Assembly (NCBI GenBank): GCA_023954045.1
Contig: JAMLIR010000010.1
Coordinates: forward strand, 1 to 64,000
DNA length: 64,000 nt
Source of the DNA: Burkholderiaceae bacterium
GTDB taxonomy: Bacteria; Pseudomonadota; Gammaproteobacteria; Burkholderiales; Burkholderiaceae_E
Reading direction: 5' to 3'
Each line of letters begins with the position of its first letter. The stretch's first letter is position 1. The notes below the pieces were generated by a model. The model saw only the letters and a list, made by a program, of their open reading frames with translations. It was not told the DNA's origin and made no database searches. A program made the position numbers and the translations under genes. Shown in pieces: positions 1 through 64,000 of this stretch.

Positions 1-4
1 GCCG

Positions 5-33
5 CCCCCCCCCCCCCCCCCCCCCCCCCCCCC
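5..33. repeat. 29-base poly-C homopolymer
   Basis: An uninterrupted run of 29 cytosines lies 104 bp upstream of the ihfB start. Nothing else in the window resembles it. Such tracts can vary in length by replication slippage, and they are also a common place for assembly or base-calling errors. Which of these applies cannot be decided from one sequence. Confidence 0.9.
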
Positions 34-137
34 GCCCGATCCCCGAACGACTCGACCACGGGCGCGAAAGGCGGATGAGGCAAATGGGATTCCAGCCGGA
101 CGAGGACGGCTTCTCGGGCGACGCCGATCACCCGACG

Positions 138-437
<300 letters not shown>

Positions 438-597
438 ATCGCGGCGCTCGCGCACGGGACGCGAGCGGCCGTTGCGCCCGCCACGCCGGGCTAGCCCGCG
501 CGGCCGAGGCGCAGGGCCGATCCCTGCGCTTGCCACGGCGGCCGCCCAGTCGGTCAGAATAGCGTCCTGTTCACGCCATGCCTGCGCGGAGTCGTCG

Positions 598-936
598 ATG
601 CGAGTCGTCACCTGGCTGTTCAACCTGACGCTGTTCCTGCTTGCGCTGGGGTTCGCGCTGTCGAACACCGCGACGGTCGAGTTGCGGTTCATGCCGGGCG
701 ACCTGGTCTGGCGCGCCCCGCTGGTCGTGTTCCTGCTGATCTTCCTCGCCGCGGGCGTCGTCCTCGGCCTGCTCGGCGCGGTGCCGTCGCTGTTCCGCCA
801 TCGCCGCGAGATCGCCCGCCTCACCAAGGAGCTGCGCCATGCCGGCCGGCCCGCGGCCGCGGCCCAGGCGCCGGCGACGCCGCCGCCGTCGGTCGCGGAG
901 ACGGCCGCCGGCTCTTCGGTCGGCCTCGGCGTCTGA
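598..936 (+). CDS. lapA: LapA-domain inner membrane protein
   Basis: A 112-residue protein with two hydrophobic segments (about residues 3-22 and 41-63), then a basic stretch (FRHRREIARLTKEL) and an Ala/Pro-rich tail. This is the layout of LapA (YciS). In enterobacteria LapA works with LapB to control LpxC turnover and so lipopolysaccharide synthesis. It sits 16 bp upstream of lapB on the same strand, the standard pairing. The start is the first ATG giving the short N-terminus before the first membrane segment. The Ala/Pro-rich C-terminal tail looks poorly conserved. Confidence 0.85.
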   Translation: MRVVTWLFNLTLFLLALGFALSNTATVELRFMPGDLVWRAPLVVFLLIFLAAGVVLGLLGAVPSLFRHRREIARLTKELRHAGRPAAAAQAPATPPPSVAETAAGSSVGLGV

Positions 937-952
937 GCGCCGGGGCGAGCTC

Positions 953-2149
953 ATGCTCGAGTTCGAGGCCTGGTGGCTGCTGGCGATCCCGCTGTTCTTC
1001 GGACTCGGCTGGTTCGCCGCGCGCTACGAGGCGAATCTCGGCAGCAGCGAGCGGCGCCGCGGCGGCGGCGGCCTGCCCGATGCGTACTTCCGCGGCCTGA
1101 ACTTCCTGCTCAACGAGCAGCCCGACAAGGCCGTCGACGCGTTCATCGACGTGGTGCGGCTCGATCCCGAGACCATCGACCTGCACTTCGCGCTGGGCAA
1201 CCTGTTCCGACGCCGCGGCGAGAGCGACCGGGCGATCCGCGTGCACCTGAACCTCGCCGAACGCGGCGACCTCGACGCGTCGCAGCGCGAGCACGCGCTG
1301 TTCGAGCTCGGGCAGGACTACCTGAAGGCGGGCCTGCTCGATCGCGCCGAGGACGCGTTCAACCGCCTCGAGGGCACCCGCTACGGGGCGCCGGCGCTGC
1401 ACCATCGACTCGAGATCGCGCAGATGGTGCGCGACTGGCCGCAGGCGATCGGGCTCGCCGAGCGGCTGCAGCGTGACCGGGGCGAGAACCGCGCGCGCGA
1501 CATCGCCCATTTCCGCTGCGAGCTCGCCGCGCGGGCGCTGGCCAGCGAGGCGCTGTCGCGCTTCGAGGTGGCCCGGCACGAACTCGAACAGGCGGCCAGG
1601 GCCGACCCCGCGCACCCGCGGCCGCAGCTGTTGCTCGGGGAAGTGGCTGCGGCCGAAGGCGACCACTCCGCGGCGATCGAAGCCTGGCGGCGCGTCGAGC
1701 GCGACAGCCCGGAGTTCCTGGGCCTGGTGGCGCCGGGCTGGCTCGCCGCCTTCGCGGCGCTGGGCAGGCGCGACGAGGGCATCGCCGCGCTCGAGGCGGT
1801 CAACCGCGCGCACCCCTCGATCGACGCGTTCTCGGCGCTCGCGGCCGCCCGCGCCGAGCGCGACGGCGGGCCGGGGGCGGTCGCGTGGGCCGAGCAGGCG
1901 CTGCAGGCCGCGCCATCGCTGCTCGGGCTGGAGAAGCTGCTCGCGATGAAGGCAGCGCTGCTCGACGGCGACGATCAGGCCGAGGTCGAGCTCGCGCAGC
2001 GCCTGATCCAGGCGCAGGCGCGCCGGGTGTCGCGCTACGTCTGCGGCCACTGCGGCTTCAAGGCGCGGCAGTTCTACTGGCAGTGCCCCGGGTGCAATCG
2101 CTGGGACACCTACGCGCCCCGGCGCAGCGAGGAGCTCGAACGTGGCTGA
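953..2149 (+). CDS. lapB: Lipopolysaccharide assembly protein LapB (TPR)
   Basis: A 398-residue protein close to the usual LapB/YciM length. It begins with one membrane anchor (LLAIPLFFGLGWFAARYE, about residues 8-25). Tetratricopeptide repeats follow, and it ends in a rubredoxin-like metal knuckle with Cys364, Cys367, Cys378 and Cys381 (CGHC and CPGC). LapB is an essential adaptor that guides FtsH to degrade LpxC, balancing LPS and phospholipid synthesis. It follows lapA, and its end overlaps the heptose kinase start by 8 bp, so LPS control and inner-core sugar synthesis are probably co-expressed. Confidence 0.95.
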   Translation: MLEFEAWWLLAIPLFFGLGWFAARYEANLGSSERRRGGGGLPDAYFRGLNFLLNEQPDKAVDAFIDVVRLDPETIDLHFALGNLFRRRGESDRAIRVHLNLAERGDLDASQREHALFELGQDYLKAGLLDRAEDAFNRLEGTRYGAPALHHRLEIAQMVRDWPQAIGLAERLQRDRGENRARDIAHFRCELAARALASEALSRFEVARHELEQAARADPAHPRPQLLLGEVAAAEGDHSAAIEAWRRVERDSPEFLGLVAPGWLAAFAALGRRDEGIAALEAVNRAHPSIDAFSALAAARAERDGGPGAVAWAEQALQAAPSLLGLEKLLAMKAALLDGDDQAEVELAQRLIQAQARRVSRYVCGHCGFKARQFYWQCPGCNRWDTYAPRRSEELERG

Positions 2150-3077
2150 ACCGATCGCGCGCGTCGACTTCTCGCGTGCCCGCCTGCTGGTCGTCGGCGA
2201 CCTGATGCTCGACCGCTACTGGTTCGGCGACGTCCAGCGCATCTCGCCCGAGGCGCCGGTGCCGGTGGTGCGCGTCACGCGCAGCGACGAGCGGCTCGGC
2301 GGCGCGGCCAACGTCGCGTTCAACGCCGTCGCCCTCGGCGTGCACGCCACGCTGATCGGCGTGGTGGGGGACGACGAGCCGGGCCGGCGCATCGAGGCGC
2401 TGGCGCGCGAACGCGGCATCGACCTGCGCGCGGCTCGCGACGCGCAGCTGGCCACGACGATCAAGCTGCGCGTGATCGGGCGCCAGCAGCAGCTGCTGCG
2501 CGTCGATTTCGAGCAGGCGCCCGGCGCGCGGGCGCTCGCGCAGACCTTCGACGCGGTGCGCGGCGCGATCGACCGGGCCGACGTCGTCGTGCTGTCCGAC
2601 TACGGCAAGGGCGTGCTCGCGCAGATCGAGCGGATCGTCGCGATGGCGCGGGCCGCGGGTCGGATCGTGGTCGTCGATCCGAAAGGCGACGACTACTCGC
2701 GCTATGCCGGCGTCACGGTGCTGACGCCGAACCGCGGCGAGCTGAGGCAGGTGGTCGGCACCTGGCGCGACGAGGCCGACCTCGCCGAGCGCGCCCAGGC
2801 GCTGCGCCGCTCGCTCGACGTGCGGCATCTGCTGCTCACGCGCTCCGAGGAGGGGATGACGCTGTTCTCCGACGACGGCGTCCTGAACGTGCCCGCGCAG
2901 GCACGCGAGGTCTACGACGTCTCGGGCGCGGGCGACACGGTGGTCGCAGTCCTCGCTTCGATGCTCGCGGCCGGCCGGCCGATCGCCGAAGCCGTCGGGC
3001 TGGCGAATCGCGCCGCGGGGATCGTCGTCGGCAAGCTGGGCACCGCAGCGGTCACCGCGCAGGAGCTGTTCGCGTGA
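2142..3077 (+). CDS. rfaE1: D-glycero-beta-D-manno-heptose-7-phosphate kinase
   Basis: A 311-residue PfkB/ribokinase-fold sugar kinase that phosphorylates heptose-7-phosphate at C1 in ADP-heptose synthesis for the LPS inner core. The N-terminal VVGDLMLDRYWFGDVQRISPEAP block and the C-terminal anion-hole signature VSGAGDTVVAV, with catalytic Asp265, are both present. The adenylyltransferase half found in enterobacterial HldE is absent. The enzyme is therefore the stand-alone kinase (RfaE1/HldA type), and the nucleotidyltransferase must be encoded elsewhere. Translation starts at a GTG 8 bp inside lapB, which implies coupling. Confidence 0.92.
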   Translation: MAEPIARVDFSRARLLVVGDLMLDRYWFGDVQRISPEAPVPVVRVTRSDERLGGAANVAFNAVALGVHATLIGVVGDDEPGRRIEALARERGIDLRAARDAQLATTIKLRVIGRQQQLLRVDFEQAPGARALAQTFDAVRGAIDRADVVVLSDYGKGVLAQIERIVAMARAAGRIVVVDPKGDDYSRYAGVTVLTPNRGELRQVVGTWRDEADLAERAQALRRSLDVRHLLLTRSEEGMTLFSDDGVLNVPAQAREVYDVSGAGDTVVAVLASMLAAGRPIAEAVGLANRAAGIVVGKLGTAAVTAQELFA

Positions 3078-3433
3078 GGCCGGGGGGCGTGCTGCGCGCG
3101 ATCGCTGCGCTCGCGCTCGGCTTCTCGGTCGCCGGCGCGGCGCTCGCGCTCGACGCCAACACCGCGACGCAAGCCGAACTCGAGACGATCCGCGGCGTCG
3201 GCCCGGCGCTGTCGGCGCGCATCGTCGAGGCGCGCCGCGCGCGGCCGTTCGACGACCTCGACGACCTGAAGGCGCGCGTGCGCGGCATCGGCGACGCGAA
3301 CCTGCGCCGGATGCGCGAGGCCGGCCTCAGCGTCGGCCCGTCGGGTCGCGTGCAGACGTTCACCGGGCAGCCGGCCGCAGCGCGCCCGAAGCGCGCGTCG
3401 AGGGCGCGCACGGCGGACGCGGCGCGTCGCTAG
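3074..3433 (+). CDS. Helix-hairpin-helix (ComEA-like) exported protein
   Basis: A 119-residue protein with an N-terminal signal-like hydrophobic segment (LRAIAALALGFSVAGAALA) followed by a ComEA-type helix-hairpin-helix domain (NTATQAELETIRGVGPALSARIVEARR). The C-terminal tail is basic. ComEA-family proteins bind DNA non-specifically, often at the cell surface during DNA uptake, and short single-domain versions are common in betaproteobacteria. The GTG start overlaps the previous stop (GTGA), so it is translationally coupled to the heptose kinase. A role in competence is possible, since pilT and pilU lie 5 kb away, but this is inference. Confidence 0.8.
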   Translation: MRPGGVLRAIAALALGFSVAGAALALDANTATQAELETIRGVGPALSARIVEARRARPFDDLDDLKARVRGIGDANLRRMREAGLSVGPSGRVQTFTGQPAAARPKRASRARTADAARR

Positions 3434-3481
3434 CCGCCCCGCGTTCCGCCCGATCCGCCGCGCCGCCCGCCAGGCCAGCGA

Positions 3482-4375
3482 ATGCCCGCCCCCGCCGCCT
3501 CCGGAAGCATCGCCGCGCTGCGCGAGCGGGCGGTCCTGTACTGGCGCCTGACGCGGATGCATCGCCCGATCGGCACGCTGCTGCTGCTGTGGCCGACGCT
3601 GGCCGCGCTGTTCATCGCGTCGGAAGGGTGGCCCGACCCGTACCTGCTGTTCGCCTTCGCGCTGGGCACGCTGCTGATGCGCTCGGCAGGCTGCGCGATC
3701 AACGACTGGGCCGACCGCGACTTCGACCGGCACGTCGCGCGCACGCGCGACCGTCCGCTCACCTCCGGAGCGATCGAGCCCTGGGAAGCAGTGGCGGTCT
3801 TCGTCGCGCTGTCGCTCGTCGCGTTGCTGCTGATCGTGCCGATGAACCGCATGGTCTGGGCGCTGGCCGTCGTCGCGGCGTTTCTCGCCGCCAGCTATCC
3901 TTTCACCAAGCGCTTCCTCGCGTTGCCGCAGGCGTACCTGGGGATCGCGTTCGGCTTCGGCATCCCGATGGCCTTCGCGGCGGTCCGCCACGAACTGCCG
4001 CCGGCCTCGTGGGCGATGCTGGCCGCCAACGTCTTCTGGGCGCTGGCCTACGACACCGAGTACGCGATGGTCGACCGCGACGACGACCTGAGGATCGGCA
4101 TCCGCACCGCGGCGATCACCTTCGGCCGCTTCGACGTGGCCGCGGTGATGATCTGCTACGCGGCCACGCTCGTCCTGCTGGCCGTCGCCGGCCGCATCGA
4201 GGGCCTCGGACGCCTGTACGGACTGGGTCTCGCCGCCGCGGCGGCGATCGCCGGCTATCACTACACGCTGATCCGCGATCGCGATCGCGACGGCTGCTTT
4301 CGCGCCTTCAACCACAACAACTGGTTCGGCGCCGCGGTGTTCGCCGGGATCGCCGCGCACTACTGGGCCGCCTGA
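3482..4375 (+). CDS. ubiA: 4-hydroxybenzoate octaprenyltransferase
   Basis: A 297-residue polytopic membrane prenyltransferase that attaches the polyprenyl tail to 4-hydroxybenzoate in ubiquinone synthesis. The first Asp-rich motif is [20 protein letters not shown] (about residues 74-93), and the second is [20 protein letters not shown] (about 191-210). Both bind the Mg-diphosphate of the prenyl donor. Length and hydrophobic profile fit UbiA. It matters in context because the window also holds the anaerobic ubiquinone hydroxylation genes ubiUVT at 38.6-41.0 kb. Confidence 0.95.
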
Positions 4376-4470
4376 TCCGGTCGGCGCGAGCAAGGGCGCG
4401 CTCCGGCCCGCCGCCTGCGCCGACGCACCGCCCGTCGCAGGGTCCACCGGGTTCCGGACGCGAACCCCCC

Positions 4471-5286
4471 TCAGCTGCGGCCGAACTCCTCGCCCATCTC
4501 GACGCTGCGAACGCGCGCTGCCTCGATCGCCCGCGCGAGCAGCGCGCGCAGGCCGCCGGCTTCCATCACCGCCAGCGCGGCCGCGGTCGTGCCGCCCTTC
4601 GACGTGACGCGCTCGCGCAGCGTCGCCGGCGACTCGTCGGAGCGCAGCGCGAGTTGCGCGGCACCCGCGAACGTGTTCAGCGTCAGGTCGCGGGCCTGGC
4701 GCGCGTCCAGGCCCAGGGCCAGCGCGGCTTCCTGCATCGCCTCCATGAACAGGAACACGTAGGCCGGTCCGCTGCCGCTGACCGCGGTGACCGCGTCGAG
4801 CATCGACTCGTCGTCGACCCAGACCGTGGGCCCGACCGCGCCGAGCACGCGCTCGGCCGTGCCGCGGTCGGCCGCGCTCGTCCCCGGCAGCGCGGCCAGT
4901 CCGGTGACGCCCATGCCGATCAGCGCGGGCGTATTGGGCATCGCGCGCACGATCCGCCGGTGCCCGCCGAGCCAGCGCGACAGGTCCTGCGCCCGGATGC
5001 CGGCGGCGACGCTGACGACCAGCGCATCGCGGACCAGCGGCCCGAGCGGCGTGACGGCTTCGCGCATCTGCTGCGGCTTGACCGCGATGACGACGAGGTC
5101 GGCACCCCCCAACGCGTCGGGGCCGGCTCGCTCGAACACTGCGACGCCGAAGCGCTCGTGCAGCGCCTCGCGCTGGGCGGCCAGCGGCTCGACGACGCGG
5201 ATCGAGCCGGCCGTCGTGCCGCGGGCCAGCAGGCCGCCGACGAGTGCGGCGGCCATGTTCCCGCCGCCGATGAATCCGATCTGCAT
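4471..5286 (-). CDS. proC: Pyrroline-5-carboxylate reductase
   Basis: A 271-residue NAD(P)H-dependent enzyme for the last step of proline synthesis. The N-terminal dinucleotide-binding motif GFIGGGNMAAAL and the C-terminal family block VTAVSGSGPAYVFLFMEAM are both clear. Length is normal. It is transcribed away from murJ's 3' end on the same strand, with 80 bp between them. Together with proA at 15.2 kb, two of the three proline-biosynthesis genes lie in this window, unlinked to each other. Confidence 0.95.
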   Translation of the reverse strand: MQIGFIGGGNMAAALVGGLLARGTTAGSIRVVEPLAAQREALHERFGVAVFERAGPDALGGADLVVIAVKPQQMREAVTPLGPLVRDALVVSVAAGIRAQDLSRWLGGHRRIVRAMPNTPALIGMGVTGLAALPGTSAADRGTAERVLGAVGPTVWVDDESMLDAVTAVSGSGPAYVFLFMEAMQEAALALGLDARQARDLTLNTFAGAAQLALRSDESPATLRERVTSKGGTTAAALAVMEAGGLRALLARAIEAARVRSVEMGEEFGRS

Positions 5287-5366
5287 GCTCGTGCGCTCCG
5301 TGGGAAAACCGCAAGCATCCCTGCTTTCGCCGCGGGCGCGCAAGCGCCGCGGGCCGCGGACAGCCG

Positions 5367-6956
5367 CTATTCGCTGCGGCGGCCGTGCGCCAGGAACTGG
5401 ACCGGCCGCACGCCGAGCACGAGCAGCGCGACCAGGTAGACGAGCGCGCCAGCGGCGACCAGCCCCAGCGTGAGGCCGATTCGCTCGAGCGGCGCCGCGC
5501 GCATCGCGATCCAGTCGAAGCGCGGGACGGTCGCCGCCAGCGCTCCGGCCAGCAGCGCCGACGCGGCGATCGCCTGGGCGAGGAACTTCGGCCAGCCCGG
5601 CGTCGGGCGCCAGACGCGGCGCCTGCGCAGTCCGGCGAGCAGCAGCCCGGCATTGGCCAGCGCCCCGACCGAGATCGACACCGCGAGCCCGGCGTGCGCG
5701 AACCAGGGCACGGTGAGCAGGTTCAGCAACTGCGTGACCACGAGCACCACGATCGCGATCCTGACCGGGGTGCGCACGTCCTGCTGCGCGTAGAAGCCGG
5801 GCGCGAGCACCTTGATCGCAATCAGTCCGATCAGGCCGATCGCGTACCCCCCGACCGCGCGGCGAGTCATCTCGACGTCGTGCGCGTCGAAGCGGCCGTA
5901 GTGGAACAGCAGCGCCGTCAGCGGCTCGGCCATCAGCGCGAGGCCCACCATGCACGGCAGCGCGAGCAGCACGCAGACCCGCAGGCCCCAGTCGAGCAGT
6001 TCGCTGTAGGCGCGGTCGTCGCCGCGGCCACGCGCGCGCGCCAGCGCCGGCAGCAGCACGGTCCCCAGTGCCACGCCCAGCAGTGCGGTCGGGAACTCCA
6101 TCAGTCGGTCGCCGTAGGAGATCCACGAGACGCTGCCCGGCGCGAGCCGCGATGCGATGTGCGTGTTGATCACCAGGCTGACCTGCGCGACCGACACCGC
6201 CAGCACCGCGGGCGCCATCAGCTGCAGCACGCGACGCGTGTGCGGGTCGGCCAGCGCCTCACGAAGGTTCAGCCGGATTCGCGGCAGCATCCCGATGCGC
6301 CGCAGCGCCGGGACCTGGATCGCGACCTGCGCGATGCCGCCGAGCACGACGCCGGCGGCCAGCGCGTAGATCGGCGGATCGAAGTGCCTCGCCAGGCCGA
6401 GGGCTGCCCCGATGAAGCACAGGTTCAGCATCACCGGCGTGAACGCCGGCACCGCGAAGTGCTTCCAGGTGTTCAGGATTCCGGCCGACAGCGCGATCAG
6501 TGACGCGGACAGGATGTACGGGAACATCCAGCGGGTCATCGTCACGGCGGCGGCGAAGGCTTGCGGCTGCTCGCGAAGGCCCGCGGCGATCGCCCAGACC
6601 AGCACCGGCGAGGCGAGCACGCCGACCAGCGAAACGGCCACCAGCGTCCAGAACAGCGCGGTCGCGATGCGGTCGACCAGCAATCGCGTCTCGGCCAGCG
6701 CGGCCTGCGGATCGGCGCCGCCGCGCGCCTCGGCGTGCGTCCGCGACTCGGCCAGGATCGGGACGAAGGCCTGCGAGAACGCCCCTTCGGCGAACAGGCG
6801 CCGCAGCAGGTTCGGCAGCCGGAACGCGACGAAGAACGCGTCGGTGAACGCCGAGGCGCCGAAGATGGCGGCGGTGAGGTTCTCCCGGGCGAGCCCGGTG
6901 ATCCGCGACAGCAGGGTCAGACCGCTGACGGTGGCGGCGGCCCGCAGCAGGCTCAT
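5367..6956 (-). CDS. murJ: Lipid II flippase MurJ
   Basis: A 529-residue integral membrane protein of the MVF/MOP superfamily that flips the peptidoglycan precursor lipid II across the inner membrane. The N-terminus ([20 protein letters not shown]) and the many hydrophobic segments match MurJ, and the length is typical. It is divergent from rpsT, with 154 bp between the two starts. This murJ-rpsT divergence is a usual betaproteobacterial arrangement. Confidence 0.95.
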
Positions 6957-6993
6957 GCGCTGCCGGGGCGCCGGCCGCGGGGTTTATGCCCGC

Positions 6994-7023
6994 TTGCGGG
7001 GTTGGCGTGAAATCGGTTATTAT
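6994..7023 (+). promoter_or_regulatory. Predicted sigma70 promoter of rpsT
   Basis: A -35-like TTGCGG (6994-6999) and a -10-like TATTAT (7018-7023) are separated by 18 bp, in a locally AT-rich stretch. The predicted start near 7030 would give an 80-nt leader before rpsT. Confidence 0.55.
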
Positions 7024-7031
7024 TCAAGGCT

Positions 7032-7060
7032 TTCCGGAATATTTTCCGGGGCCGCCGGAA
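7032..7060 (+). promoter_or_regulatory. Structured rpsT leader with alternative hairpins
   Basis: The leader contains CCGGAA (7034-7039), TTCCGG (7044-7049) and a second CCGGAA (7055-7060). The central TTCCGG can pair with either flank. The first pairing is a perfect 6-bp stem with a TATT loop, and the second has a 5-nt loop. S20 is known to repress its own synthesis in E. coli, so a switchable leader is plausible here, but the link is inference. Confidence 0.5.
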
Positions 7061-7110
7061 TCCCGTTGTCGGGTCGCGGCGCCGGAAGTCGAACCGAGCG
7101 AGATTCTCTC

Positions 7111-7374
7111 ATGGCCAACATCGCCTCCGCCCGCAAGCGCGCCCGCCAGTCCGTCAAGCGCAACCTGCACAACTCGAGCCTGCGCTCGCGCCTGCGCACC
7201 GCGATCAAGTCGGTTCGCAAGGCGATCCTCGCCGGCGACAAGGCTGCGGCCGCGAAGACGCTGCAATCCGCGCAGAGCGTGATCGACAGCATCGCGGACA
7301 AGAAGATCATTCACAAGAACGCGGCCTCGCGCCACAAGAGCCGCCTGTCGGCCGCGATCAAGTCGATGGCCTGA
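7111..7374 (+). CDS. rpsT: 30S ribosomal protein S20
   Basis: An 87-residue, strongly basic protein with the S20 N-terminus [18 protein letters not shown] and the C-terminal [17 protein letters not shown] block. It binds 16S rRNA early in small-subunit assembly. Length is normal. Its last 17 bp overlap the 3' end of the convergent yggS-type gene, so no space remains for an intrinsic terminator between them. Confidence 0.98.
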
Positions 7375-8143
7375 GCGTCGCCGGGCGCGCGCCGAACAGC
7401 GCGCTGCCCACCCTGACGATCGTCGCGCCTTCCATCACTGCGGATTCCAGGTCCGCGGACATCCCCATCGAGAGCGTATCGAAGTCGCGCGCCGCCTGCG
7501 GGTCGAGCGCGGCGCGGACGCGCTCGAACAGCTTTTTCAACGCCGCGAAGCGGGCGCGCTGCAGCGCGACGTCGTCGGTCGGCTCGGGAATCGCCATCAG
7601 CCCGCGCAGCCGTACGCGCGGCAGCTCCGCCACCGCCAGCGCGAGGGCGATCGCGCCCTCGGGCGCGACCCCGCTCTTGCTCGCCTCGCCCGACACGTTC
7701 ACCTGAATGCACAGCTCGAGCGGCGGCAGCCCGTCGGGCCGCTGCTCCGAGAGCCGGCGGGCGACCTTCTCGCGCTCGACCGAGTGCACCCAGTCGAAAT
7801 GCTCGGCGATCGGTCGGGTCTTGTTCGACTGGATCGGGCCGATGAAGTGCCACTCCAGCCGCGAAAGCTCCCACGCCGGGCCGGCCTCGGCGCCGCGTCC
7901 GGCGGCCGCGGACGACCGCTCGTCGCTGCATGCGGCGATCTTGTCCAGCGCCTCTTGCAGGTAGTTCTCGCCGAACGCACGCTGGCCCAGGGCCGAGAGC
8001 GCGAGGACGCTCGCGGCCGGAAAGGCCTTGCTGACCGCGAGCAGGCGCACCGAGTCGGGCGGGCGACCTGCGGCCTCGCAGGCCTCCCGGATCCGTTTCA
8101 GCACCTGCTCGTAGTTTTGGCGCAACGCGCGGTCGCCGTTCAT
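7358..8143 (-). CDS. YggS-family pyridoxal phosphate homeostasis protein
   Basis: A 261-residue alanine-racemase-fold PLP protein. The PLP lysine lies in [10 protein letters not shown] (Lys39). The family blocks [36 protein letters not shown] (about residues 89-112), [11 protein letters not shown] and [28 protein letters not shown] are all present. Members bind PLP and influence vitamin B6 and amino-acid homeostasis without a defined catalytic reaction. It is divergent from pilT, as in many Proteobacteria where yggS neighbours pilT. A low-complexity insert near residues 73-85 is not a family feature. Confidence 0.93.
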
Positions 8144-8218
8144 CGCGGGATATGCCGTTTCGCCCCGGCAGGGGTGCCGAGGAACGCCCGGGTTCCGAAG
8201 ATAGCAGGAACGAGAGAC

Positions 8219-8238
8219 GGCGCCGCCCCCGCGGCGCC
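8219..8238 (+). repeat. GC-rich inverted repeat in pilT leader
   Basis: GGCGCCG (8219-8225) and CGGCGCC (8232-8238) form a perfect 7-bp stem with a 6-nt loop, 22 bp before the pilT start. No T-run follows, so it is not an intrinsic terminator. It could affect pilT translation. Confidence 0.4.
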
Positions 8239-8260
8239 CCGGCCGATAGAGGGATTCGCG

Positions 8261-9304
8261 ATGGACATTGCCGAACTGCTGGCGTTTGCGGTCAAGAACA
8301 AGGCTTCCGACCTGCACCTGTCGGCGGGACTGCCGCCGATGATCCGGGTGCACGGGGACGTGCGCCGGATCAACCTGCCGCCGATGGAGCACAAGGACGT
8401 CCACGGCATGATCTACGACATCATGAACGACTCGCAGAGGAAGGAGTACGAGGAGAGCCTCGAGTGCGACTTCTCCTTCGCGATCCCCGGCCTGGCGCGC
8501 TTCCGGGTCAACGCGTTCGTCCAGCAGCGGGGCGCCGGGGCGGTGATGCGGACGATCCCGTCGAAGATCCTCACGCTCGAGGAGCTGAACACCCCGAAGA
8601 TCTTCTCCGAAATCGCAATGACGCCGCGGGGACTGGTGCTGGTCACCGGGCCGACCGGCTCGGGCAAGTCGACCACGCTCGCGGCGATGATCAACCACAT
8701 CAACGAGAACCTCTACGGCCACATCCTCACCGTCGAGGATCCGATCGAGTTCGTCCACGAGTCCAAGCGCTGCCTGATCAACCAGCGCGAAGTCGGCCCG
8801 ATGACGCTGTCGTTCAACAACGCGCTGCGCTCGGCGCTGCGCGAAGACCCGGACATCATCCTCGTCGGCGAGTTGCGCGACCTGGAGACGATCCGGCTGG
8901 CGCTGACCGCCGCCGAGACCGGGCACCTGGTGTTCGGCACGCTGCACACGTCGTCGGCGGCCAAGACGATCGACCGGGTCATCGACGTGTTCCCCGCGGC
9001 CGAGAAGGACATGGTGCGGTCGATGCTGTCGGAGTCGCTGCGCGCGGTGATCTCCCAGACGCTGCTCAAGACCAGGGACGGGAACGGCCGCGTCGCCGCG
9101 CACGAGATCATGATCGGCACGCCGGCGATCCGGAACCTGATCCGCGAGGCCAAGGTCGCGCAGATGAACTCGTCGATCCAGACCGGCGCGTCGATGGGGA
9201 TGCAGACGCTCGACCAGTGCCTGGCCGACCTCGTGCGCAGGAACCAGATCTCGATGTCCGAAGCCCGGGCCGTGGCAACGGTCAAAGAGAATTTCCCCGG
9301 CTGA
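8261..9304 (+). CDS. pilT: Type IV pilus retraction ATPase PilT
   Basis: A 347-residue hexameric secretion-type ATPase that depolymerises type IV pili and drives twitching and pilus-dependent DNA uptake. It carries the Walker A motif GPTGSGKST (about residue 130), the Asp box TVEDPIEFVH, the Walker B region DIILVGELRD and the His box TGHLVFGTLHTSS. The AIRNLIRE motif, needed for retraction in PilT, is also present. It is preceded by AGAGGG at a usual distance. pilU follows after 29 bp. Confidence 0.97.
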   Translation: MDIAELLAFAVKNKASDLHLSAGLPPMIRVHGDVRRINLPPMEHKDVHGMIYDIMNDSQRKEYEESLECDFSFAIPGLARFRVNAFVQQRGAGAVMRTIPSKILTLEELNTPKIFSEIAMTPRGLVLVTGPTGSGKSTTLAAMINHINENLYGHILTVEDPIEFVHESKRCLINQREVGPMTLSFNNALRSALREDPDIILVGELRDLETIRLALTAAETGHLVFGTLHTSSAAKTIDRVIDVFPAAEKDMVRSMLSESLRAVISQTLLKTRDGNGRVAAHEIMIGTPAIRNLIREAKVAQMNSSIQTGASMGMQTLDQCLADLVRRNQISMSEARAVATVKENFPG

Positions 9305-9333
9305 CGCCGCGTACCACCCCACCGAGATCCGCC

Positions 9334-10467
9334 ATGGAACGCGAACAAGCCTCCAAGTTCCTGCACGACCTGCTGCGGCTGATGATGTCGCGCAACGGCT
9401 CGGACCTCTTCCTCACGGCCGAGTTCCCGCCGGCATTCAAGATCGACGGCAAGGTGCAGCCGGTGTCGAACGCGCCGCTCTCGCCCCAGCACACGGTCGA
9501 GCTCGCCCGGGCGCTGATGAACGACAAGCAGGCCGCCGAGTTCGAGGCGCACAAGGAAGTGAACTTCGCGATCAGCCCGGCCGGCATCGGGCGCTTCCGC
9601 GTGAACGCGTTCATGCAGCAGAACCGCGTCGGCATCGTGATGCGCACGATCAACACCGAGATTCCGACCTTCGAGCAGCTTCAGCTGCCCTCGGTCCTGA
9701 AGGACCTCGCGCTTACCAAGCGCGGGATGATCATCGTCGTCGGCGCGACCGGGTCGGGCAAGTCGAACACGCTCGCGGCCATCGTCGGGCATCGCAACGA
9801 AATGTCGCACGGCCACATCGTGACGATCGAGGATCCGGTCGAGTTCGTGCATCCGCACCGCAACTGCATCGTCACGCACCGCGAGGTCGGCGTCGACACC
9901 GAAAGCTGGGAGGTCGCGCTGAAGAACACGCTGCGCCAGGCGCCCGACGTGATCATGATCGGCGAGATCCGCGACCGCGAAACGATGGAGCACGCGGTGG
10001 CGTTCGCCGAGACCGGTCACCTGTGCCTGGCGACGCTGCACTCGAACAGCGCCAACCAGGCGCTGGACCGGATCATCAACTTCTTCCCCGAGGAGCGGCG
10101 CGCGCAGCTGCTGATGGACCTGTCGCTGAACCTGAAAGCGATCGTCTCGCAGCGGCTGATTCCGATGGCCAGCGGGAAGGGCCGGGTGCCCGCGGTCGAG
10201 ATCCTGCTGAATTCGCCTCTGATCGCCGACCTGATCTTCAAGGGCGAGGTCGGCGCAATCAAGGAAGTGATGAAGAAGAGCCGCGAGCTCGGGATGCAGA
10301 CCTTCGACCAGGCGCTCTTCGACCTCTTCGAGGGCGGCCGCGTCGGCTACGAGGATGCGTTGCGCAACGCGGACTCGGTGAACGACCTGCGGCTGAACAT
10401 CAAGCTGAACAGCAAGCGCTCCGGGCACGACCTCAATCGCGGCATCGAGCACCTCGACATCGTCTGA
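9334..10467 (+). CDS. pilU: PilT-dependent retraction ATPase PilU
   Basis: A 377-residue paralogue of PilT that assists PilT-driven pilus retraction under load. Walker A is GATGSGKSN (about residue 137). TIEDPVEFVHPH, DVIMIGEIRDRETMEHAV and TGHLCLATLHSNSANQALDR follow in order. The longer C-terminus ending HLDIV, and the position directly after pilT, support PilU over a second PilT. It converges with infA, leaving 27 bp between the two stops. Confidence 0.95.
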   Translation: MEREQASKFLHDLLRLMMSRNGSDLFLTAEFPPAFKIDGKVQPVSNAPLSPQHTVELARALMNDKQAAEFEAHKEVNFAISPAGIGRFRVNAFMQQNRVGIVMRTINTEIPTFEQLQLPSVLKDLALTKRGMIIVVGATGSGKSNTLAAIVGHRNEMSHGHIVTIEDPVEFVHPHRNCIVTHREVGVDTESWEVALKNTLRQAPDVIMIGEIRDRETMEHAVAFAETGHLCLATLHSNSANQALDRIINFFPEERRAQLLMDLSLNLKAIVSQRLIPMASGKGRVPAVEILLNSPLIADLIFKGEVGAIKEVMKKSRELGMQTFDQALFDLFEGGRVGYEDALRNADSVNDLRLNIKLNSKRSGHDLNRGIEHLDIV

Positions 10468-10494
10468 AGCCCGGCCGCGGCGTCGCCGGCCGCG

Positions 10495-10716
10495 TCAGTC
10501 CTTGTGCCGGAAGCTGATCCGGCCCTTGGTCAGGTCGTACGGAGACATCTCCATCGTGACGCGGTCGCCCGGCAGCACCCGGATGCGGTGCTTCTTCATC
10601 TTGCCGGCCGCGTAGGCCGACACCTCGACGCCGTTGCTCAGCGTGACACGGAAGCGCGTGTCGGGCAGCACCTCGGCGACGACGCCTTCCATCTGGATCA
10701 GATCTTCCTTGGCCAT
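10495..10716 (-). CDS. infA: Translation initiation factor IF-1 (second-copy type)
   Basis: A 73-residue OB-fold protein beginning [22 protein letters not shown]-1 binds the ribosomal A site and helps IF-2 and IF-3 select the start codon. The ribosome site AGGAG sits 8 bp upstream. In betaproteobacteria one infA lies in the ribosomal-protein cluster beside rpmJ, and a second stands alone. This one has no ribosomal neighbours, so it is probably the additional copy. Confidence 0.95.
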
Positions 10717-11058
10717 TCTGGGCTCCTGGTTCGCGCGGCGAGCGCGGCGGCCGTCAAGGCCGCGATTGCGACGGGCTTCGGGTGCCGTCCGGACCGGTCT
10801 GCGAATTGCCGCGCAGGCGCGGCGGCCCGGCCGCATCCGGCTCGACGGGCAGTGCGATCGCGATCGCGGCGCGCCGCTTCGGGGCCGCGATACGACGTCG
10901 TCGCAGGGGTTGTGGCGCCGCTCGCCAGGGTGACGCGCGGCGATGCGGGGGATGTCGCGCCGGAAACTGCGATTATACTCGGTGTCGATCCTGCAGGCCG
11001 CGCCTGGCGCGTACTGCGCGTAGGTGTTCCCGTCGAATCGTCCCTGCAGACCCGCTGC
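10717..11058. other. 342-bp intergenic region between infA and DUF481 gene
   Basis: This is the only gap over 300 bp. It separates the divergent infA and DUF481 genes. I see a -10-like TATACT at 10974-10979 pointing right, which could start the DUF481 operon mRNA near 10986, and the infA ribosome site at the left edge. No convincing coding frame, tRNA or other RNA was recognised. Confidence 0.6.
10974..10979 (+). promoter_or_regulatory. -10 element of the DUF481 operon
   Basis: TATACT matches the sigma70 -10 consensus at five of six positions and lies in a short AT-rich patch inside very GC-rich DNA. No convincing -35 is visible at the right spacing. Confidence 0.4.
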
Positions 11059-12192
11059 ATGCCTGCCTTTCGCCTTGCCGGACCGCCAGCCCGCTTCTTC
11101 CTGGCGTCGATCCCGGTAGCCTGCGCGTTGCTCGCGGCGCCGGCACGCGCCGACACGGTGACGCTGCACAACGGCGATCGGCTCACGGGCCGGGTGTTGC
11201 ACCTGTCGCCGTCGACGCTCACTTTCGAGACCACGTGGGCCGGCGAACTGCGCATCCCGCGCTACGAAGTGCGCTCGATCGAGACCGACAAGCCGGTGGG
11301 CGTGTTGCGCGAGCGTTCGGCGCGGACCGAGTCGATGACGATCAAGCCTGCGGCGCCCGGCGAAGTGACGCTTTCGCCCGAGACTCCCGACCCCCCCGAC
11401 CCGGCGGCGATTCCGCAGGCCGCCGCGGCCGGCGACGACCGGCCCGCCGCCGCGCAGCCCGCCACCGCGCAGCCCGCCACGACCGTGCCGCTGGCGCGCG
11501 TGCGCTACATCAATCCGAAGCCCGAGGAGAGCGGCGAGGGCGTGTCCTACGACGGGCGCCTCACGCTCTCGGGCGCCTTCGTGCGCGGCAACAGCACCGC
11601 CGATCGTGCCTACGCGGAGGGCGACCTCGGCGCGCGCGCGCTCGACTGGCGCTACGCGCTGACCGCCAAGCTGCGTCACGAGCGCAGCGACGACGCCACG
11701 AGCGCCTCGAACTGGTTGCTCGGCGGCAACTTCGACCGGTTCCTCGACGATCGGCGCTTCGGTTACCTGCGCGGCTCGCTCGAGCGCGACCGCTTCCGCG
11801 ACATCGCGTTGCGCGGGACCGCGGGGGTCGGGCTCGGCGTGCAGCTCGTGCAGACCGAGCGCACCAGGTTCTCGGTGCGCGGCGGCCTCGACGCGATCGA
11901 CGTGAGGCGCATCGCCGGCGCCGACGAGGCGTGGCCGGCGCTCGGCTGGGGCGCGAACCTCGGCTACCGGCTCGACCTCTGGTCGGCGGAGTTGTTCCAC
12001 GACCAGCAAGGCTTCCTGAACCTCGAGGACCCGTCGCAGGTGACGCTGCGAAGCCGCAGCGGACTGCGCCTGCCGTTCGCGTCGGGGCTGACCGCCTCGC
12101 TGCAGCTCAACCTCGATTGGGACAGCCAGCCGGCGGCGGGACGCCGCGGCACCGATGCGACCTGGCTGGTCGGGCTCGGTTATGCGTGGTGA
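11059..12192 (+). CDS. DUF481 family outer-membrane protein
   Basis: A 377-residue exported protein with a signal peptide ending APARA (cleavage after about residue 31). Next comes a short beta module ([17 protein letters not shown] to [13 protein letters not shown]). A Pro/Ala-rich linker (about residues 110-150) leads to a C-terminal DUF481 beta-barrel rich in aromatic beta strands and ending in Trp. DUF481 members are salt- or alkali-inducible outer-membrane proteins of unknown exact role. The start is the ATG giving a proper signal peptide, and no strong ribosome site precedes it. It heads an operon with the NlpE-like lipoprotein. Confidence 0.82.
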
Positions 12193-13057
12193 GAGGCCGG
12201 GCTTGCGGCGCGTCGCGACGCTGGCCGCGGCGCTCGCCGTCGCGGCATGCGCGCAGGCCCCGACTGCGCCGCCACGGCTGCCCGATCGCGCGAGCGCTTC
12301 GGCCCCGGCAACGGGTGCACCTGCGGCCGACGCCGCGGCCTGGGCGATGGCCGCTCCGCGCACCGACGAGGCCGCTGCCGCTGCGGCGTATGCGGGGGCG
12401 AGAACCTACTCGGGCACCGTTTTCTGCGCGGGCTGCCCGGAGCGGCGCCTGACGCTGACGATCTTTCCCGACGGCACCTTCCGGATGCTGCAGGCGGGCG
12501 AGGAGGGCGCAGGCCTGCGGGTGCTCCACGACATCGGGCGCTGGACGACTTCGACGCAGGCCGCCGACACGATCGCGCTGCACGGAGACACCGAAGGCGT
12601 GCGGCTGTTTCGCCGCGTCGTGCCGGACGGGCTCGCGATCGTCGACAACGAGGGACGCGAGATTCGCGGGATGGGCAACGCGACGCTGGCGCGCGCGCCG
12701 CAGGTCGACCCGCTGTCGGGACCGTTGCGCCTCGCCGGCCGCTACTTCCGCGAGGACGCAGGACCGGTCTTCGTCGAGTGCCTCACGGGGCGCCGGCTGC
12801 CGGTGGCGGCCGGCGTGCCGGCGAGCGGCGCACCGCAGGCCGCGCGCTGGCTCGCCGCCGCGCAGTCGGCGCTCGACGACGCGCACCGCGCGGTGAGCGA
12901 TTCTCCAGCCGATCCCGTGCTCGCGATCGTGCAGGGCTACCTTGTGCCGCGGGTCGCGCAGCCCGGCGATCCGGAGAAGGAAGCGCTCGTCGTGGTGGGG
13001 TTCGAGCGTGCGATGCGCGCCGGCCGCTGCGAAGACGTCGTGCGCCAGAAGCCGTGA
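12182..13057 (+). CDS. NlpE-like copper/stress outer-membrane lipoprotein
   Basis: A 291-residue lipoprotein with lipobox LAVAAC (Cys23). After an Ala/Pro-rich linker there is an NlpE N-terminal-type domain, starting [19 protein letters not shown] with Cys82 and Cys85. A C-terminal domain contains [20 protein letters not shown] (about residues 188-207). In E. coli NlpE senses lipoprotein sorting, redox and copper stress and signals to Cpx. Similarity is at domain level, so a copper role is inference. The ATG at 12182 overlaps the previous gene by 11 bp. An in-frame ATG at 12155 would push the lipobox inward and is less likely. Confidence 0.78.
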
Positions 13058-13443
13058 GTGCCGACCGGCTGTTCCTGTTCCTGGGCGCGCTGTCGGCTGC
13101 GATCGCGGTGGCCGCGGGAGCGCTCGGGGCGCACGCGCTGCGCTCGGTGCTGGCGCCGGATCGGCTTGCGGTGTTCGAGACGGCGGCCCGCTACCAGATG
13201 TATCACGCGATCGGCCTGTGCATCGTCGCGTGGGCGGCAGCGCGTTCCGGGGGACGCGCCGGGCCGCTCGCCGGCGCGCTGTTCGCGCTGGGCACCTTGC
13301 TGTTCTGCGGCGGCCTCTACGTCTACGCGCTGTCGGGGCTGCGCGTTGCGGCGATGGCTGCCCCGGTGGGTGGCGCGGCCTTCATCGCGGGCTGGACCTG
13401 CCTGGCCTGGCTGGCGCTGGCGGCGCAGCGCCGCCCCCACTGA
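13054..13443 (+). CDS. DUF423 small membrane protein
   Basis: A 129-residue protein with four hydrophobic segments. It carries the family N-terminus LGALSAAIAVAAGALGAHAL and the block FETAARYQMYHAIGL. DUF423 (YgdD-type) proteins are common inner-membrane proteins without a settled function. The GTG start overlaps the previous stop as GTGA. The last 62 bp overlap the 3' end of the convergent RNA methyltransferase gene. Confidence 0.88.
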   Translation: MSADRLFLFLGALSAAIAVAAGALGAHALRSVLAPDRLAVFETAARYQMYHAIGLCIVAWAAARSGGRAGPLAGALFALGTLLFCGGLYVYALSGLRVAAMAAPVGGAAFIAGWTCLAWLALAAQRRPH

Positions 13444-14701
13444 CCCCCTGTCCGCGCGCGAAGATCTCGAAGCCGAACAGCCGGCACTCGATCGCGCCGT
13501 TGAACAGCGGCGTGCGGCGGCGCTCCTTCATGCCGAGTTGCCCGGGCAGCGCGCGGTCGCTGCTGAGCAGCCAGACCTGCCAGCCGGCGAACCGCTCGCG
13601 CAGCGTCGCACCGAACGCGCGCATGGCCCGCTCGTGACGGCCGGCGTCGCCGTGCGCGCCGGGTGGCGGGCCTGCTGCGCCGAGCGCCTCGATGCGCTCG
13701 CCGTACGGCGGATTGGCCACGATGAAGCCGGGGGCGTCGAAGGGCGGGCGCGCCGCGGCCGCGTCGGCGACCCGAGCGTCGACCGCCCGCGCCGGGAGCC
13801 CGGCGCGCTCGAAATTGCGCAGTGCCTGCTCGATCGCGCGCGGATCGAGGTCGGAAGCCGCGAGCCGGGGAGGGCTCGCGCCGCGCCGCGCCGCTGCCTG
13901 CGCCCGGCGGATCGCATCGGCGCGCAGCGCTGCCCAAATCTTCGCGTCGTGGTCCAGCAGCTTCTCGAGCCCGAACGCGCGCGAAAGGCCGGGGGCGATG
14001 TCGAAGGCGATCTGCGCGGCTTCGATCACGACCGTTCCGGACCCGCAGAACGGGTCGTACAGCGGCACCGCGGGCGTCCAGCCCGACAGCGCGAGCAGGC
14101 CCGCGGCCAGGTTCTCCTTCAACGGCGCCTCGCCCTTGGCGTCGCGCCCCGCGCGCCATCCGCGCTTGAACAGCGGCTCGCCGCTCAGGTCCAGGTACAG
14201 CGTGGCCTGGCGGTCCTCGAGGTACGCGAACACGCGCGCGTCCGGCGCGCGGGTGTCGATCGACGGTCGCGCGCCGGTGCGCTCGCGAAGCCGGTCGACG
14301 ATGCCGTCCTTCACGCGCAGCGTCGCGAAGTTCAGGCTTCGCACCGGCGAGCGCACCGCGCTCAGGTCGACGCGCAGCGAGTGGCGCGCGTCGAAGTGGC
14401 GCTCCCATTCGACGCCGAGCGCCAGCCGGTACAGGTCGTCGTCGTCGCGGTAGCGTCGCTGCGCGACCCGGCGCAGCACGCGGCTGGCCAGCCGCGACCA
14501 GAGGTTCGCGCGGTAGGCGATCTCGCGGTCGCCATCGAAGAGCACGCCGCCGGCGACCGCGCGGCAGTCGCGCGCACCCAGTCCGGCGAGCTCGGCGGCG
14601 AGTGCCGCCTCGAGGCCGCGCGGGCAGGCCGCGAACAGCCCGGGGACCCCGGGCGCCGGTGCCACCGGCGCCGGCCCCGGTGCGTGCCCGCGCGCAGTCA
14701 C
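13382..14701 (-). CDS. THUMP-domain rRNA guanine-N2 methyltransferase (RlmL N-half type)
   Basis: A 439-residue class I SAM-dependent RNA methyltransferase. The N-terminal part is THUMP-like (about residues 10-160). The catalytic part has DPFCGSGTVVIEAA (SAM loop), then SDLDPRAIEQ and the base-flipping motif NPPYGER. It corresponds to the first half of E. coli RlmL, which makes m2G2445 in 23S rRNA. The RlmK half is absent, as is normal in betaproteobacteria. The GTG start at 14701 follows the hemJ stop by 2 bp. The extreme 3' end overlaps the convergent DUF423 gene. Confidence 0.87.
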   Translation of the reverse strand: MTARGHAPGPAPVAPAPGVPGLFAACPRGLEAALAAELAGLGARDCRAVAGGVLFDGDREIAYRANLWSRLASRVLRRVAQRRYRDDDDLYRLALGVEWERHFDARHSLRVDLSAVRSPVRSLNFATLRVKDGIVDRLRERTGARPSIDTRAPDARVFAYLEDRQATLYLDLSGEPLFKRGWRAGRDAKGEAPLKENLAAGLLALSGWTPAVPLYDPFCGSGTVVIEAAQIAFDIAPGLSRAFGLEKLLDHDAKIWAALRADAIRRAQAAARRGASPPRLAASDLDPRAIEQALRNFERAGLPARAVDARVADAAAARPPFDAPGFIVANPPYGERIEALGAAGPPPGAHGDAGRHERAMRAFGATLRERFAGWQVWLLSSDRALPGQLGMKERRRTPLFNGAIECRLFGFEIFARGQGVSGGGAAPPAPARPGRSSPR

Positions 14702-14703
14702 GT

Positions 14704-15129
14704 TCAGAACGGCTTGACCACGACCAGCACGACGGCCGCGAACAGCGCGATCACCGGCAGCTCGTTGAACCATCGGAACCAGACGTGCGAGCGCCGGCTC
14801 TCGCCACGCTCGAAGCGCCGCAGCAGCCGTCCGCAGGCGTGGTGGTAGCCGAGCAGCAGCACGACCACCGCGAGCTTGGCGTGCATCCAGCCGCCGCCGA
14901 CGCCGAAGCCGAGCCAGAGCCAGAGCCCGAATGCGATCGCCAGCAGCATCAGCGGCTGCATGAAGCGCCAGAGCTTGCGCGCCATCAGCAGCAGCCGGTC
15001 GCGCTCGGCGCCAGGCTCGGCGACCATCGCCAGGTTCACGAAGATTCGCGGCAGGTAGAACAGACCCGCGAACCAGCTGGTCACGAAAACGACGTGCAGC
15101 GCCTTGACCCACAGGTACCCGGTCGACAT
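14704..15129 (-). CDS. hemJ: CopD/HemJ-family membrane protein
   Basis: A 141-residue inner-membrane protein with four hydrophobic helices. The conserved His lies in LWVKALHVVFVTSWFAGLFYLPR (about residues 6-28) and the conserved Lys/His in WMHAKLAVVVLLLGYHH. This is the HemJ/UPF0093 pattern. HemJ is the quinone-dependent protoporphyrinogen IX oxidase of haem synthesis in many bacteria lacking HemG and HemY. It lies between proA and the RNA methyltransferase in the same minus-strand run. Confidence 0.85.
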   Translation of the reverse strand: MSTGYLWVKALHVVFVTSWFAGLFYLPRIFVNLAMVAEPGAERDRLLLMARKLWRFMQPLMLLAIAFGLWLWLGFGVGGGWMHAKLAVVVLLLGYHHACGRLLRRFERGESRRSHVWFRWFNELPVIALFAAVVLVVVKPF

Positions 15130-15173
15130 CACGCGTCCCGTGCCCCGGCGCAGCGCATGGGTCCGCCTGGCCG

Positions 15174-16457
15174 TCAGCCGCGGATCTCGCCGTGGCCGAA
15201 CACGACGTACTTGAGCGAGGTCAGGCCTTCGAGACCCACCGGGCCGCGCGCGTGCAGCTTGTCGGTGGAGATGCCGATCTCGGCGCCGAGCCCGTACTCG
15301 AAGCCGTCGGCGAAGCGCGTCGACGCGTTGATCATCACCGAGGCCGAATCGACCTCGCGGACGAAGCGCATCGCCCGGGTGTGGTTCTCGGTGACGATCG
15401 CGTCGGTGTGCTGCGACCCGTAGGTGGCGATGTGGTCCAACGCCGCGTCGAGGTCGTCGACGACGCGGATCGACAGGATCGGCGCGAGGTACTCGGTGCG
15501 CCAGTCCTCCTCGGTCGCTTCGTTGCAGGCGATGGCGGCGGCCGACAGCACCGCGCGGGTGCGCGCGTCGCCGCGCAACTCGACGCCCTTCTCGGCGTAG
15601 ATCCGCCCGAGCCGCGGCAGCACGGCGTCGGCGACGCCCGCCGCGACCAGCAGCGTCTCCATCGTGTTGCACGGCGAGTAGCGCTGCGTCTTGGCGTTGT
15701 CGGCGATGCGAACCGCCATGTCGAGGTCGGCGTCGTCGTCGATGTAGACGTGGCAGATGCCGTCGAGGTGCTTGATCACCGGCACCTTCGATTCGCGCGC
15801 GATGCGCTCGATCAGCGACTTGCCGCCGCGCGGCACGATCACGTCGACCCACTCGGGATGCGTGATCAGCGCGCCGACCGCCGCGCGATCGGTCGTCTCG
15901 ATCACCTGCACTGCGTCCTCGGGCAGCCCGGCGTCGCGCAGGCCCTCGCGGACCAGCGCGGCCAGCGCCTGGTTGCTGTGGATCGCCTCGGAGCCGCCAC
16001 GCAGGATCGTCGCGTTGCCCGACTTGATGCACAGGCCGGCAGCGTCGATCGTGACGTTGGGGCGCGATTCGTAGACGATGCCGATCACGCCCAGCGGCAC
16101 CCGCATCCGACCGACCTGGATGCCGGTGGGACGAAAGCGCATCTCGAGGATCTCGCCGACCGGATCGGGCAGCGCGACGATCTGCTCGAGGCCACTGGCC
16201 ATCGATTCGATCACCGCGTCGGTCAGCGCCAGCCGGTCGACGAACGCCGGGTCGTGGCCGGCCGAGCGCGCGGCGGCCAGGTCCTTCGCGTTGGCGGCCT
16301 TCAGAGCCGCGGCGTCGCGACGGATCGCGGCGGCGGTGGCCGAGAGCGCGCGGTCCTTCGCAGCGGTCGAGGCGCGCGCGGTCAGGCGGCTCGCCGCCCG
16401 TGCGCGCCGGCCCACGTCGGCGACGTAGGCGGCGATGTCGATAGGATGGATGTCCAC
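15174..16457 (-). CDS. proA: Glutamate-5-semialdehyde dehydrogenase
   Basis: A 427-residue NADPH-dependent gamma-glutamyl phosphate reductase, step two of proline synthesis. The catalytic cysteine lies in [31 protein letters not shown]-type and [12 protein letters not shown] family blocks are present, and length is normal. Translation begins at a GTG one base after the holA stop, so the two are almost certainly coupled. Confidence 0.95.
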
Positions 16458-16458
16458 G

Positions 16459-17481
16459 TCAGTTCCCTGCCAGGGTCGGGGCGCCCGCCACCGACATCGC
16501 GAGATCCTGCAGTCCCTGCCAGGCGTCGGTGCCGTCGAGGCCCTTGATCATTCTATCGGTCCGGGCGGCGCGCTGCAGCGCGCCGCGGATCCGGTCCTCG
16601 TCGAGGCGCCCCAGCGCCTGCTCGAACAGCCGCTCGCGCGCGCCGAACACGCGCACCTCGCGCAGCGCCTGCGCGAGCGGGCGTCCGGCGCGGCGCGCGT
16701 CGGCGAGCCTGAGCAGCGTGCGCAGCGCGTCGGCGAGCGCCCAGAGCACCAGCGGCTCGGCGACGCCCTCGGCGCGCAAACCGTCGAGGCTGCGCAGCGC
16801 GCGCGGGGCGTCGCCGGCGAGCGCGGCCGCGACCAGGTCGAACGCGTCGTAGCGCGCGACGTCGAGCACCGCCGCGCGCGTCTGCTCCGGCGGCAGTTCT
16901 CCCTCCGGAAACAGCAGGCCGAGCTTGGCGATCTCCTGGTGCGCCGCGAGCAGGTTGCCCTCGACCCGCTCGGCGATCAGGGCGAGCGTGTCGCGGTCCG
17001 CACGCTGCTTCTGGCGCGCGAGCCGGGCGGCGATCCACTGCGGCAGTTGCGCGCGCTCGACGGGCCAGACCGGCACGATCATCGCCACGCGATCGACCGC
17101 GGCGAACCAGGCCGACTCGGTGCTCGCGCGGTCCAGTCGCGGGCCGGTGACCAGCAACCGGGTGTCGGCCGACGCCTGCGCGGCCGCGTCGGCGAGCATC
17201 TGGCCGATCTCCCGGTTCGCCTTGCCGGACAGGCGCAGTTCGACCAGGCGCCGGGCGGCGAACAGCGACAGCGCGTTGGCCTCGGCCAGGAACGCGTCGG
17301 CGCGAAAGCCGCGGCCTCCGTCGAAGACCTGCCGTTCGTCGAACCCGGAGGCGCGCAGCGCCTGGCGCACCGCGTGGGCCGCCTCCTGGACCAGCAGCGG
17401 CTCGTCGCCGTGGATCCAGACCAGCGGCGGCACGCCGCGCGCGAGCGCCGCGGCGAGGTTCTCGGCACGGACCTGCGTCAC
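16459..17481 (-). CDS. holA: DNA polymerase III subunit delta
   Basis: A 340-residue clamp-loader subunit that opens the beta sliding clamp. The N-terminal [21 protein letters not shown] block and the following P-loop-free AAA+-like fold fit HolA. The interior [22 protein letters not shown] segment is a family hallmark. The GTG start overlaps the lptE stop (GTGA). Its place between lptE and proA after leuS is the standard betaproteobacterial order. Confidence 0.93.
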
Positions 17482-18053
17482 CGGCGGATCGCGGCGAGCC
17501 GCCGCAACAACTGCTGCACCAGGTCCGACTGCATCTCGCGATACAGCAACTCCTCTTCCTGCTGCTTCGCGACGACCTCTATGTCGCTCGACGTGATGTC
17601 GCGGCGCAGGACGATCTCGGTGGGCGCGAGCAGGGGCTGGCCGTCGTGGTCGACGACCCGGAACGTGAAACGCAGCCGCAGCTGGTATTCGCGCGGCCGT
17701 CCGGTGCTCGAGAAGCCGACGACTTCCTTCTCGCGGCGCTCGCCGAGCACTTCGAGCCGCGCTTCGGCGTCCTTCGGATCGTCGACCAGGCGCGTGTCCT
17801 CGGCGACGCGCACCAGGCGGCGGAACTCGGCGCCGATCGCCGACGTCGGCGCGAAGCCCGTGTAGAGCGTGCGAAACGGCAGCGCGGCCGAACGGCGCAG
17901 CTGGAAGCCGCAGCCTGCCGCGGAGGCGATCGCCAGCGACGCCAGAGCGATCGACAGCGCGCGCCGCCGGCCGGGCGCCGCCGGCGCGCTGCCGCTGTCG
18001 CCCCGGCGGGGCGCCGGATCGAGGCGCGCGGCGGGCATCGCCGGTTCGCTCAC
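17478..18053 (-). CDS. lptE: LPS-assembly lipoprotein LptE
   Basis: A 191-residue outer-membrane lipoprotein that plugs the LptD barrel and helps insert LPS in the outer leaflet. The lipobox-like ASAAGCGFQLR follows a hydrophobic stretch, placing the lipidated Cys near residue 48. The GCGFQLR start of the mature protein is diagnostic. The GTG at 18053 gives a long n-region. An ATG at 18038 (MPAARLD) gives a more usual signal length and may be the true start. It lies 6 bp after leuS. Confidence 0.9.
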   Translation of the reverse strand: MSEPAMPAARLDPAPRRGDSGSAPAAPGRRRALSIALASLAIASAAGCGFQLRRSAALPFRTLYTGFAPTSAIGAEFRRLVRVAEDTRLVDDPKDAEARLEVLGERREKEVVGFSSTGRPREYQLRLRFTFRVVDHDGQPLLAPTEIVLRRDITSSDIEVVAKQQEEELLYREMQSDLVQQLLRRLAAIRR

Positions 18054-18059
18054 GGCTTC

Positions 18060-20729
18060 TCAGACCACCACGTTGACCAGCCGGCCGGGCACGACGATGA
18101 CCTTGCGCGCCGCGCGGCCCTCCGCGTGGCGCGCGAACGCCTCGGTGGCCACCGCGGCGGCCTCGATCGCCGCGCGGTCGGCCTGCGCCGGAACACGCAC
18201 TGCGCCGCGCACCTTGCCGTTGATCTGCAGCACCAGTTCGATCTCGTCCTGGGCGAGCGCGGCCTCGTCGACCTGCGGCCACGGCGCGTCGAGCAGGTCG
18301 CCGTGGATCTTCGCGTAGCCGAGGTCGCTCCAGAGCGCGTGCGTCACGTGCGGCACGACCGGATAGAGGACGCGGATCAGGATCGACAGCGCCTCGCGCA
18401 ACACTTCGGTGGTCTCGCGCGAGGCCCCGAGCTTCGCGCCCTCGATCGCGTTGAGCATCTTCATCGCCGCCGAGACCACCGTGTTGTACTGCTTGCGCTG
18501 GTAGTCGTAGTCGGCCTGGCGCAGGATCGCGTGGATTTCGCGCCGCAGCGCCTTGTGCGCTTCCGAAAGGCGCGAGGGATCGAGGGGGGCGGGTGCCGCC
18601 GAGAGCGCCGCGTGCTGCTCGAACGCGCAGGCCCAGAGCCGGCGCAGGAAGCGCTGCGCGCCCTCGACGCCCGCGCCCGACCACTCGAGCGTCTGCTCCG
18701 GCGGCGACGCGAACATCACGAACAGCCGCGCGGTGTCGGCGCCGTACTGGTCGATCAGCGACTGCGGGTCGACGCCGTTGTTCTTGCTCTTCGACATCGT
18801 GCCGATGCCGTTGTAGTCGACCGGCAGGCCGTCGGTCTTCGAGCGGCAGCCCAGCGGCTTGCCCGACTCGTCGTGCAACCACTCGACGTCTTCGGGCCAG
18901 AAGTACTCGATGCCGCCCTTGTCGCTCTTGCGCGAGAAGATGTGGTTGAGCACCATGCCCTGGCACAGCAGGTTGCTGAACGGCTCGTCGAACTGCACCA
19001 GGCCGCGCCCGGCGTCTCCGGGGAAGTCGCCGCGGACGTCGCGCATCACCTTCGTCCAGAAGCGCGCGTAGAGCAGGTGCAGCACCGCGTGCTCGATGCC
19101 GCCGATGTACTGGTCCATCGGCATCCAGTAGTCGTTGCGTGCGTCGACCATCGCCCGGTCGTTGTCCGGCGAGCAGTAGCGCATGTAGTACCACGACGAG
19201 TCGACGAAGGTGTCCATCGTGTCAGTCTCGCGTCGCGCGGGTTTGCCGCACTTCGGGCACGCGCACTTCAGGAACCGCTCGTCCTTCGCCAGCGGGTTGC
19301 CGCTGCCGTCGGGCACCAGGTCTTCGGGCAGCACGACCGGCAGGTCCCCGTAGGGCACCGGCACCGCGCCGCAGCCGTCGCAGTGGACGATCGGGATCGG
19401 CGTGCCCCAGTAGCGCTGGCGCGAGATCCCCCAGTCGCGCAGCCGGTACTGGATGCGCTTCTCGCCCAGGCCCTTCGCGGCGAGGTCGGCGGCGATCGCG
19501 TCGACCGCGGCCTCGTGCGCTAGGCCGTCGTACTTGCCGGAATTGACGCAGCGCCCGTTCCCCTTGTCCTCGTACCAGGGTTGCCATTCCCGGTCGGAGA
19601 ATGGCTGGCCCCTCACGTCGATGACCTGGCGGATCGGCAGCCCGAACTTGCGCGCGAACGCGAAGTCGCGCTCGTCGTGCGCGGGCACGCCCATCACCGC
19701 GCCGTCGCCGTAGCTCATCAGCACGTAGTTGCCGACCCAGACCTCGACCGGCGCGCCGGTCAGCGGATGGCTGACGAAGAGGCCGGTGCGCCGGCCGTCC
19801 TTCTCGCGGGTCGCGAGCTCTGCCTCGGTCACGCCGCCGCGCTTGCACTCGTCGACGAACGCGGCCAGCGCCGGGTCGCGTGCTGCCGCGACGGCCGCGA
19901 TCGGGTGCTCCGGGGCGACTGCAACGAAGGTCACGCCCATGATCGTGTCGGTGCGCGTCGTGAACACGTACATGCGCCCGTCGCCGACGAGCGCGCCTCG
20001 CGCGTCGCGGATCTCGTGCGGGAACGCGAAGCGCACGCCGGTCGAGCGGCCGATCCAGTTCTCCTGCATCAGCTTCACGCGCTCGGGCCAGCCGAGCCCT
20101 TCGAGGTCCGCGAGCAGTTCCTCGGCGTAGCGCGTGATGCCGAGGTAGTACATCGGGATCTCGCGCTTCTCGACCAGCGCGCCCGAGCGCCAGCCGCGCC
20201 CGTCGATCACCTGCTCGTTGGCGAGCACCGTCTGGTCGACCGGATCCCAGTTGACGGTCCCGGTCTTCAGGTAGGCGATGCCGTGCTCGAGCATCTTCAG
20301 GAACAGCCACTGGTTCCACTTGTAGTAGTCGGGCGAGCAGGTCGCGACCTCGCGCGTCCAGTCGATGGCCAGACCCATCGCCTGCATCTGCCCCTTCATG
20401 TGGGCGATGTTGTCCCAGGTCCACTTCGCCGGCGCGACTCTGTTCTTCATCGCCGCGTTCTCGGCCGGCAGGCCGAACGCGTCCCAGCCCATCGGCATCA
20501 GCACGTTGTACCCGTTCATCCGCAGGTGCCGGTACATCACGTCGTTGATCGTGTAGTTGCGCACGTGACCCATGTGCAGCTTGCCCGACGGGTAGGGCAG
20601 CATCGAGCAGGCGTAGAACTTGCCCTTCGTAAAGCGCGGGTCGTGCTCGATCGCGCGATAGGCGTCGCTCGCCGCCCAGTGCGCCTGGGCGGCCGCTTCG
20701 ACCGCGGCGGCGTCGTACTTGTCGTGCAT
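18060..20729 (-). CDS. leuS: Leucyl-tRNA synthetase
   Basis: An 889-residue class Ia synthetase. The HIGH-type motif is [11 protein letters not shown] (residues 45-55) and the KMSKS-type motif is MSKSKNN (from Met645). The editing domain carries [10 protein letters not shown] zinc-binding insert with CDGCG and CPKCG is also present. It charges tRNA-Leu and edits mischarged norvaline and isoleucine. It heads a six-gene minus-strand run leuS-lptE-holA-proA-hemJ-rlmL-like with gaps of 44 bp or less. Confidence 0.98.
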
Positions 20730-20783
20730 GGTGCTGGGAGATCCGGGGGAGGGGGCGCCGGCGCGGGGCCGGATAAACCCTTG

Positions 20784-20791
20784 ATTTTACA
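20784..20791 (-). promoter_or_regulatory. Extended -10 promoter of leuS operon
   Basis: On the minus strand the sequence reads TGTAAAAT, an extended -10 element 55 bp before the leuS ATG. The following bases give GTAAAATCAA, the same ten bases seen before xseB. No good -35 was seen. Confidence 0.5.
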
Positions 20792-20835
20792 CGGCGGATG
20801 ACGGCGCTACCGGCCGCTCGTTCCGGCGCTGCCTG

Positions 20836-20967
20836 TCAGGGGCGCGGGTCGTCGTCGCGGCCGCGCCGGCCCTCGGCCGGCCCCTTCCAGTTCCGGACGG
20901 CCCACCACGCGACTGCGACGAGGACGGCCACGTTGATCCCGATACCGACGATCCAGAACGCACTCAT
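20836..20967 (-). CDS. Small single-span membrane protein, 43 residues
   Basis: A short reading frame beginning MSAFWIVGIGINVAVLVAVA. It has one hydrophobic helix (about residues 4-22) and a charged cytoplasmic-type tail ending RRGRDDDPRP. A purine-rich site (TTGGAGAG on the coding strand) lies upstream of the ATG. It is not a family I recognise. It sits between vsr and leuS on the same strand and may be a native gene at the edge of the island. Existence as a gene is plausible but unproven. Confidence 0.45.
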   Translation of the reverse strand: MSAFWIVGIGINVAVLVAVAWWAVRNWKGPAEGRRGRDDDPRP

Positions 20968-20986
20968 GGTGGTCTCTCCAACCTGC

Positions 20987-21454
20987 CTATCCGGACTGGG
21001 GACGTCGCGGCGCACGCGGGGCACGCACCCGGTTGCGCCGGATGCGTCCGATTAGTGCGTCCAGGACTTCAGCGTTCGCGACTTCGCACTCCCAGACAAC
21101 GAGGGCGGACCATCCCAGTTCGGCCAAGGCGCGCGCCTTGCGGGCGTCGCGCTCTCGATTGGCCGCGATCTTGGAGCGCCAGTACTCCGGGTTCGTGCGC
21201 GCCTGGACCGATCCGTGACGGCAGTCGTGGCCATGCCAGAAGCAGCCGTGCACGTAGATCGCTGTTCGATAGCGGGGCAAGACGATGTCGGGCGTGCCGG
21301 GCAGGCTGCCGACGTGCAGACGATACCGTAGCCCACGCCGGTGGAGGTATCGGCGAACCGCAAGCTCCGGCGCGGTATCCTTGCGGCCGACACTTTTCAT
21401 AAGTGCCGACCTTTGCGGCGGCGTCGACGACTTCGGGAAAGGGCGTGTGGACAT
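20987..21454 (-). CDS. vsr: Very short patch repair (Vsr) endonuclease
   Basis: A 155-residue nuclease that nicks beside T:G mismatches arising from deamination of 5-methylcytosine. Family blocks appear in order: PPQRSALMKSVGRKDTAPEL, then GTPDIVLP with Asp56 (equivalent to E. coli Asp51), and YVHGCFWHGHDC with His69 (equivalent to His64). ELGWSALVVWECEV closes the domain. Vsr normally accompanies a C5-cytosine methyltransferase, here 0.85 kb away. Its ATG shares CATG with the divergent nuclease candidate. The DNA is visibly lower in GC than its flanks. Confidence 0.93.
   Translation of the reverse strand: MSTRPFPKSSTPPQRSALMKSVGRKDTAPELAVRRYLHRRGLRYRLHVGSLPGTPDIVLPRYRTAIYVHGCFWHGHDCRHGSVQARTNPEYWRSKIAANRERDARKARALAELGWSALVVWECEVANAEVLDALIGRIRRNRVRAPRAPRRPQSG
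21391..21405. repeat. Inverted repeat inside vsr, upstream of nuclease gene
   Basis: CACTT (21391-21395) and AAGTG (21401-21405) flank a 5-bp AT-rich centre, 48 bp before the candidate nuclease start. It could be an operator or part of its promoter, but it also lies in vsr coding sequence and the arms are short. Confidence 0.3.
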
Positions 21455-22283
21455 GAGAGGTCCAGCGATTCTCGCACGTACGATGAGCGTTGCCACCACG
21501 CGCGGCGGTGGCGAGCGGGCATGGCAGTATCACTCGCGCAGCGACAATCATTCGAAGGTCGCATGCTGGACTGTTCTGTTCGATTTCCTCCTCGAGTGTG
21601 ACATCTTCCGTGGGCATGCGGAGCGGGGGTTGGTCGGCTTCGGCATCAATCACGTGATGGTCGGGCCGATCAACAAGACACTCGATCTGGTCGTCACGCG
21701 GATATCGCCGGGAAGGGCTACGACGCGGCGACAACGGTTCGCTGACCTTGTCGGGCACTACGGCATCGTGCTGAACGAGACTGATCGGGAAGCGCTCGAG
21801 TCGCTTCCTGCGCTCGAGGGTGACATCGGGAGGGAGGACGTTTCGGAAGTAGTCGTCGCGCTCGAGGCGAAGGCCTGCATGACGGAACACAGCAAGTCTC
21901 TCCCGCGATTGCATGCAGAGATTCTCGCTACGGGATACCTGGCAAAGCGCGCGCAGCCTCGATGCATCACTGTCTCGTACTCGATGGTGAACGCGGCCAA
22001 GGAGTTCATAACCCCGAGCGGCGCCGGCAAGGCCAACAAGCATTCGCAACCCGAGGATGCGCGGAAGGTCGTTAGGATGCTGGGCCAAGCCATTCCGCTG
22101 GCCCGCGATACCGCCGCGATTGGATACGACGTGATCGGCGTGACCGTGGTCGATTGCCGGAACGATGGGTCGCCGGTGACCCTCGTCGGAAGCGACCCCG
22201 CCCCGGATCGACATAGCCACGTCAACTACGATCGAATGATCGTCGGACTTTGCAGCGAGTATCGAGCGCGGTTCGGAACCTGA
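21453..22283 (+). CDS. Candidate type II restriction endonuclease of unknown family
   Basis: A 276-residue protein I cannot assign by sequence to a named family. It lies between vsr and a C5-cytosine methyltransferase, facing opposite to both, the usual place for the cognate endonuclease. A possible PD-(D/E)XK core is Asp78 in NKTLDLVVTRI and Glu138-Ala-Lys140 in VVVALEAKACMTEHSK. The N-terminal WQYHSRSDNHSKVACW is also likely conserved. The ATG at 21453 follows GGGAAAGGG. An ATG at 21483 is an alternative. GC content in sampled lines is about 60 %, against over 70 % nearby, suggesting transfer. Confidence 0.6.
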   Translation: MRGPAILARTMSVATTRGGGERAWQYHSRSDNHSKVACWTVLFDFLLECDIFRGHAERGLVGFGINHVMVGPINKTLDLVVTRISPGRATTRRQRFADLVGHYGIVLNETDREALESLPALEGDIGREDVSEVVVALEAKACMTEHSKSLPRLHAEILATGYLAKRAQPRCITVSYSMVNAAKEFITPSGAGKANKHSQPEDARKVVRMLGQAIPLARDTAAIGYDVIGVTVVDCRNDGSPVTLVGSDPAPDRHSHVNYDRMIVGLCSEYRARFGT

Positions 22284-22301
22284 GGCACCCGGCCTCGGGG
22301 C

Positions 22302-23486
22302 CTACGCGGCGAGCAGGTCGAGTTGGCTTGGCGCGATGCGCGGCGGGACTGTACCGCCCATCCGGACGAGATGGCGTTCGATGGCTTCGATGAAGCCCGG
22401 CTCGAATCGCAACTTGGCGCGGCGAGTACGCGCGAGAAAACCGAGGGTTGCCTTGGCCGAGAGCGGTTGAGCCAGTTCCGAATGCTCGAGGAAGTCCGCG
22501 AGATGTGGTGGGCGAATCCCCAATGCATCGACGCCGAGTGAGACCGCGTATCGCCGCTTTCCGTCGAACCTGGCGCAGCGCGGTGGGCGACCTCGGACGG
22601 GAAAGTCCTGATCGCGCCCGACGTCATAGGTTCCGGGCGTGGACAGGCGTCGACCGATCCATTCGGCGACCGGCACGCTGACCGCGCTGCCGACCAGGCT
22701 CCAACGGATGGAAGTTCGCGCGACCGACTCGGCAGGCTTCGTCCAGTCGGCATCGAACCCTTGAAGGCGCTCTCCGTCGCGGATGTCCGGCTTGATCAGC
22801 GTACCGTCTGCCATCAGGATCGCCGGTGGCGAGGGGATTCCGATCGTGCTGCCGTTTTTCAGGGTCGGTACGGAGTCGACTGCCCAGCCAAGTCCGCCGA
22901 GTCCCTCGGTCCAATAGAAGCCGTGCGCAAGGCGGTCGAGGTCGGTTGCCGGTCGCACGAGGGGCCGATCATCTGTCAAGAGAACTTCCGCGGGATCGAG
23001 AACCCTCGAGGCGACGAGGAACACCCGCTCGCGCCGTTGCGGGAGCCCGAACGAGAAGGTGTCCACGACGCGATAGGCCCAGCGATACCCCCGCCGCTCG
23101 AACTCGTCGACGATTGCGCGCATCGCATTGCCGCCATTGAGTTGCAGCATGAACGGGACGTTCTCGACGACTACGGTTGGAACACGGCGACGCGAAAGAA
23201 GGCGAAAGACCTCTCCGATCAGACCCGAGCGTTCGCCGTCCAATCCTGCCGTCCGCCCCGCCTGGCTGAGGTCCTGGCAGGGAAACCCGGCGCAGACGAG
23301 ATCGACCGACGCTGGAAGTGAGCGAAGCTTCGTGATGTCGTCGCGATATTCGACGTTCGGGAACCGAGCTGCGAGGACCGCCCGGGAGGCCGGCAGGATG
23401 TCGCAAAGCAGGTCAGCTTCGTGTCCGGAGCGCGCCAACCCGAGCTCGAACCCTCCGATTCCTGCGAACAAGCCTGCAGCGCGCAT
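22302..23486 (-). CDS. DNA C5-cytosine methyltransferase
   Basis: A 394-residue type II methyltransferase. Motif I is FAGIGGFELG, motif IV is GFPCQDLSQAG with catalytic Cys70, motif VI is ENV (108-110), motif VIII is QRRER (150-154), and the motif X region is VGSAVSVPVAEWIG. It transfers methyl groups from SAM to cytosine C5 in a target that cannot be read from the sequence. The C-terminal 120 residues after motif X are an extension of unclear role. It is convergent with the candidate nuclease (18 bp between stops) and belongs with vsr. Sampled GC is about 60 %. Confidence 0.93.
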   Translation of the reverse strand: MRAAGLFAGIGGFELGLARSGHEADLLCDILPASRAVLAARFPNVEYRDDITKLRSLPASVDLVCAGFPCQDLSQAGRTAGLDGERSGLIGEVFRLLSRRRVPTVVVENVPFMLQLNGGNAMRAIVDEFERRGYRWAYRVVDTFSFGLPQRRERVFLVASRVLDPAEVLLTDDRPLVRPATDLDRLAHGFYWTEGLGGLGWAVDSVPTLKNGSTIGIPSPPAILMADGTLIKPDIRDGERLQGFDADWTKPAESVARTSIRWSLVGSAVSVPVAEWIGRRLSTPGTYDVGRDQDFPVRGRPPRCARFDGKRRYAVSLGVDALGIRPPHLADFLEHSELAQPLSAKATLGFLARTRRAKLRFEPGFIEAIERHLVRMGGTVPPRIAPSQLDLLAA

Positions 23487-23492
23487 ATGTAC

Positions 23493-23507
23493 GAATATCC
23501 AGTATTC
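23493..23507. promoter_or_regulatory. Inverted repeat just upstream of the methyltransferase
   Basis: GAATA (23493-23497) and TATTC (23503-23507) flank TCCAG, ending 6 bp before the methyltransferase ATG. In several type II systems the methyltransferase or a controller protein binds a palindrome here to limit expression. No controller gene is seen, so self-binding by the methyltransferase is one possibility. Confidence 0.4.
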
Positions 23508-23659
23508 AGCGAAATGTTATCAGGACGCCGGCGGGAATCCAAGCCCCCGATCGGCCTAAGTCGAGCAGGATATCAACCCAGCGCCGATAGCGCCGAGCCG
23601 GTATCGCGAAGTGCCGGGGCCGGGATTGTTCGGGCATCGAAAGCGCACTCTTCGGCGCT

Positions 23660-24343
23660 CTATCGGCCGGCCGCGTTCGCTGGCGGCTGGTGCGCGAAGA
23701 AATGCGCGAGGTCGGTCAGGTCGGTGTCCGACAGTCCGCTCAGCTCCTGCGTCATCGCGGCGCCGTAGCCGAGCCGCTTGCCGCTGGAGAATTCGCGCAT
23801 CGCCTTCAGCAGGTAGTCCTCGCGCTGGTTCGCCAGGCGCGGCATCTGCTCGCGGCCCGAGAAGTCGGGGTTGTGGCAGACGCCGCAACGGTGCTGCACC
23901 GCGAGCGCGCGGCCGCGCTCGAAGCGCAGCGGATCGGCCTCGTCGGTCGGCGGGCGCGGCGGCGGCAGCTTCGAGATCGCGTCGGCGAACGCGCGCAGGT
24001 CGTCGTTGCTCATGCCGCGCGCCTGCTCGATCATCACCGGCTCGCCGCGCCGGCCGTCGCGCAGCAGGAACAGCTGCGTCATCGCGAAGAACGCCGGCTG
24101 GCCGCCGAGCGAAGGCGTCAGCGGCGTCTGCGACTGGCCGCTGGCGCCGTGGCAGGCGAGACACACCGCGAAGCGCTGCTCGAACGATGCCGGGCCGGAA
24201 GCCGCGGCAGCGGGCCGCCCGGCCGGGGCGCCAGCCTGCGGCCAGGCCGCAAGCGGCGCTGCGGCCGCGCAGGTCGCGAGCACGAGGCTCGCGATCCGCG
24301 CGGCGCGGTCCGGGCGGCGCCCGCGCGCCGCGTGGACCGGCAT
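23660..24343 (-). CDS. Diheme c-type cytochrome
   Basis: A 227-residue exported protein with a signal-like N-terminus and two haem-binding CXXCH motifs: CLACH in the first domain and CGVCH in the second. This is the two-domain cytochrome c4/c553 pattern. It probably accepts electrons from the upstream periplasmic dehydrogenase, because its ATG overlaps that gene's stop by one base (TGATG). The final electron acceptor cannot be told. Confidence 0.88.
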   Translation of the reverse strand: MPVHAARGRRPDRAARIASLVLATCAAAAPLAAWPQAGAPAGRPAAAASGPASFEQRFAVCLACHGASGQSQTPLTPSLGGQPAFFAMTQLFLLRDGRRGEPVMIEQARGMSNDDLRAFADAISKLPPPRPPTDEADPLRFERGRALAVQHRCGVCHNPDFSGREQMPRLANQREDYLLKAMREFSSGKRLGYGAAMTQELSGLSDTDLTDLAHFFAHQPPANAAGR

Positions 24344-25578
24344 CAGCGCTTGTAGGTGATGCGGTAGATCGCGCCGTTGTGGTCGTCGGAGACCAGCAGC
24401 GAACCGTCCTTCATCACCATCACGTCGGCCGGGCGCCCGAGGTAGCCGTTGTTCTCGACCAGGCCGGTGAGGAAGGGCTCGACCTTCGAGACGTTGCCCT
24501 TCGCGTCGAGGAAGATCGCGACCACGTCGGCGGCGTACTTCTGGCTGCGGTTCCACGGGCCGTGCCGCGCGAGGAAGATCGCGTTCTGGTACTTGGCCGG
24601 GAACATCTTGCCGGTGTAGAAACGCATGCCGAGCGGTGCCGCGTGCGGGCCGAGCAGCGCGGCGGGCTTCGTGTAGTCCTTGCAGCTCTTGCCCCAGCCG
24701 AACTCGGGGTCGGCGTATTCGCCGGAGTGGCAGAACGGGAAGCCGAAGTGCTGCTTGCCGGGCTGCGTGACGTGGTTCAGCTCGTCGCTGGGCAGGTCTT
24801 CGGACAGCCAGTCGCGCTGGTTGTCGCCGAACCAGAGCTCGCCCGTCTTCGGATGGAAGTCGAAGCCCACCGTATTGCGCACGCCGCGCGCCACGGTTTC
24901 CTCGCCGCTGCCGTCGAGGTTGATGCGGAAGATCCGCGCGTACTGCTCCGAAGGATTGCAGATGTTGCACGGCGCGCCGACCGGCACGTACAGCTTGCCG
25001 TCCGGGCCGATCTTGATGAACTTCCAGCCGTGCGGGATCTCGCCGGGCAGCTTGTCGTACACCATGACCGGCGCCGGCAGCTTGTCGAGGTTCGACTCGA
25101 TGTTGTCGTAGCGGACGATCTCCTTCGGCGTGGCGACGTACAGCGCGCCCTTGTGGAACTCGATGCCGTTGGGCAGCATCTGCTTCTCGAGGATCGTCTT
25201 CACCTCGCGCTTGCCGCCCTTGTCGGTGATCGCGTAGACCTTGCCGGCGACGAACAGCGAGCTCACGAACACCGTGCCCTTGTCGCCCTGGCGCATGCCG
25301 CGGGCGTCGAGCACGTCGGTGGCCCAGACCTCGGCCTTGAAGCCGGGCGGCAATTTCATCTTCGAGATCGGCAGCTTGTCGGCCGGCGTCGGGATCGGGA
25401 ACGCCGGCACCGGCGCCATCTTCATCGCCGTCTCGGTGTTCGGCCGGCCCTTGGCCCAGAACGGCTCTTCTTCCTTCTTCGGCTCGCCCTGGGCGTGGGC
25501 GGCGAGCGGCAACCCGACGAGCACCGAGACGACGGCGGCGAATACCGGCCGTCTGCCGCGCAACGTGAGCAGGTTCAT
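24343..25578 (-). CDS. PQQ-dependent sorbosone/aldose dehydrogenase-like protein
   Basis: A 411-residue exported protein with a signal peptide ending LAAHAQ. A beta-propeller of the glucose/sorbosone dehydrogenase family follows. Typical blocks include KLPPGFKAEVWATDVLDARGM, LPNGIEFHKGALYVAT, RNTVGFDFHPKTGELWFGDN and FLARHGPWNRS. Relatives oxidise sugars or aldehydes in the periplasm with PQQ or related quinone cofactors, but the substrate is not predictable. A strong AGGAGG site precedes the ATG. It is coupled to the diheme cytochrome downstream. Confidence 0.82.
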   Translation of the reverse strand: MNLLTLRGRRPVFAAVVSVLVGLPLAAHAQGEPKKEEEPFWAKGRPNTETAMKMAPVPAFPIPTPADKLPISKMKLPPGFKAEVWATDVLDARGMRQGDKGTVFVSSLFVAGKVYAITDKGGKREVKTILEKQMLPNGIEFHKGALYVATPKEIVRYDNIESNLDKLPAPVMVYDKLPGEIPHGWKFIKIGPDGKLYVPVGAPCNICNPSEQYARIFRINLDGSGEETVARGVRNTVGFDFHPKTGELWFGDNQRDWLSEDLPSDELNHVTQPGKQHFGFPFCHSGEYADPEFGWGKSCKDYTKPAALLGPHAAPLGMRFYTGKMFPAKYQNAIFLARHGPWNRSQKYAADVVAIFLDAKGNVSKVEPFLTGLVENNGYLGRPADVMVMKDGSLLVSDDHNGAIYRITYKR

Positions 25579-25709
25579 CTGACTCCTCCTGGGTTCGTTC
25601 TGTCCGTTCCATCTCCGGCGCGCCGACCGGCGGCGAGGCGCCGCGGCGCTCGTCCGGGTGGGCGAGAAGCGTAGCGCAGTTCGGCCGCAGCGGCACCTGT
25701 TTTTGCGGG

Positions 25710-27830
25710 CTAGAACGCGTAGCTCGCCCGCGCTCCGGCCACCCAGGCCCGTCGCGGCGCGGGCTCGTAATAGCGGCCGTTGGCCGCGTTGACGATCACC
25801 GAGCCGACGTAGCGGGTGTCGGTCAGGTTGTCGATGCGCACGAACGGCGCGAGCCGCCAGCCGCCGAGGCGCCAGTCGAATCCGGCGCGCCAGCCGAACA
25901 CCGCGTAGGAGCCGGCGCGCTCCGAGTTGGCGTCGTCGACCGCGACGCGGGCGTTCCAGCGCCCGTCGACGCCGGTGACGAAGCCGCTCGGCGCGTGCCG
26001 CCACGCGAGCTCGGCGTAGAGCGAGGATTTCGGCACGCCCGGAATCGCGTTGCCGGAGAGGTCGACGCCGCTCGTGCTCAGGTAGTCGCGGAACTCGGCG
26101 TCGACCCAGGTCCAGGCCAGCCAGCCGGTGAACCCGGCGCCGAGCTCCGACTCGAGGCCGAGCTCGAAGCCGCGCCGCACCGTGCGCGCCGCGTTGCGGA
26201 ACGTGGTGCGGCCGCCCGCGTTGACGTCCGGGACGATGTCGTTGCGGGTGGTGGTGCGGAACAGCGCGAGGTTCAAGCGGGTCGCGTCTCCGAGCAGCCA
26301 CTTCACGCCCGCCTCGTAGTTCGTGCTGCGGCTCGGCTCGAGCGCGAAGTTCAGCCCCGGCAGTCCGTCGGGCCGGTAGGCGAGCTCCGCGAACGTCGGC
26401 GTCTCGAAGCCGCGCCCGGCCGACGCGTAGAGGTTCAACGTTTCGGTCAGCGCGTAGAGCAGCCCGATCACCGGACTCGTCGCGGAGTAGCGCCGGCTGC
26501 CCGAGTCGTCCGGGTTCGCCGCGGTCACGAAATCGTCGCTGACGTCGAACGCGACGGCCGAGCGGCGCGCGCCCCCCGAGAGCTTCCAGGCCGGCGCGAA
26601 CCACCATTCGGCGATCGCGTACTGGTCGAAGCTCGACGCCGTGTCGAGTTCGTTACGGCGCAACGCTCCGGCGACGCCCGAGTCGTTCACGTAGCCGCGG
26701 CGGCGCTCCTGCATCCGGTCGTAGTCGACGCCGAGCGTGAAGTCGAGCCGCCCGCCGCCCAGCACGGTCGAACGCGTCCACTGCAGGCTGGTACCGCCGA
26801 ATCCGCGGTCGAGGTCGACGACGCCGCCCGAGGACGAGGCCGCCGCGCCGCTGAACGCGAGGAACTGCGTGACCTGCCGGTCGCCGACGTAGCCGCGCAG
26901 CTTCAGCGTGTCCTTCGGCCCGAGGCGCCGCTCCCACGACAACCCGAGCTGGCGGTGCCCGACGCTCTTGCGGGTGTCGAAAGCCGCGGCGCCGACGCCC
27001 GCCTGCTTCGGATCCTGTTCGAGCTGCTGGCGCGTCAGGCCCAGCGGATCCTGCGTGTCGGGCTGGTCGAGCAGCGTGGCGTCGAGCGCGAACCTGCTGT
27101 CGGGGTCGGCCGCCCAGACCAGCCGCGCGCTGGCCAGGTCGCGCCGCGTGCGGCTGTGGTCGCGGTAGCCTTCGGTCTCGAAGCGCGACGCGTCGACGCG
27201 CGCGCCGACGGCGCCGATCGTCCCGCCGAAGCCGACACCGAGCTTCCAGCTTCCCCAGCTGCCGGCACTCGCGGTCGCGCGCCAGGTCGGGCGGCGTGGC
27301 GGATCGCCGGTGAGCACCGTGACGAGCCCGCCCGACGAGTTCCCGTACAGCGCCGCGAACGGGCCGCGCAGCACCTCGATGCGTTCGGCCGTCTCGAGGT
27401 CGAACAGGCCGGTCTGGCCCTGGCCGTCGGGCGCCGTGAACGGGATGCCGTCCTGCAGCAGGCGAACGCCGCGCACGCCGAACGCCGCCCGTGCGCCGAA
27501 ACCGCGCGAGGATACCTGCAGGTCCTGCGCGAAGTTCTGGCGGTTCTGCACGTAGATGCCGGGAACCCGGCCCAGCGACTCGGACAGGTTGACGCCCGGC
27601 CTGTGCTCGCGGATCGCATCGTCGCCGATCGAATCGATCGCGACCGGAACGTCGAAGCTGCGCTGCTCGATGCGCGTCGCGCTGACCGTGACCGGATCGA
27701 GCTCGCTGGAACGCGGCTGTGCCGCCACGGGCTGCTGGGCCTGCGCGCTGCCCCACGTCGCCAGCATCAGCGCGAGCGCGGCTCGCGGCATCGTTCCGTC
27801 GTTCAGATTGGCGCCGTCTCGCCGTTTCAT
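25710..27830 (-). CDS. TonB-dependent outer-membrane receptor
   Basis: A 706-residue receptor. A signal peptide ends near ATWGSAQAQ, followed by a TonB-box-like DPVTVSATR. The plug domain runs through LRGPFAALYGNSSGGLVTV, and a 22-strand barrel ends in ASYAF with terminal Phe. It imports a large ligand such as a siderophore or metal complex using proton motive force. FecA/PupB-type signalling N-terminus is absent. It lies 131 bp upstream of the dehydrogenase on the same strand, so a metal or cofactor role for that pathway is possible. The start at 27830 was chosen over 27881 to give a basic n-region. Confidence 0.88.
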   Translation of the reverse strand: MKRRDGANLNDGTMPRAALALMLATWGSAQAQQPVAAQPRSSELDPVTVSATRIEQRSFDVPVAIDSIGDDAIREHRPGVNLSESLGRVPGIYVQNRQNFAQDLQVSSRGFGARAAFGVRGVRLLQDGIPFTAPDGQGQTGLFDLETAERIEVLRGPFAALYGNSSGGLVTVLTGDPPRRPTWRATASAGSWGSWKLGVGFGGTIGAVGARVDASRFETEGYRDHSRTRRDLASARLVWAADPDSRFALDATLLDQPDTQDPLGLTRQQLEQDPKQAGVGAAAFDTRKSVGHRQLGLSWERRLGPKDTLKLRGYVGDRQVTQFLAFSGAAASSSGGVVDLDRGFGGTSLQWTRSTVLGGGRLDFTLGVDYDRMQERRRGYVNDSGVAGALRRNELDTASSFDQYAIAEWWFAPAWKLSGGARRSAVAFDVSDDFVTAANPDDSGSRRYSATSPVIGLLYALTETLNLYASAGRGFETPTFAELAYRPDGLPGLNFALEPSRSTNYEAGVKWLLGDATRLNLALFRTTTRNDIVPDVNAGGRTTFRNAARTVRRGFELGLESELGAGFTGWLAWTWVDAEFRDYLSTSGVDLSGNAIPGVPKSSLYAELAWRHAPSGFVTGVDGRWNARVAVDDANSERAGSYAVFGWRAGFDWRLGGWRLAPFVRIDNLTDTRYVGSVIVNAANGRYYEPAPRRAWVAGARASYAF

Positions 27831-27988
27831 GGAAGCCCGTCCCCGCGCGGTGTCGCGAGAGTATGCGGTGGTGCGACGCACGCGGCAACGACGGCGCCGC
27901 GCCGGTTGCGGGCTTTCCGGAGTGCCGCGCCGCGCGAACTTGCCTTATGCTTGCGTTGCAGCATCAACCGCACGAGGAGGTGCGCCAC

Positions 27989-28801
27989 ATGTACGATCGA
28001 ATCCTGGTCCCCGTCGACGGGTCGGCTTTTTCCGAAGAAGTGCTGCCGCACGCGCTGGGAATCGTGCAGGCCACCGGGGCGGCGCTGTCGCTGCTGCGCG
28101 TCGTCGAGCGCGAGGACGAGAAGGCCGAGGCGGCGCGCTATGTCGACGCGCTCGCCGCGGATCTCTCGGCTTCGGGACAGGTGGTCGTCGCGCGCGGCGA
28201 CCTGGCCGAGGCGGTCCTCGCCGAGGCGCGGCGCGTTCCCGGCACGCTGGTCGCGATGACTTCGCACGGGCACAGCGGGCTGATGGAGGCGATGATGGGC
28301 AGCGTGGCGTTGCGCATCGTTCGCAGCGGTGGCGACCCGGTCATCCTGTACCGGCCTCGCGGGGCCGCCGTCGAGGGGCGCAGGCAGGCGGTGAAGATCA
28401 CCACCGTCGTGCTGCCGCTCGACGCCACGCAGGTGTCCGAGGCCATGGCGTCGCAAGCCGCCGGCATGGCGCTGTGGCTCGGCGCGGACCTCAATGTGGT
28501 CGAGGTGATCGCGCCCGACGTCAAGCTCGCCGCCGACATCCCCACGGGCGACGTGATGGAGTCCTCGTACGTGCGCACCCGCGCCGAGGAGTACGGCACG
28601 CGCTACGGCGTGCGCACCAGCTGGGAGGTGCTGCACGGCGAGCCGGCCGAGGCGATCGCGCGCTACCTGGACGACCGTCGCGACGTGCTGCTCGCGATGG
28701 TCACGCACGGCCGGCGCCCGCTCGAGACGGCGATCCTCGGCAGCGTGACGGCCGGCTGCCTGCACCGCTGCGCGGTGCCGATCGTGACCCGCCTGCCCTG
28801 A
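27989..28801 (+). CDS. Universal stress protein, tandem UspA domains
   Basis: A 270-residue protein of two UspA-like domains (about residues 1-125 and 135-270). The first opens with MYDRILVPVDGS and contains TSHGHSGLMEAMMGSVALRIVRSG. The second closes with VTHGRRPLETAILGSVTAGCLHRC, an ATP-binding-type pattern. Such proteins support survival under stress or energy limitation. It has a strong GAGGAGG site 6 bp before the ATG. It is divergent from the TonB receptor. Confidence 0.92.
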   Translation: MYDRILVPVDGSAFSEEVLPHALGIVQATGAALSLLRVVEREDEKAEAARYVDALAADLSASGQVVVARGDLAEAVLAEARRVPGTLVAMTSHGHSGLMEAMMGSVALRIVRSGGDPVILYRPRGAAVEGRRQAVKITTVVLPLDATQVSEAMASQAAGMALWLGADLNVVEVIAPDVKLAADIPTGDVMESSYVRTRAEEYGTRYGVRTSWEVLHGEPAEAIARYLDDRRDVLLAMVTHGRRPLETAILGSVTAGCLHRCAVPIVTRLP

Positions 28802-28899
28802 GCGCGACGCGCGCTCCGGTCGAGGCCGGGGCACGTCGCTCGCCGGGCAGCGGAGGCCCACCGTCGCGCGGGCCGGGATCGGCGGCCATTCGAAACGCC

Positions 28900-28928
28900 G
28901 GGTTCCGTTTTCGGGATAATACGGACCC
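28900..28928 (+). promoter_or_regulatory. Promoter and palindrome at the IclR gene start
   Basis: A -10-like GATAAT lies at 28915-28920. With a normal spacing, transcription would begin about 2 bp before the ATG at 28929, giving a nearly leaderless mRNA. The same stretch is an imperfect palindrome with outer arms GGGTTCCGT (28900-28908) and ACGGACCC (28921-28928). This is a good place for autoregulation. Confidence 0.45.
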
Positions 28929-29732
28929 ATGAGCGACGACCCGAATCCCGCGACCGAATCGTCCGGAGTCGAAGACACGGCGCCTGCCGGCTCGGCCATC
29001 CTGCGCGCGATGCGCGTGATGGAGGCGATCGCGTCGAGTGCGGTGCCGCCGCAGCTGGCCGAGATCTGCAAGGCCGTCGAGCTTCCGAAGCCGACCGTGT
29101 TCCGGATCCTGGCGACGCTGGAAGTGGCCGGCCTGGTGGGCCGGGAGCCCGGCAGCAAGCGATACCACTGTGGCCGGCGCCTGAACTCGCTCGCCGGCGA
29201 GGTGCTGCTCAATTCGCCGACGCGCGCGGCACGCCACGCAATCCTCGAGGAGCTGGTCGAGCACACTGGCGAGACCTGCAACCTCACGATCCCGAACGGC
29301 AACTCGGTGATGTACCTCGACCGCGTCGAGACCGCGTGGCCGCTGCGGATCGCGCTGGGCGCGGGTTCGAGCGTGCCGCTGCACGCATCGGCGAGCGGCA
29401 AGCTGTTCCTCGCCCACATGCCGAAGCGCTCGCGCGAGCGCTTCGTCCGCCAGAGCCCACTGGTGAGGCACACGCAGAAGACGGTGACCGATCCGCGCGC
29501 GCTGGCAGGCGAGCTCGAGCGCATCCGCGAGCAGGGCTACGCCACCGACGACGAGGAGTACCTCGCGGGCATCTGCTGCCTCGCGGTGCCGGTGCACGAC
29601 GCCGACGGGCGGGTCGTGGCCGCGCTGGCGATGCACTCGCCGGTGCCGCGGCTGGCGCTGGCCGAGGCGATGCAGTTCCTGCCCGCGATGCAGTCGGCCG
29701 CCGAGGCGATGGCGCAGACGCTCGACTGGTAG
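28929..29732 (+). CDS. IclR-family transcriptional regulator (first copy)
   Basis: A 267-residue regulator with an N-terminal winged helix (ILRAMRVMEAIASS to PTVFRILATLEVAGLV, about residues 20-65). The C-terminal effector-binding domain contains GETCNLTIPNGNSVMYLDRVE, SASGKLFLAHMPK and ICCLAVPVHDADGR. IclR proteins usually sense small organic acids or aromatic acids. ackA follows 5 bp later, so this gene probably controls it. It is clearly paralogous to the second IclR at 31.9 kb. Confidence 0.92.
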   Translation: MSDDPNPATESSGVEDTAPAGSAILRAMRVMEAIASSAVPPQLAEICKAVELPKPTVFRILATLEVAGLVGREPGSKRYHCGRRLNSLAGEVLLNSPTRAARHAILEELVEHTGETCNLTIPNGNSVMYLDRVETAWPLRIALGAGSSVPLHASASGKLFLAHMPKRSRERFVRQSPLVRHTQKTVTDPRALAGELERIREQGYATDDEEYLAGICCLAVPVHDADGRVVAALAMHSPVPRLALAEAMQFLPAMQSAAEAMAQTLDW

Positions 29733-29737
29733 GCACC

Positions 29738-30925
29738 GTGACGATCCTGGTCCTGAACAGCGGATCGTCGAGCTTCAAGTTCGCCGCCTACCGCAGCAAC
29801 GACGCCGCGACCGGCGCGCCCTGCAAGCCGGTCGAGCGGCTGCGCGGACAGGTGCACGGATTGCCCGACTCTCCGGTGATGGTCTGGCGCACCGAGGGCG
29901 GGCCCGGCGGCGAGATCGCGTTGCCGGCGCCGGCCGACCAGCGCAGGGCGCTCGCGGAGGTGCTCGCCCGGCTCCGGGCCGAAGGCCTGGTCGACCGCGT
30001 CGAGGCGGTCGGCCACCGGGTCGTGCACGGCGGCGAGGCGCTGGTCGCGCCGTGCCTGGTCGACGCGCCCGCGCTGCGGCTGATCGAGTCGCTCGAGCCG
30101 CTCGCCCCGCTGCACCAGTCGCACTGCGTCGCCGGCATTCACGCGATGGCGGCGGTCGCGCCCGGCGTCGCGCAGGTCGCGTGCTTCGACACCGCGTTTC
30201 ACGCGACGCAGCCGAGATTGCACACGACGATGCCGCTCCCGGTGTCGTGGCGCGACCGCGGCGTGCGGCGCTACGGCTTTCACGGCCTGTCGTTCGAGTC
30301 GATCGCGCAGCAACTGCCTTCGCTGCTGGGCGATCGCGCCGATGGCCGGATCGTCGTCGCGCACCTCGGCAGCGGCGCCAGCGTCTGCGCGATGCGCGAG
30401 CGGCGCTCGGTGCGCACGAGCATGGGGCTGTCGACGCTGGACGGGCTGGTGATGAGCACGCGCCCCGGCGCGGTCGACATCGGCGTCGCGCTGTTCGCGC
30501 AGCAGCAACTCGGCCTGGATCTCGACACGCTCTCCCGCGGGCTCTATCACGAGTCGGGGCTGCTCGGCCTGTCGGGGATCTCCGGGGACATGCGGGTGCT
30601 GGCGGCCAGCGACGATCCGCGCGCGCGCTTCGCGATCGACGTGTTCTGCCAGCGTGCCGCGCAGGAGATCGCGATGGCCGCCGTAGCGCTGGGCGGCTGC
30701 GACGCTATCGTGTTTACCGCGGGCATCGGCGAGCACGACGCCGGCGTGCGCGCGAAGATCTGCGGGCTGCTCGGCTGGATGGGCGCGCGCATCGACGATG
30801 CGGCCAACGTGGCGCAGGGGCCCCGGGTGCACGCGGCCGGCTCGACGATCGGCCTGTGGGTCGTGCCGACCGACGAGGAAGGGGTCATCGCGCGCCACAC
30901 CGCCGCGCTCGTGCGCGGTCGCTGA
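29738..30925 (+). CDS. ackA: Acetate kinase
   Basis: A 395-residue enzyme interconverting acetyl phosphate and acetate with ATP/ADP. The family motifs are in order: ILVLNSGSSSFKF, GHRVVHGG, FDTAFH, HLGSGASVCA, GISGDMRVL, FTAGIGEHD and the C-terminal DEEGVIARHT. Propionate could also be a substrate. It starts at a GTG 5 bp after the IclR stop and converges with the phosphotransacetylase-type gene. Confidence 0.95.
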   Translation: MTILVLNSGSSSFKFAAYRSNDAATGAPCKPVERLRGQVHGLPDSPVMVWRTEGGPGGEIALPAPADQRRALAEVLARLRAEGLVDRVEAVGHRVVHGGEALVAPCLVDAPALRLIESLEPLAPLHQSHCVAGIHAMAAVAPGVAQVACFDTAFHATQPRLHTTMPLPVSWRDRGVRRYGFHGLSFESIAQQLPSLLGDRADGRIVVAHLGSGASVCAMRERRSVRTSMGLSTLDGLVMSTRPGAVDIGVALFAQQQLGLDLDTLSRGLYHESGLLGLSGISGDMRVLAASDDPRARFAIDVFCQRAAQEIAMAAVALGGCDAIVFTAGIGEHDAGVRAKICGLLGWMGARIDDAANVAQGPRVHAAGSTIGLWVVPTDEEGVIARHTAALVRGR

Positions 30926-30970
30926 GGGTCGGGCGCGCGGGACGTCGGAGCGCGAGCGCGCGGGACCGCC

Positions 30971-31894
30971 TCAGCCGCCCGCGCCCCCGAGCCAGTTCGC
31001 GTAGAGGTTCGCGAGCACGCAGCTGTTCAGGCGCGCGTCGACGCTGTCGGCGCGGCTGGTCAGCAGCACCGGCACCGCGGCGCCGAGGACCAGCCCGCCG
31101 AGCTCGGCGCCGGCGAGCCAGGCTGCCTGCTTGTAGAGCGCGTTGCCGGCCTCGATGTCGGGCACCAGCAGCACGTCGGGGTCGCCGGCGACGCGCGAGG
31201 CAATGCCCTTGGTGCTCGCCGCCTGCGCCGAGATCGCGATGTCGAACGCGAGCGGCCCGTCGACGATGCCGTGGGCGATCTGGCCGCGGTCGGCCATCTT
31301 CGCGAGCGCGGCCGCCTCGATCGTGACCGGCATCGCGGGATTGACGTCCTCGGTGGCGGCCAGCACCGCCACTTTCGGCGTCGCGACCCCGAGGGCGCGG
31401 CACAGGTCGATCGCGTTGCGCGCGATGTCGGCCTTGTCGGCCAGGTTCGGCGCGATGTTCACCGCGGCGTCGGTGAGCGCGACGAGCTTCGGATAGGCGG
31501 CGAACGCGAGGACGAACGCGTGGCTGATGCGCCGCTGCGTGCGCAGCCCGGCGTCGCGCGCGACGATCGCCGACATGTAGTCGTCGGTGTGCAGGCTGCC
31601 CTTCATCAAGGCGTGCACCGCTCGGTCGCGCGCCAGCAGCGCGGCGCGATGCGCGGACTCGTGCGCGTCGTCGCGGGTGTCGACGACCTCGAAGCGGCCC
31701 GGCTTCATGCCGTGCCGCTCGATCAGGGCGGTCATCGCGGCCTGCGGCCCGACCAGCACCGGCTCGATGTAGCCGGCGTCGGCCGCCTCGTACGCCCCGC
31801 GCATCGAGGCCTCGGACAACGGGTAGACCACCGCGGTGCGGGTGGGCCTCAGCGCGGCTGCGCGCTGGCGCAGCGGGTCGAACAGCGAGCTCAT
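30971..31894 (-). CDS. Phosphate acetyl/butyryltransferase family protein
   Basis: A 307-residue short Pta/Ptb-type enzyme that moves acyl groups between CoA and phosphate. Visible family segments are VNPAMPVTIEAAALAKMADRG, VDGPLAFDIAIS and DPDVLLVPDIEAGNALYKQ. It lacks the N-terminal DRTGG domain of long Pta. It probably feeds acetyl phosphate to or from the convergent acetate kinase. Acetyl-CoA is the likeliest substrate, but butyryl-CoA cannot be excluded. The ATG at 31894 gives the family N-terminus. An upstream ATG at 31936 is less likely. Confidence 0.88.
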   Translation of the reverse strand: MSSLFDPLRQRAAALRPTRTAVVYPLSEASMRGAYEAADAGYIEPVLVGPQAAMTALIERHGMKPGRFEVVDTRDDAHESAHRAALLARDRAVHALMKGSLHTDDYMSAIVARDAGLRTQRRISHAFVLAFAAYPKLVALTDAAVNIAPNLADKADIARNAIDLCRALGVATPKVAVLAATEDVNPAMPVTIEAAALAKMADRGQIAHGIVDGPLAFDIAISAQAASTKGIASRVAGDPDVLLVPDIEAGNALYKQAAWLAGAELGGLVLGAAVPVLLTSRADSVDARLNSCVLANLYANWLGGAGG

Positions 31895-31925
31895 CGTCGG
31901 GTTCCGGTCCGGTTGCCTTCGCCAA

Positions 31926-32783
31926 TCATGCCGCAAGACTGGCGCCGAGCGCTTCGGCGGCCTCGCGCATCACCGGCAGCAAGGCGATCGCCCGCTTCAG
32001 CGACAACCGCCCGATCGGCGCGTGCACCGCGAGCGCGGCGACCGGCCGGCCGTCGCGGCCCGGCACCGGGACCGCGATCGCGATCAGCCCGAGCAGGAAC
32101 TCCTCGCGATCGAGGCTGTAGCCCTGGCGCACGATCGCGCGCATCTCCTTCTCGATCGCTTCGGGGTCGACCAGCGTCTTCGGTGTCGCGGCCCACAGCG
32201 GGCGCGCGGCCAGCAGGCGCGCGCGCTGCGCCTTCGGCATGTGCGCGAGGAACAGCTTGCCGCTGGCGGTGCAGTGCAACGGCACCCGCGAGCCGGGCTC
32301 GAGGTGCAGCCGCAGCGGCCACGCCGACTCGACCCGGTCGACGTAGAGGACCTCGGCGCCGGCGAGCATCGTAAGGTTGCAGGTCTCGCCGACCCGGTCG
32401 ACCAGTGCCCGCAGGATGGCGCGGCGCTCGGCATTGGCCGCGTCGTGGTGCAGCGCGGCCAGCGCGAACTTCACCGCCGAGGGGCCCAGGCTCAGGTGGC
32501 GCTCGGAGCCGGCGCGCAGGATCCATCCGGCCTGCTCGAGGTGCGCGCACAGGCGGTGGACCGAGGGCTTGGGCCAGCCCAGCTGCAGCGTCATCCGGTG
32601 CAGCGACACGCCTTCCGGATGCTGCGCGAGCTCGGCCAGCAGCGTCAGCGCGCGTGCGGCGACCGAGCCGGCCTGCCGCCCGGTCGTTTCGGGCTGCGGC
32701 GGCGCGGCACCGGGCGCCGCACCGCGCGCGACGGTGGACTTGCGCGCGGCGCCTTTCGCTACCGCAGCACGCCGGGTAGCCAC
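31926..32783 (-). CDS. IclR-family transcriptional regulator (second copy)
   Basis: A 285-residue regulator. A Lys/Ala-rich N-terminal extension precedes a winged helix (PKPSVHRLCAHLEQAGWI) and an IclR effector domain. It shares GETCNLT, DRVESAWPLR and SGKLFLAHMPK with the first IclR, so the two are paralogues. The best start is a GTG at 32783, 25 bp inside the dctM-type gene. No strong ribosome site is seen there. It most likely controls the TRAP transporter genes it overlaps. Confidence 0.87.
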   Translation of the reverse strand: MATRRAAVAKGAARKSTVARGAAPGAAPPQPETTGRQAGSVAARALTLLAELAQHPEGVSLHRMTLQLGWPKPSVHRLCAHLEQAGWILRAGSERHLSLGPSAVKFALAALHHDAANAERRAILRALVDRVGETCNLTMLAGAEVLYVDRVESAWPLRLHLEPGSRVPLHCTASGKLFLAHMPKAQRARLLAARPLWAATPKTLVDPEAIEKEMRAIVRQGYSLDREEFLLGLIAIAVPVPGRDGRPVAALAVHAPIGRLSLKRAIALLPVMREAAEALGASLAA

Positions 32784-34069
32784 AGCGCGATCGAGGGGAA
32801 GAACAGCACGAGCAGCAGGCCGATGACCTGCAGCACCATGAACTGCATCATGCCCGCGTAGATGTCGCCCAGCTCCCACTGGGGAACCACGCCCTTCAGG
32901 AAGTACGCCGACAGGGCCACCGGCGGCGACATCCACGCGGTCTGCAGGCACACCGCGACCAGCGTGCAGAACCAGACCAGGTCGATGCCGAGCTTGTTGA
33001 CGATCGGCAGGAAGATCGGGACGACCACCAGCACGATCGGCACCCACTCGAGCGGCCAGCCGAGCACGAAGATCAGCGCCAGCATCAGCAGCAGCATCAC
33101 CGTCGGGCTGAACTCGAGGCCGAGCAGCAGGTTGGCGATCCAGTCGGCGCTGCCCAGCCGCGAGAAGATCGAGCCGAAGTAGTTCGACGCGGCGACCAGC
33201 AGCAGGATCATGCACGACACCTCGACGGTCGACATCATCGAGCGCCGGAACCCGGCCCAGCTCATCTTGCGGTAGGCGAGGGTGAGCAGCAGCGTCGCGA
33301 ACGCGCCGACCGCCCCGGCGTCGGTGGGCGTCGCGATGCCCGCGAGGATCACGCCGAGCGTCGCGAGGATGACCAGCACCACCGGCACCGCGCCGATGGT
33401 CAGTTCGCGCAATACCTCGGGCATCGGGCGTCGCTCGGACATCGGCAGCGCCGGCCCGAGCTTCGGGTTCCAGTAGCTGCGCACGAGCGTGTACGCGATG
33501 TAGAGCCCGGACAGCAGCAGGCCGGGGAACACCGCGGCGGCGAACAGGTCGGTCGCCGGGACGCCGACCACCGGCCCCATCACGATCAGCATCACCGACG
33601 GCGGGATCAGGATGCCCAGCGTGCCGCCGGCGGTGATCGCGCCCGCGCTCATCCGCACGTCGTAGCCGCTCTTCATCATCGCCGGCGCGGCCATCACGCC
33701 GAGCAGCGTGACCGACGAGCCGACGATTCCGGTGGCCGCGGCGAAGATCGTCGCGGTGATGATCACTGCCAGGTAGAGCGACCCGTTGACGCCGGCGAGC
33801 AGCAGCTGCACGCCGCGAAAGAGCCGCTGGATCAGCCCGGACTCCTCGAGCAGGTAGCCCATGAACAGGAAGAACGGCACCGACGCGAGCGTCGGGTCGC
33901 GCATCACCGAGAACACCTGCAGCGTCATCAGGTGGATCGCGACGTCGCCGAGCGCGAACTGCCCGACGCCCAGCGCGATCGCGACCAGCGTGAACGCGAT
34001 CGGGAAGCCGATGAAGATCGCGACGAAGAGGATCGCGAGGGCGACGAGCCCGATGATCTCGGGGCTCAC
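32759..34069 (-). CDS. dctM: TRAP transporter large membrane subunit
   Basis: A 436-residue, about 12-helix protein of the DctM family, the channel-forming subunit of a sodium-driven TRAP transporter. Characteristic blocks are VPFFLFMGYLLEESGLIQRL, GTLGILIPPSVMLIVMGPV and ATPTDAGAVGAFATLLL. The GTG start overlaps the dctQ stop as GTGA. The three-gene unit is dctP-dctQ-dctM in transcription order. Confidence 0.94.
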   Translation of the reverse strand: MSPEIIGLVALAILFVAIFIGFPIAFTLVAIALGVGQFALGDVAIHLMTLQVFSVMRDPTLASVPFFLFMGYLLEESGLIQRLFRGVQLLLAGVNGSLYLAVIITATIFAAATGIVGSSVTLLGVMAAPAMMKSGYDVRMSAGAITAGGTLGILIPPSVMLIVMGPVVGVPATDLFAAAVFPGLLLSGLYIAYTLVRSYWNPKLGPALPMSERRPMPEVLRELTIGAVPVVLVILATLGVILAGIATPTDAGAVGAFATLLLTLAYRKMSWAGFRRSMMSTVEVSCMILLLVAASNYFGSIFSRLGSADWIANLLLGLEFSPTVMLLLMLALIFVLGWPLEWVPIVLVVVPIFLPIVNKLGIDLVWFCTLVAVCLQTAWMSPPVALSAYFLKGVVPQWELGDIYAGMMQFMVLQVIGLLLVLFFPSIALWLPGVLR

Positions 34070-34602
34070 AGCCAGACGCCCCGGCGCGCGGCGACGACGC
34101 TCTTGATGAACTCGGAGACGCCCTGCAGCAGCATCAGCGCGGTGGCGAGCGGAATCGACAGCTTGAACGGCCAGACGATCGGCATCCAGGGGCTGGTCAC
34201 CATGCGTTCCTCGCGCACCCAGGAGGCCCAGAAGAAGTCCCAGCCGACCACCAGGAAGGCGATCATCGCCGGGAAGAAGAAGATCAGGTAGCAGGTGGCG
34301 TCGACCGTGCCCTGCGTGCGCACCGACCAGTCGGCGTAGAAGCTGTCGGTGCGGATGTGGCCCTTGCGCATCAGCGTGAACGCCGAGCCGAGCATGAAGA
34401 AGCTGCCGTACAGCATGTAGGTCATGTCGTACGCCCAGGTGGTCGGCGCGTTGAACAGGTAGCGAGCCCCGACCTCGTAGACGAGGCTCGCGACCATCGG
34501 GATCAGCATCCACGACACCGCGCGCCCCGACCAGAGCGCGACGGCGTCGAGAGCGGCGACGAGGCGGGCGACCCGCCCCGTGCCGGCGGGCGCTTCGCTC
34601 AT
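34066..34602 (-). CDS. dctQ: TRAP transporter small membrane subunit
   Basis: A 178-residue protein with four hydrophobic helices. The family block YEVGARYLFNAPTTWAYDMTYMLYG (about residues 42-66) is present. DctQ forms the membrane complex with DctM and receives substrate-loaded DctP. It overlaps both neighbours by 4 bp, so all three subunits are probably translationally coupled. Confidence 0.92.
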   Translation of the reverse strand: MSEAPAGTGRVARLVAALDAVALWSGRAVSWMLIPMVASLVYEVGARYLFNAPTTWAYDMTYMLYGSFFMLGSAFTLMRKGHIRTDSFYADWSVRTQGTVDATCYLIFFFPAMIAFLVVGWDFFWASWVREERMVTSPWMPIVWPFKLSIPLATALMLLQGVSEFIKSVVAARRGVWL

Positions 34603-35705
34603 TTCTTCTCTTGCAGCGCGGCGTTGCCCATGTTGGTGTACAGCGCGTTGATCTTCGTCCAGTACGGAACGACCGTCTTGGCGAAGTTGCGCTGCGAGTC
34701 GAGCACTTCCTTGAAGAACGCGTCCTTCGCGGCGTGCCGGTCGAGCACCGTGTTGGTCGCCTTGATGAACGCCGGGAAGAAGTCGGCCGGCGTGTCGTGC
34801 ACGACCACCTGCGAATCCTTCTTCAGCTTCTCCAGCGCGAACGCGTTGCGCGCGACGTTGAACACGTAGGTCTCGGCGATCGTCGCCATGGCCGCGGTGC
34901 GCAGGATCTCCTTCGTCTCGGGCGACTGCTTGTCGAACCAGGGCTTGTTGAAGATCACCTCGCCGACGTCGGTCGACTGGTGCAGGCCCTGCAGGTAGTA
35001 GTGCTTCCAGACCCGGTGCAGGCCGAGGTTCACGTCGTCGGCCGGGCCGATCCACTCGGCCGCGTCGATCACGCCGCGCTGCGCCGCCGGGACGATCTCG
35101 CCGCCGGGCATCGCGACCGCCGAGACGCCCATCTCCTTGAAGATCTCGCCGGTGATGCCGGGGGGCGCGCGGTACTTCATCTTCTTGAAGTCCTCGACGC
35201 TGTTGATCGGCTGCTTGAACCAGCCCAGCGGATCCGGACCCATCGGCTGCAGCATGAATCCGACGACCTTGACCTTGAGGATGTCGTTGTAGAGCTTGTC
35301 GTAGAGCGCCTGGCCGCCGCCTTCGGCCATCCAGGCCATGTGCGAGAGCTGGTCCAGGCCCGCGCCGGCGCCGGCCATCGGGTTCGCGAACAGGCCGGCG
35401 GCCGCGTGCTTGCCCGACCAGTAGTGCGTCCAGGCGAAGCCGCCCTCGACGATGCCCTTGTCGACCGCGTCGAGGATCTCGAACGCGGGAACGACCGCGC
35501 CGTCGGGGAGGATGTCGATCTTGAGCTTGCCGCCGGTCATCTTGTCGACGCGGTCGGCGTAGCGCTTCATCAATTCGAAGTAGATGCTCGCCGTCGGGAC
35601 TGCGGTCTGGACGCGGATCTTCTGCTGCGCCGACACGCCAGTCGCGATTCCGAGTCCGGCGACGGCCAGTACCGTCGCGGTGAGCTTGCGAAGCCAGGGT
35701 TTCAT
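34599..35705 (-). CDS. dctP: TRAP transporter substrate-binding protein, alpha-keto-acid type
   Basis: A 368-residue periplasmic binding protein with a signal peptide ending ATGVSAQ. The block KKMKYRAPPGITGEIFKEMG, followed by PGGEIVPAAQRGVIDAAEWIGP (about residues 197-218), matches the TakP-like subgroup that binds 2-oxo or other monocarboxylic acids. A strong GGAGGA site precedes the ATG. With ackA and a phosphotransacetylase nearby, uptake of pyruvate, lactate or a related acid is a reasonable inference, not proven. Confidence 0.9.
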   Translation of the reverse strand: MKPWLRKLTATVLAVAGLGIATGVSAQQKIRVQTAVPTASIYFELMKRYADRVDKMTGGKLKIDILPDGAVVPAFEILDAVDKGIVEGGFAWTHYWSGKHAAAGLFANPMAGAGAGLDQLSHMAWMAEGGGQALYDKLYNDILKVKVVGFMLQPMGPDPLGWFKQPINSVEDFKKMKYRAPPGITGEIFKEMGVSAVAMPGGEIVPAAQRGVIDAAEWIGPADDVNLGLHRVWKHYYLQGLHQSTDVGEVIFNKPWFDKQSPETKEILRTAAMATIAETYVFNVARNAFALEKLKKDSQVVVHDTPADFFPAFIKATNTVLDRHAAKDAFFKEVLDSQRNFAKTVVPYWTKINALYTNMGNAALQEKK

Positions 35706-35868
35706 GTCTCCTCCACGCTGTTTCGATTCGGTGGTCAGGTACACCCGGTCGCCGACGCTGCCGCGCGAAGACGTCCGAAGCACAGCGGAACCTATCACCG
35801 GCCGCGTCGGGCCGACAACGCCCCCGTCTGTTCCAGCGTTCCGGAAAACGATGATTTGCGTTCCGCCC

Positions 35869-35899
35869 GATTGAATCGTTGCCCCGGTTCCGATTCAAT
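35869..35899. promoter_or_regulatory. Inverted repeat between dctP and the GMC gene
   Basis: ATTGAATCG (35870-35878) and CGATTCAAT (35891-35899) are perfect 9-bp arms with a 12-bp centre, about 56 bp before the GMC oxidoreductase ATG. A further TTCCGGAA palindrome lies at 35839-35846. The 249-bp divergent region is where an IclR regulator would act on both units. Confidence 0.5.
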
Positions 35900-35954
35900 T
35901 CCCGTCACGGTGCGCGGCCGGCGACGGCGCGCACGCAACGGCACGGGCGCGGCA

Positions 35955-37610
35955 ATGGACGAGTACGACTACATCGTGGTGGGAGCGGGATCGGCGGGCT
36001 GCGTGATGGCCGCCCGCCTGAGCGAGGACGGGCGCCATCGCGTGCTGTTGCTCGAAGCCGGTCCGCAGGACCGCTATCCGTGGATCCACGTGCCGATCGG
36101 CTACGCGAAGACGATGTTCAACCCGGCGCTGAACTGGATGTTCCGCACCGACCCGGACCCGGGGATGAACCGCCGCCAGGTCTACTGGCCGCGCGGCAAG
36201 ACGCTGGGCGGATCGAGCGCGATCAACGGGCTGATCTTCATCCGCGGCCAGGCGCAGGACTACGACGACTGGGCCGCGCAGGGCAACGCGCAGTGGTCGT
36301 ACGAGCAGGTGCTGCCGTGGTTTCGCCGGCTCGAGCACAACACGCTGGGCGCGAACGCGTGGCGCGGCACCGGCGGGCCGCTGTGGTCGTCGCACATCCG
36401 CGTGCGCCATCCGCTGATCGATGCGGTGATCGACGCCTGCGAGGAGACCGGCATCCCGCGCAACGCCGACTTCAACGGCGAACGGCAGGAAGGCGCGGGC
36501 TACTACCAGCTCACGACGCGCAACGGCTTTCGCTGCAGCACGGCGGTCGCCTATCTGCGGCCGGCGCGAAAGCGGGCCAACCTGCGCGTCATCACGCGGG
36601 CACAGGCGACGCGGATCGTGTTCGAGGGGCGCCGGGCGGTGGGCGTCGAGTACCGGGTCGGCGCGCGCGCCGACCTGCGCGACGCGGGCACCGCCAGGGC
36701 GTCGGGCGTCACCGTCGAGGCCGGGCCGGCGCTGCAGGTGCGCGCTCGGCGCGAGGTGATCCTCTGCGCGGGCGCGCTGCAGTCGCCGCAGCTGCTGCAG
36801 CTCTCGGGCGTCGGTCCTGCCGCGCTGCTGCAGTCGTTCGGCATCCCCGTCGTGCACGAGCTGCCCGGCGTCGGCGAGAACCTGCAGGACCACCTTCAGG
36901 CACGCGTGATGTTCCGCTGCAGCCAGCCGATCACGACCAACGACCAGCTCGCGTCGTGGTGGGGGAAGCTGCGCATCGGCATGGAGTACGTCTTCATGCG
37001 CGGCGGGCCGATGGCGATCGGCATCAACCAGGGCGGCATCTTCGCCCGCACGCGCCCGGAGCTCGCCCGCCCCGACGTGCAGTTCCACGTCGCGACGCTG
37101 TCGTCGGACATGGCGGGGTCGCCGGTGCATGCGCACTCGGGCTTCACGATGTCGGTGTGCCAGCTGCGCCCCGAGTCGCGCGGCCACGTTCGCATCCGCT
37201 CGACCGACCCGCTCGAGCCGCCGTCGATGCAGCCGTACTACCTGTCGACCGAGACCGACCGCCGCACGGCCGTCGACGGCGTGAAGCTCGCGCGGCGGAT
37301 CGCGGCGACGCGCGCGCTCGCGCCGTTCGTCGTCGACGAATACGCGCCCGGCGCGCGGGCGGCGAGCGACGCCGACCTGCTCGAGTTCGTGCGCAACCAC
37401 GCCGGGACGATCTTCCATCCGAGCGGCACCTGCCGGATGGGCGACGACGCGATGGCGGTCGTCGACCAGCAGCTGCGGGTGCGCGGCGTGGGCGGGCTGC
37501 GCGTCGTCGACTGCTCGATCATGCCGACGCTGGTGTCGGGCAACACCAACGTCCCCGTGGTGATGATCGCCGAGCGCGCTGCGGCGTTCGTGCTCGCCGA
37601 CGCGCGCTGA
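35955..37610 (+). CDS. GMC-family FAD-dependent oxidoreductase
   Basis: A 551-residue flavoprotein of the choline dehydrogenase/alcohol oxidase family. The FAD-binding motif is VVGAGSAGCVMAARLSE near the N-terminus, GMC signature 1 is PRGKTLGGSSAINGLIFIRG, and signature 2 is GALQSPQLLQLSGVGP. The catalytic His lies in HPSGTCRMGDDAM, with a second His/Asn site in SGNTNVPVVMIAERAA. It oxidises an alcohol to an aldehyde, but the substrate is unknown. It is divergent from the TRAP operon. No clear ribosome site precedes the ATG. Confidence 0.9.
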   Translation: MDEYDYIVVGAGSAGCVMAARLSEDGRHRVLLLEAGPQDRYPWIHVPIGYAKTMFNPALNWMFRTDPDPGMNRRQVYWPRGKTLGGSSAINGLIFIRGQAQDYDDWAAQGNAQWSYEQVLPWFRRLEHNTLGANAWRGTGGPLWSSHIRVRHPLIDAVIDACEETGIPRNADFNGERQEGAGYYQLTTRNGFRCSTAVAYLRPARKRANLRVITRAQATRIVFEGRRAVGVEYRVGARADLRDAGTARASGVTVEAGPALQVRARREVILCAGALQSPQLLQLSGVGPAALLQSFGIPVVHELPGVGENLQDHLQARVMFRCSQPITTNDQLASWWGKLRIGMEYVFMRGGPMAIGINQGGIFARTRPELARPDVQFHVATLSSDMAGSPVHAHSGFTMSVCQLRPESRGHVRIRSTDPLEPPSMQPYYLSTETDRRTAVDGVKLARRIAATRALAPFVVDEYAPGARAASDADLLEFVRNHAGTIFHPSGTCRMGDDAMAVVDQQLRVRGVGGLRVVDCSIMPTLVSGNTNVPVVMIAERAAAFVLADAR

Positions 37611-37659
37611 AGCGCCTGCGGGCGCGCGCCGGGGCACGGCCCCGGCCGCCGCGGGGAGG

Positions 37660-38514
37660 CTAGCGGAACACGACGGTCTTGCCGCCGTTCAGCAGGATGC
37701 GGTGCTCGGCGTGCCACTTGACCGCCCGCGCCAGCACGACGTTCTCGACGTCGCGGCCGATGCCGGTCAGCGTCGCGACGTCCATCGAGTGGTCGACGCG
37801 CTCGACGTCCTGCTCGATGATCGGGCCTTCGTCGAGGGCGGTCGTCACGTAGTGCGCGGTCGCGCCGATCAGCTTGACGCCGCGCTCGTGCGCCTGCCCG
37901 TACGGCTTGGCGCCCTTGAAGCTCGGCAGGAACGAGTGGTGGATGTTGATCGCGCGACCTTCGAGCCTTCGGCACAGGTCTTCCGACAGCACCTGCATGT
38001 AGCGCGCGAGCACCACCAGCTCGACGCCTTCGGCGGCGACGATCTCCATCAGCCGCGCCTCGGCCTGCTGCTTGTTCGCGGCGGCGACGGGAACGTGGTG
38101 AAACGGCACGTTGTACGACGCGGCCAGCTGGTAGAAGTCGCGGTGGTTCGAGACCACCGCGCGGATGTCGATCGGCAGCAGCCCCGAGCGGTGCCGGAAC
38201 AGCAGGTCGTTCAGGCAGTGGCCGAGCTTCGAGACGAGGATCAGCGTCGGGGCCGGCCGCGCGGCGTCGAAGAACGCCCAGCGCATCCCGAACGTCTCGC
38301 CGACCGGCGCGAAGGCGCGCTGCAGCGACTCGACCGAGGCATCGGCCGAGGCCGATTCGAACTGGACGCGCATGAAGAACAGGCCGGTGGCGCGGTCGTC
38401 GTACTGGGCGGCCTCGAGGATGTTGCCGCCGTGCTCGAGCAGGAAGCCCGAGACCGCGTGGACGATGCCCGGGCGATCCGGGCACGAGAGCGTGAGGATG
38501 AAGCCGTCTGTCAT
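37660..38514 (-). CDS. purU: Formyltetrahydrofolate deformylase
   Basis: A 284-residue enzyme that hydrolyses 10-formyl-THF to THF and formate, balancing one-carbon pools. An N-terminal ACT-type regulatory domain (FILTLSCPDRPGIVHAVSGFL) precedes the formyltransferase fold. The catalytic region is INIHHSFLPSFKGAKPYGQA (Asn, His) and TAHYVTTALDEGPIIEQD (Asp). Length is normal. Confidence 0.95.
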   Translation of the reverse strand: MTDGFILTLSCPDRPGIVHAVSGFLLEHGGNILEAAQYDDRATGLFFMRVQFESASADASVESLQRAFAPVGETFGMRWAFFDAARPAPTLILVSKLGHCLNDLLFRHRSGLLPIDIRAVVSNHRDFYQLAASYNVPFHHVPVAAANKQQAEARLMEIVAAEGVELVVLARYMQVLSEDLCRRLEGRAINIHHSFLPSFKGAKPYGQAHERGVKLIGATAHYVTTALDEGPIIEQDVERVDHSMDVATLTGIGRDVENVVLARAVKWHAEHRILLNGGKTVVFR

Positions 38515-38603
38515 GGGAGGTCCGGTGCGCGCCGCGTGCGCTGGAGGGCAGGGCGCAAGTATATCGGTGGCGGCGGCGCGGCCGCGCGGCATTGCGCCGT
38601 GGC

Positions 38604-39041
38604 TCAGGCCGCTCGCGCCGGCCAGCGCAACAGCGGCCCGATCGCGTCGAGCGTGTTCTTCAGCACCAGCCCGTACTCGGTGTCGCCCTCCATGACCAGC
38701 GCGCGCTCGAAGAACAGCCGGTCGGCGTCCTCTTCGCCGCGCAGCAGTCGCAGGTAGCTCGGCGCGTCGGCCGCGACGCGCAGCGCCACCGCGCCGCCGT
38801 CGGGCACCGCGCGAAAGCCGTTCGCGGTGAGCATCAGGCGGCAGCGGATCCCGAGGTCGCAGACCTCGATCTCGACGACCCGGTCGGCGAGCTGCGCCTC
38901 GACGTCCGGCGTCAGGTGCGGACGCAGCACTCGATCGAGCGCCAGCGCCAGCACGAACGACGGCGGGCGGATCGGCAGCCGCGCGACGAAGCGGCGCAAC
39001 GCGGCGGGAATCGGCAAGGCGGTCGGGCGGGCAGCGGTCAT
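38604..39041 (-). CDS. ubiT: Anaerobic ubiquinone biosynthesis accessory factor UbiT
   Basis: A 145-residue SCP2-domain lipid-binding protein. In E. coli UbiT is required for oxygen-independent ubiquinone synthesis and probably binds the prenylated intermediates. The segment LRLLRGEEDADRLFFERALVMEGDTEYGL (about residues 97-125) is the family hallmark, where small radius changes occur in the SCP2 fold. GAGGAG precedes the ATG. It is the last gene of the nnrS-ubiU-ubiV-ubiT run, 10 bp after ubiV. Confidence 0.9.
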   Translation of the reverse strand: MTAARPTALPIPAALRRFVARLPIRPPSFVLALALDRVLRPHLTPDVEAQLADRVVEIEVCDLGIRCRLMLTANGFRAVPDGGAVALRVAADAPSYLRLLRGEEDADRLFFERALVMEGDTEYGLVLKNTLDAIGPLLRWPARAA

Positions 39042-39051
39042 CTCGGGCTCC

Positions 39052-39981
39052 TCAGGTCCAGCTTCGTTCGAGGCCGGGGCGGCGATGCGCGAATCCGTCG
39101 ACGAGCCCGCCGGGCAGGCTCATCGCGGCGAGCGCCGCGCGCGCCTGCGCGGGGTCGGCGCCGCCGTTGAGCACCTGGTCGAAGGCGGCCAGCACCTCGC
39201 CGAAGCGCTGTGCGACCGGCGACAGCCGCACCCGGCTCGCGCCGGCGGCGCGAAGCGCCGCGCCGTCGCCGATCAGGCACTGCTGCGCCGCCGACTGCGT
39301 CTGGATCCCGTTCAGCGTGAGGAACGGGGCGCCTTCGCCGGTCGCGAGCAGCAGGCCGTCGGGATGCTCGAGGCAGCGGAACCCGCACTCGTCCTTGTTC
39401 AGGTGGTAGTGGCGGGCGGTGAAGCAGCGCGCCGAGAACGCGAGCGGCAGCCGCCCGAACGCGAACACCTCGGATGCGATCGGCGTGTCGCGGCCAGGTC
39501 CGCCCGGCACCGGCGCGCCGGGAGCGTTGACCAGCCCGATCGCCTCCAGGCTCAGTTCGACCGGCGCCACCCAGCGGATCGCGCCGAGCGCGGCGTGCTC
39601 CTCGAGCGCAGGCCGGCTGTAGACGTTGACGTGCGGGCCGAGCACGAACGGCCGTCCCGCCAGCGCGCGCAGCGCCGACGCGTCGCCCGCCTCGACCAGG
39701 AACTCGTCCTGCGCGGCGAGCCGGCGCATCTCGCGCAGGTCGGATTCGGACTCGAGCAGCGCCTGGGTGGCGAGCACGACCTCCTTGCCGCAGCCGGCGA
39801 GCTCGCGCGCCAGCGCGAGCCAGTCCTCGTGCTTCATCTCGTGGCGGCGCGAGCAGACCACCTCGCCGAGCACCACGGTGTCGGCCGGCGAATCGGCGAC
39901 TTCGCCGTAGAAGTCGATCAGCGTCTTGCGGGGCCAGTAGTAGAGCACCGGTCCGACGGTGAGCTGGATGCGGGGATTCAT
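39052..39981 (-). CDS. ubiV: Oxygen-independent ubiquinone hydroxylase subunit UbiV
   Basis: A 309-residue U32-peptidase-like iron-sulfur protein. The four cluster ligands known from E. coli UbiV are matched by Cys43, Cys186, Cys199 and Cys203, the last three with identical spacing (13 and 4). UbiV forms a heterodimer with UbiU and hydroxylates ubiquinone precursors without O2, using prephenate-derived oxygen in E. coli. AGGAG precedes the ATG, 16 bp after ubiU. Confidence 0.95.
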   Translation of the reverse strand: MNPRIQLTVGPVLYYWPRKTLIDFYGEVADSPADTVVLGEVVCSRRHEMKHEDWLALARELAGCGKEVVLATQALLESESDLREMRRLAAQDEFLVEAGDASALRALAGRPFVLGPHVNVYSRPALEEHAALGAIRWVAPVELSLEAIGLVNAPGAPVPGGPGRDTPIASEVFAFGRLPLAFSARCFTARHYHLNKDECGFRCLEHPDGLLLATGEGAPFLTLNGIQTQSAAQQCLIGDGAALRAAGASRVRLSPVAQRFGEVLAAFDQVLNGGADPAQARAALAAMSLPGGLVDGFAHRRPGLERSWT

Positions 39982-39997
39982 CTCGACGGGGCTCCTG

Positions 39998-41026
39998 TCA
40001 GCGCCACGGACGGTTGTAGGCGCCCAGCGTGTGCTGCTGGCCTTCGGACCAGCGCCCGAGCGCGGCAATCCACTGCGGCTGCACCGCGAACCGCGAGGGC
40101 TGCGCCGCGCAGTGGTCGATCGCCGCGCGCCAGACGCGGGTGACCTGCTCGACGTAGGCGGGGCTGCGCTGGCGTCCCTCGATCTTGATCGCCGAGACGC
40201 CGATCTCCATCAGCTGGGGCAGCACGGCCAGCGTGTTCAGGCTGGTCGGCTCCTCGAGCGCGTAGTCGCGCACGCCCTCGACGTCGAAGCGCCCCTTGCA
40301 CAGGGTCGGGTAGCCGCGCGGCTCGTCGGGCGCATAGCGGTCGATCAGCACCTCGTTCAGGCGCGCGCGCACGCCGTCGGGGGCGTCCTCCCAGCGCACC
40401 GCCGACGGCGGCGAGCAGACGCCCGCGGTGTTCGGCGACTGGCCGGTCGCGTAGGACGACAGCGCGCAGCGTCCCTCGACCATCACGCAGAGGCTGCCGA
40501 ACCCGAACACCTCGATCTCGGCCGAGGTGTGGCGGCAGACGTGGCCGACCTGCGACAGCGTCAGCACGCGCGGCAGCACCGCGCGCTGGATGCCGTAGCG
40601 CTCGCGATGGAACTCGATCGCTTCGTAGGTGGTCGCCGACGCCTGCACCGACAGGTGCAGGCGCAACTGCGGCTGGTGGTCGCGCGCATACGCAAGCACC
40701 GCGGTGTCGGCGCAGATCAGCGCGTCGGCGCCCAGCGACGCCGCGACGTCGACCGCGCGCCACCAGCGCTGCGGCTCGCGCGCGTCGGCGAACGTGTTCA
40801 GCGCCATCAGCACCTGCGCGCCGCGCGCGTGCGCGTAGGCGATGCCCTCGCGCGCCTGGTCCTGGTCGAAGTTCAGCCCGGCGAAGTTGCGGGCATTGGT
40901 CGCGTCCTTCAGCCCCATGTAGACCGCGTCGGCGCCGGCGTCGACGGCGAGCTTGAGCGCTCGCAGCGAGCCTGCGGGGCAGACGAGGTCGGGCTTGCGA
41001 GGTGCGCGGGTTCGGTGTTCGGTCAT
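39998..41026 (-). CDS. ubiU: Oxygen-independent ubiquinone hydroxylase subunit UbiU
   Basis: A 342-residue U32-family protein. Cys180, Cys187, Cys204 and Cys243 reproduce the exact spacing of the 4Fe-4S ligands in E. coli UbiU (169, 176, 193, 232). The U32 blocks PDLVCPAGSLRALKLAVDAGADAVYMG (about residues 12-38) and SAIKIEGRQRSPAYVEQVTRVWR are also present. It pairs with UbiV for anaerobic ring hydroxylation. It lies 53 bp downstream of nnrS on the same strand. Confidence 0.95.
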   Translation of the reverse strand: MTEHRTRAPRKPDLVCPAGSLRALKLAVDAGADAVYMGLKDATNARNFAGLNFDQDQAREGIAYAHARGAQVLMALNTFADAREPQRWWRAVDVAASLGADALICADTAVLAYARDHQPQLRLHLSVQASATTYEAIEFHRERYGIQRAVLPRVLTLSQVGHVCRHTSAEIEVFGFGSLCVMVEGRCALSSYATGQSPNTAGVCSPPSAVRWEDAPDGVRARLNEVLIDRYAPDEPRGYPTLCKGRFDVEGVRDYALEEPTSLNTLAVLPQLMEIGVSAIKIEGRQRSPAYVEQVTRVWRAAIDHCAAQPSRFAVQPQWIAALGRWSEGQQHTLGAYNRPWR

Positions 41027-41079
41027 CGGTGGGTTCCCGGGTGCGGGCGCGCGGGCTGCGCCCTGGTGGAGGCGGCCGC

Positions 41080-42423
41080 TCATCCGGGCCGTCCGTCGAT
41101 GCGCGGCCGCCCGTACCAGCCCGCGTGCCTGACGCTCCAGGTGAGCACCGCCGCGGTCCACAGCGCCGCCGCGGCGAGCAGCAGCACGGGCAGGTCGGGC
41201 CGCCAGGCCGCGGCGATCCGCAGCACGACGGCGGCCTGCACGACGAGGAACAGCGCCCAGGCGAGTCCGTCGATTGCGTGGGCCCGCCCGGCCTGGCCGG
41301 CGCTCACGCGAGTCACGAACGCGAACTGGATCGATCCGAAGAAGCCCATCGCGAGCGCGTGCAGCCCGGCGAGCGAGGCCTGGCCCGCGCCGCGGCCCGT
41401 CCACGCCTGCGCCGCGGCCACCGCCTGCAGCGCCAGCGCGACGCCGAGCCAGGCGAAGCCGATGTCGAGCATCGCCAGCAGCCGGATCCTCAGGTTCTGG
41501 ATCGCGCGCCAGCGCAGCGCGAGCCCGAGCACGAGCGCCGCGGCGGCCGCGTCGACGGCCATCGTCGCGAGCGCCGCTGCGCCGCCGCGCGCGAGCGCCG
41601 CGCCCAGCGGCGCCTGCGCCGGGAGCACCGCGAGCAGCACCACAAGCAGCCAGAGCGGGTGGCGCTCGTCGAGTCGCGGCACCGCGACGCCGAGGAACGG
41701 CACCATCCGGTGCATTGCGGTCGCGAAGACCGGCGCCAGGAACGCCCACAGTCCGGCGAAGAGCGAGGCGCCCAGCAGCGCGTCGTCGTCGATCGCGAGG
41801 CCCGCGGCAGCGGCCCAGAGCACGGCGGCGCCGACCCCGCAGGCGATCGCGATGATCCGCAGGTGCGTGCGGTCGGCCGCGGCGCTTCGCGTCAGCAGCG
41901 CCGCGAATCGCCAGGCGAACAGGGTCCAACCCGCGGCGGCGATCGCCAGGCCGAACGCCGCGATCCGCGCGTCGAGGTGCACGCCGGCGAGGAACACGCC
42001 CCAGCCCGCGAGCCAGGCCACGGCCGTCGGCAGCAGCCGGCGCGCCGGGACGGCTGCCAGCCCCAGCCAGCGCGGCCCGGCCGTGAACAGGAAGCCTGCG
42101 AAGAACATCGGCATGAACGAGAAGCCCATCAGCAGCGCGTGCGCATGCGCCGGCGCGACGGCCCAGCGCAGCTCCGACCCGGCTGCGACCTGCGCGACCA
42201 GCGTCGCGAGCCACCACAGTGCGCTCGTCGAGAGCATTGCCGAGCCCACCAGGAAACCGAGCCGATGCGGGGCGTCGAGCAGGCGGGCGAAGCGCCACGG
42301 CCCGGCCGATGCGTCGCGTCGCGCGGGACGCGGCGGCCTGCCGGCGGCGTGAGCGGAGGGCACGGAGGAGCGACAGCGCGTGGCGGAGAACCGGGAACCC
42401 ACTTTAGGCGGCACAATCCGCAT
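41080..42423 (-). CDS. nnrS: NnrS-family haem-copper membrane protein
   Basis: A 447-residue polytopic protein with about 12 hydrophobic segments. His-rich sites appear in PAHAHALLMGFSFMPMFFAGFLFTAG (about residues 90-115), ATAMHRMVPFLGVAVPR and GLHALAMGFFGSIQFAFVTRV. NnrS is linked to nitric oxide tolerance in denitrifiers and is normally under FNR-family control. The ATG at 42423 opens the frame, but a predicted -10 overlaps it, and the first ~45 residues are Pro/Arg-rich. A GTG at 42363 may be the true start. It heads the ubiUVT run. Confidence 0.88.
   Translation of the reverse strand: MRIVPPKVGSRFSATRCRSSVPSAHAAGRPPRPARRDASAGPWRFARLLDAPHRLGFLVGSAMLSTSALWWLATLVAQVAAGSELRWAVAPAHAHALLMGFSFMPMFFAGFLFTAGPRWLGLAAVPARRLLPTAVAWLAGWGVFLAGVHLDARIAAFGLAIAAAGWTLFAWRFAALLTRSAAADRTHLRIIAIACGVGAAVLWAAAAGLAIDDDALLGASLFAGLWAFLAPVFATAMHRMVPFLGVAVPRLDERHPLWLLVVLLAVLPAQAPLGAALARGGAAALATMAVDAAAAALVLGLALRWRAIQNLRIRLLAMLDIGFAWLGVALALQAVAAAQAWTGRGAGQASLAGLHALAMGFFGSIQFAFVTRVSAGQAGRAHAIDGLAWALFLVVQAAVVLRIAAAWRPDLPVLLLAAAALWTAAVLTWSVRHAGWYGRPRIDGRPG
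42401..42406 (-). promoter_or_regulatory. -10 element matched to the FNR-type box
   Basis: On the minus strand the bases read TAAAGT. The centre is 32 bp from the centre of the FNR-type box, the spacing of a class II activator promoter (box at -41.5). Transcription would begin near 42394, downstream of the ATG at 42423. Confidence 0.5.
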
Positions 42424-42428
42424 GCGCC

Positions 42429-42442
42429 TTGCGCCATATCAA
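42429..42442 (-). promoter_or_regulatory. FNR/Anr/NnrR-type binding box for nnrS-ubiUVT
   Basis: On the minus strand the bases read TTGATATGGCGCAA, matching the FNR-family half sites TTGAT and (C/A)(G/T)CAA around four bases. It faces nnrS with a matching -10 downstream. FNR-family regulators respond to low oxygen or nitric oxide. It could also act on the divergent MarR gene. Confidence 0.65.
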
Positions 42443-42458
42443 GTGGAACGGGCGCTTC

Positions 42459-42476
42459 GCAGGCCGAGTGGCCTGC
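42459..42476. promoter_or_regulatory. Perfect inverted repeat upstream of the MarR gene
   Basis: GCAGGCC (42459-42465) and GGCCTGC (42470-42476) are perfect 7-bp arms around GAGT, 73 bp before the MarR ATG. A -10-like CATAAT follows at 42508-42513. The size and position suit a MarR-dimer operator. Confidence 0.4.
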
Positions 42477-42548
42477 AGGGTCATCGCGCGAAGCCGCGGC
42501 GATCACGCATAATCGGCTCAATCCGCCTTCGCTCGAGATCCGACATCG

Positions 42549-43082
42549 ATGAGCCGTTCCGTCGCCGCATCGCTTCCGCGCGCCGGCGCCCAGGCCTTGC
42601 CCGCGCATCCCGCCGGGCAGAGCCAAGAGGCGACCGAGGCGCTTCAGAACTTCCGCGTCATCTTCCGCTCCGCGCGGCGTCACTTCCACGAGGTCGAGGA
42701 GCGCTGCGGAATCAGCGGCTCGCAGCTCTGGGCGCTGACGGTCGTCGTGCAATCGCCCGGGATCCGCGTCAAGGACCTCGCACGGTCGATGGCGGTCCAG
42801 CAGTCGACGGCCAGCAACCTCGTCGAGCAGCTGGCGCGCCAGGGCCTGCTCCGGCGCGCGCGCGAGAGCGCCGACCAGCGCATCGTCCAGTTGTATCCGA
42901 CCGAGGCCGGGCAGGAAGCGATCGCCCGGGCACCCAAGCCGCTGGTCGGCATCCTTCCCGACGCGCTGTCTCGGCTCGACCCGAAGCGACTCGCGACGCT
43001 GAACCGGCTGCTCGACGAGATCGTCAGGTCGATGCGCTCGTCGGACCAGTCCGCGCGGCACACGCCGCTGGCAGACCTCTAG
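42549..43082 (+). CDS. MarR-family transcriptional regulator
   Basis: A 177-residue winged-helix regulator. The recognition region is QQSTASNLVEQLARQGLLRR and the wing is ESADQRIVQLYPTEAG, both typical of MarR. The N-terminal 30 residues are an Ala-rich extension. The ligand is unknown. It is divergent from nnrS and 10 bp upstream of glk on the same strand. Confidence 0.9.
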   Translation: MSRSVAASLPRAGAQALPAHPAGQSQEATEALQNFRVIFRSARRHFHEVEERCGISGSQLWALTVVVQSPGIRVKDLARSMAVQQSTASNLVEQLARQGLLRRARESADQRIVQLYPTEAGQEAIARAPKPLVGILPDALSRLDPKRLATLNRLLDEIVRSMRSSDQSARHTPLADL

Positions 43083-43092
43083 GTCCGGGGTC

Positions 43093-44076
43093 GTGACCGC
43101 GGCGGCCGACTGGCTGTTCGCCGACGTCGGCGGCACCCACGTCCGGATCTGCCGCTGGACCCGCGCAGCCGGCCTCGGTCCCGTTCACCGCAGCCGCGCC
43201 GACGCCTGGCCCGGCATCGGCGAGGCGATCGACGGTTTCGAGCGCGGGCAGCCCGCGCGCGCCACGCGCGCGGCGCTCGCCGTCGCGCTGCCCGTGCGAA
43301 GCGGCGCGCTGCGGATGACCAACCGCGACTGGGTCGTCGACCCGCCCGGCCTGCGCGCGGCGCTGCGGCTGCAGGAGCTGCGCATCGTCAACGACTTCGC
43401 CGCTGCGGTCGCCGGCCTGCCCGCGCTGGGCGAGCACGACACGCGGGTGCTGCGCCCCGCGAAGGCCGGTCCGGGCAGCCGGTTGCTGATCGGGCCCGGA
43501 ACCGGTCTCGGGGCGGCCGCGCTGATCGGTGCGGGCGGTGGCGACGAGCGCGTGCTCGCAGGCGAGGCGGGGCACATGAGCCTCGCCTGGCAGGGCGCCG
43601 AGCTCGAGCCGCTGTTCGCGCTCGGCCGCGCCCGGTGGGGGCGGTTGTCCTGGGAGCGCCTGCTCAGCGGCGAAGGCCTCGGCTGGCTGGACGCGTGGCG
43701 CCGCGGCGCCGACGCGCCGACCTCGGCGCCCGAGGTCGCCGCGCGCGCCTTGCAGGGCGAACGTGCGGCGCGCGAGGCGGCGAACTGGTTCTCGCGGCTG
43801 CTTGGTGCCTTCGCCGGTGACCTGTGCCTGGCGTTCGGCGCCGATGGCGGGGTCTGGCTCACCGGCGGGGTCGTCGACGGGCTGGGCGACGCGTTCGACG
43901 TCGCCGCGTTCCTGCAGGCCTTCGACGACAAGGGCCGCTACGCCGCGAGCCAGTCCGGGGTGCCGGTGCGCCGCGTGCTTGTTGGCGACCTGGCGTTTCG
44001 CGGCCTCGCGCGGATCGTCGAAGGCGCGTGCCGCGCGCCCGGCATCATGCTCGCGGGGCCTGGCGGCGCCCGCTGA
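43093..44076 (+). CDS. glk: Glucokinase
   Basis: A 327-residue ATP-dependent sugar kinase of the Glk/ASKHA superfamily. The phosphate 1 motif is LFADVGGTHVRICRW, IVNDFAAAVAGLP carries the catalytic Asp region, GPGTGLGAAAL follows, and GEAGHMSL is the family signature. It makes glucose-6-phosphate for glycolysis or the Entner-Doudoroff route. It starts at a GTG 10 bp after the MarR gene and overlaps the convergent LysR gene by 32 bp. Confidence 0.9.
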   Translation: MTAAADWLFADVGGTHVRICRWTRAAGLGPVHRSRADAWPGIGEAIDGFERGQPARATRAALAVALPVRSGALRMTNRDWVVDPPGLRAALRLQELRIVNDFAAAVAGLPALGEHDTRVLRPAKAGPGSRLLIGPGTGLGAAALIGAGGGDERVLAGEAGHMSLAWQGAELEPLFALGRARWGRLSWERLLSGEGLGWLDAWRRGADAPTSAPEVAARALQGERAAREAANWFSRLLGAFAGDLCLAFGADGGVWLTGGVVDGLGDAFDVAAFLQAFDDKGRYAASQSGVPVRRVLVGDLAFRGLARIVEGACRAPGIMLAGPGGAR

Positions 44077-44971
44077 GGCGGACTCCCGGGGCGCGGGTCG
44101 CGCGCGCATGCGCGAGCAGCGCGTCGGCGAGCGCCGAGCGGTATCGCTGCGGGTGCGACACCAGCCAGAACGAGCGCGTCAGCGCGCGACGCAGCGCCGC
44201 CGACGGCGGCGTGACGTCGCGCAGCGTGCCTTCGCGCAACTCCTCGGCGACCGCCATCCGGCTCAGGCAGCCGAACCAGTCGCTGGCCGCGACCAGCCGC
44301 TTCAGCGCCAGCGGGTCGCTCACCTCGACCGCGATCGCCGGCGCGCCGATCAGCGGCTGCATCGCGCGCAGGAAGGTCTCGCGCGTGCCCGAGCCGCGTT
44401 CGCGGAGCACCCAGCGGCCGGCCGCGAGCGCACGCGGCGCCGGATGGCCGGCGCGCGCGAACAGGCAGACCTCGTCGGCCAGCCACGGCTGCACCGACAG
44501 CCCCGGCTCGAGCACCTCGCCTTCGATGAACGCGAGGTCGAGCGTCAGCTCGTGGATGCGCGCGACCAGCGTCTCGGTGTTCTCGATCGCGAGGTCGACC
44601 GACATGTTCGCGGCCAAGGTCGGGTGCCGGCGCGCGAAGTCGGCCAGCAGCCCGGGCATCAGGAACGGGCCGATCGTGCGCGTGGCGCCGATCGCCAACC
44701 GCCGCGCCGGCGCCGACGCGTCGACGGCGACCGACGGCAATTCGACCGCGCGCTCGACGATCTCGATCGCCTTCGGCAGCAGGCGCCGGGCCGAATCGGT
44801 CTGGCGCAGCCCGCGCCCCGCGCGCTCGAACAATCGCGTGCCGAGCGCCGACTCGAGCTCCTGCAGTGCGAGGCTGACCGCCGACTGCGTGCGCGAGAGC
44901 CGCTGCGCGCCGGCCGAGACGCTGCCGGCGAGCGCGACCGCGCAGAACGCCTCGAGCTGCCTGAGCGTCAT
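44045..44971 (-). CDS. LysR-family transcriptional regulator
   Basis: A 308-residue regulator. The N-terminal helix-turn-helix is MTLRQLEAFCAVALAGSVSAGAQRLSRTQSAVSLALQELE (residues 1-40). The effector domain runs from RRLAIGATRTIGPFLMPGLL onward. It broadly resembles the CbbR/CysB/YeiE side of the family, but no ligand can be named. The ATG at 44971 gives the canonical N-terminus, and an in-frame ATG 99 bp upstream adds a low-complexity tail. A 32-bp palindrome lies 119 bp upstream. Confidence 0.9.
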   Translation of the reverse strand: MTLRQLEAFCAVALAGSVSAGAQRLSRTQSAVSLALQELESALGTRLFERAGRGLRQTDSARRLLPKAIEIVERAVELPSVAVDASAPARRLAIGATRTIGPFLMPGLLADFARRHPTLAANMSVDLAIENTETLVARIHELTLDLAFIEGEVLEPGLSVQPWLADEVCLFARAGHPAPRALAAGRWVLRERGSGTRETFLRAMQPLIGAPAIAVEVSDPLALKRLVAASDWFGCLSRMAVAEELREGTLRDVTPPSAALRRALTRSFWLVSHPQRYRSALADALLAHARATRAPGVRLSGRRQAPRA

Positions 44972-45089
44972 CCGCGCGCGCGCCGCAACCGGCGCGTCCG
45001 GGCGCGGTTCGCGGCCGCCGGCGGCGACGGCCCGGGCCGCGATGGCGCCGTGGCGCTCGCGCGAGGGCATACCCGGTCAGGTTTCGGAC

Positions 45090-45121
45090 GACATTGCCGA
45101 ATCATCGGATTCGCCAATGTC
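45090..45121. promoter_or_regulatory. 32-bp near-perfect palindrome upstream of the LysR gene
   Basis: Left arm GACATTGCCGAATC (45090-45103) and right arm GATTCGCCAATGTC (45108-45121) match at 13 of 14 positions around ATCG. Inside it are TTG/CAA-type half sites compatible with LysR T-N11-A boxes. It is the strongest palindrome seen in the window. Confidence 0.6.
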
Positions 45122-45140
45122 CGGGTCAAGAATTTCCCGG

Positions 45141-45169
45141 TTTTTCAGATGGATCCGCCGGGCTAGAAT
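45141..45169 (+). promoter_or_regulatory. Promoter-like elements pointing away from the LysR gene
   Basis: A -35-like TTTTTC (45141-45146) and -10-like TAGAAT (45164-45169) are 17 bp apart, 20 bp right of the palindrome. They point into the 3' end of the DMT exporter gene, antisense to it. No convincing plus-strand gene follows. Confidence 0.35.
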
Positions 45170-45216
45170 GCCGGATGCGCGCAGCCATCACCACCCGGCC
45201 GGCACGGTCGCCGACC

Positions 45217-46161
45217 TCAGTCGACCAGGGCCGGCGCTTCGCGCGCCCGGCTCCTGCCGGCGAACTGCGCCAGTGCGACGCCGCCCAGCGTGATCGCCGC
45301 ACCGAGCACCTTGGGAACCGTGAAGCGTTCGTCCGACACGGCCCAGGCGACCGCCCCGGCGACCGGCGGCATCAGGTACATCAGCGGCGCGGTGCGCGCG
45401 ACGCCGCGCACCGCGTTGACCCAGCCCCAGGCGAGCCAGCCGGCGAACGCCGAGACGATCACCGCCCACAGCAACTGCGCCCAGGCCAGCGGCGAGAGCT
45501 GCCACCAGTCGATGCCCAGGCCCACGGGCAGCGACAGCGCCACGACCGGCACGCTGCCGAGCAGCGTCGCGTAGGTCATCACGACGATCCCGCCATGGCG
45601 CTCGATCAGCGGTTTGGCCGCCACCGTGTAGTACGAGAAGAAGCTCGCCGCGACCAGCAGGAACAGGTCGCCGCCGCTGGCCAGCCAGCGGCCGGCGAGC
45701 AGCTTGTCCGACAGGAACACCAGCACGCCGATGCAGGCGACCGCCACGCCCGCGACCTGCGCGCGGTTCAGCTGCTCGATCCCCGACCAGCGCAGGATCA
45801 GCAGCGTGAAGATCGGCCCGCACGCAAGGATCAGCGAGCTCGAGAAAGCCGTCGACCAGTCGATGCCGTGCGTGACCATGCCGACGTGGAGCACGTGCCC
45901 GAAGAAGCCGAGCTTCGCCAGGTCGAACAGGTCGCGCCGCGAGACCGCCGGAAAGCGGGTGCCGTAGGTGCGCAGCAGCAGCGCGAGCGCGCAGGCCGGC
46001 ATGATCAGGTAGCGCGCGAACAGGAAGCCGGTCGGCGTGATCGCCGCGAACAGCGCCTTCTGCACCGAGAAATTCGCGCCCCACACGACGATGATCGCGA
46101 GCCCGACCGCGAGGGCCTGGAGTTCGCGGCTGCGCGCGTGGGGTGGAACCGGCCCTTGCAT
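45217..46161 (-). CDS. EamA-domain DMT-family transporter (first)
   Basis: A 314-residue protein with ten hydrophobic segments in two EamA halves. The first starts IIVVWGANFSVQKALFAAITP, and the second contains SFFSYYTVAAKPLIERHG and APLMYLMPPVAGAVAWAV. Members export amino acids or metabolites, but the substrate is unknown. Its ATG is only 11 bp from the divergent SulP start. The next gene downstream is the LysR regulator, after 245 bp. Confidence 0.88.
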   Translation of the reverse strand: MQGPVPPHARSRELQALAVGLAIIVVWGANFSVQKALFAAITPTGFLFARYLIMPACALALLLRTYGTRFPAVSRRDLFDLAKLGFFGHVLHVGMVTHGIDWSTAFSSSLILACGPIFTLLILRWSGIEQLNRAQVAGVAVACIGVLVFLSDKLLAGRWLASGGDLFLLVAASFFSYYTVAAKPLIERHGGIVVMTYATLLGSVPVVALSLPVGLGIDWWQLSPLAWAQLLWAVIVSAFAGWLAWGWVNAVRGVARTAPLMYLMPPVAGAVAWAVSDERFTVPKVLGAAITLGGVALAQFAGRSRAREAPALVD

Positions 46162-46172
46162 GATTGCTTCAC

Positions 46173-47459
46173 ATGATAACTGATCGACGCAACCTGGAAC
46201 GCCTGCTGCCCTTCCTCGCGTGGTTGCCGCTGCTGCGCGACCGCTCGACGCTGCGCTCCGACCTGATGGCCGGCCTGACCGGCGCCGTCGTCGTCCTTCC
46301 GCAGGGCGTGGCCTTCGCCACGCTTGCGGGAATGCCGCCCCAGTACGGCCTGTACAGCGCGATGGTCCCGTGCGTGATCGCCGCGCTGTTCGGATCCAGC
46401 CGCCTGATGGTCACCGGCCCGGCGAACGCGATCTCGCTGACGGTGCTGGGGCTGATCGCGCCGCTGGCGACGCCGGGCACGGACCTCTACGTGCAGCTGG
46501 TGATCACGATGACGTTCATGGTGGGCGCCTGGCAGCTGGCGATCGGCGTCGCGGGCCTGGGGCGCGCGGTGGACCGCGTCCCGCACAGCGTGATCGTCGG
46601 CTTCACGGCCGGCGCCGCGGTGCTGATCGTGAATTCGCAGGTGCGCAACCTGTTCGGCTTCGATTGGCCGCGCGGAATGACGGTCTGGCAGACGCTCAGG
46701 CGCTTCGCGCAGGACTTCACGCTCGTCGACTGGCCGACGATGGTGGTCGCTTTCGGCACGGTCGCCGCTTGCCTGCTGGCCAGGCCCTGGAACAACCGGG
46801 TGCCGTTCATGCTGGTCGGGGTGCTCGCTGGCGGATTCATCGCGGCGCTGCTCGCCGCGATCTCGCCGGACTTCGCGGTCAAGGCGGTCGAGCAGCTGCC
46901 CGGGGCGATCCCGCCGCTGTCGGCGCCGACCCTGTCGTTCGACGCGCTGGAGATGCTGTTCGTGCCCTCGCTGGTGATGACGTTGCTGGCGCTGGCCGAG
47001 GCGGTTTCGATCGCGCGCGCGATCGCCGTGAGGAGCGGCGACCGGCTCGAAGGCAACCGCGAAGTGATCGGTCAGGGGTTGGCGAACCTGGTCGGCTCGT
47101 TCTTCTCGTCGTACCCGGCCAGTGGCTCGTTCAACCGCTCCGGCGTCAACGTGGCGGCCGGCGCGCGCACGCCGCTGTCGGCGGTCGCGGCGGCCGGGTT
47201 CCTGCTGCTGCTGCTCGCGTTCGTCGCGCCGCTGTCGCACTACCTGCCGAAGGCGGCGGTCGCCGGGATCCTGCTGATGGTCGCCGTGGGGCTGATCGAC
47301 CTGCGCGAGATCCGGCACATCGCCGGGCACGATCGTCGCGACGCGATCGTGATGGCGGCGACCTTCGTGCTGGTCGTGACGATTCCGCTCGAGTGGGCGA
47401 TCCTCGGCGGGCTCGCGGTGCACCTGCTGCTCGCGAAGCTGATGCCGGCGCGCCGCTGA
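46173..47459 (+). CDS. SulP-family anion permease without STAS domain
   Basis: A 428-residue membrane protein with the SulP signature region VVVLPQGVAFATLAGMPPQYGLYSAMVP (about residues 39-66). Further blocks include TGPANAISLTVLG and SGSFNRSGVNVAAGARTPLSAV. Relatives carry sulfate, bicarbonate or other anions. It ends at AVHLLLAKLMPARR, where the cytoplasmic STAS domain would start, and no STAS remnant follows. The ATG at 46173 is preferred to a TTG at 46164. Confidence 0.88.
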   Translation: MITDRRNLERLLPFLAWLPLLRDRSTLRSDLMAGLTGAVVVLPQGVAFATLAGMPPQYGLYSAMVPCVIAALFGSSRLMVTGPANAISLTVLGLIAPLATPGTDLYVQLVITMTFMVGAWQLAIGVAGLGRAVDRVPHSVIVGFTAGAAVLIVNSQVRNLFGFDWPRGMTVWQTLRRFAQDFTLVDWPTMVVAFGTVAACLLARPWNNRVPFMLVGVLAGGFIAALLAAISPDFAVKAVEQLPGAIPPLSAPTLSFDALEMLFVPSLVMTLLALAEAVSIARAIAVRSGDRLEGNREVIGQGLANLVGSFFSSYPASGSFNRSGVNVAAGARTPLSAVAAAGFLLLLLAFVAPLSHYLPKAAVAGILLMVAVGLIDLREIRHIAGHDRRDAIVMAATFVLVVTIPLEWAILGGLAVHLLLAKLMPARR

Positions 47460-47500
47460 CGCCGGGCGCTGCGGCCGGACGGCGGTCGCCGGCGATTTGG

Positions 47501-47506
47501 TAAAAT
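47501..47506 (+). promoter_or_regulatory. -10 element upstream of the OmpA-like gene
   Basis: TAAAAT preceded by GG, in a short AT-rich patch 92 bp before the start. It resembles the GTAAAAT elements at leuS and xseB. Flanking GGTAAA and TTTACC could also pair over a 15-nt loop. Confidence 0.45.
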
Positions 47507-47597
47507 AACGCTTCCCCCCTTTACCGATCCGGGCGCGCCCGCGCGAGCTCCACCCTGAGCCTCGCTCGCCCGCGCCATGCAAGTCAGGAGATCGCGC

Positions 47598-48098
47598 ATG
47601 CAGGAAAAGCTTCGTTCGACCGTCGACCCAGTGGCCGTCGCCTCGCCCAGGCCGAGCCTGAAGGTCGTCGGCGGCACCGCGGCGCCGGCCGCACCGGCCA
47701 GCGCGCAGGAACCGGATTCCGCCCGGGTCTACTTCGACGGCGATTCGACCTGCGTCGCGCAGCAGTACCACGACCTGATCCGCCAGCAGGCCGAGCGCTT
47801 CAACGCCGGCCCCGGTGGCACGCTGATCGTCTCGGGCCACGCCAATCCGGTCGACGAGCCCGAAGCGGCGGTCCAGCTGAGCATGAACCGCACGCAGGCC
47901 GTTGCCGCGCTGCTCGAGCAGTTCGGGGTGCAGAGCCACCGAATCGTCCGCGTCAGCCACGGCGCCAATGCGCCGGTCGTCGACCTGTCCGACGAGTCCT
48001 CGCGCTGGGCCAACCGCTGCGTCGAGATCCGCCACGGCGGCCTCGCGCCGCGCCAGCCGGTCTGGTCGCAGCGCCTGCGCAAGCCGGCCAAGCGCTGA
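47598..48098 (+). CDS. OmpA-like domain protein lacking a signal peptide
   Basis: A 166-residue protein whose C-terminal part matches the OmpA/MotB peptidoglycan-binding fold. It has the order RVYFDGDSTCVAQQYHDLIR, GGTLIVSGHANPVDE, LSMNRTQAVAALLEQFGVQSHRI and NRCVEIRHGG. The N-terminus MQEKLRSTVDPVAVASPRP has no signal peptide, lipobox or membrane helix. Export is therefore unclear. The ATG at 47598 has CAGGAG 7 bp upstream, and the ATG at 47577 is an alternative. Confidence 0.8.
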   Translation: MQEKLRSTVDPVAVASPRPSLKVVGGTAAPAAPASAQEPDSARVYFDGDSTCVAQQYHDLIRQQAERFNAGPGGTLIVSGHANPVDEPEAAVQLSMNRTQAVAALLEQFGVQSHRIVRVSHGANAPVVDLSDESSRWANRCVEIRHGGLAPRQPVWSQRLRKPAKR

Positions 48099-48141
48099 GC
48101 ACGGCCCGGCGCGCGCCGGCGTCGCGCCCGCCGGCGACACG

Positions 48142-50460
48142 ATGTCCAACCTCCTCGCGCACCTGAACGAGCAGCAGCTCGCGGCGGTCACCCTGCCGCC
48201 GCAGCACGCGCTGATCCTCGCCGGGGCCGGCAGCGGCAAGACCCGCGTGCTGACCACGCGGATCGCGTGGCTGATTTCGACGGGGCAGGTCAGCCCTCAC
48301 GGATTGCTCGCCGTCACGTTCACCAACAAGGCGGCGCGGGAGATGCTCACGCGGCTCTCGGGGATGCTCCCGGTGAACACGCGCGGCATGTGGATCGGAA
48401 CCTTCCACGGGCTCGCCAACCGGATGCTGCGCGCGCACCACCGCGACGCCGGGCTGCCGCACACTTTCCAGATCCTCGACGCGCAGGACCAGCTCGCGGC
48501 GATCAAGCGGCTGCTGCGCGCGCTGAACGTCGACGACGAGAAGTTCCCGCCGAAGAACGTCCAGCACTTCGTGAACGCCGCCAAGGAAGAAGGGCGGCGC
48601 GCGAAGGACGTCGAGGCCTGGGACGACTACACGCGGCGCATGGTCGAGCTGTACGCAGCCTACGACGAGCAGTGCCAGCGCGAGGGCGTCGTGGACTTCG
48701 CCGAGCTGCTGCTGCGCAGCCACGAGCTGCTCGAGCGCAACCAGCTGCTGCGCGAGCACTACCAGGCGCGCTTCCGGCACATCCTGGTCGACGAGTTCCA
48801 GGACACCAACGCGCTGCAGTACCGCTGGCTCAAGCTGCTGGCCGGCGAGTCGGCCGTGATGTTCGCCGTCGGCGACGACGACCAGAGCATCTACGCGTTC
48901 CGCGGTGCCAACGTGGCGAACATGGCCGCGTTCGAGCGCGAGTTCCGGGTCGCCAACCTGATCAAGCTCGAGCAGAACTACCGTTCGCAAGGCAACATCC
49001 TCGACTGCGCGAACGCGCTGATCGCGCACAACAGCCGCAGGCTCGGCAAGAACCTGTGGACCGACGCCGGAGAGGGCGAGCCGGTGCGCGTGCACGAGTC
49101 GATGACCGACGCGCAGGAGGCGCAGTGGCTCGTCGAGGAGATCCGCGCGCTCGTCGCGGAGGGCGGGTCGCGCAGCGAGGTCGCGGTGCTGTATCGCTCG
49201 AACGCGCAGTCCCGGGTCATCGAGCACGCGCTGTTCTCGTCGGGCATCGCGTATCGCGTCTACGGCGGCCTGCGCTTCTTCGAGCGCGCCGAGATCAAGC
49301 ACGCGCTGGCCTACATGCGACTGCTCGAGAATCCCGACGACGACGGGGCGTTCCTGCGGGTGGTCAATTTCCCCGCGCGCGGCATCGGGGCGCGGACCCT
49401 CGAGGCGCTTCAGGACGCGGCGCGGGCGGGCGGCTGCAGCCTGTTCGCCGCGATTCCCACGCTGGGCGGCGCCGCAGCGGGCAAGCTCGGCGCATTCGCC
49501 CAGCTCGTCGGGCGGCTGCGCGCCGAAACGCAGGCGATGCCGCTCACCGACATGGTCGAGCACCTGATCGACCGCAGCGGACTCCTCGGGCACTACCGCG
49601 CGGAACGCGAAGGGCAGGACCGCATCGAGAACCTGCGCGAGCTGGTCAACGCGGCCGCGGCATTCCTGGCCGAAGAGGGCATCGGGCGCGACGTGCCGGC
49701 CAACCTCGGGGTGTCGGGCGTGCAGGGCGCGCCGGGCGATTCCGCTGTCCTCGACGCCGACGCGCCGGGCGCCGCGCGGATCACGCCGTTGGCGGCGTTC
49801 CTCGCGCACGCGTCGCTCGAAGCCGGCGAGAACCAGGCCGGCGAGGGCAGCGACGCGGTCCAGTTGATGACGGTGCACGCGGCCAAGGGACTCGAGTTCG
49901 ACGCGGTCTTCATCACCGGGCTCGAGGAGGGGCTGTTCCCGCACGAGAACTCGATCGCGGAACCGGAAGGGCTCGAAGAGGAGCGCCGGCTGATGTACGT
50001 GGCGATCACGCGAGCACGCCGGCGGCTGTACCTGTCGTTCTCGCAGACCCGGATGCTGCACGGGCAGACGCGCTACAGCCTGCGCTCGCGCTTTCTGGAC
50101 GAGTTGCCGCCCGAGCTGCTGAAGTGGCTCACTCCGCGCCAGCCGGCCGCACCGGCCGCGTACCGCGAGGGGTGGGGCGGCGCCTGGGAGGGTTTCGGCC
50201 GGCAGGGCGCGCCGCGTCGCGCGCGCGCCGGCGACGACGACACCGGCCGGCTCTCGGGCGCCGAGCAGCGCGCCGCGCAGCGCTTCGACCGCGGCGTGGC
50301 GTTTCGCGTCGGCCAGAGCGTCGCGCATGCGCGCTTCGGCGAAGGGGTGATCGTCGGCATCGAGGGCAGCGGCGACGACGCCCGGGTCCAGGTCAACTTC
50401 GGGCGCGAGGGCCTGAAGTGGCTGGCGCTGTCGGTGGCGCGGCTCGAGCCGGTCGGCTAG
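48142..50460 (+). CDS. uvrD: UvrD/PcrA-type DNA helicase
   Basis: A 772-residue superfamily 1A 3'-5' helicase. Walker A is GAGSGKT (28-34), Walker B is VDEFQDTN, motif III is VGDDDQSIYAFRGA, and C-terminal motifs include TVHAAKGLEFDAVFI and YVAITRARRRLYL. The last 60 residues form a Tudor-like module (GQSVAHARFGEGVIVGIEG) that contacts RNA polymerase in PcrA/UvrD. It acts in nucleotide excision and mismatch repair. Confidence 0.95.
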   Translation: MSNLLAHLNEQQLAAVTLPPQHALILAGAGSGKTRVLTTRIAWLISTGQVSPHGLLAVTFTNKAAREMLTRLSGMLPVNTRGMWIGTFHGLANRMLRAHHRDAGLPHTFQILDAQDQLAAIKRLLRALNVDDEKFPPKNVQHFVNAAKEEGRRAKDVEAWDDYTRRMVELYAAYDEQCQREGVVDFAELLLRSHELLERNQLLREHYQARFRHILVDEFQDTNALQYRWLKLLAGESAVMFAVGDDDQSIYAFRGANVANMAAFEREFRVANLIKLEQNYRSQGNILDCANALIAHNSRRLGKNLWTDAGEGEPVRVHESMTDAQEAQWLVEEIRALVAEGGSRSEVAVLYRSNAQSRVIEHALFSSGIAYRVYGGLRFFERAEIKHALAYMRLLENPDDDGAFLRVVNFPARGIGARTLEALQDAARAGGCSLFAAIPTLGGAAAGKLGAFAQLVGRLRAETQAMPLTDMVEHLIDRSGLLGHYRAEREGQDRIENLRELVNAAAAFLAEEGIGRDVPANLGVSGVQGAPGDSAVLDADAPGAARITPLAAFLAHASLEAGENQAGEGSDAVQLMTVHAAKGLEFDAVFITGLEEGLFPHENSIAEPEGLEEERRLMYVAITRARRRLYLSFSQTRMLHGQTRYSLRSRFLDELPPELLKWLTPRQPAAPAAYREGWGGAWEGFGRQGAPRRARAGDDDTGRLSGAEQRAAQRFDRGVAFRVGQSVAHARFGEGVIVGIEGSGDDARVQVNFGREGLKWLALSVARLEPVG

Positions 50461-50499
50461 GCGGGCGCCGGCACGGCTCCGTGCGGCGACGTCCTGCGA

Positions 50500-51303
50500 T
50501 CAGGATTCCGGCGCCGCTTCGACCGCGTCGCGGTAGGTGGGCCAGAACGAACAGTAGACGGCGGTGATCATCACCAGCGACAGCGGCGAGAGCACCATCG
50601 AGAACAGCACCGGGTTCGAGCCGAGCGCGAGTTGCAGCGCCCGGATCGCCAGCGACGCGGCCAGCGCGATCGCGAACCAGCCGATCCCGTAGACGGCGAA
50701 CGCGCGGCGGTTGCGCCAGGTGGCGACGAGACTGAAGAACAGTGCCTTCGCCACCGGCGTGCGGTGCCAGGCGACGAACAGCGGCGCGTACCACATCGCC
50801 ATTTGCGCCGGGGCGTAGACGAGCAGGAAGACGATCGCGGCGATCATCAGTGCGCCTTCCGAGACCACCGGGTCGGCGCTGCCGATCTGGCCGGTCGCCA
50901 TGCGCATCAGCGTGCCGTCGTCGGCGATCGCGGCCAGCGCCAGCGCGACGACGGTCAACAGCGCGTTGACGCCACCCAGCGCCAGCAGCGGCCGCCACGC
51001 CCTCCCGTCGTATTCGCGAAACGCCGCCAGCAGCATCATCGGCGTCGGCATCTCGCCGCGATCGGCGCTGCGGATCGCGTGCATCAGCCCGACCATCAGC
51101 GCCGGCGTCAGGACCAGCGGCGCAATCGAGCCCACCAGCGGGATCAGGACCGACGCCGACAGCAGCAGCAGGTTCATGAAGGTGATGGCCAGCAGCGCGA
51201 TCGGCTGCCGGCGCAGCAGCCTGAAGCCGTCGAGCACCCATCGCCAGCCGGTCGCGGCGGGCAGCGTGCGCACGCGCGGCGCCGTGGAGGGTGTCGTGCT
51301 CAT
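50500..51303 (-). CDS. BPSS1780-family polytopic membrane protein
   Basis: A 267-residue inner-membrane protein with about six hydrophobic segments and a basic N-terminus (TGWRWVLDGFRLLRRQP). I recognise it as the betaproteobacterial BPSS1780-type family, which has no assigned function. It overlaps thrB by 4 bp (ATGA) and is co-transcribed with it, a pairing often seen in this group. It converges with uvrD. Confidence 0.8.
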   Translation of the reverse strand: MSTTPSTAPRVRTLPAATGWRWVLDGFRLLRRQPIALLAITFMNLLLLSASVLIPLVGSIAPLVLTPALMVGLMHAIRSADRGEMPTPMMLLAAFREYDGRAWRPLLALGGVNALLTVVALALAAIADDGTLMRMATGQIGSADPVVSEGALMIAAIVFLLVYAPAQMAMWYAPLFVAWHRTPVAKALFFSLVATWRNRRAFAVYGIGWFAIALAASLAIRALQLALGSNPVLFSMVLSPLSLVMITAVYCSFWPTYRDAVEAAPES

Positions 51304-52268
51304 GGCAGCAGCGGCGCGCCTTCGCGTCGCGCCCGCAGGATGCGCTCGAAGTGCGCGGGGTCCTTCGGCGTGACCATCTGGGCCGGCCGCGGCAGGTGCA
51401 GGTCGTGCAGCCGCGAGAGCCAGAAGCGCAGCGCCGCGGCGCGCAGCATCATCGGCCAGGCGGCGCGCTCGGCATCGAGAACCGCGCGCGCGGTGCCGTA
51501 GGCGCGCGCCAGCGCCGTCAGGCGCGCGGCGTCGAAGTCGCCGGTCGCGTCGTCGATGCACCAGTCGTTGGCCGCGACCGCGAGGTCGAACATCCAGGCG
51601 TCGACGCCGGCGAAGTAGAAGTCGATCACGCCGCCGAGCCGGGGCGAGCCGTCGGTCAGCGCCTCGAACAGCACGTTGTCGCGGAACAGGTCGGCGTGCA
51701 CCGCGCTCGAGGGTAGCGCCGCGCGCAGCGTCGATGCGGCGAACGCCCGCTGCTGCCCGAGTTCGTCGGCCAGCAGCAGCGACTGCGCCCGGTCGAGGAA
51801 CGGCGACACCTGCGGCGCCGCGCGCGTCCACCATTCGATGCCGCGCAGGTTCGGCAGGCTGCGCGCGTAGCCCGGCGCGGCCATGTGCATCCGCGCGAGC
51901 AGCGCACCGACCTGCGCGCAGTGCGCGGGCTCGGGCCGCAGCACCGCGCGTCCCGCCAGGCGCGTGACCAGCGCCGCCGGCTTTCCGTTCAGGTTGCCGA
52001 GCACCGCGCCCTCGCGGTCGGCCACCGGGTCGGGGCAGGGGATGCCCCGGGCGGCGAGGTGGTGCATCAGGCCCAGGTAGAACGGAAGCTCGTCGGCGCC
52101 GAGCCGCTCGAACAGCGTGAGGACGAAGCGTCCCGCCGAGGTGGTGACGAAGAAGTTGCTGTTCTCGATGCCCGAGGCGATCCCCTCGAACTCGCGCAGC
52201 TCGCCGAGGTCGTAGCGCTCGAGCCAGTGGGCGAGTTCGTCGCGCGTGACGGGCGTGAAGACGGCCAT
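51300..52268 (-). CDS. thrB: Homoserine kinase (APH-fold type)
   Basis: A 322-residue kinase phosphorylating homoserine for threonine synthesis. It is of the aminoglycoside-phosphotransferase fold, not the GHMP type of E. coli. The N-terminal GIASGIENSNFFVTTSAGRFVLTLFER, the catalytic loop VHADLFRDNVLFE and the metal-binding GVIDFYFAGVDAWMFDLA-type Asp are present. This ThrB form is standard in Burkholderiales and pseudomonads. Confidence 0.93.
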   Translation of the reverse strand: MAVFTPVTRDELAHWLERYDLGELREFEGIASGIENSNFFVTTSAGRFVLTLFERLGADELPFYLGLMHHLAARGIPCPDPVADREGAVLGNLNGKPAALVTRLAGRAVLRPEPAHCAQVGALLARMHMAAPGYARSLPNLRGIEWWTRAAPQVSPFLDRAQSLLLADELGQQRAFAASTLRAALPSSAVHADLFRDNVLFEALTDGSPRLGGVIDFYFAGVDAWMFDLAVAANDWCIDDATGDFDAARLTALARAYGTARAVLDAERAAWPMMLRAAALRFWLSRLHDLHLPRPAQMVTPKDPAHFERILRARREGAPLLP

Positions 52269-52289
52269 GGCAAGGAGTCGCCCGTGCCC

Positions 52290-53024
52290 CTACAGGTAGA
52301 GCATCCGCTCGTGCTCGTCGGCGGTCGGCACGAAGCCGCGCGTCTGGTAATAGTCGAAGATCGCCTCGACGACCCGCGCCGGGTCGTCGATGACCTGGAT
52401 CAGGTCGATGTCGCCGTCGGAGACCAGGCCGTTGCCGAGCAGCTGCCCGCGCATCCAGTCGATCAGGCCCGACCAGAAGCCGGCGTCCATCAGGATGATC
52501 GGGATGCGCCGGCCCATTCGAGTCTGCACCATCGTCAGCATCTCGCAGAGCTCGTCGAGCGTGCCGAAGCCTCCCGGCAGCGCGACGAACGCGGTGGCGT
52601 ACTTGGCGAACGCGACCTTGCGCGCGAAGAAGTGCCGGAAGGTGAGCGAGATGTCCTGGTAGCCGTTGCCGGTCTGCTCCATCGGCAGCTGGATGTTCAG
52701 CCCCACCGACGCCGACTTGCCGGCGTAGCCGCCGCGGTTGGCCGCTTCCATGATTCCCGGGCCGCCGCCCGAGACGATCGCGAAGCCGGCGTCGGACAGG
52801 CGCCGTGCGAGTTCGACCGTGGTCTCGTACCAGCGGTGGCCGGGGCGCACGCGCGCGCTGCCGAAGATCGACACCGCCGGACGGATCTCCGCGAGGCGTT
52901 CGGTCGCCTCGACGAACTCTGAGATAATTCCCAGGATGTGCCAGGACTCGCGCGCCTTCAGCGACGTCGAGCGTTCCTGGCTCGCGATCGCGCGCAACTG
53001 CGGCACCTGCTTGCTGCTGGACAT
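52290..53024 (-). CDS. LOG-family (TIGR00730-type) protein
   Basis: A 244-residue Rossmann-fold protein with the lysine-decarboxylase-like motifs SGGGPGIMEAANRGG and PGGFGTLDELCEML. LOG proteins are cytokinin riboside-5'-monophosphate phosphoribohydrolases, and bacterial members may hydrolyse nucleotide monophosphates. The conserved N-terminal ARESWHILGIISEFVEATERL supports the ATG at 53024. That ATG overlaps the divergent polA ATG within a single CATG. Confidence 0.9.
   Translation of the reverse strand: MSSSKQVPQLRAIASQERSTSLKARESWHILGIISEFVEATERLAEIRPAVSIFGSARVRPGHRWYETTVELARRLSDAGFAIVSGGGPGIMEAANRGGYAGKSASVGLNIQLPMEQTGNGYQDISLTFRHFFARKVAFAKYATAFVALPGGFGTLDELCEMLTMVQTRMGRRIPIILMDAGFWSGLIDWMRGQLLGNGLVSDGDIDLIQVIDDPARVVEAIFDYYQTRGFVPTADEHERMLYL
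52923..52928 (+). promoter_or_regulatory. Predicted polA -10 inside the LOG gene
   Basis: GATAAT lies 95 bp before the polA ATG, with a weak -35-like TTCGGT at 52899-52904 (18-bp spacing). It sits in LOG coding sequence, which fits the lack of any intergenic space between the two genes. Confidence 0.4.
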
Positions 53025-55827
53025 GTCCGAAAAGACGCTTCTGCTGGTTGACGGCTCGAGTTTCCTGTATCGCGCGTTTCACGCGATGCCGGACCTGCGT
53101 ACCGGCAGCGGCGAGCCGACCGGCGCGGTGCGCGGCATGGTCGCGATGCTACGGCGTCTGCGTGCCGACGGCAAATTGAGCGGCGGCGCGACCCACGGCG
53201 CGGTGGTCTTCGACGCGCCCGGCAGGACCTTCCGCGACGACTGGTACGACCAGTACAAGGCCAACCGCAAGGCGATGCCCGAGGACCTCGTGCGCCAGAT
53301 CCCGGTCATCCACGAACTGGTCCGCGCGCTCGGCTGGCCGCTGCTGATGATCGAGGGCATCGAGGCCGACGACGTCATCGCCACGCTCGCGGCCGAGGCC
53401 TCGCGCCAGGGAATGCGCACCGTGATCTCCACCGGCGACAAGGACCTGGCGCAGCTGGTCGACGATCGCGTCGTGCTGGTCAACACGATGGCGAGCCGCG
53501 AGGGCGGGCCGGTCGAGCGGTTAGACCGCGAAGGCGTGAAGGCGCGTTTCGGCGTGCCGCCCGAGCGCATCGTCGACTGGCTCACGCTGGTCGGCGACTC
53601 GGTCGACAACGTGCCTGGCGTCGACAAGGTGGGGCCGAAGACCGCGGTGAAGTGGCTCGAGCAGTACGGGTCGCTCGACGCGATCGTCGAGCACGCCGGC
53701 GCGATTGCAGGCGTCGTCGGCGAGAACCTGCGCAAGGCGCTCGACTGGCTGCCTGTCGCGCGCAAGCTGGTCACGGTGAAGACCGACTGCGACCTCAGGC
53801 CGCACGTCGAGTCGATCGACGCGTCGCTCGACCTTGCCGACGAGGATCCGGCCGCGTTGCGCGCGCTGTTCGAGCGCTGCGAGTTCCGGGGCTGGCTGCG
53901 CGAGCTCGACGCGCTGCAGGGCGGCGGCGCGGCGGGCGCCGCGGCGCCCGGGGCAGCGTCCGGCGGGTCGACGGCGGGCGCCGCGCCCGGCGACGGCAGC
54001 CGACCGGGCACGGGCCAGCCCGAGCTTCGCTACGAGACCGTGCTCGACGACGAGGCGCTCGGCCGGTGGATCGCGCGGATCGAGGCGGCCGACCTGGTCG
54101 CCTTCGACACCGAGACGACTTCGCTCGACCCGATGGTGGCCGAGCTGGTCGGCCTGTCGCTGTCGGTCGCGCCGTACGAGGCCTGCTACGTGCCGGTCGC
54201 GCATCGCTACGCGGGCGCGCCCGAGCAGCTGTCGCGCGAGCACGTGCTCGCGCGGCTGCGCGGCTGGCTCGAGGATCCCTCGCGCGCGAAGGTGGGCCAG
54301 AACCTCAAGTACGACACGCACGTGCTCGAGAACCACGGGGTGCGCCTGGCCGGAATCGCGCACGACACGCTGCTCGAGAGTTACGTGCTCGAGGCGCACC
54401 GCAACCACGACATGGACTCGCTCGCCGAGCGCCACCTCGGCCGGCGCACGATCGCCTACCAGGAGGTCGCGGGCAAGGGCGCGAGCCAGATCGGCTTCGA
54501 GCAGGTGCCGGTCGACCGCGCGGCGCGCTACGCGGCCGAGGATGCCGACGTGACGATGCACCTGCACCGCACGCTGTACCCGCGCATCGCCGGCGACGAG
54601 CGGCTCGACCGCATCTACCGCGAGATCGAGATCCCGGTGTCCACCGTGCTGCAGCGGATGGAGCGCACCGGCGTGCTGGTCGACGCCGGGGCGCTGGTGC
54701 GCCAGTCCGACGAGCTCGGCCGCAAGATGCTCGAACTCGAGCGGCGCGCGGTCGAGGCCGCCGGCCAGCCGTTCAACCTGAATTCGCCCAAGCAGCTCGG
54801 CGAGATCCTGTTCGGCCGCCTCGGCCTTCCGGTCGTCCGCAAGACCGCCGGCGGCGCCCCGTCCACCGACGAGGAGGTGCTCGCGAAGCTCGCCGAAGAC
54901 TACCCGCTGCCGCGCATCCTGCTCGACTGGCGCGCGCTGTCGAAGTTGAAGAGCACCTACACCGACAAGCTTCCGAGGATGGTCGACCCGCGCAGCGGCC
55001 GGGTGCACACCAGCTACTCGCAGGCGGTCGCGGTCACCGGTCGCCTCGCGTCGAGCGACCCGAACCTGCAGAACATCCCGGTGCGCACCGCCGAGGGACG
55101 GCGGATCCGCGAGGCCTTCGTCGCGCCGCCGGGCGCGAGCATCGTCTCGGCCGACTACTCGCAGATCGAGCTGCGGATCATGGCGCACATCTCCGGCGAC
55201 GAGGCCCTGCTGCGCGCGTTCGAGCAGGGGCTCGACGTGCACCGCGCGACCGCGGGCGAGATCTTCGGCGTGGCACCCGCCGAGGTCAGCGCCGAGCAGC
55301 GCCGCTACGCGAAGGTGATCAACTTCGGGCTGATCTACGGCATGAGCGCCTACGGCCTGGCCGCGAACCTCGGCATCGAGCGCGACGCGGCGAAGAACTA
55401 CATCGAGCGCTACTTCGCGCGCTATCCTGGCGTGGCGCGCTACATGGAGCAGACGCGGGAGCTGGCGCGGCGCCAGGGCTACGTCGAGACGGTGTTCGGC
55501 CGGCGCCTGTGGCTGGCGGAGATCAACAGCCCGAACGGCCCGCGCCGCTCGGCCGCCGAGCGCGCCGCGATCAACGCGCCGATGCAGGGCACCGCGGCCG
55601 ACCTGATCAAGATGGCGATGATCGCGGTGCAGCGCTGGCTCGACGAGCGTGCGCTCGCGGCCAGGCTGATCATGCAGGTCCACGACGAACTGGTGCTCGA
55701 GGTTCCGCAGGCCGAGCTCGACGAGGTGCGCCCGGCGCTTCGCCGCATCATGGCCGGCGTCGCGCAACTGTCGGTGCCGCTCGAGGTCGAGTGCGGCGTC
55801 GGCGCCAACTGGGAACAGGCGCACTGA
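53023..55827 (+). CDS. polA: DNA polymerase I
   Basis: A 934-residue enzyme with 5'-3' exonuclease (about residues 1-290), 3'-5' exonuclease and polymerase domains. Proofreading looks intact, with Asp362 and Glu364 in FDTETTSLD. In the polymerase domain, Asp711 lies in VSADYSQIELRIMAH, the O helix is RRYAKVINFGLIYG, and His887-Asp888 lie in VHDELVLEV. A Gly/Ala-rich linker occurs near residues 305-330. It removes RNA primers and fills repair gaps. A ZIP transporter follows after 2 bp. Confidence 0.97.
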   Translation: MSEKTLLLVDGSSFLYRAFHAMPDLRTGSGEPTGAVRGMVAMLRRLRADGKLSGGATHGAVVFDAPGRTFRDDWYDQYKANRKAMPEDLVRQIPVIHELVRALGWPLLMIEGIEADDVIATLAAEASRQGMRTVISTGDKDLAQLVDDRVVLVNTMASREGGPVERLDREGVKARFGVPPERIVDWLTLVGDSVDNVPGVDKVGPKTAVKWLEQYGSLDAIVEHAGAIAGVVGENLRKALDWLPVARKLVTVKTDCDLRPHVESIDASLDLADEDPAALRALFERCEFRGWLRELDALQGGGAAGAAAPGAASGGSTAGAAPGDGSRPGTGQPELRYETVLDDEALGRWIARIEAADLVAFDTETTSLDPMVAELVGLSLSVAPYEACYVPVAHRYAGAPEQLSREHVLARLRGWLEDPSRAKVGQNLKYDTHVLENHGVRLAGIAHDTLLESYVLEAHRNHDMDSLAERHLGRRTIAYQEVAGKGASQIGFEQVPVDRAARYAAEDADVTMHLHRTLYPRIAGDERLDRIYREIEIPVSTVLQRMERTGVLVDAGALVRQSDELGRKMLELERRAVEAAGQPFNLNSPKQLGEILFGRLGLPVVRKTAGGAPSTDEEVLAKLAEDYPLPRILLDWRALSKLKSTYTDKLPRMVDPRSGRVHTSYSQAVAVTGRLASSDPNLQNIPVRTAEGRRIREAFVAPPGASIVSADYSQIELRIMAHISGDEALLRAFEQGLDVHRATAGEIFGVAPAEVSAEQRRYAKVINFGLIYGMSAYGLAANLGIERDAAKNYIERYFARYPGVARYMEQTRELARRQGYVETVFGRRLWLAEINSPNGPRRSAAERAAINAPMQGTAADLIKMAMIAVQRWLDERALAARLIMQVHDELVLEVPQAELDEVRPALRRIMAGVAQLSVPLEVECGVGANWEQAH

Positions 55828-55829
55828 TC

Positions 55830-56615
55830 GTGAACGAAACGCTCCTGATGACGATCGTCGCCACGCTGCTGGCCGGCGTGGCCAGCGTGCTCGCCGCGGC
55901 CTGGCTCTCGCTCGGCCTGCTTTCGGGGCTGGTCAACCGGCTGGTCAGCGTGTCGGCGGGGCTGCTGCTGGGTTCGGCGGTGCTGAACCTGATCCCGGAG
56001 GCGTTCGGGTCGGGCTCGGACCTGCGGGCGCTCTCCTGGACGCTGCTGCTCGGGCTGATCGGTTTCTTCGTGCTCGAGAAGCTCTCGGTGCTGCGCCACA
56101 GCCACCACCACGAGAGCGACGGGCACCACCACCACCACGGGTACGATCGCGAGGAAGCCGGCCCGGGCGGCATGCTGATCCTGGTCGGCGACGGCATCCA
56201 CAACTTCGGCGACGGCGTGATGATCGCCGCCGCGTTCATCACCGATCCGGCACTCGGCTGGCTGACGACGGCCGCGATCGCCGCGCACGAGATCCCCCAG
56301 GAGATCGGTGACTTCATCATCCTGATCAACGCCGGCTACACGCGCGGGCGCGCGCTCGCCTACAACGTGCTGAGCGGCCTGTCGGCGGTGGCCGGCGGCG
56401 TGCTCGGCTACCTGTCGCTGTCGCGCACCCAGGGCCTTCTGCCCTACGTGCTGGCGCTGGCGGCGGCCAGCTTCATCTACATCGCGCTGGCCGACCTGAT
56501 TCCCGACCTGCACCGCGAGACGCGCCGCGGCGGCGAATGGTTCTGGCAGTTCGCGCTGATGATGGCCGGCGTTGCGGTGATCGCATTGAGCACCGCGGCG
56601 CTGCACGCGCACTGA
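55830..56615 (+). CDS. ZIP-family metal transporter
   Basis: A 261-residue protein with eight hydrophobic segments. A cytoplasmic His-rich loop contains HSHHHESDGHHHHHGYD. The metal-site helices carry HNFGDGVMIAAAF and HEIPQEIGDFIILINAG. It moves zinc or another divalent cation into the cytoplasm. The GTG at 55830 begins two bases after polA. An ATG at 55848 is possible. Confidence 0.9.
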   Translation: MNETLLMTIVATLLAGVASVLAAAWLSLGLLSGLVNRLVSVSAGLLLGSAVLNLIPEAFGSGSDLRALSWTLLLGLIGFFVLEKLSVLRHSHHHESDGHHHHHGYDREEAGPGGMLILVGDGIHNFGDGVMIAAAFITDPALGWLTTAAIAAHEIPQEIGDFIILINAGYTRGRALAYNVLSGLSAVAGGVLGYLSLSRTQGLLPYVLALAAASFIYIALADLIPDLHRETRRGGEWFWQFALMMAGVAVIALSTAALHAH

Positions 56616-56655
56616 CGGGCGCGCCGGCGCCTCGCCCGACCGGACGCCCACCCGC

Positions 56656-57534
56656 ATGCCACGCGCCGACCGCCGCGCCCTCGCGCTGCTGGCCGTGCTC
56701 ACGCTCGTCTGGGGCACCAACTGGACGCTGATGCCGCTGGCGATGCGTGAAGTCTCCGTCTGGACGTTCCGCGCGATCGGGTCGCTCGCGGCCGGGGCGA
56801 TCCTGCTCGGGGTCGCGCGCGCGCGCGGGCAGTCGCTCGCGATCCGGCGCGACGACTGGCCGACGGTGCTCGCAGCGTCGCTCGCCTACCTGCTGGTCTG
56901 GAACGTCGCGAGCGCCTGGGCCTCGATCCTGATTCCCTCCGGGCAGGCGGCCGTGCTCGGGTTCACGATGCCGTTCTGGGCTGCGCTGCTGTCGCGGCTC
57001 GCGTTCGGCGAGCGGCTCGGCGGCGCGATGTCGGTGGCGATCGTGCTCGGCGCGGCGGCCGTCACGCTGCTGATGCTGCCGAACTTCGGCGTCTACGCGC
57101 GGGCGCCGCTCGGGCTCGCGCTCGGCCTTCTCGCAGGGTTCGGATGGGCGGTCGGCACGCTGATCATCAAGCGCAGGCCGCCGCTCGCGTCGGCGACGGT
57201 GCTCACCGGATGGCAGCTGCTGGTGAGCGGCGTGCCGATCGCGATCGGCGCGCTGCTGCTCGGCGACGGCCGCTGGTTCGTTCCGTCGGCGCAGTCGATC
57301 GTCGTGATCGCCTGGGTCGCGCTGGTGCCGATGGCACTGGGCAACCTGTGCTGGTTCGCGATCGTCGGGCTGCTTCCCGCCAACGTCGCGGGGCTCTCGT
57401 CGATCCTGGTGCCGGTGGTCGCGCTGCTGTCGGGGGCGATCGTCCACGGCGAGCCGCTCGGGGCGCCGCAGTGGCTGGCGATGGGATGCTGCGCGGCGGC
57501 GCTGTCGCTGGCGCTGCGCAGGCGCCCGGCCTAG
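56656..57534 (+). CDS. EamA-domain DMT-family transporter (second)
   Basis: A 292-residue protein with ten hydrophobic segments in two EamA repeats: TLVWGTNWTLMPLAMREVS in the first, and VAGLSSILVPVVALLSGAIVHGE in the second. It is a probable metabolite exporter of unknown substrate. It shares little beyond the fold with the first EamA transporter at 45.2 kb. It follows the ZIP gene on the same strand and converges with the P-loop ATPase gene. Confidence 0.87.
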   Translation: MPRADRRALALLAVLTLVWGTNWTLMPLAMREVSVWTFRAIGSLAAGAILLGVARARGQSLAIRRDDWPTVLAASLAYLLVWNVASAWASILIPSGQAAVLGFTMPFWAALLSRLAFGERLGGAMSVAIVLGAAAVTLLMLPNFGVYARAPLGLALGLLAGFGWAVGTLIIKRRPPLASATVLTGWQLLVSGVPIAIGALLLGDGRWFVPSAQSIVVIAWVALVPMALGNLCWFAIVGLLPANVAGLSSILVPVVALLSGAIVHGEPLGAPQWLAMGCCAAALSLALRRRPA

Positions 57535-57562
57535 GACCTCGGGACTCGCGCGGGCTGGCGCC

Positions 57563-58147
57563 TCAAGGCCCGCGACAGATCGCGGCGACCAGGCGCTCGA
57601 ACGCGGCCTCGTCGAACGCCGTGTTGTCGAAGCGCAGCAGCGCCGGGAACTCCGCGGGATCCGGATCGAAGCGGCGCCTGCGATAGTCGTCCCAGTGCTC
57701 GAGCTTGTAGCGGTCGCGCGCGTCGCGGCGCGCGACGATGCGCGCCTTCGCGGTCGCCTCGTCGAGCGCGACCCAGACCACCGAGATGCGGGTGTCGGGC
57801 GGCGCCCCGAGCGCGACGGGATCGAAGACGCGCTTCGACTTCACCTCGCGCGAGAACGGTCCGACCAGGACGACGTTGACGCCGAGCGCGAGGTTCTCGG
57901 CGGCGATCTCGAGCAATCCCGAGTATTCCTGGTCGCGCAGGTGCTCGAGGTAGGTCGGGCTGTCGCGGTCGTCGGGGTCGCCGGTGAGCAGGCCCATCAC
58001 TTTCGCGCTGTAGGCGCCGTAGACGGTGTCCTTGTCGAGCACGCAGAAGCTCTCGCCGGTGCGCGCGTGCAGCAGCGGCACCGCGCGGCGCGCCAGCGTC
58101 GTCTTGCCGGTTCCGGCGTGCCCGGCGATGAAGACGAGCCGCGCCAT
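57563..58147 (-). CDS. P-loop AAA-family ATPase / small kinase
   Basis: A 194-residue single-domain protein. Walker A is IAGHAGTGKTTLARR at the N-terminus, and DKDTVYGAYSAKVM and VNVVLVGPFSREV follow. Its C-terminal RRDARDRYKLEHWDDYRRR resembles a LID-type Arg-rich loop of nucleotide or sugar kinases. I cannot name a substrate. It lies 5 bp after the sulfurtransferase gene and is likely co-expressed with it. Confidence 0.75.
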   Translation of the reverse strand: MARLVFIAGHAGTGKTTLARRAVPLLHARTGESFCVLDKDTVYGAYSAKVMGLLTGDPDDRDSPTYLEHLRDQEYSGLLEIAAENLALGVNVVLVGPFSREVKSKRVFDPVALGAPPDTRISVVWVALDEATAKARIVARRDARDRYKLEHWDDYRRRRFDPDPAEFPALLRFDNTAFDEAAFERLVAAICRGP

Positions 58148-58152
58148 CGGCC

Positions 58153-59001
58153 TCAGCCGGCTTCGCCGGTGGCGACCGGCCGCGCGGCGTCGGCGCACCA
58201 CTCGCTCCACGAACCCGGGTACAGCGCCCCGCCGGGCAGGCCCGCGACCTCCATGGCCAGCAGGTTGTGGCAGGCGGTGACTCCGGAGCCGCACTGGTGG
58301 ATCAGTGCCGAGGGGTCGCGGCCGGCCAGCAGCGCCAGGTACTCGTCGCGCAGCACCTCGGCCGGCTTGAAGCGGCCGTCCGGGCGCAGGTTGCCCTGGA
58401 ACGGCCGGTTCACCGCGCCGGGGATGTGGCCGGCGACCGGGTCGTAGGGTTCGACCTCGCCGCGAAAGCGCTCCGGGCTGCGCGCGTCGACGATCAGCCT
58501 GCCGGGGTCGCGCAGGCCCGCCAGGACCGAGTCGGCGTCGACCTCGGCGACCAGCGATTCGCGCATCGTCAGCGTGCCCGGGCGCGCCACCGGCGTCTCG
58601 CGGCTCACCGGGTAGCCCGCCTTGCGCCAGGCCTGGATGCCGCCGTCGAGCACCGCGGCCTCGCGGTGCCCGAGCCAGCGCGCCAGCCACCACAGGCGCA
58701 CCGCGAAGGCGCCGCCGCTGTCGTCGTAGGCGACCAGCTGGCGGTCGTCGGACAGGCCGATCGACTCGAGCTTGCGGCGCAGCGTCTCGCGATCGGGCAG
58801 CGGGTGCCGGCCGTTGCGCCCGGTCTTCGGGCCGGCCAGGTCGAAGTCCTGGTGCAGGAAGAAGGCGCCGGGAATGTGACCGACCGACCAGGCGATCGGC
58901 CCGACTTCGGGATCGGTCAACTCGTGGCGGCAGTCGACGACCAGGCACTGGTCGAGGCGGGCGGCCAGTTCGTCGGCGGCGATCAGGGTGGTCCAGCTCA
59001 T
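58153..59001 (-). CDS. sseA: 3-mercaptopyruvate/thiosulfate sulfurtransferase
   Basis: A 282-residue protein of two rhodanese domains. The catalytic Cys237 sits in QCGSGVTACHN, and the CGSGVT loop favours 3-mercaptopyruvate over thiosulfate. The N-terminal inactive domain contains VVDCRHEL, where the second contains IVDARSPERFRGEVEPYDP. It moves sulfane sulfur to thiols or cyanide. The ATG at 59001 gives the usual N-terminus MSWTTLIAADEL. Confidence 0.92.
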   Translation of the reverse strand: MSWTTLIAADELAARLDQCLVVDCRHELTDPEVGPIAWSVGHIPGAFFLHQDFDLAGPKTGRNGRHPLPDRETLRRKLESIGLSDDRQLVAYDDSGGAFAVRLWWLARWLGHREAAVLDGGIQAWRKAGYPVSRETPVARPGTLTMRESLVAEVDADSVLAGLRDPGRLIVDARSPERFRGEVEPYDPVAGHIPGAVNRPFQGNLRPDGRFKPAEVLRDEYLALLAGRDPSALIHQCGSGVTACHNLLAMEVAGLPGGALYPGSWSEWCADAARPVATGEAG

Positions 59002-59059
59002 CGGCTTCTCTCCGGGAGCCGGTGGCCGGCGCACGGCCGCCGGCGAGGACTGTCGCGGT

Positions 59060-60160
59060 TCAGATCGGGCCCAGCTGGCGACGCAGGAACTCGTGGAAGT
59101 GCTGCATGCCGTCTTCCATCGGGCTCTGGTACGGGCCCGCGTCGTCTTCGCCGCGCTCGAGCAGCACCCGCCGGCCCGCGTCCATCCGCAGCGCGATCTC
59201 GTCGTCCTCGATTGCCGTCTCCATGTAGGCGGCGCGCTCGGCTTCGACGAACTCGCGCTCGAACAGCGCGATTTCCTCGGGATAGTAGAACTCGACGACG
59301 TTGGTCGTCTGCTGCGGTCCGCGCGGCACCAGCGTCGAGACGGCGAGCACGTACGGGTACCACTCGACCATCACGTTCGGGTAGTAGGTCAGCCAGACCG
59401 CGCCGTGCCGGGGCAGCTCGCCGCCGCCGAAGCGCAGCACCTGCTCCTGCCAGCGCTTGTAGACCGGCGTCCCGGGCTTGCGCAGCCCCTGGAAGATGCC
59501 GACGGTCTGCACCGAATACCACTCGCCGAACTCCCAGCGCAGGTCGTCGCACGAGACGAAGTGGCCGAGCCCCGGGTGGAACGGCACCACGTGGTAGTCC
59601 TCGAGGTAGACCTCGATGAAGGTCTTCCAGTTGTAGGCGCACTCGCGGATCTCGACGTGGTCGAGCACGTATCCGGAGAAGTCGAACTCGGGTCCGGCGC
59701 CCAGCGCCGCGAGGTCGCGTCCGACGTCGCGCGGCCCCTCGAACAGCAACCCGCGCCAATTCTGCAGCGGCGTGCTGCCGAGCTTCACGCAGGGCTGCTG
59801 GTCGAAGTGGGGCGCCCCGAGCAGGTTGCCCGACAGGTCGTAGGTCCAGCGGTGCAGCGGGCAGACGATGTTGTCGGAGTGGCCGCGGCCATTGAGCATC
59901 ACGGCCTGCCGGTGACGGCAGACGTTCGACAGCAGTTCGATGCCGTCCGGGTTGCGAACCAGCACGCGGCCCTCGTTCTCGGCGGCCAGCGCGTGATAGT
60001 CGCCGACCTCGGGCACCATCAGCTGGTGCCCGACGTAGCCGGGGCCCTGCCGGAACAGCGTTTCGAGCTCGCGCCGGAACAGCGCGTCGTCGAAGTAGGC
60101 GGAGACGGGGAGCTGACTGCGTGCGGGTACGAGATATTCGCGTCGACCCAGATCCGACAT
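59060..60160 (-). CDS. Rieske non-haem iron oxygenase, alpha subunit type
   Basis: A 366-residue protein. The Rieske [2Fe-2S] ligands are Cys81, His83, Cys100 and His103 in the order CRH and CPLH. The catalytic domain contains ECAYNWKTFIEVYLEDYHV with the iron-binding His pair (YHVVPFH). It would hydroxylate or demethylate an unidentified substrate. No beta subunit, ferredoxin or reductase gene is nearby. GGAGGG precedes the ATG. It is divergent from xseB across 232 bp. Confidence 0.88.
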   Translation of the reverse strand: MSDLGRREYLVPARSQLPVSAYFDDALFRRELETLFRQGPGYVGHQLMVPEVGDYHALAAENEGRVLVRNPDGIELLSNVCRHRQAVMLNGRGHSDNIVCPLHRWTYDLSGNLLGAPHFDQQPCVKLGSTPLQNWRGLLFEGPRDVGRDLAALGAGPEFDFSGYVLDHVEIRECAYNWKTFIEVYLEDYHVVPFHPGLGHFVSCDDLRWEFGEWYSVQTVGIFQGLRKPGTPVYKRWQEQVLRFGGGELPRHGAVWLTYYPNVMVEWYPYVLAVSTLVPRGPQQTTNVVEFYYPEEIALFEREFVEAERAAYMETAIEDDEIALRMDAGRRVLLERGEDDAGPYQSPMEDGMQHFHEFLRRQLGPI

Positions 60161-60303
60161 CCTGACCCTCCATGCCAGTCGAAGGACGGAACCAAGCCCG
60201 GCCTCGGGAGTCCCCCGGGACGGCCAACCAGGGCAGGTGCGCTCTGGGAGGGCGAAGGATACCCTGATTGGCGGGCAAGGCAAGCCCGCTCGTGGGCGCG
60301 CGT

Positions 60304-60316
60304 CCCGAATTTCGGG
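60304..60316. promoter_or_regulatory. Palindrome between Rieske gene and xseB
   Basis: CCCGAA (60304-60309) and TTCGGG (60311-60316) are perfect 6-bp arms around one T. The palindrome ends 29 bp before the xseB -10, close to the expected -35, so a bound protein could block or activate that promoter. Confidence 0.4.
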
Positions 60317-60345
60317 CCTCCCCGGCGGCCCCTCCAAAACAGAAG

Positions 60346-60351
60346 TAAAAT
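60346..60351 (+). promoter_or_regulatory. -10 element of the xseB-ispA-dxs operon
   Basis: TAAAAT within GTAAAATCAA, the same ten bases as at the leuS promoter. It lies 42 bp before the xseB ATG. No clear -35 was seen. Confidence 0.5.
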
Positions 60352-60392
60352 CAACACTTTGACCTGGTTCGCCAGGCCCTGGATTCCGATCG

Positions 60393-60734
60393 ATGGTGAA
60401 GTCTTCCAGCCGACAGCCCGGCGATGCCGCCGCGGAGGCGGCCGGCGCCGAAGGCGCGTCCGCCGCGCCGGGCGGCGCGTCCGCAGCACCGGTCGCATCG
60501 CCGGACGGTCCGGCGCCCGAGTCGTTCGAGCTCGCGCTGGGCGAGCTCGAGAGGATCGTACAGCGGATGGAGAGCGGCACGCTGTCGCTCGAGCAGTCGC
60601 TCGCCGACTACCGCCGCGGCGCGGCGCTGATCGGCTGGTGCCGCAAGTCGCTGTCGGAAGTCCAGCAGCAGGTGCGGATCCTCGAGGCCGACCTGTTGCG
60701 CCCCTTCGAACCCGACGACGCGGAAGAGTCCTGA
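60393..60734 (+). CDS. xseB: Exodeoxyribonuclease VII small subunit
   Basis: A 113-residue protein with a 40-residue Ala/Pro-rich N-terminal extension before the XseB core. The core reads [20 protein letters not shown] and [20 protein letters not shown] and is followed by a helical coil. XseB assembles with XseA to degrade single-stranded DNA. It leads the xseB-ispA-dxs run, and its stop overlaps the ispA ATG by one base (TGATG). Confidence 0.92.
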
Positions 60735-61684
60735 TGACCGAAGCGACCACCGCCGCGCCGCCGGCGAGCGCCGTGCCGTTCGATCGCTGGCTCGCCGCGC
60801 GCGGCGAGCGCGCCGAGCAGGCGCTCGAGCGCATGCTGCCGCCTGCCGGCGCGCATCCGGCGCGGCTGCACGAGGCGATGCGCTACGCGGTGCTCGGCGG
60901 CGGCAAGCGGGTGCGCCCGCTGCTCGTCTACGCCGCCGGCGAGGCCGGTGCGGCGCCGGCCGCGGCGCTCGATTGCGCCGCCTGCGCGGTGGAGCTGGTT
61001 CACGCGTACTCGCTGGTGCACGACGACCTGCCCTGCATGGACGACGACGTGCTGCGCCGCGGACGGCCGACAGTGCACGTGCAGTACGGCGAGGCGCTGG
61101 CGATGCTGGTCGGCGACGCGCTGCAGGCACTGGCCTTCGAGGCGCTGGCGGCGACCGCGGCGCACGGCGCCGGCGCGTCGGCCACTGCGGCGATGGTCGC
61201 GGAGCTCGCGCGCGCAGCCGGCTCGCAGGGGATGGCGGGCGGGCAGGCGATCGACCTCGCATCGGTCGGGGCGACGCTGGGCCGCGAGGCGATCGAGGAC
61301 ATGCACCGGCGCAAGACGGGGGCGCTGCTGCGCGCATCGGTGCGGCTGGGCGGCCTGTGCGCCGCCGATGCCGGGGCGGCCGCCGCCGATTCGCACGCCC
61401 GCCGGATGCAGGCGCTCGACCGCTACGCCGACGCGATCGGCCTGGCGTTCCAGGTGGTCGACGACATCCTCGACGTCGAGGGCGACGCCGCGACGCTGGG
61501 CAAGACCGCCGGCAAGGACGCGAAGCAGAGCAAGCCGACCTACGTGACGGCGGTCGGGCTCGACGCGGCGCGGCGCCTGGCCGGGCAGCTGCGCGAGCAG
61601 GCGCGCGAGGCGATCGCGCCGCTCGGCGAGGCCGGCCGCCGGCTGGCGGGACTCGCCGACCTGATCGTGCTGAGGAAGTCCTGA
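60734..61684 (+). CDS. ispA: Farnesyl diphosphate synthase (IspA type)
   Basis: A 316-residue trans-prenyl synthase. The first Asp-rich motif is [10 protein letters not shown] and the second is [11 protein letters not shown], with GGKRVRP upstream binding isopentenyl diphosphate. The usual product is farnesyl diphosphate, the precursor for the ubiquinone tail used by UbiA and for undecaprenyl carriers used by MurJ. Both neighbours overlap it by one base. Confidence 0.95.
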
Positions 61685-63633
61685 TGGACGCGGCGCAGCC
61701 CGGCGGCGAGCGCGGCGCCTGGCCGCTGCTCGAGTCGATCGACGGGCCCGCCGACCTGCGCAGGCTCGGCCGCGGCGAGCTCGCGCAGCTGGCCACCGAG
61801 CTGCGCAGCTTCGTCCTCGATGCGGTCGCGCGCACCGGTGGGCACCTGTCGTCGAACCTCGGCACGATCGAGCTGGCGATCGCGCTGCACTACGTGTTCG
61901 ACACGCCGCGCGACCGCCTGATCTGGGACGTCGGCCACCAGAGCTATCCGCACAAGATCCTGACCGGGCGCCGCGACCGGATGGCGGGGCTGCGCCAGTA
62001 CGGCGGGATCTCCGGCTTTCCGAAGCGCAGCGAGAGCGAGTACGACGCGTTCGGTACCGCGCATTCGTCCACGTCGATCTCGGCGGCGCTCGGCATGGCG
62101 GTGGCCTCGCGCAACAAGGGCGAGAACCAGGGGCCGGGGCGGCGCCGCCACGTGGCCGTGATCGGCGACGGCGCGATGAGCGCGGGGATGGCGTTCGAGG
62201 CGATGAACAATGCCGGCGTGACGCCGGACATCGACCTGCTGGTGGTGCTCAACGACAACGACATGTCGATTTCGCCCCCGGTGGGCGCGCTGAACCGCTA
62301 CCTGGCGCGCCTGCTCTCCGGGCGCTTCTACACGAAGGCGCGCGACGTCGGCCGCGCGATGCTCTCGAGCGTGCCGCCGCTGTTCGAGCTGGCGCGCCGC
62401 CTCGAGGAGCACGCGAAGGGAATGGTCGTGCCGGGCGGGACGATGTTCGAGGAGTTCGGCTTCAACTACGTCGGTCCGATCGACGGCCACGACCTCGACA
62501 GCCTGATCCCGACGCTTCAGAACCTGCGCGAATTGCGCGGCGCGCAGTTCCTGCACATCGTCACCCGCAAGGGCCAGGGCTACAAGCTGGCCGAGGCCGA
62601 CCCGGTGCTCTATCACGGCCCTGGCCGCTTCGATCCGCACGAGGGCATCCGCAAGCCCGCGACCCCGCCCCGGCCCACCTACACCCAGGTGTTCTCCGAC
62701 TGGGTCTGCGACATGGCGGCGCTCGACGAGCGGCTGGTGGCGATCACCCCTGCGATGCGCGAGGGCTCCGGGCTGGTCGAGTTCGAGCGGCGCTTTCCGC
62801 AGCGCTATTTCGACGTCGGCATCGCCGAGCAGCACGCGGTCACGTTCGCGGCCGGGCTGGCCTGCGAGGGCCTGAAGCCGGTCGTCGCGATCTACAGCAC
62901 CTTCCTGCAGCGCGGCTACGACCAGCTGGTCCACGACGTCGCGCTGCAGAACCTGCCGGTGGTGTTCGCGCTCGACCGCGCCGGCGTCGTCGGCGCCGAC
63001 GGCGCCACGCACGCGGGCGCCTACGACTACGCGTACCTGCGCTGCATCCCGAACATGGTGGTGATGGCGCCGTCCGACGAGAACGAGTGCCGGCAGATGC
63101 TGTACACGGCGTTCCGGCACGAGGGGCCCTCGGCCGTGCGCTATCCGCGCGGCGCGGGTACCGGCGTCGCGGTCTCGAAGGACCTCACGGCGCTGCCGAT
63201 CGGCCGCGGTCAGGTGTGCCGGCAGGGCCGGCGCATCGCGCTGCTGGCGTTCGGCACGATGCTCGCGCCGGCGCTCGCGGCGGGCGAGGCGCTCGATGCG
63301 ACGGTGGTCAACATGCGGTTCGTCAAGCCGATCGACGAGCCGCTGCTGCGCGAGCTCGCGCGCTCGCACGAGGCGTTCGTCACGATCGAGGAGCACGTCG
63401 TGATGGGTGGCGCCGGCAGCGCGGTGGCCGAGGCGCTGGCGGCCGCCGGCATCGTGCGGCCGCTGCTGCAGCTCGGCCTGCCCGATCGCTACATCGACCA
63501 CGGCGAGCAGGCGCTGCTGCTGCGCCTCGAGGGGCTCGACGCCGACGGCGTCGAGCGCTCGGTGCGCGAGCGCTTCGGCGAGCTGCTCGCCGGCGACGGC
63601 GGCCCGCGGCTCGTCGTGAGCCGGGCCAGCTGA
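61684..63633 (+). CDS. dxs: 1-deoxy-D-xylulose-5-phosphate synthase
   Basis: A 649-residue thiamine-diphosphate enzyme that joins pyruvate and glyceraldehyde-3-phosphate in the first step of the MEP isoprenoid route. The TPP site is [16 protein letters not shown], the DRAG-type region is [18 protein letters not shown], and [15 protein letters not shown] marks the transketolase domain. Length is usual. It is coupled to ispA (TGATG), placing the entry and a late step of isoprenoid supply in one operon. Confidence 0.97.
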
Positions 63634-63666
63634 AGGCGGAACTTGGATACCGACGGAGATCAGCCG

Positions 63667-64000
63667 ATGAATATCCGCGACACCAGCGTACTGCTGGCTG
63701 GCGTGATGGCCGACGTGCAGGGCAGCCCCGACCGGCGCGAGCTGCCGATCCAGCGCGTCGGGGTCAAGGGCCTGCGCTACCCGCTGCGCTGGCGCAGCGC
63801 CGGCGCCGACCAGCCGAGCGTCGGCCAGTTCGGCCTGTACGTCGCGCTGCCGGCCGACCAGAAAGGCACGCACATGTCGCGTTTCGTCGCGCTGCTCGAG
63901 GCGCGCCTCGCGGCCGGCCGCCCGGCGCTCGACGCGGCCGGGATGCGCGCGATGTTCGGCGAGATGCTCGGGCTGCTCGAGGCCGACAGCGGCCGCATCG
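63667..64000 (+). CDS. folE2: GTP cyclohydrolase FolE2 (partial, cut by window end)
   Basis: The first 111 codons of a FolE2-type (GCYH-IB) enzyme, which makes dihydroneopterin triphosphate for folate using a metal other than zinc. The segment [29 protein letters not shown] (about residues 14-42) and [16 protein letters not shown] are family signatures. It lies 33 bp after dxs, as is usual in Burkholderiales. The 3' end lies outside the window. Confidence 0.9.

Follow-up and report, generated by a model that had tools for sequence, protein, structure and literature searches.

A Burkholderiaceae nnrS–ubiU–ubiV–ubiT Locus with a Predicted Single FNR-Family Promoter and an NnrS of a Distinct Clade

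In the window, the whole 64,000-nucleotide stretch of Burkholderiaceae DNA that was analysed, nnrS, ubiU, ubiV and ubiT follow one another on one strand, and the sequence comparisons suggest that these four genes, perhaps together with purU, form one transcription unit, which is read from a single class II FNR-family promoter before nnrS and switched on by a CRP/FNR-family activator in anoxic nitrate respiration (probability about 0.7). When the cell shifts to anoxic nitrate respiration, the activator would bind a hybrid box centred near −41.5, and O2-independent ubiquinone hydroxylation by UbiU–UbiV with UbiT would be switched on together with an NnrS of a distinct clade. This NnrS probably keeps damage by NO in check, perhaps at the UbiU and UbiV Fe-S clusters. 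Most likely, the activator would be either a Cys-less, FixK-like Fnr relative or a DNR-like protein encoded next to nirS.

UbiU–UbiV carry air-sensitive [4Fe-4S] clusters and must function while denitrifiers produce NO. The components of the locus are already known, and the packing of nnrS and ubiUVT in one operon is a new arrangement, of which no description was found in the open-access literature searched. The single-operon arrangement makes a suspected NnrS–UbiUVT partnership testable. Further, a possible NO-handling gene at the head of a ubiUVT operon, taken with the co-occurrence of its clade with ubiU, turns a loose regulon link into the direct question of whether NnrS serves ubiquinone synthesis.

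Locus Layout and Gene Identities

The four minus-strand genes (38604–42363) and the gaps of 53, 16 and 10 bp between them, as given in the original prediction, were confirmed by NCBIfam and Pfam searches and by re-measuring the gaps (Table 1). UbiU, UbiV and UbiT passed the NCBIfam equivalog cut-offs, with 545.8 bits against 440 (NF047963), 352.9 against 275 (NF047965) and 109 against 46.9 (NF047962), respectively, and UbiT also matched SCP2 with 36.1 bits. NnrS belongs to the NnrS family by its PF05940 score of 162.6 bits vs. a Pfam cut-off of 28 (162.9 bits for the 427-aa form), and it gave a profile match of 99.8% with canonical NnrS, while the NCBIfam profile search returned no model for it. 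The eight Fe-S cysteines of UbiU and UbiV were also rightly predicted to be kept at the E. coli spacing: the motif CX6CX16CX38C begins at C180 in UbiU, and UbiV has C43 plus CX12CX3C, which begins at C186. The same spacings are given for E. coli in the available part of PMC6747719, where the first UbiV spacing appears only as 'Xn'.

Table 1. Positions of the genes and putative promoter elements of the nnrS–ubiUVT locus in the window.
Feature	Position	Strand	Remarks
nnrS (clade distinct from canonical NnrS)	41080..42363	-	PF05940; start is the proposed GTG 42363
ubiU	39995..41026	-	NF047963; four Cys at E. coli spacing
ubiV	39052..39981	-	NF047965; Cys motif
ubiT	38604..39041	-	NF047962; SCP2
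purU, possible fifth gene of the unit	37660..38514	-	NF004684, TIGR00655
MarR-family gene, divergent upstream neighbour	42549..43082	+	PF12802/PF01047
FNR-family box TTGATATGGCGCAA	42429..42442	-	kept in 10/10 aligned genomes
-10-like hexamer TAAAGT	42401..42406	-	TA-T-type hexamer also in relatives

The purU gene (NF004684, 419 bits; TIGR00655, 340 bits) starts 89 bp after ubiT, and a ubiT–purU spacing of 3–89 bp was found in the window and in 6/6 measurable relatives, one of them without nnrS; purU may be the fifth gene of the unit. The divergent MarR-family gene probably lies outside it. A genome search found the window ubiU to be the sole ubiU, along with four NnrS-family matches and the denitrification genes narG, nirS and a quinol-type NO reductase (479.9 bits to 3ayf). 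The proposed tie of ubiquinone hydroxylation to the NO and denitrification response is therefore borne out in its denitrifying context, whereas a link of the unit to NO is plausible.

A Conserved Box and −10-like Element Precede nnrS

The predicted box and a −10 exactly 32 bp away were both found on re-reading. As the box overlaps the −35 region and lies 32 bp, centre to centre, from TAAAGT, the predicted promoter has class II FNR-family geometry. CTTGAT-N4-CGCAAGG was present in 10/10 genomes in which nnrS immediately precedes ubiU and the upstream DNA is readable. In detail, the search pattern fixed TTGAT and GCAA only, and the letters left free (the further C, the flanking C and the GG) were invariant in all ten as well. 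A −10-like hexamer follows 22 nt past the box in seven genomes and 23 nt in three by an eye count. Pairwise identity among the ten 140-bp upstream segments drops as low as 0.33, which makes the box a true conservation island. Two loci were left out of this count: G009, where the contig ends inside nnrS, and L042, where nnrS lies about 1.35 kb from ubiU and no such box was found. By itself the box sequence is little proof, and its genome-wide rarity is not convincing, with six occurrences of TTGAT-N4-CGCAA vs. three of a reversed-pattern control. The −10 was not flagged in a sigma-70 promoter scan because the rule of that scan demands a TTGACA-like −35.

The first ATG of the nnrS frame (42423) falls between the box and the −10, i.e., upstream of the −10, and the start is therefore more probably the GTG at 42363; a GTG occupies the equivalent position in several relatives. 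The MarR-family neighbour was rejected as owner of the box, which stays where the neighbour differs and tracks nnrS: it is retained in L039 and L016-type loci and missing in L037, in which ubiU adjoins marR and nnrS is absent.

Comparison of ubiU Loci Points to One Shared Promoter

The suggested search for nnrS–ubiUVT synteny in Burkholderiales gave 11 nnrS-first loci, with nnrS–ubiU gaps of 17–67 bp and with the box in each of the 10 readable genomes. The 300 bp before ubiU were then scored for FNR-type boxes on both strands and identically for all loci, after removal of five duplicates and of two relatives below the cut-off (L033 and L034). Without the nnrS-first order, 73 of 92 loci carried a box scoring 9 or 10 of 10 (2.3 expected from shuffles), and 31 of these 92 had a perfect one (0.2 expected). 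In contrast, no box stood before ubiU in any of the 11 nnrS-first loci (0.1 expected). The box that is usual before ubiU thus stands before nnrS here, as if one promoter had moved, and a single shared promoter accounts best for these loci. It is unlikely that ubiUVT is transcribed apart from nnrS, from a promoter of its own within nnrS or in the 53-bp gap, since, although this gap exceeds the others and the DNA leaves room for internal promoters, ubiU has no FNR-type box within 300 bp in the nnrS-first loci and a scan of 38400–42700 returned no terminator-like or sigma-70-like site. One natural variant, G012 (L037/L021), has marR, ubiUVT and purU without nnrS and without a recognisable box, indicating that neither is indispensable.

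Relation to Known Systems

The comparisons in this section draw on the available parts of the papers cited. In E. coli, ubiUV and ubiT are Fnr-dependent and encode the same three proteins as in the window, and the Fnr sites similarly pair a good TTGAT half with a poor second half and lie near −35 relative to the start site; however, the E. coli genes form two divergent units, lack nnrS and are served by a genuine Fe-S Fnr (PMC10470549). Sphingopyxis granuli ubiTUV is induced anaerobically and has an FNR box upstream of ubiT, at −40.5, and its ubiU is uninduced in fnr or narG mutants, i.e., it is under FNR-type and nitrate-dependent control, but nnrS2 there belongs to a separate cupin–norB–nnrS2 operon (PMC7713065). 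Hyphomicrobium denitrificans carries ubiXDTUV beside nor genes, co-regulated with denitrification as the window locus would be, while no nnrS–ubiUVT operon is described in the available part of that report (PMC12423496).

The link between nnrS and ubiUVT is foreshadowed by a predicted, NO-responsive DNR regulon of Alphaproteobacteria, in which NnrS appears together with a U32 peptidase and a lipid carrier (PMC2908626, Table 1). We read the U32 peptidase as UbiU or UbiV and the lipid carrier as UbiT. That regulon differs from the window in being a prediction for another class, with separate genes whose present names were not yet known (PMC2908626). Further, nnrS is a CRP/FNR-family target under NnrR, DNR or NsrR, and CGCAA is the NnrR half-site, but the whole NnrR site is TTGcgN4cgCAA and no ubi genes are involved (PMC1274295).

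The Window NnrS Belongs to a Distinct Clade That Co-occurs with ubiU

In a sample of 150 genomes of the order, 51 carried ubiU, and 94 NnrS matches lay above the cut-off; three rows below the Pfam cut-off (G049:C54, G125 and G063:C1) were excluded. The window NnrS sits in a separate 43-row clade (SH-aLRT 100, branch 2.42) of a quick-method tree of 92 rows, from which two short rows were left out. Consistently, a slower 53-row tree, with rows chosen partly for nearness to ubiU, gave an ultrafast bootstrap of 100. The clade signatures are APHR and HRM[IV]P, and members without the motif (G139 and G065) were added from the tree. Placement in the canonical clade, that of the C3 copy of the same genome, was rejected, since the window protein falls in the separate clade and is without the GFRPF and WHxHEM-type signatures.

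ubiU was present in 36/43 genomes with the clade vs. 15/107 without it (Fisher 6e-16, with no correction for descent), and in 20/23 vs. 7/28 with the 51 family labels as units (p 1.4e-5, relations among families uncorrected). In contrast, other NnrS showed no association with ubiU in the 150 genomes (14/39 against 37/111). The clade-specific co-occurrence is thus a family-level marker that splits one NnrS clade from others now annotated alike. Upstream boxes followed the same division, counted without three of the 94 NnrS genes that have <200 bp of upstream DNA. A perfect FNR-type box preceded 11/42 clade genes (0.0 expected) and a box scoring at least 9 preceded 16/42 (1.2 expected), leaving 26/42 with none at that score, vs. 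1/49 and 7/49, respectively, for other NnrS.

Denitrification may explain the association, and we hold it somewhat more probable than even that the clade NnrS is irrelevant to ubiquinone synthesis and is co-regulated with ubiUVT since both serve denitrifiers. Clade genes and ubiU are both FNR/DNR-type targets, 26 of the 36 clade members in ubiU genomes do not lie within 10 kb of ubiU, and each occurs without the other (clade without ubiU in 7/43 genomes, ubiU without the clade in 15/51). Around the members unlinked to ubiU, hemerythrin (7) and nitronate monooxygenase (4) were the commonest Pfam families in a neighbour scan that covered 26 of 33 loci and 117 of 192 called frames, with no background control. 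However, the other NnrS proteins, which are equally called NO-linked, share neither the ubiU association nor, with a single exception, the perfect box, and few nar, nir or nor genes stand beside the unlinked clade members (cNorB and NirK not among the queries).

Candidate Regulators and Signal

The box combines an FNR/DNR half (TTGAT) with an NnrR half (CGCAA) and is thus a hybrid by the consensus sequences in PMC1274295. An HTH_Crp_2 search found 12 CRP/FNR-type frames in the genome (assembly 97.16% complete), and the CxxC-x4-8-C motif was present in 0/12 of them, while 4/12, including an Fnr-like and a DNR/FtrB-like frame, have an ExxSR-type helix positioned roughly as expected. The predicted "FNR/Anr/NnrR-type promoter" is therefore upheld in its class II FNR-family geometry and conservation but not in its regulator: O2-sensing FNR/Anr control was rejected because the name implies an O2-labile Fe-S sensor and no frame has the N-terminal CxxC…C, and NnrR control was rejected as the box has the right half only of TTGcgN4cgCAA.

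Against the Fnr model, the Fnr-like protein scored 198.9 bits, short of the cut-off of 228, with a match from model position 49 on. Its relatives were read at 30 loci among the 44 matches listed (the L199 frame is cut at its start): the Fe-S motif is absent in 16/16 genus matches and in two non-genus matches (G020 and G041), while 12/12 from the remaining genomes carry it. The Cys-less protein may have lost the cluster or may be a separate paralogue. Its gene is adjoined by a two-component pair, a PAS/GAF sensor kinase and an OmpR-type regulator, which would suit a FixK-like arrangement. G008 keeps the operon and the box, yet a search at E 1e-20 recovered no Fnr relative from this genome, which is about 90% complete.

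As the signal, NO acting via the DNR-like protein, in place of low O2 acting via a FixK-like protein, is a contender at a little under even odds. The DNR/FtrB-like frame that adjoins nirS keeps the ExxSR helix, and the 12 frames include no Fe-S FNR. However, the box before nirS itself is TTGACTCGCATCAA, of a type different from the hybrid box, and the hybrid type also precedes ccoN, an O2-controlled gene. A further hybrid-type box precedes an acetate–CoA ligase gene. Set against the DNR site CTTGATN4ATCAAG, the window box agrees in the left half and the flanks and differs in the right half, which is CGCAA.

Fold and Possible Function of the Clade NnrS

NnrS proteins have a role in NO protection. 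As the window NnrS lies outside the canonical clade, such a role is an inference in its case. It is possible, if doubtful, that the clade NnrS protects or serves UbiU–UbiV directly, be it by shielding their [4Fe-4S] clusters from NO, for instance, or by acting as a haem protein on their electron path. Besides the co-occurrence by genomes and by families, clade genes lie within 10 kb of ubiU in 10/36 cases in ubiU genomes (the G139 gene is on another contig), vs. 1/20 for other NnrS by a hand count. In Hydrogenophaga pseudoflava, a culturable denitrifier, the distance between the clade gene and ubiU is about 4 kb. Gene order also varies, with the clade gene at the operon head in the window, at the operon tail in three Aquabacterium-type loci, and divergent from ubiU at 179–210 bp in G067, G095 and G111, two of them with a perfect box between. 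However, the co-occurrence was counted without denitrification as a covariate, and E. coli ubiUVT works without nnrS (no PF05940 match in an E. coli control search).

The AlphaFold2 model of the window NnrS (pLDDT 88.2) has 12 long helices. In a fold search, haem-copper oxidases and NO reductases made up 14 of the top 15 chains (ranks 1–13 and 15; TM 0.46–0.63 to the query), with a best E-value of 2.7e-3 and none at 0.001 or better. The match found no support when the profiles of NnrS and haem-copper proteins were compared, and searching PDB sequences with NnrS turned up nothing credible; the modelled likeness to this fold is a lead. In a further reading, which we consider unlikely, the clade NnrS would have a fold resembling that of subunit I in haem-copper oxidases and in NO reductases and would be a dedicated fourth component of anaerobic ubiquinone synthesis in Burkholderiales, shielding UbiU–UbiV from NO or exchanging electrons with them. 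The window operon would then be its tightest genetic arrangement, controlled by a FixK-like regulator in which the FNR oxygen sensor has been lost. Five histidines are invariant across 13 clade members, and in the window protein and its four nearest sampled relatives a Q replaces the GH histidine seen in other members.

Gene neighbours and boxes around ubiUVT

In the window, purU is a close downstream neighbour of ubiT, and the ubiT–purU distance was 3–89 bp in the window and in those relatives where both genes were measurable. This neighbour was unexpected yet conserved, and purU is perhaps the fifth gene of the nnrS-ubiUVT operon.

Ahead of ubiU, nnrS is divergently transcribed in two compared loci (L225 and L226), with a perfect FNR-type box lying between the two genes. 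In L057 and other Hydrogenophaga loci, the strand opposite to ubiU carries TTGATCTGGCGCAA ahead of that gene; the box faces a divergently oriented neighbour, by eye a ribonucleotide reductase-like gene. L038 and L041, from close relatives, lack nnrS at the position before ubiUVT, and narGHJI-like frames were seen by eye immediately upstream. Around the NnrS-clade members unlinked to ubiU (alignment A2), 117 neighbour frames were compared; the most frequent Pfam families were nitronate monooxygenase, with 4 genes, and the hemerythrin domain, with 7.

Hybrid boxes, an Fnr-like regulator and an oxidase cluster

The hybrid FNR/DNR–NnrR box was found at three further sites of the window's genome (G000), <60 bp ahead of ccoN, an acetate-CoA ligase gene and an Hsp20-like gene, being reversed before the last. 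The CxxC...C motif of O2-sensing Fe-S FNR was missing from the Fnr-like regulator in all 16 genus matches read and present in 12 of 12 more distant matches. The ba3-like haem-copper oxidase subunit I scored 171.5 bits to 7deg; its cluster, which starts with a TTGATTCGAGTCAA box, also encodes a second remote relative and an apparent haem O synthase.

Coordinates of the genes, clusters and boxes
Feature	Location	Strand	Remark
purU	37660-38514	-	window
Fnr-like regulator gene	G000:C49:78708-79454		L194; genus matches L195-L209
Hybrid box, as before the window's nnrS	G000:C5:14747-14760		
Hybrid box	G000:C49:114091-114104		
Hybrid box	G000:C8:4937-4950		
Cluster with ba3-like subunit I	G000:C1:187000-195300		L149
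Perfect FNR-type box	L225 5073-5086		
Perfect FNR-type box	L226 5031-5044
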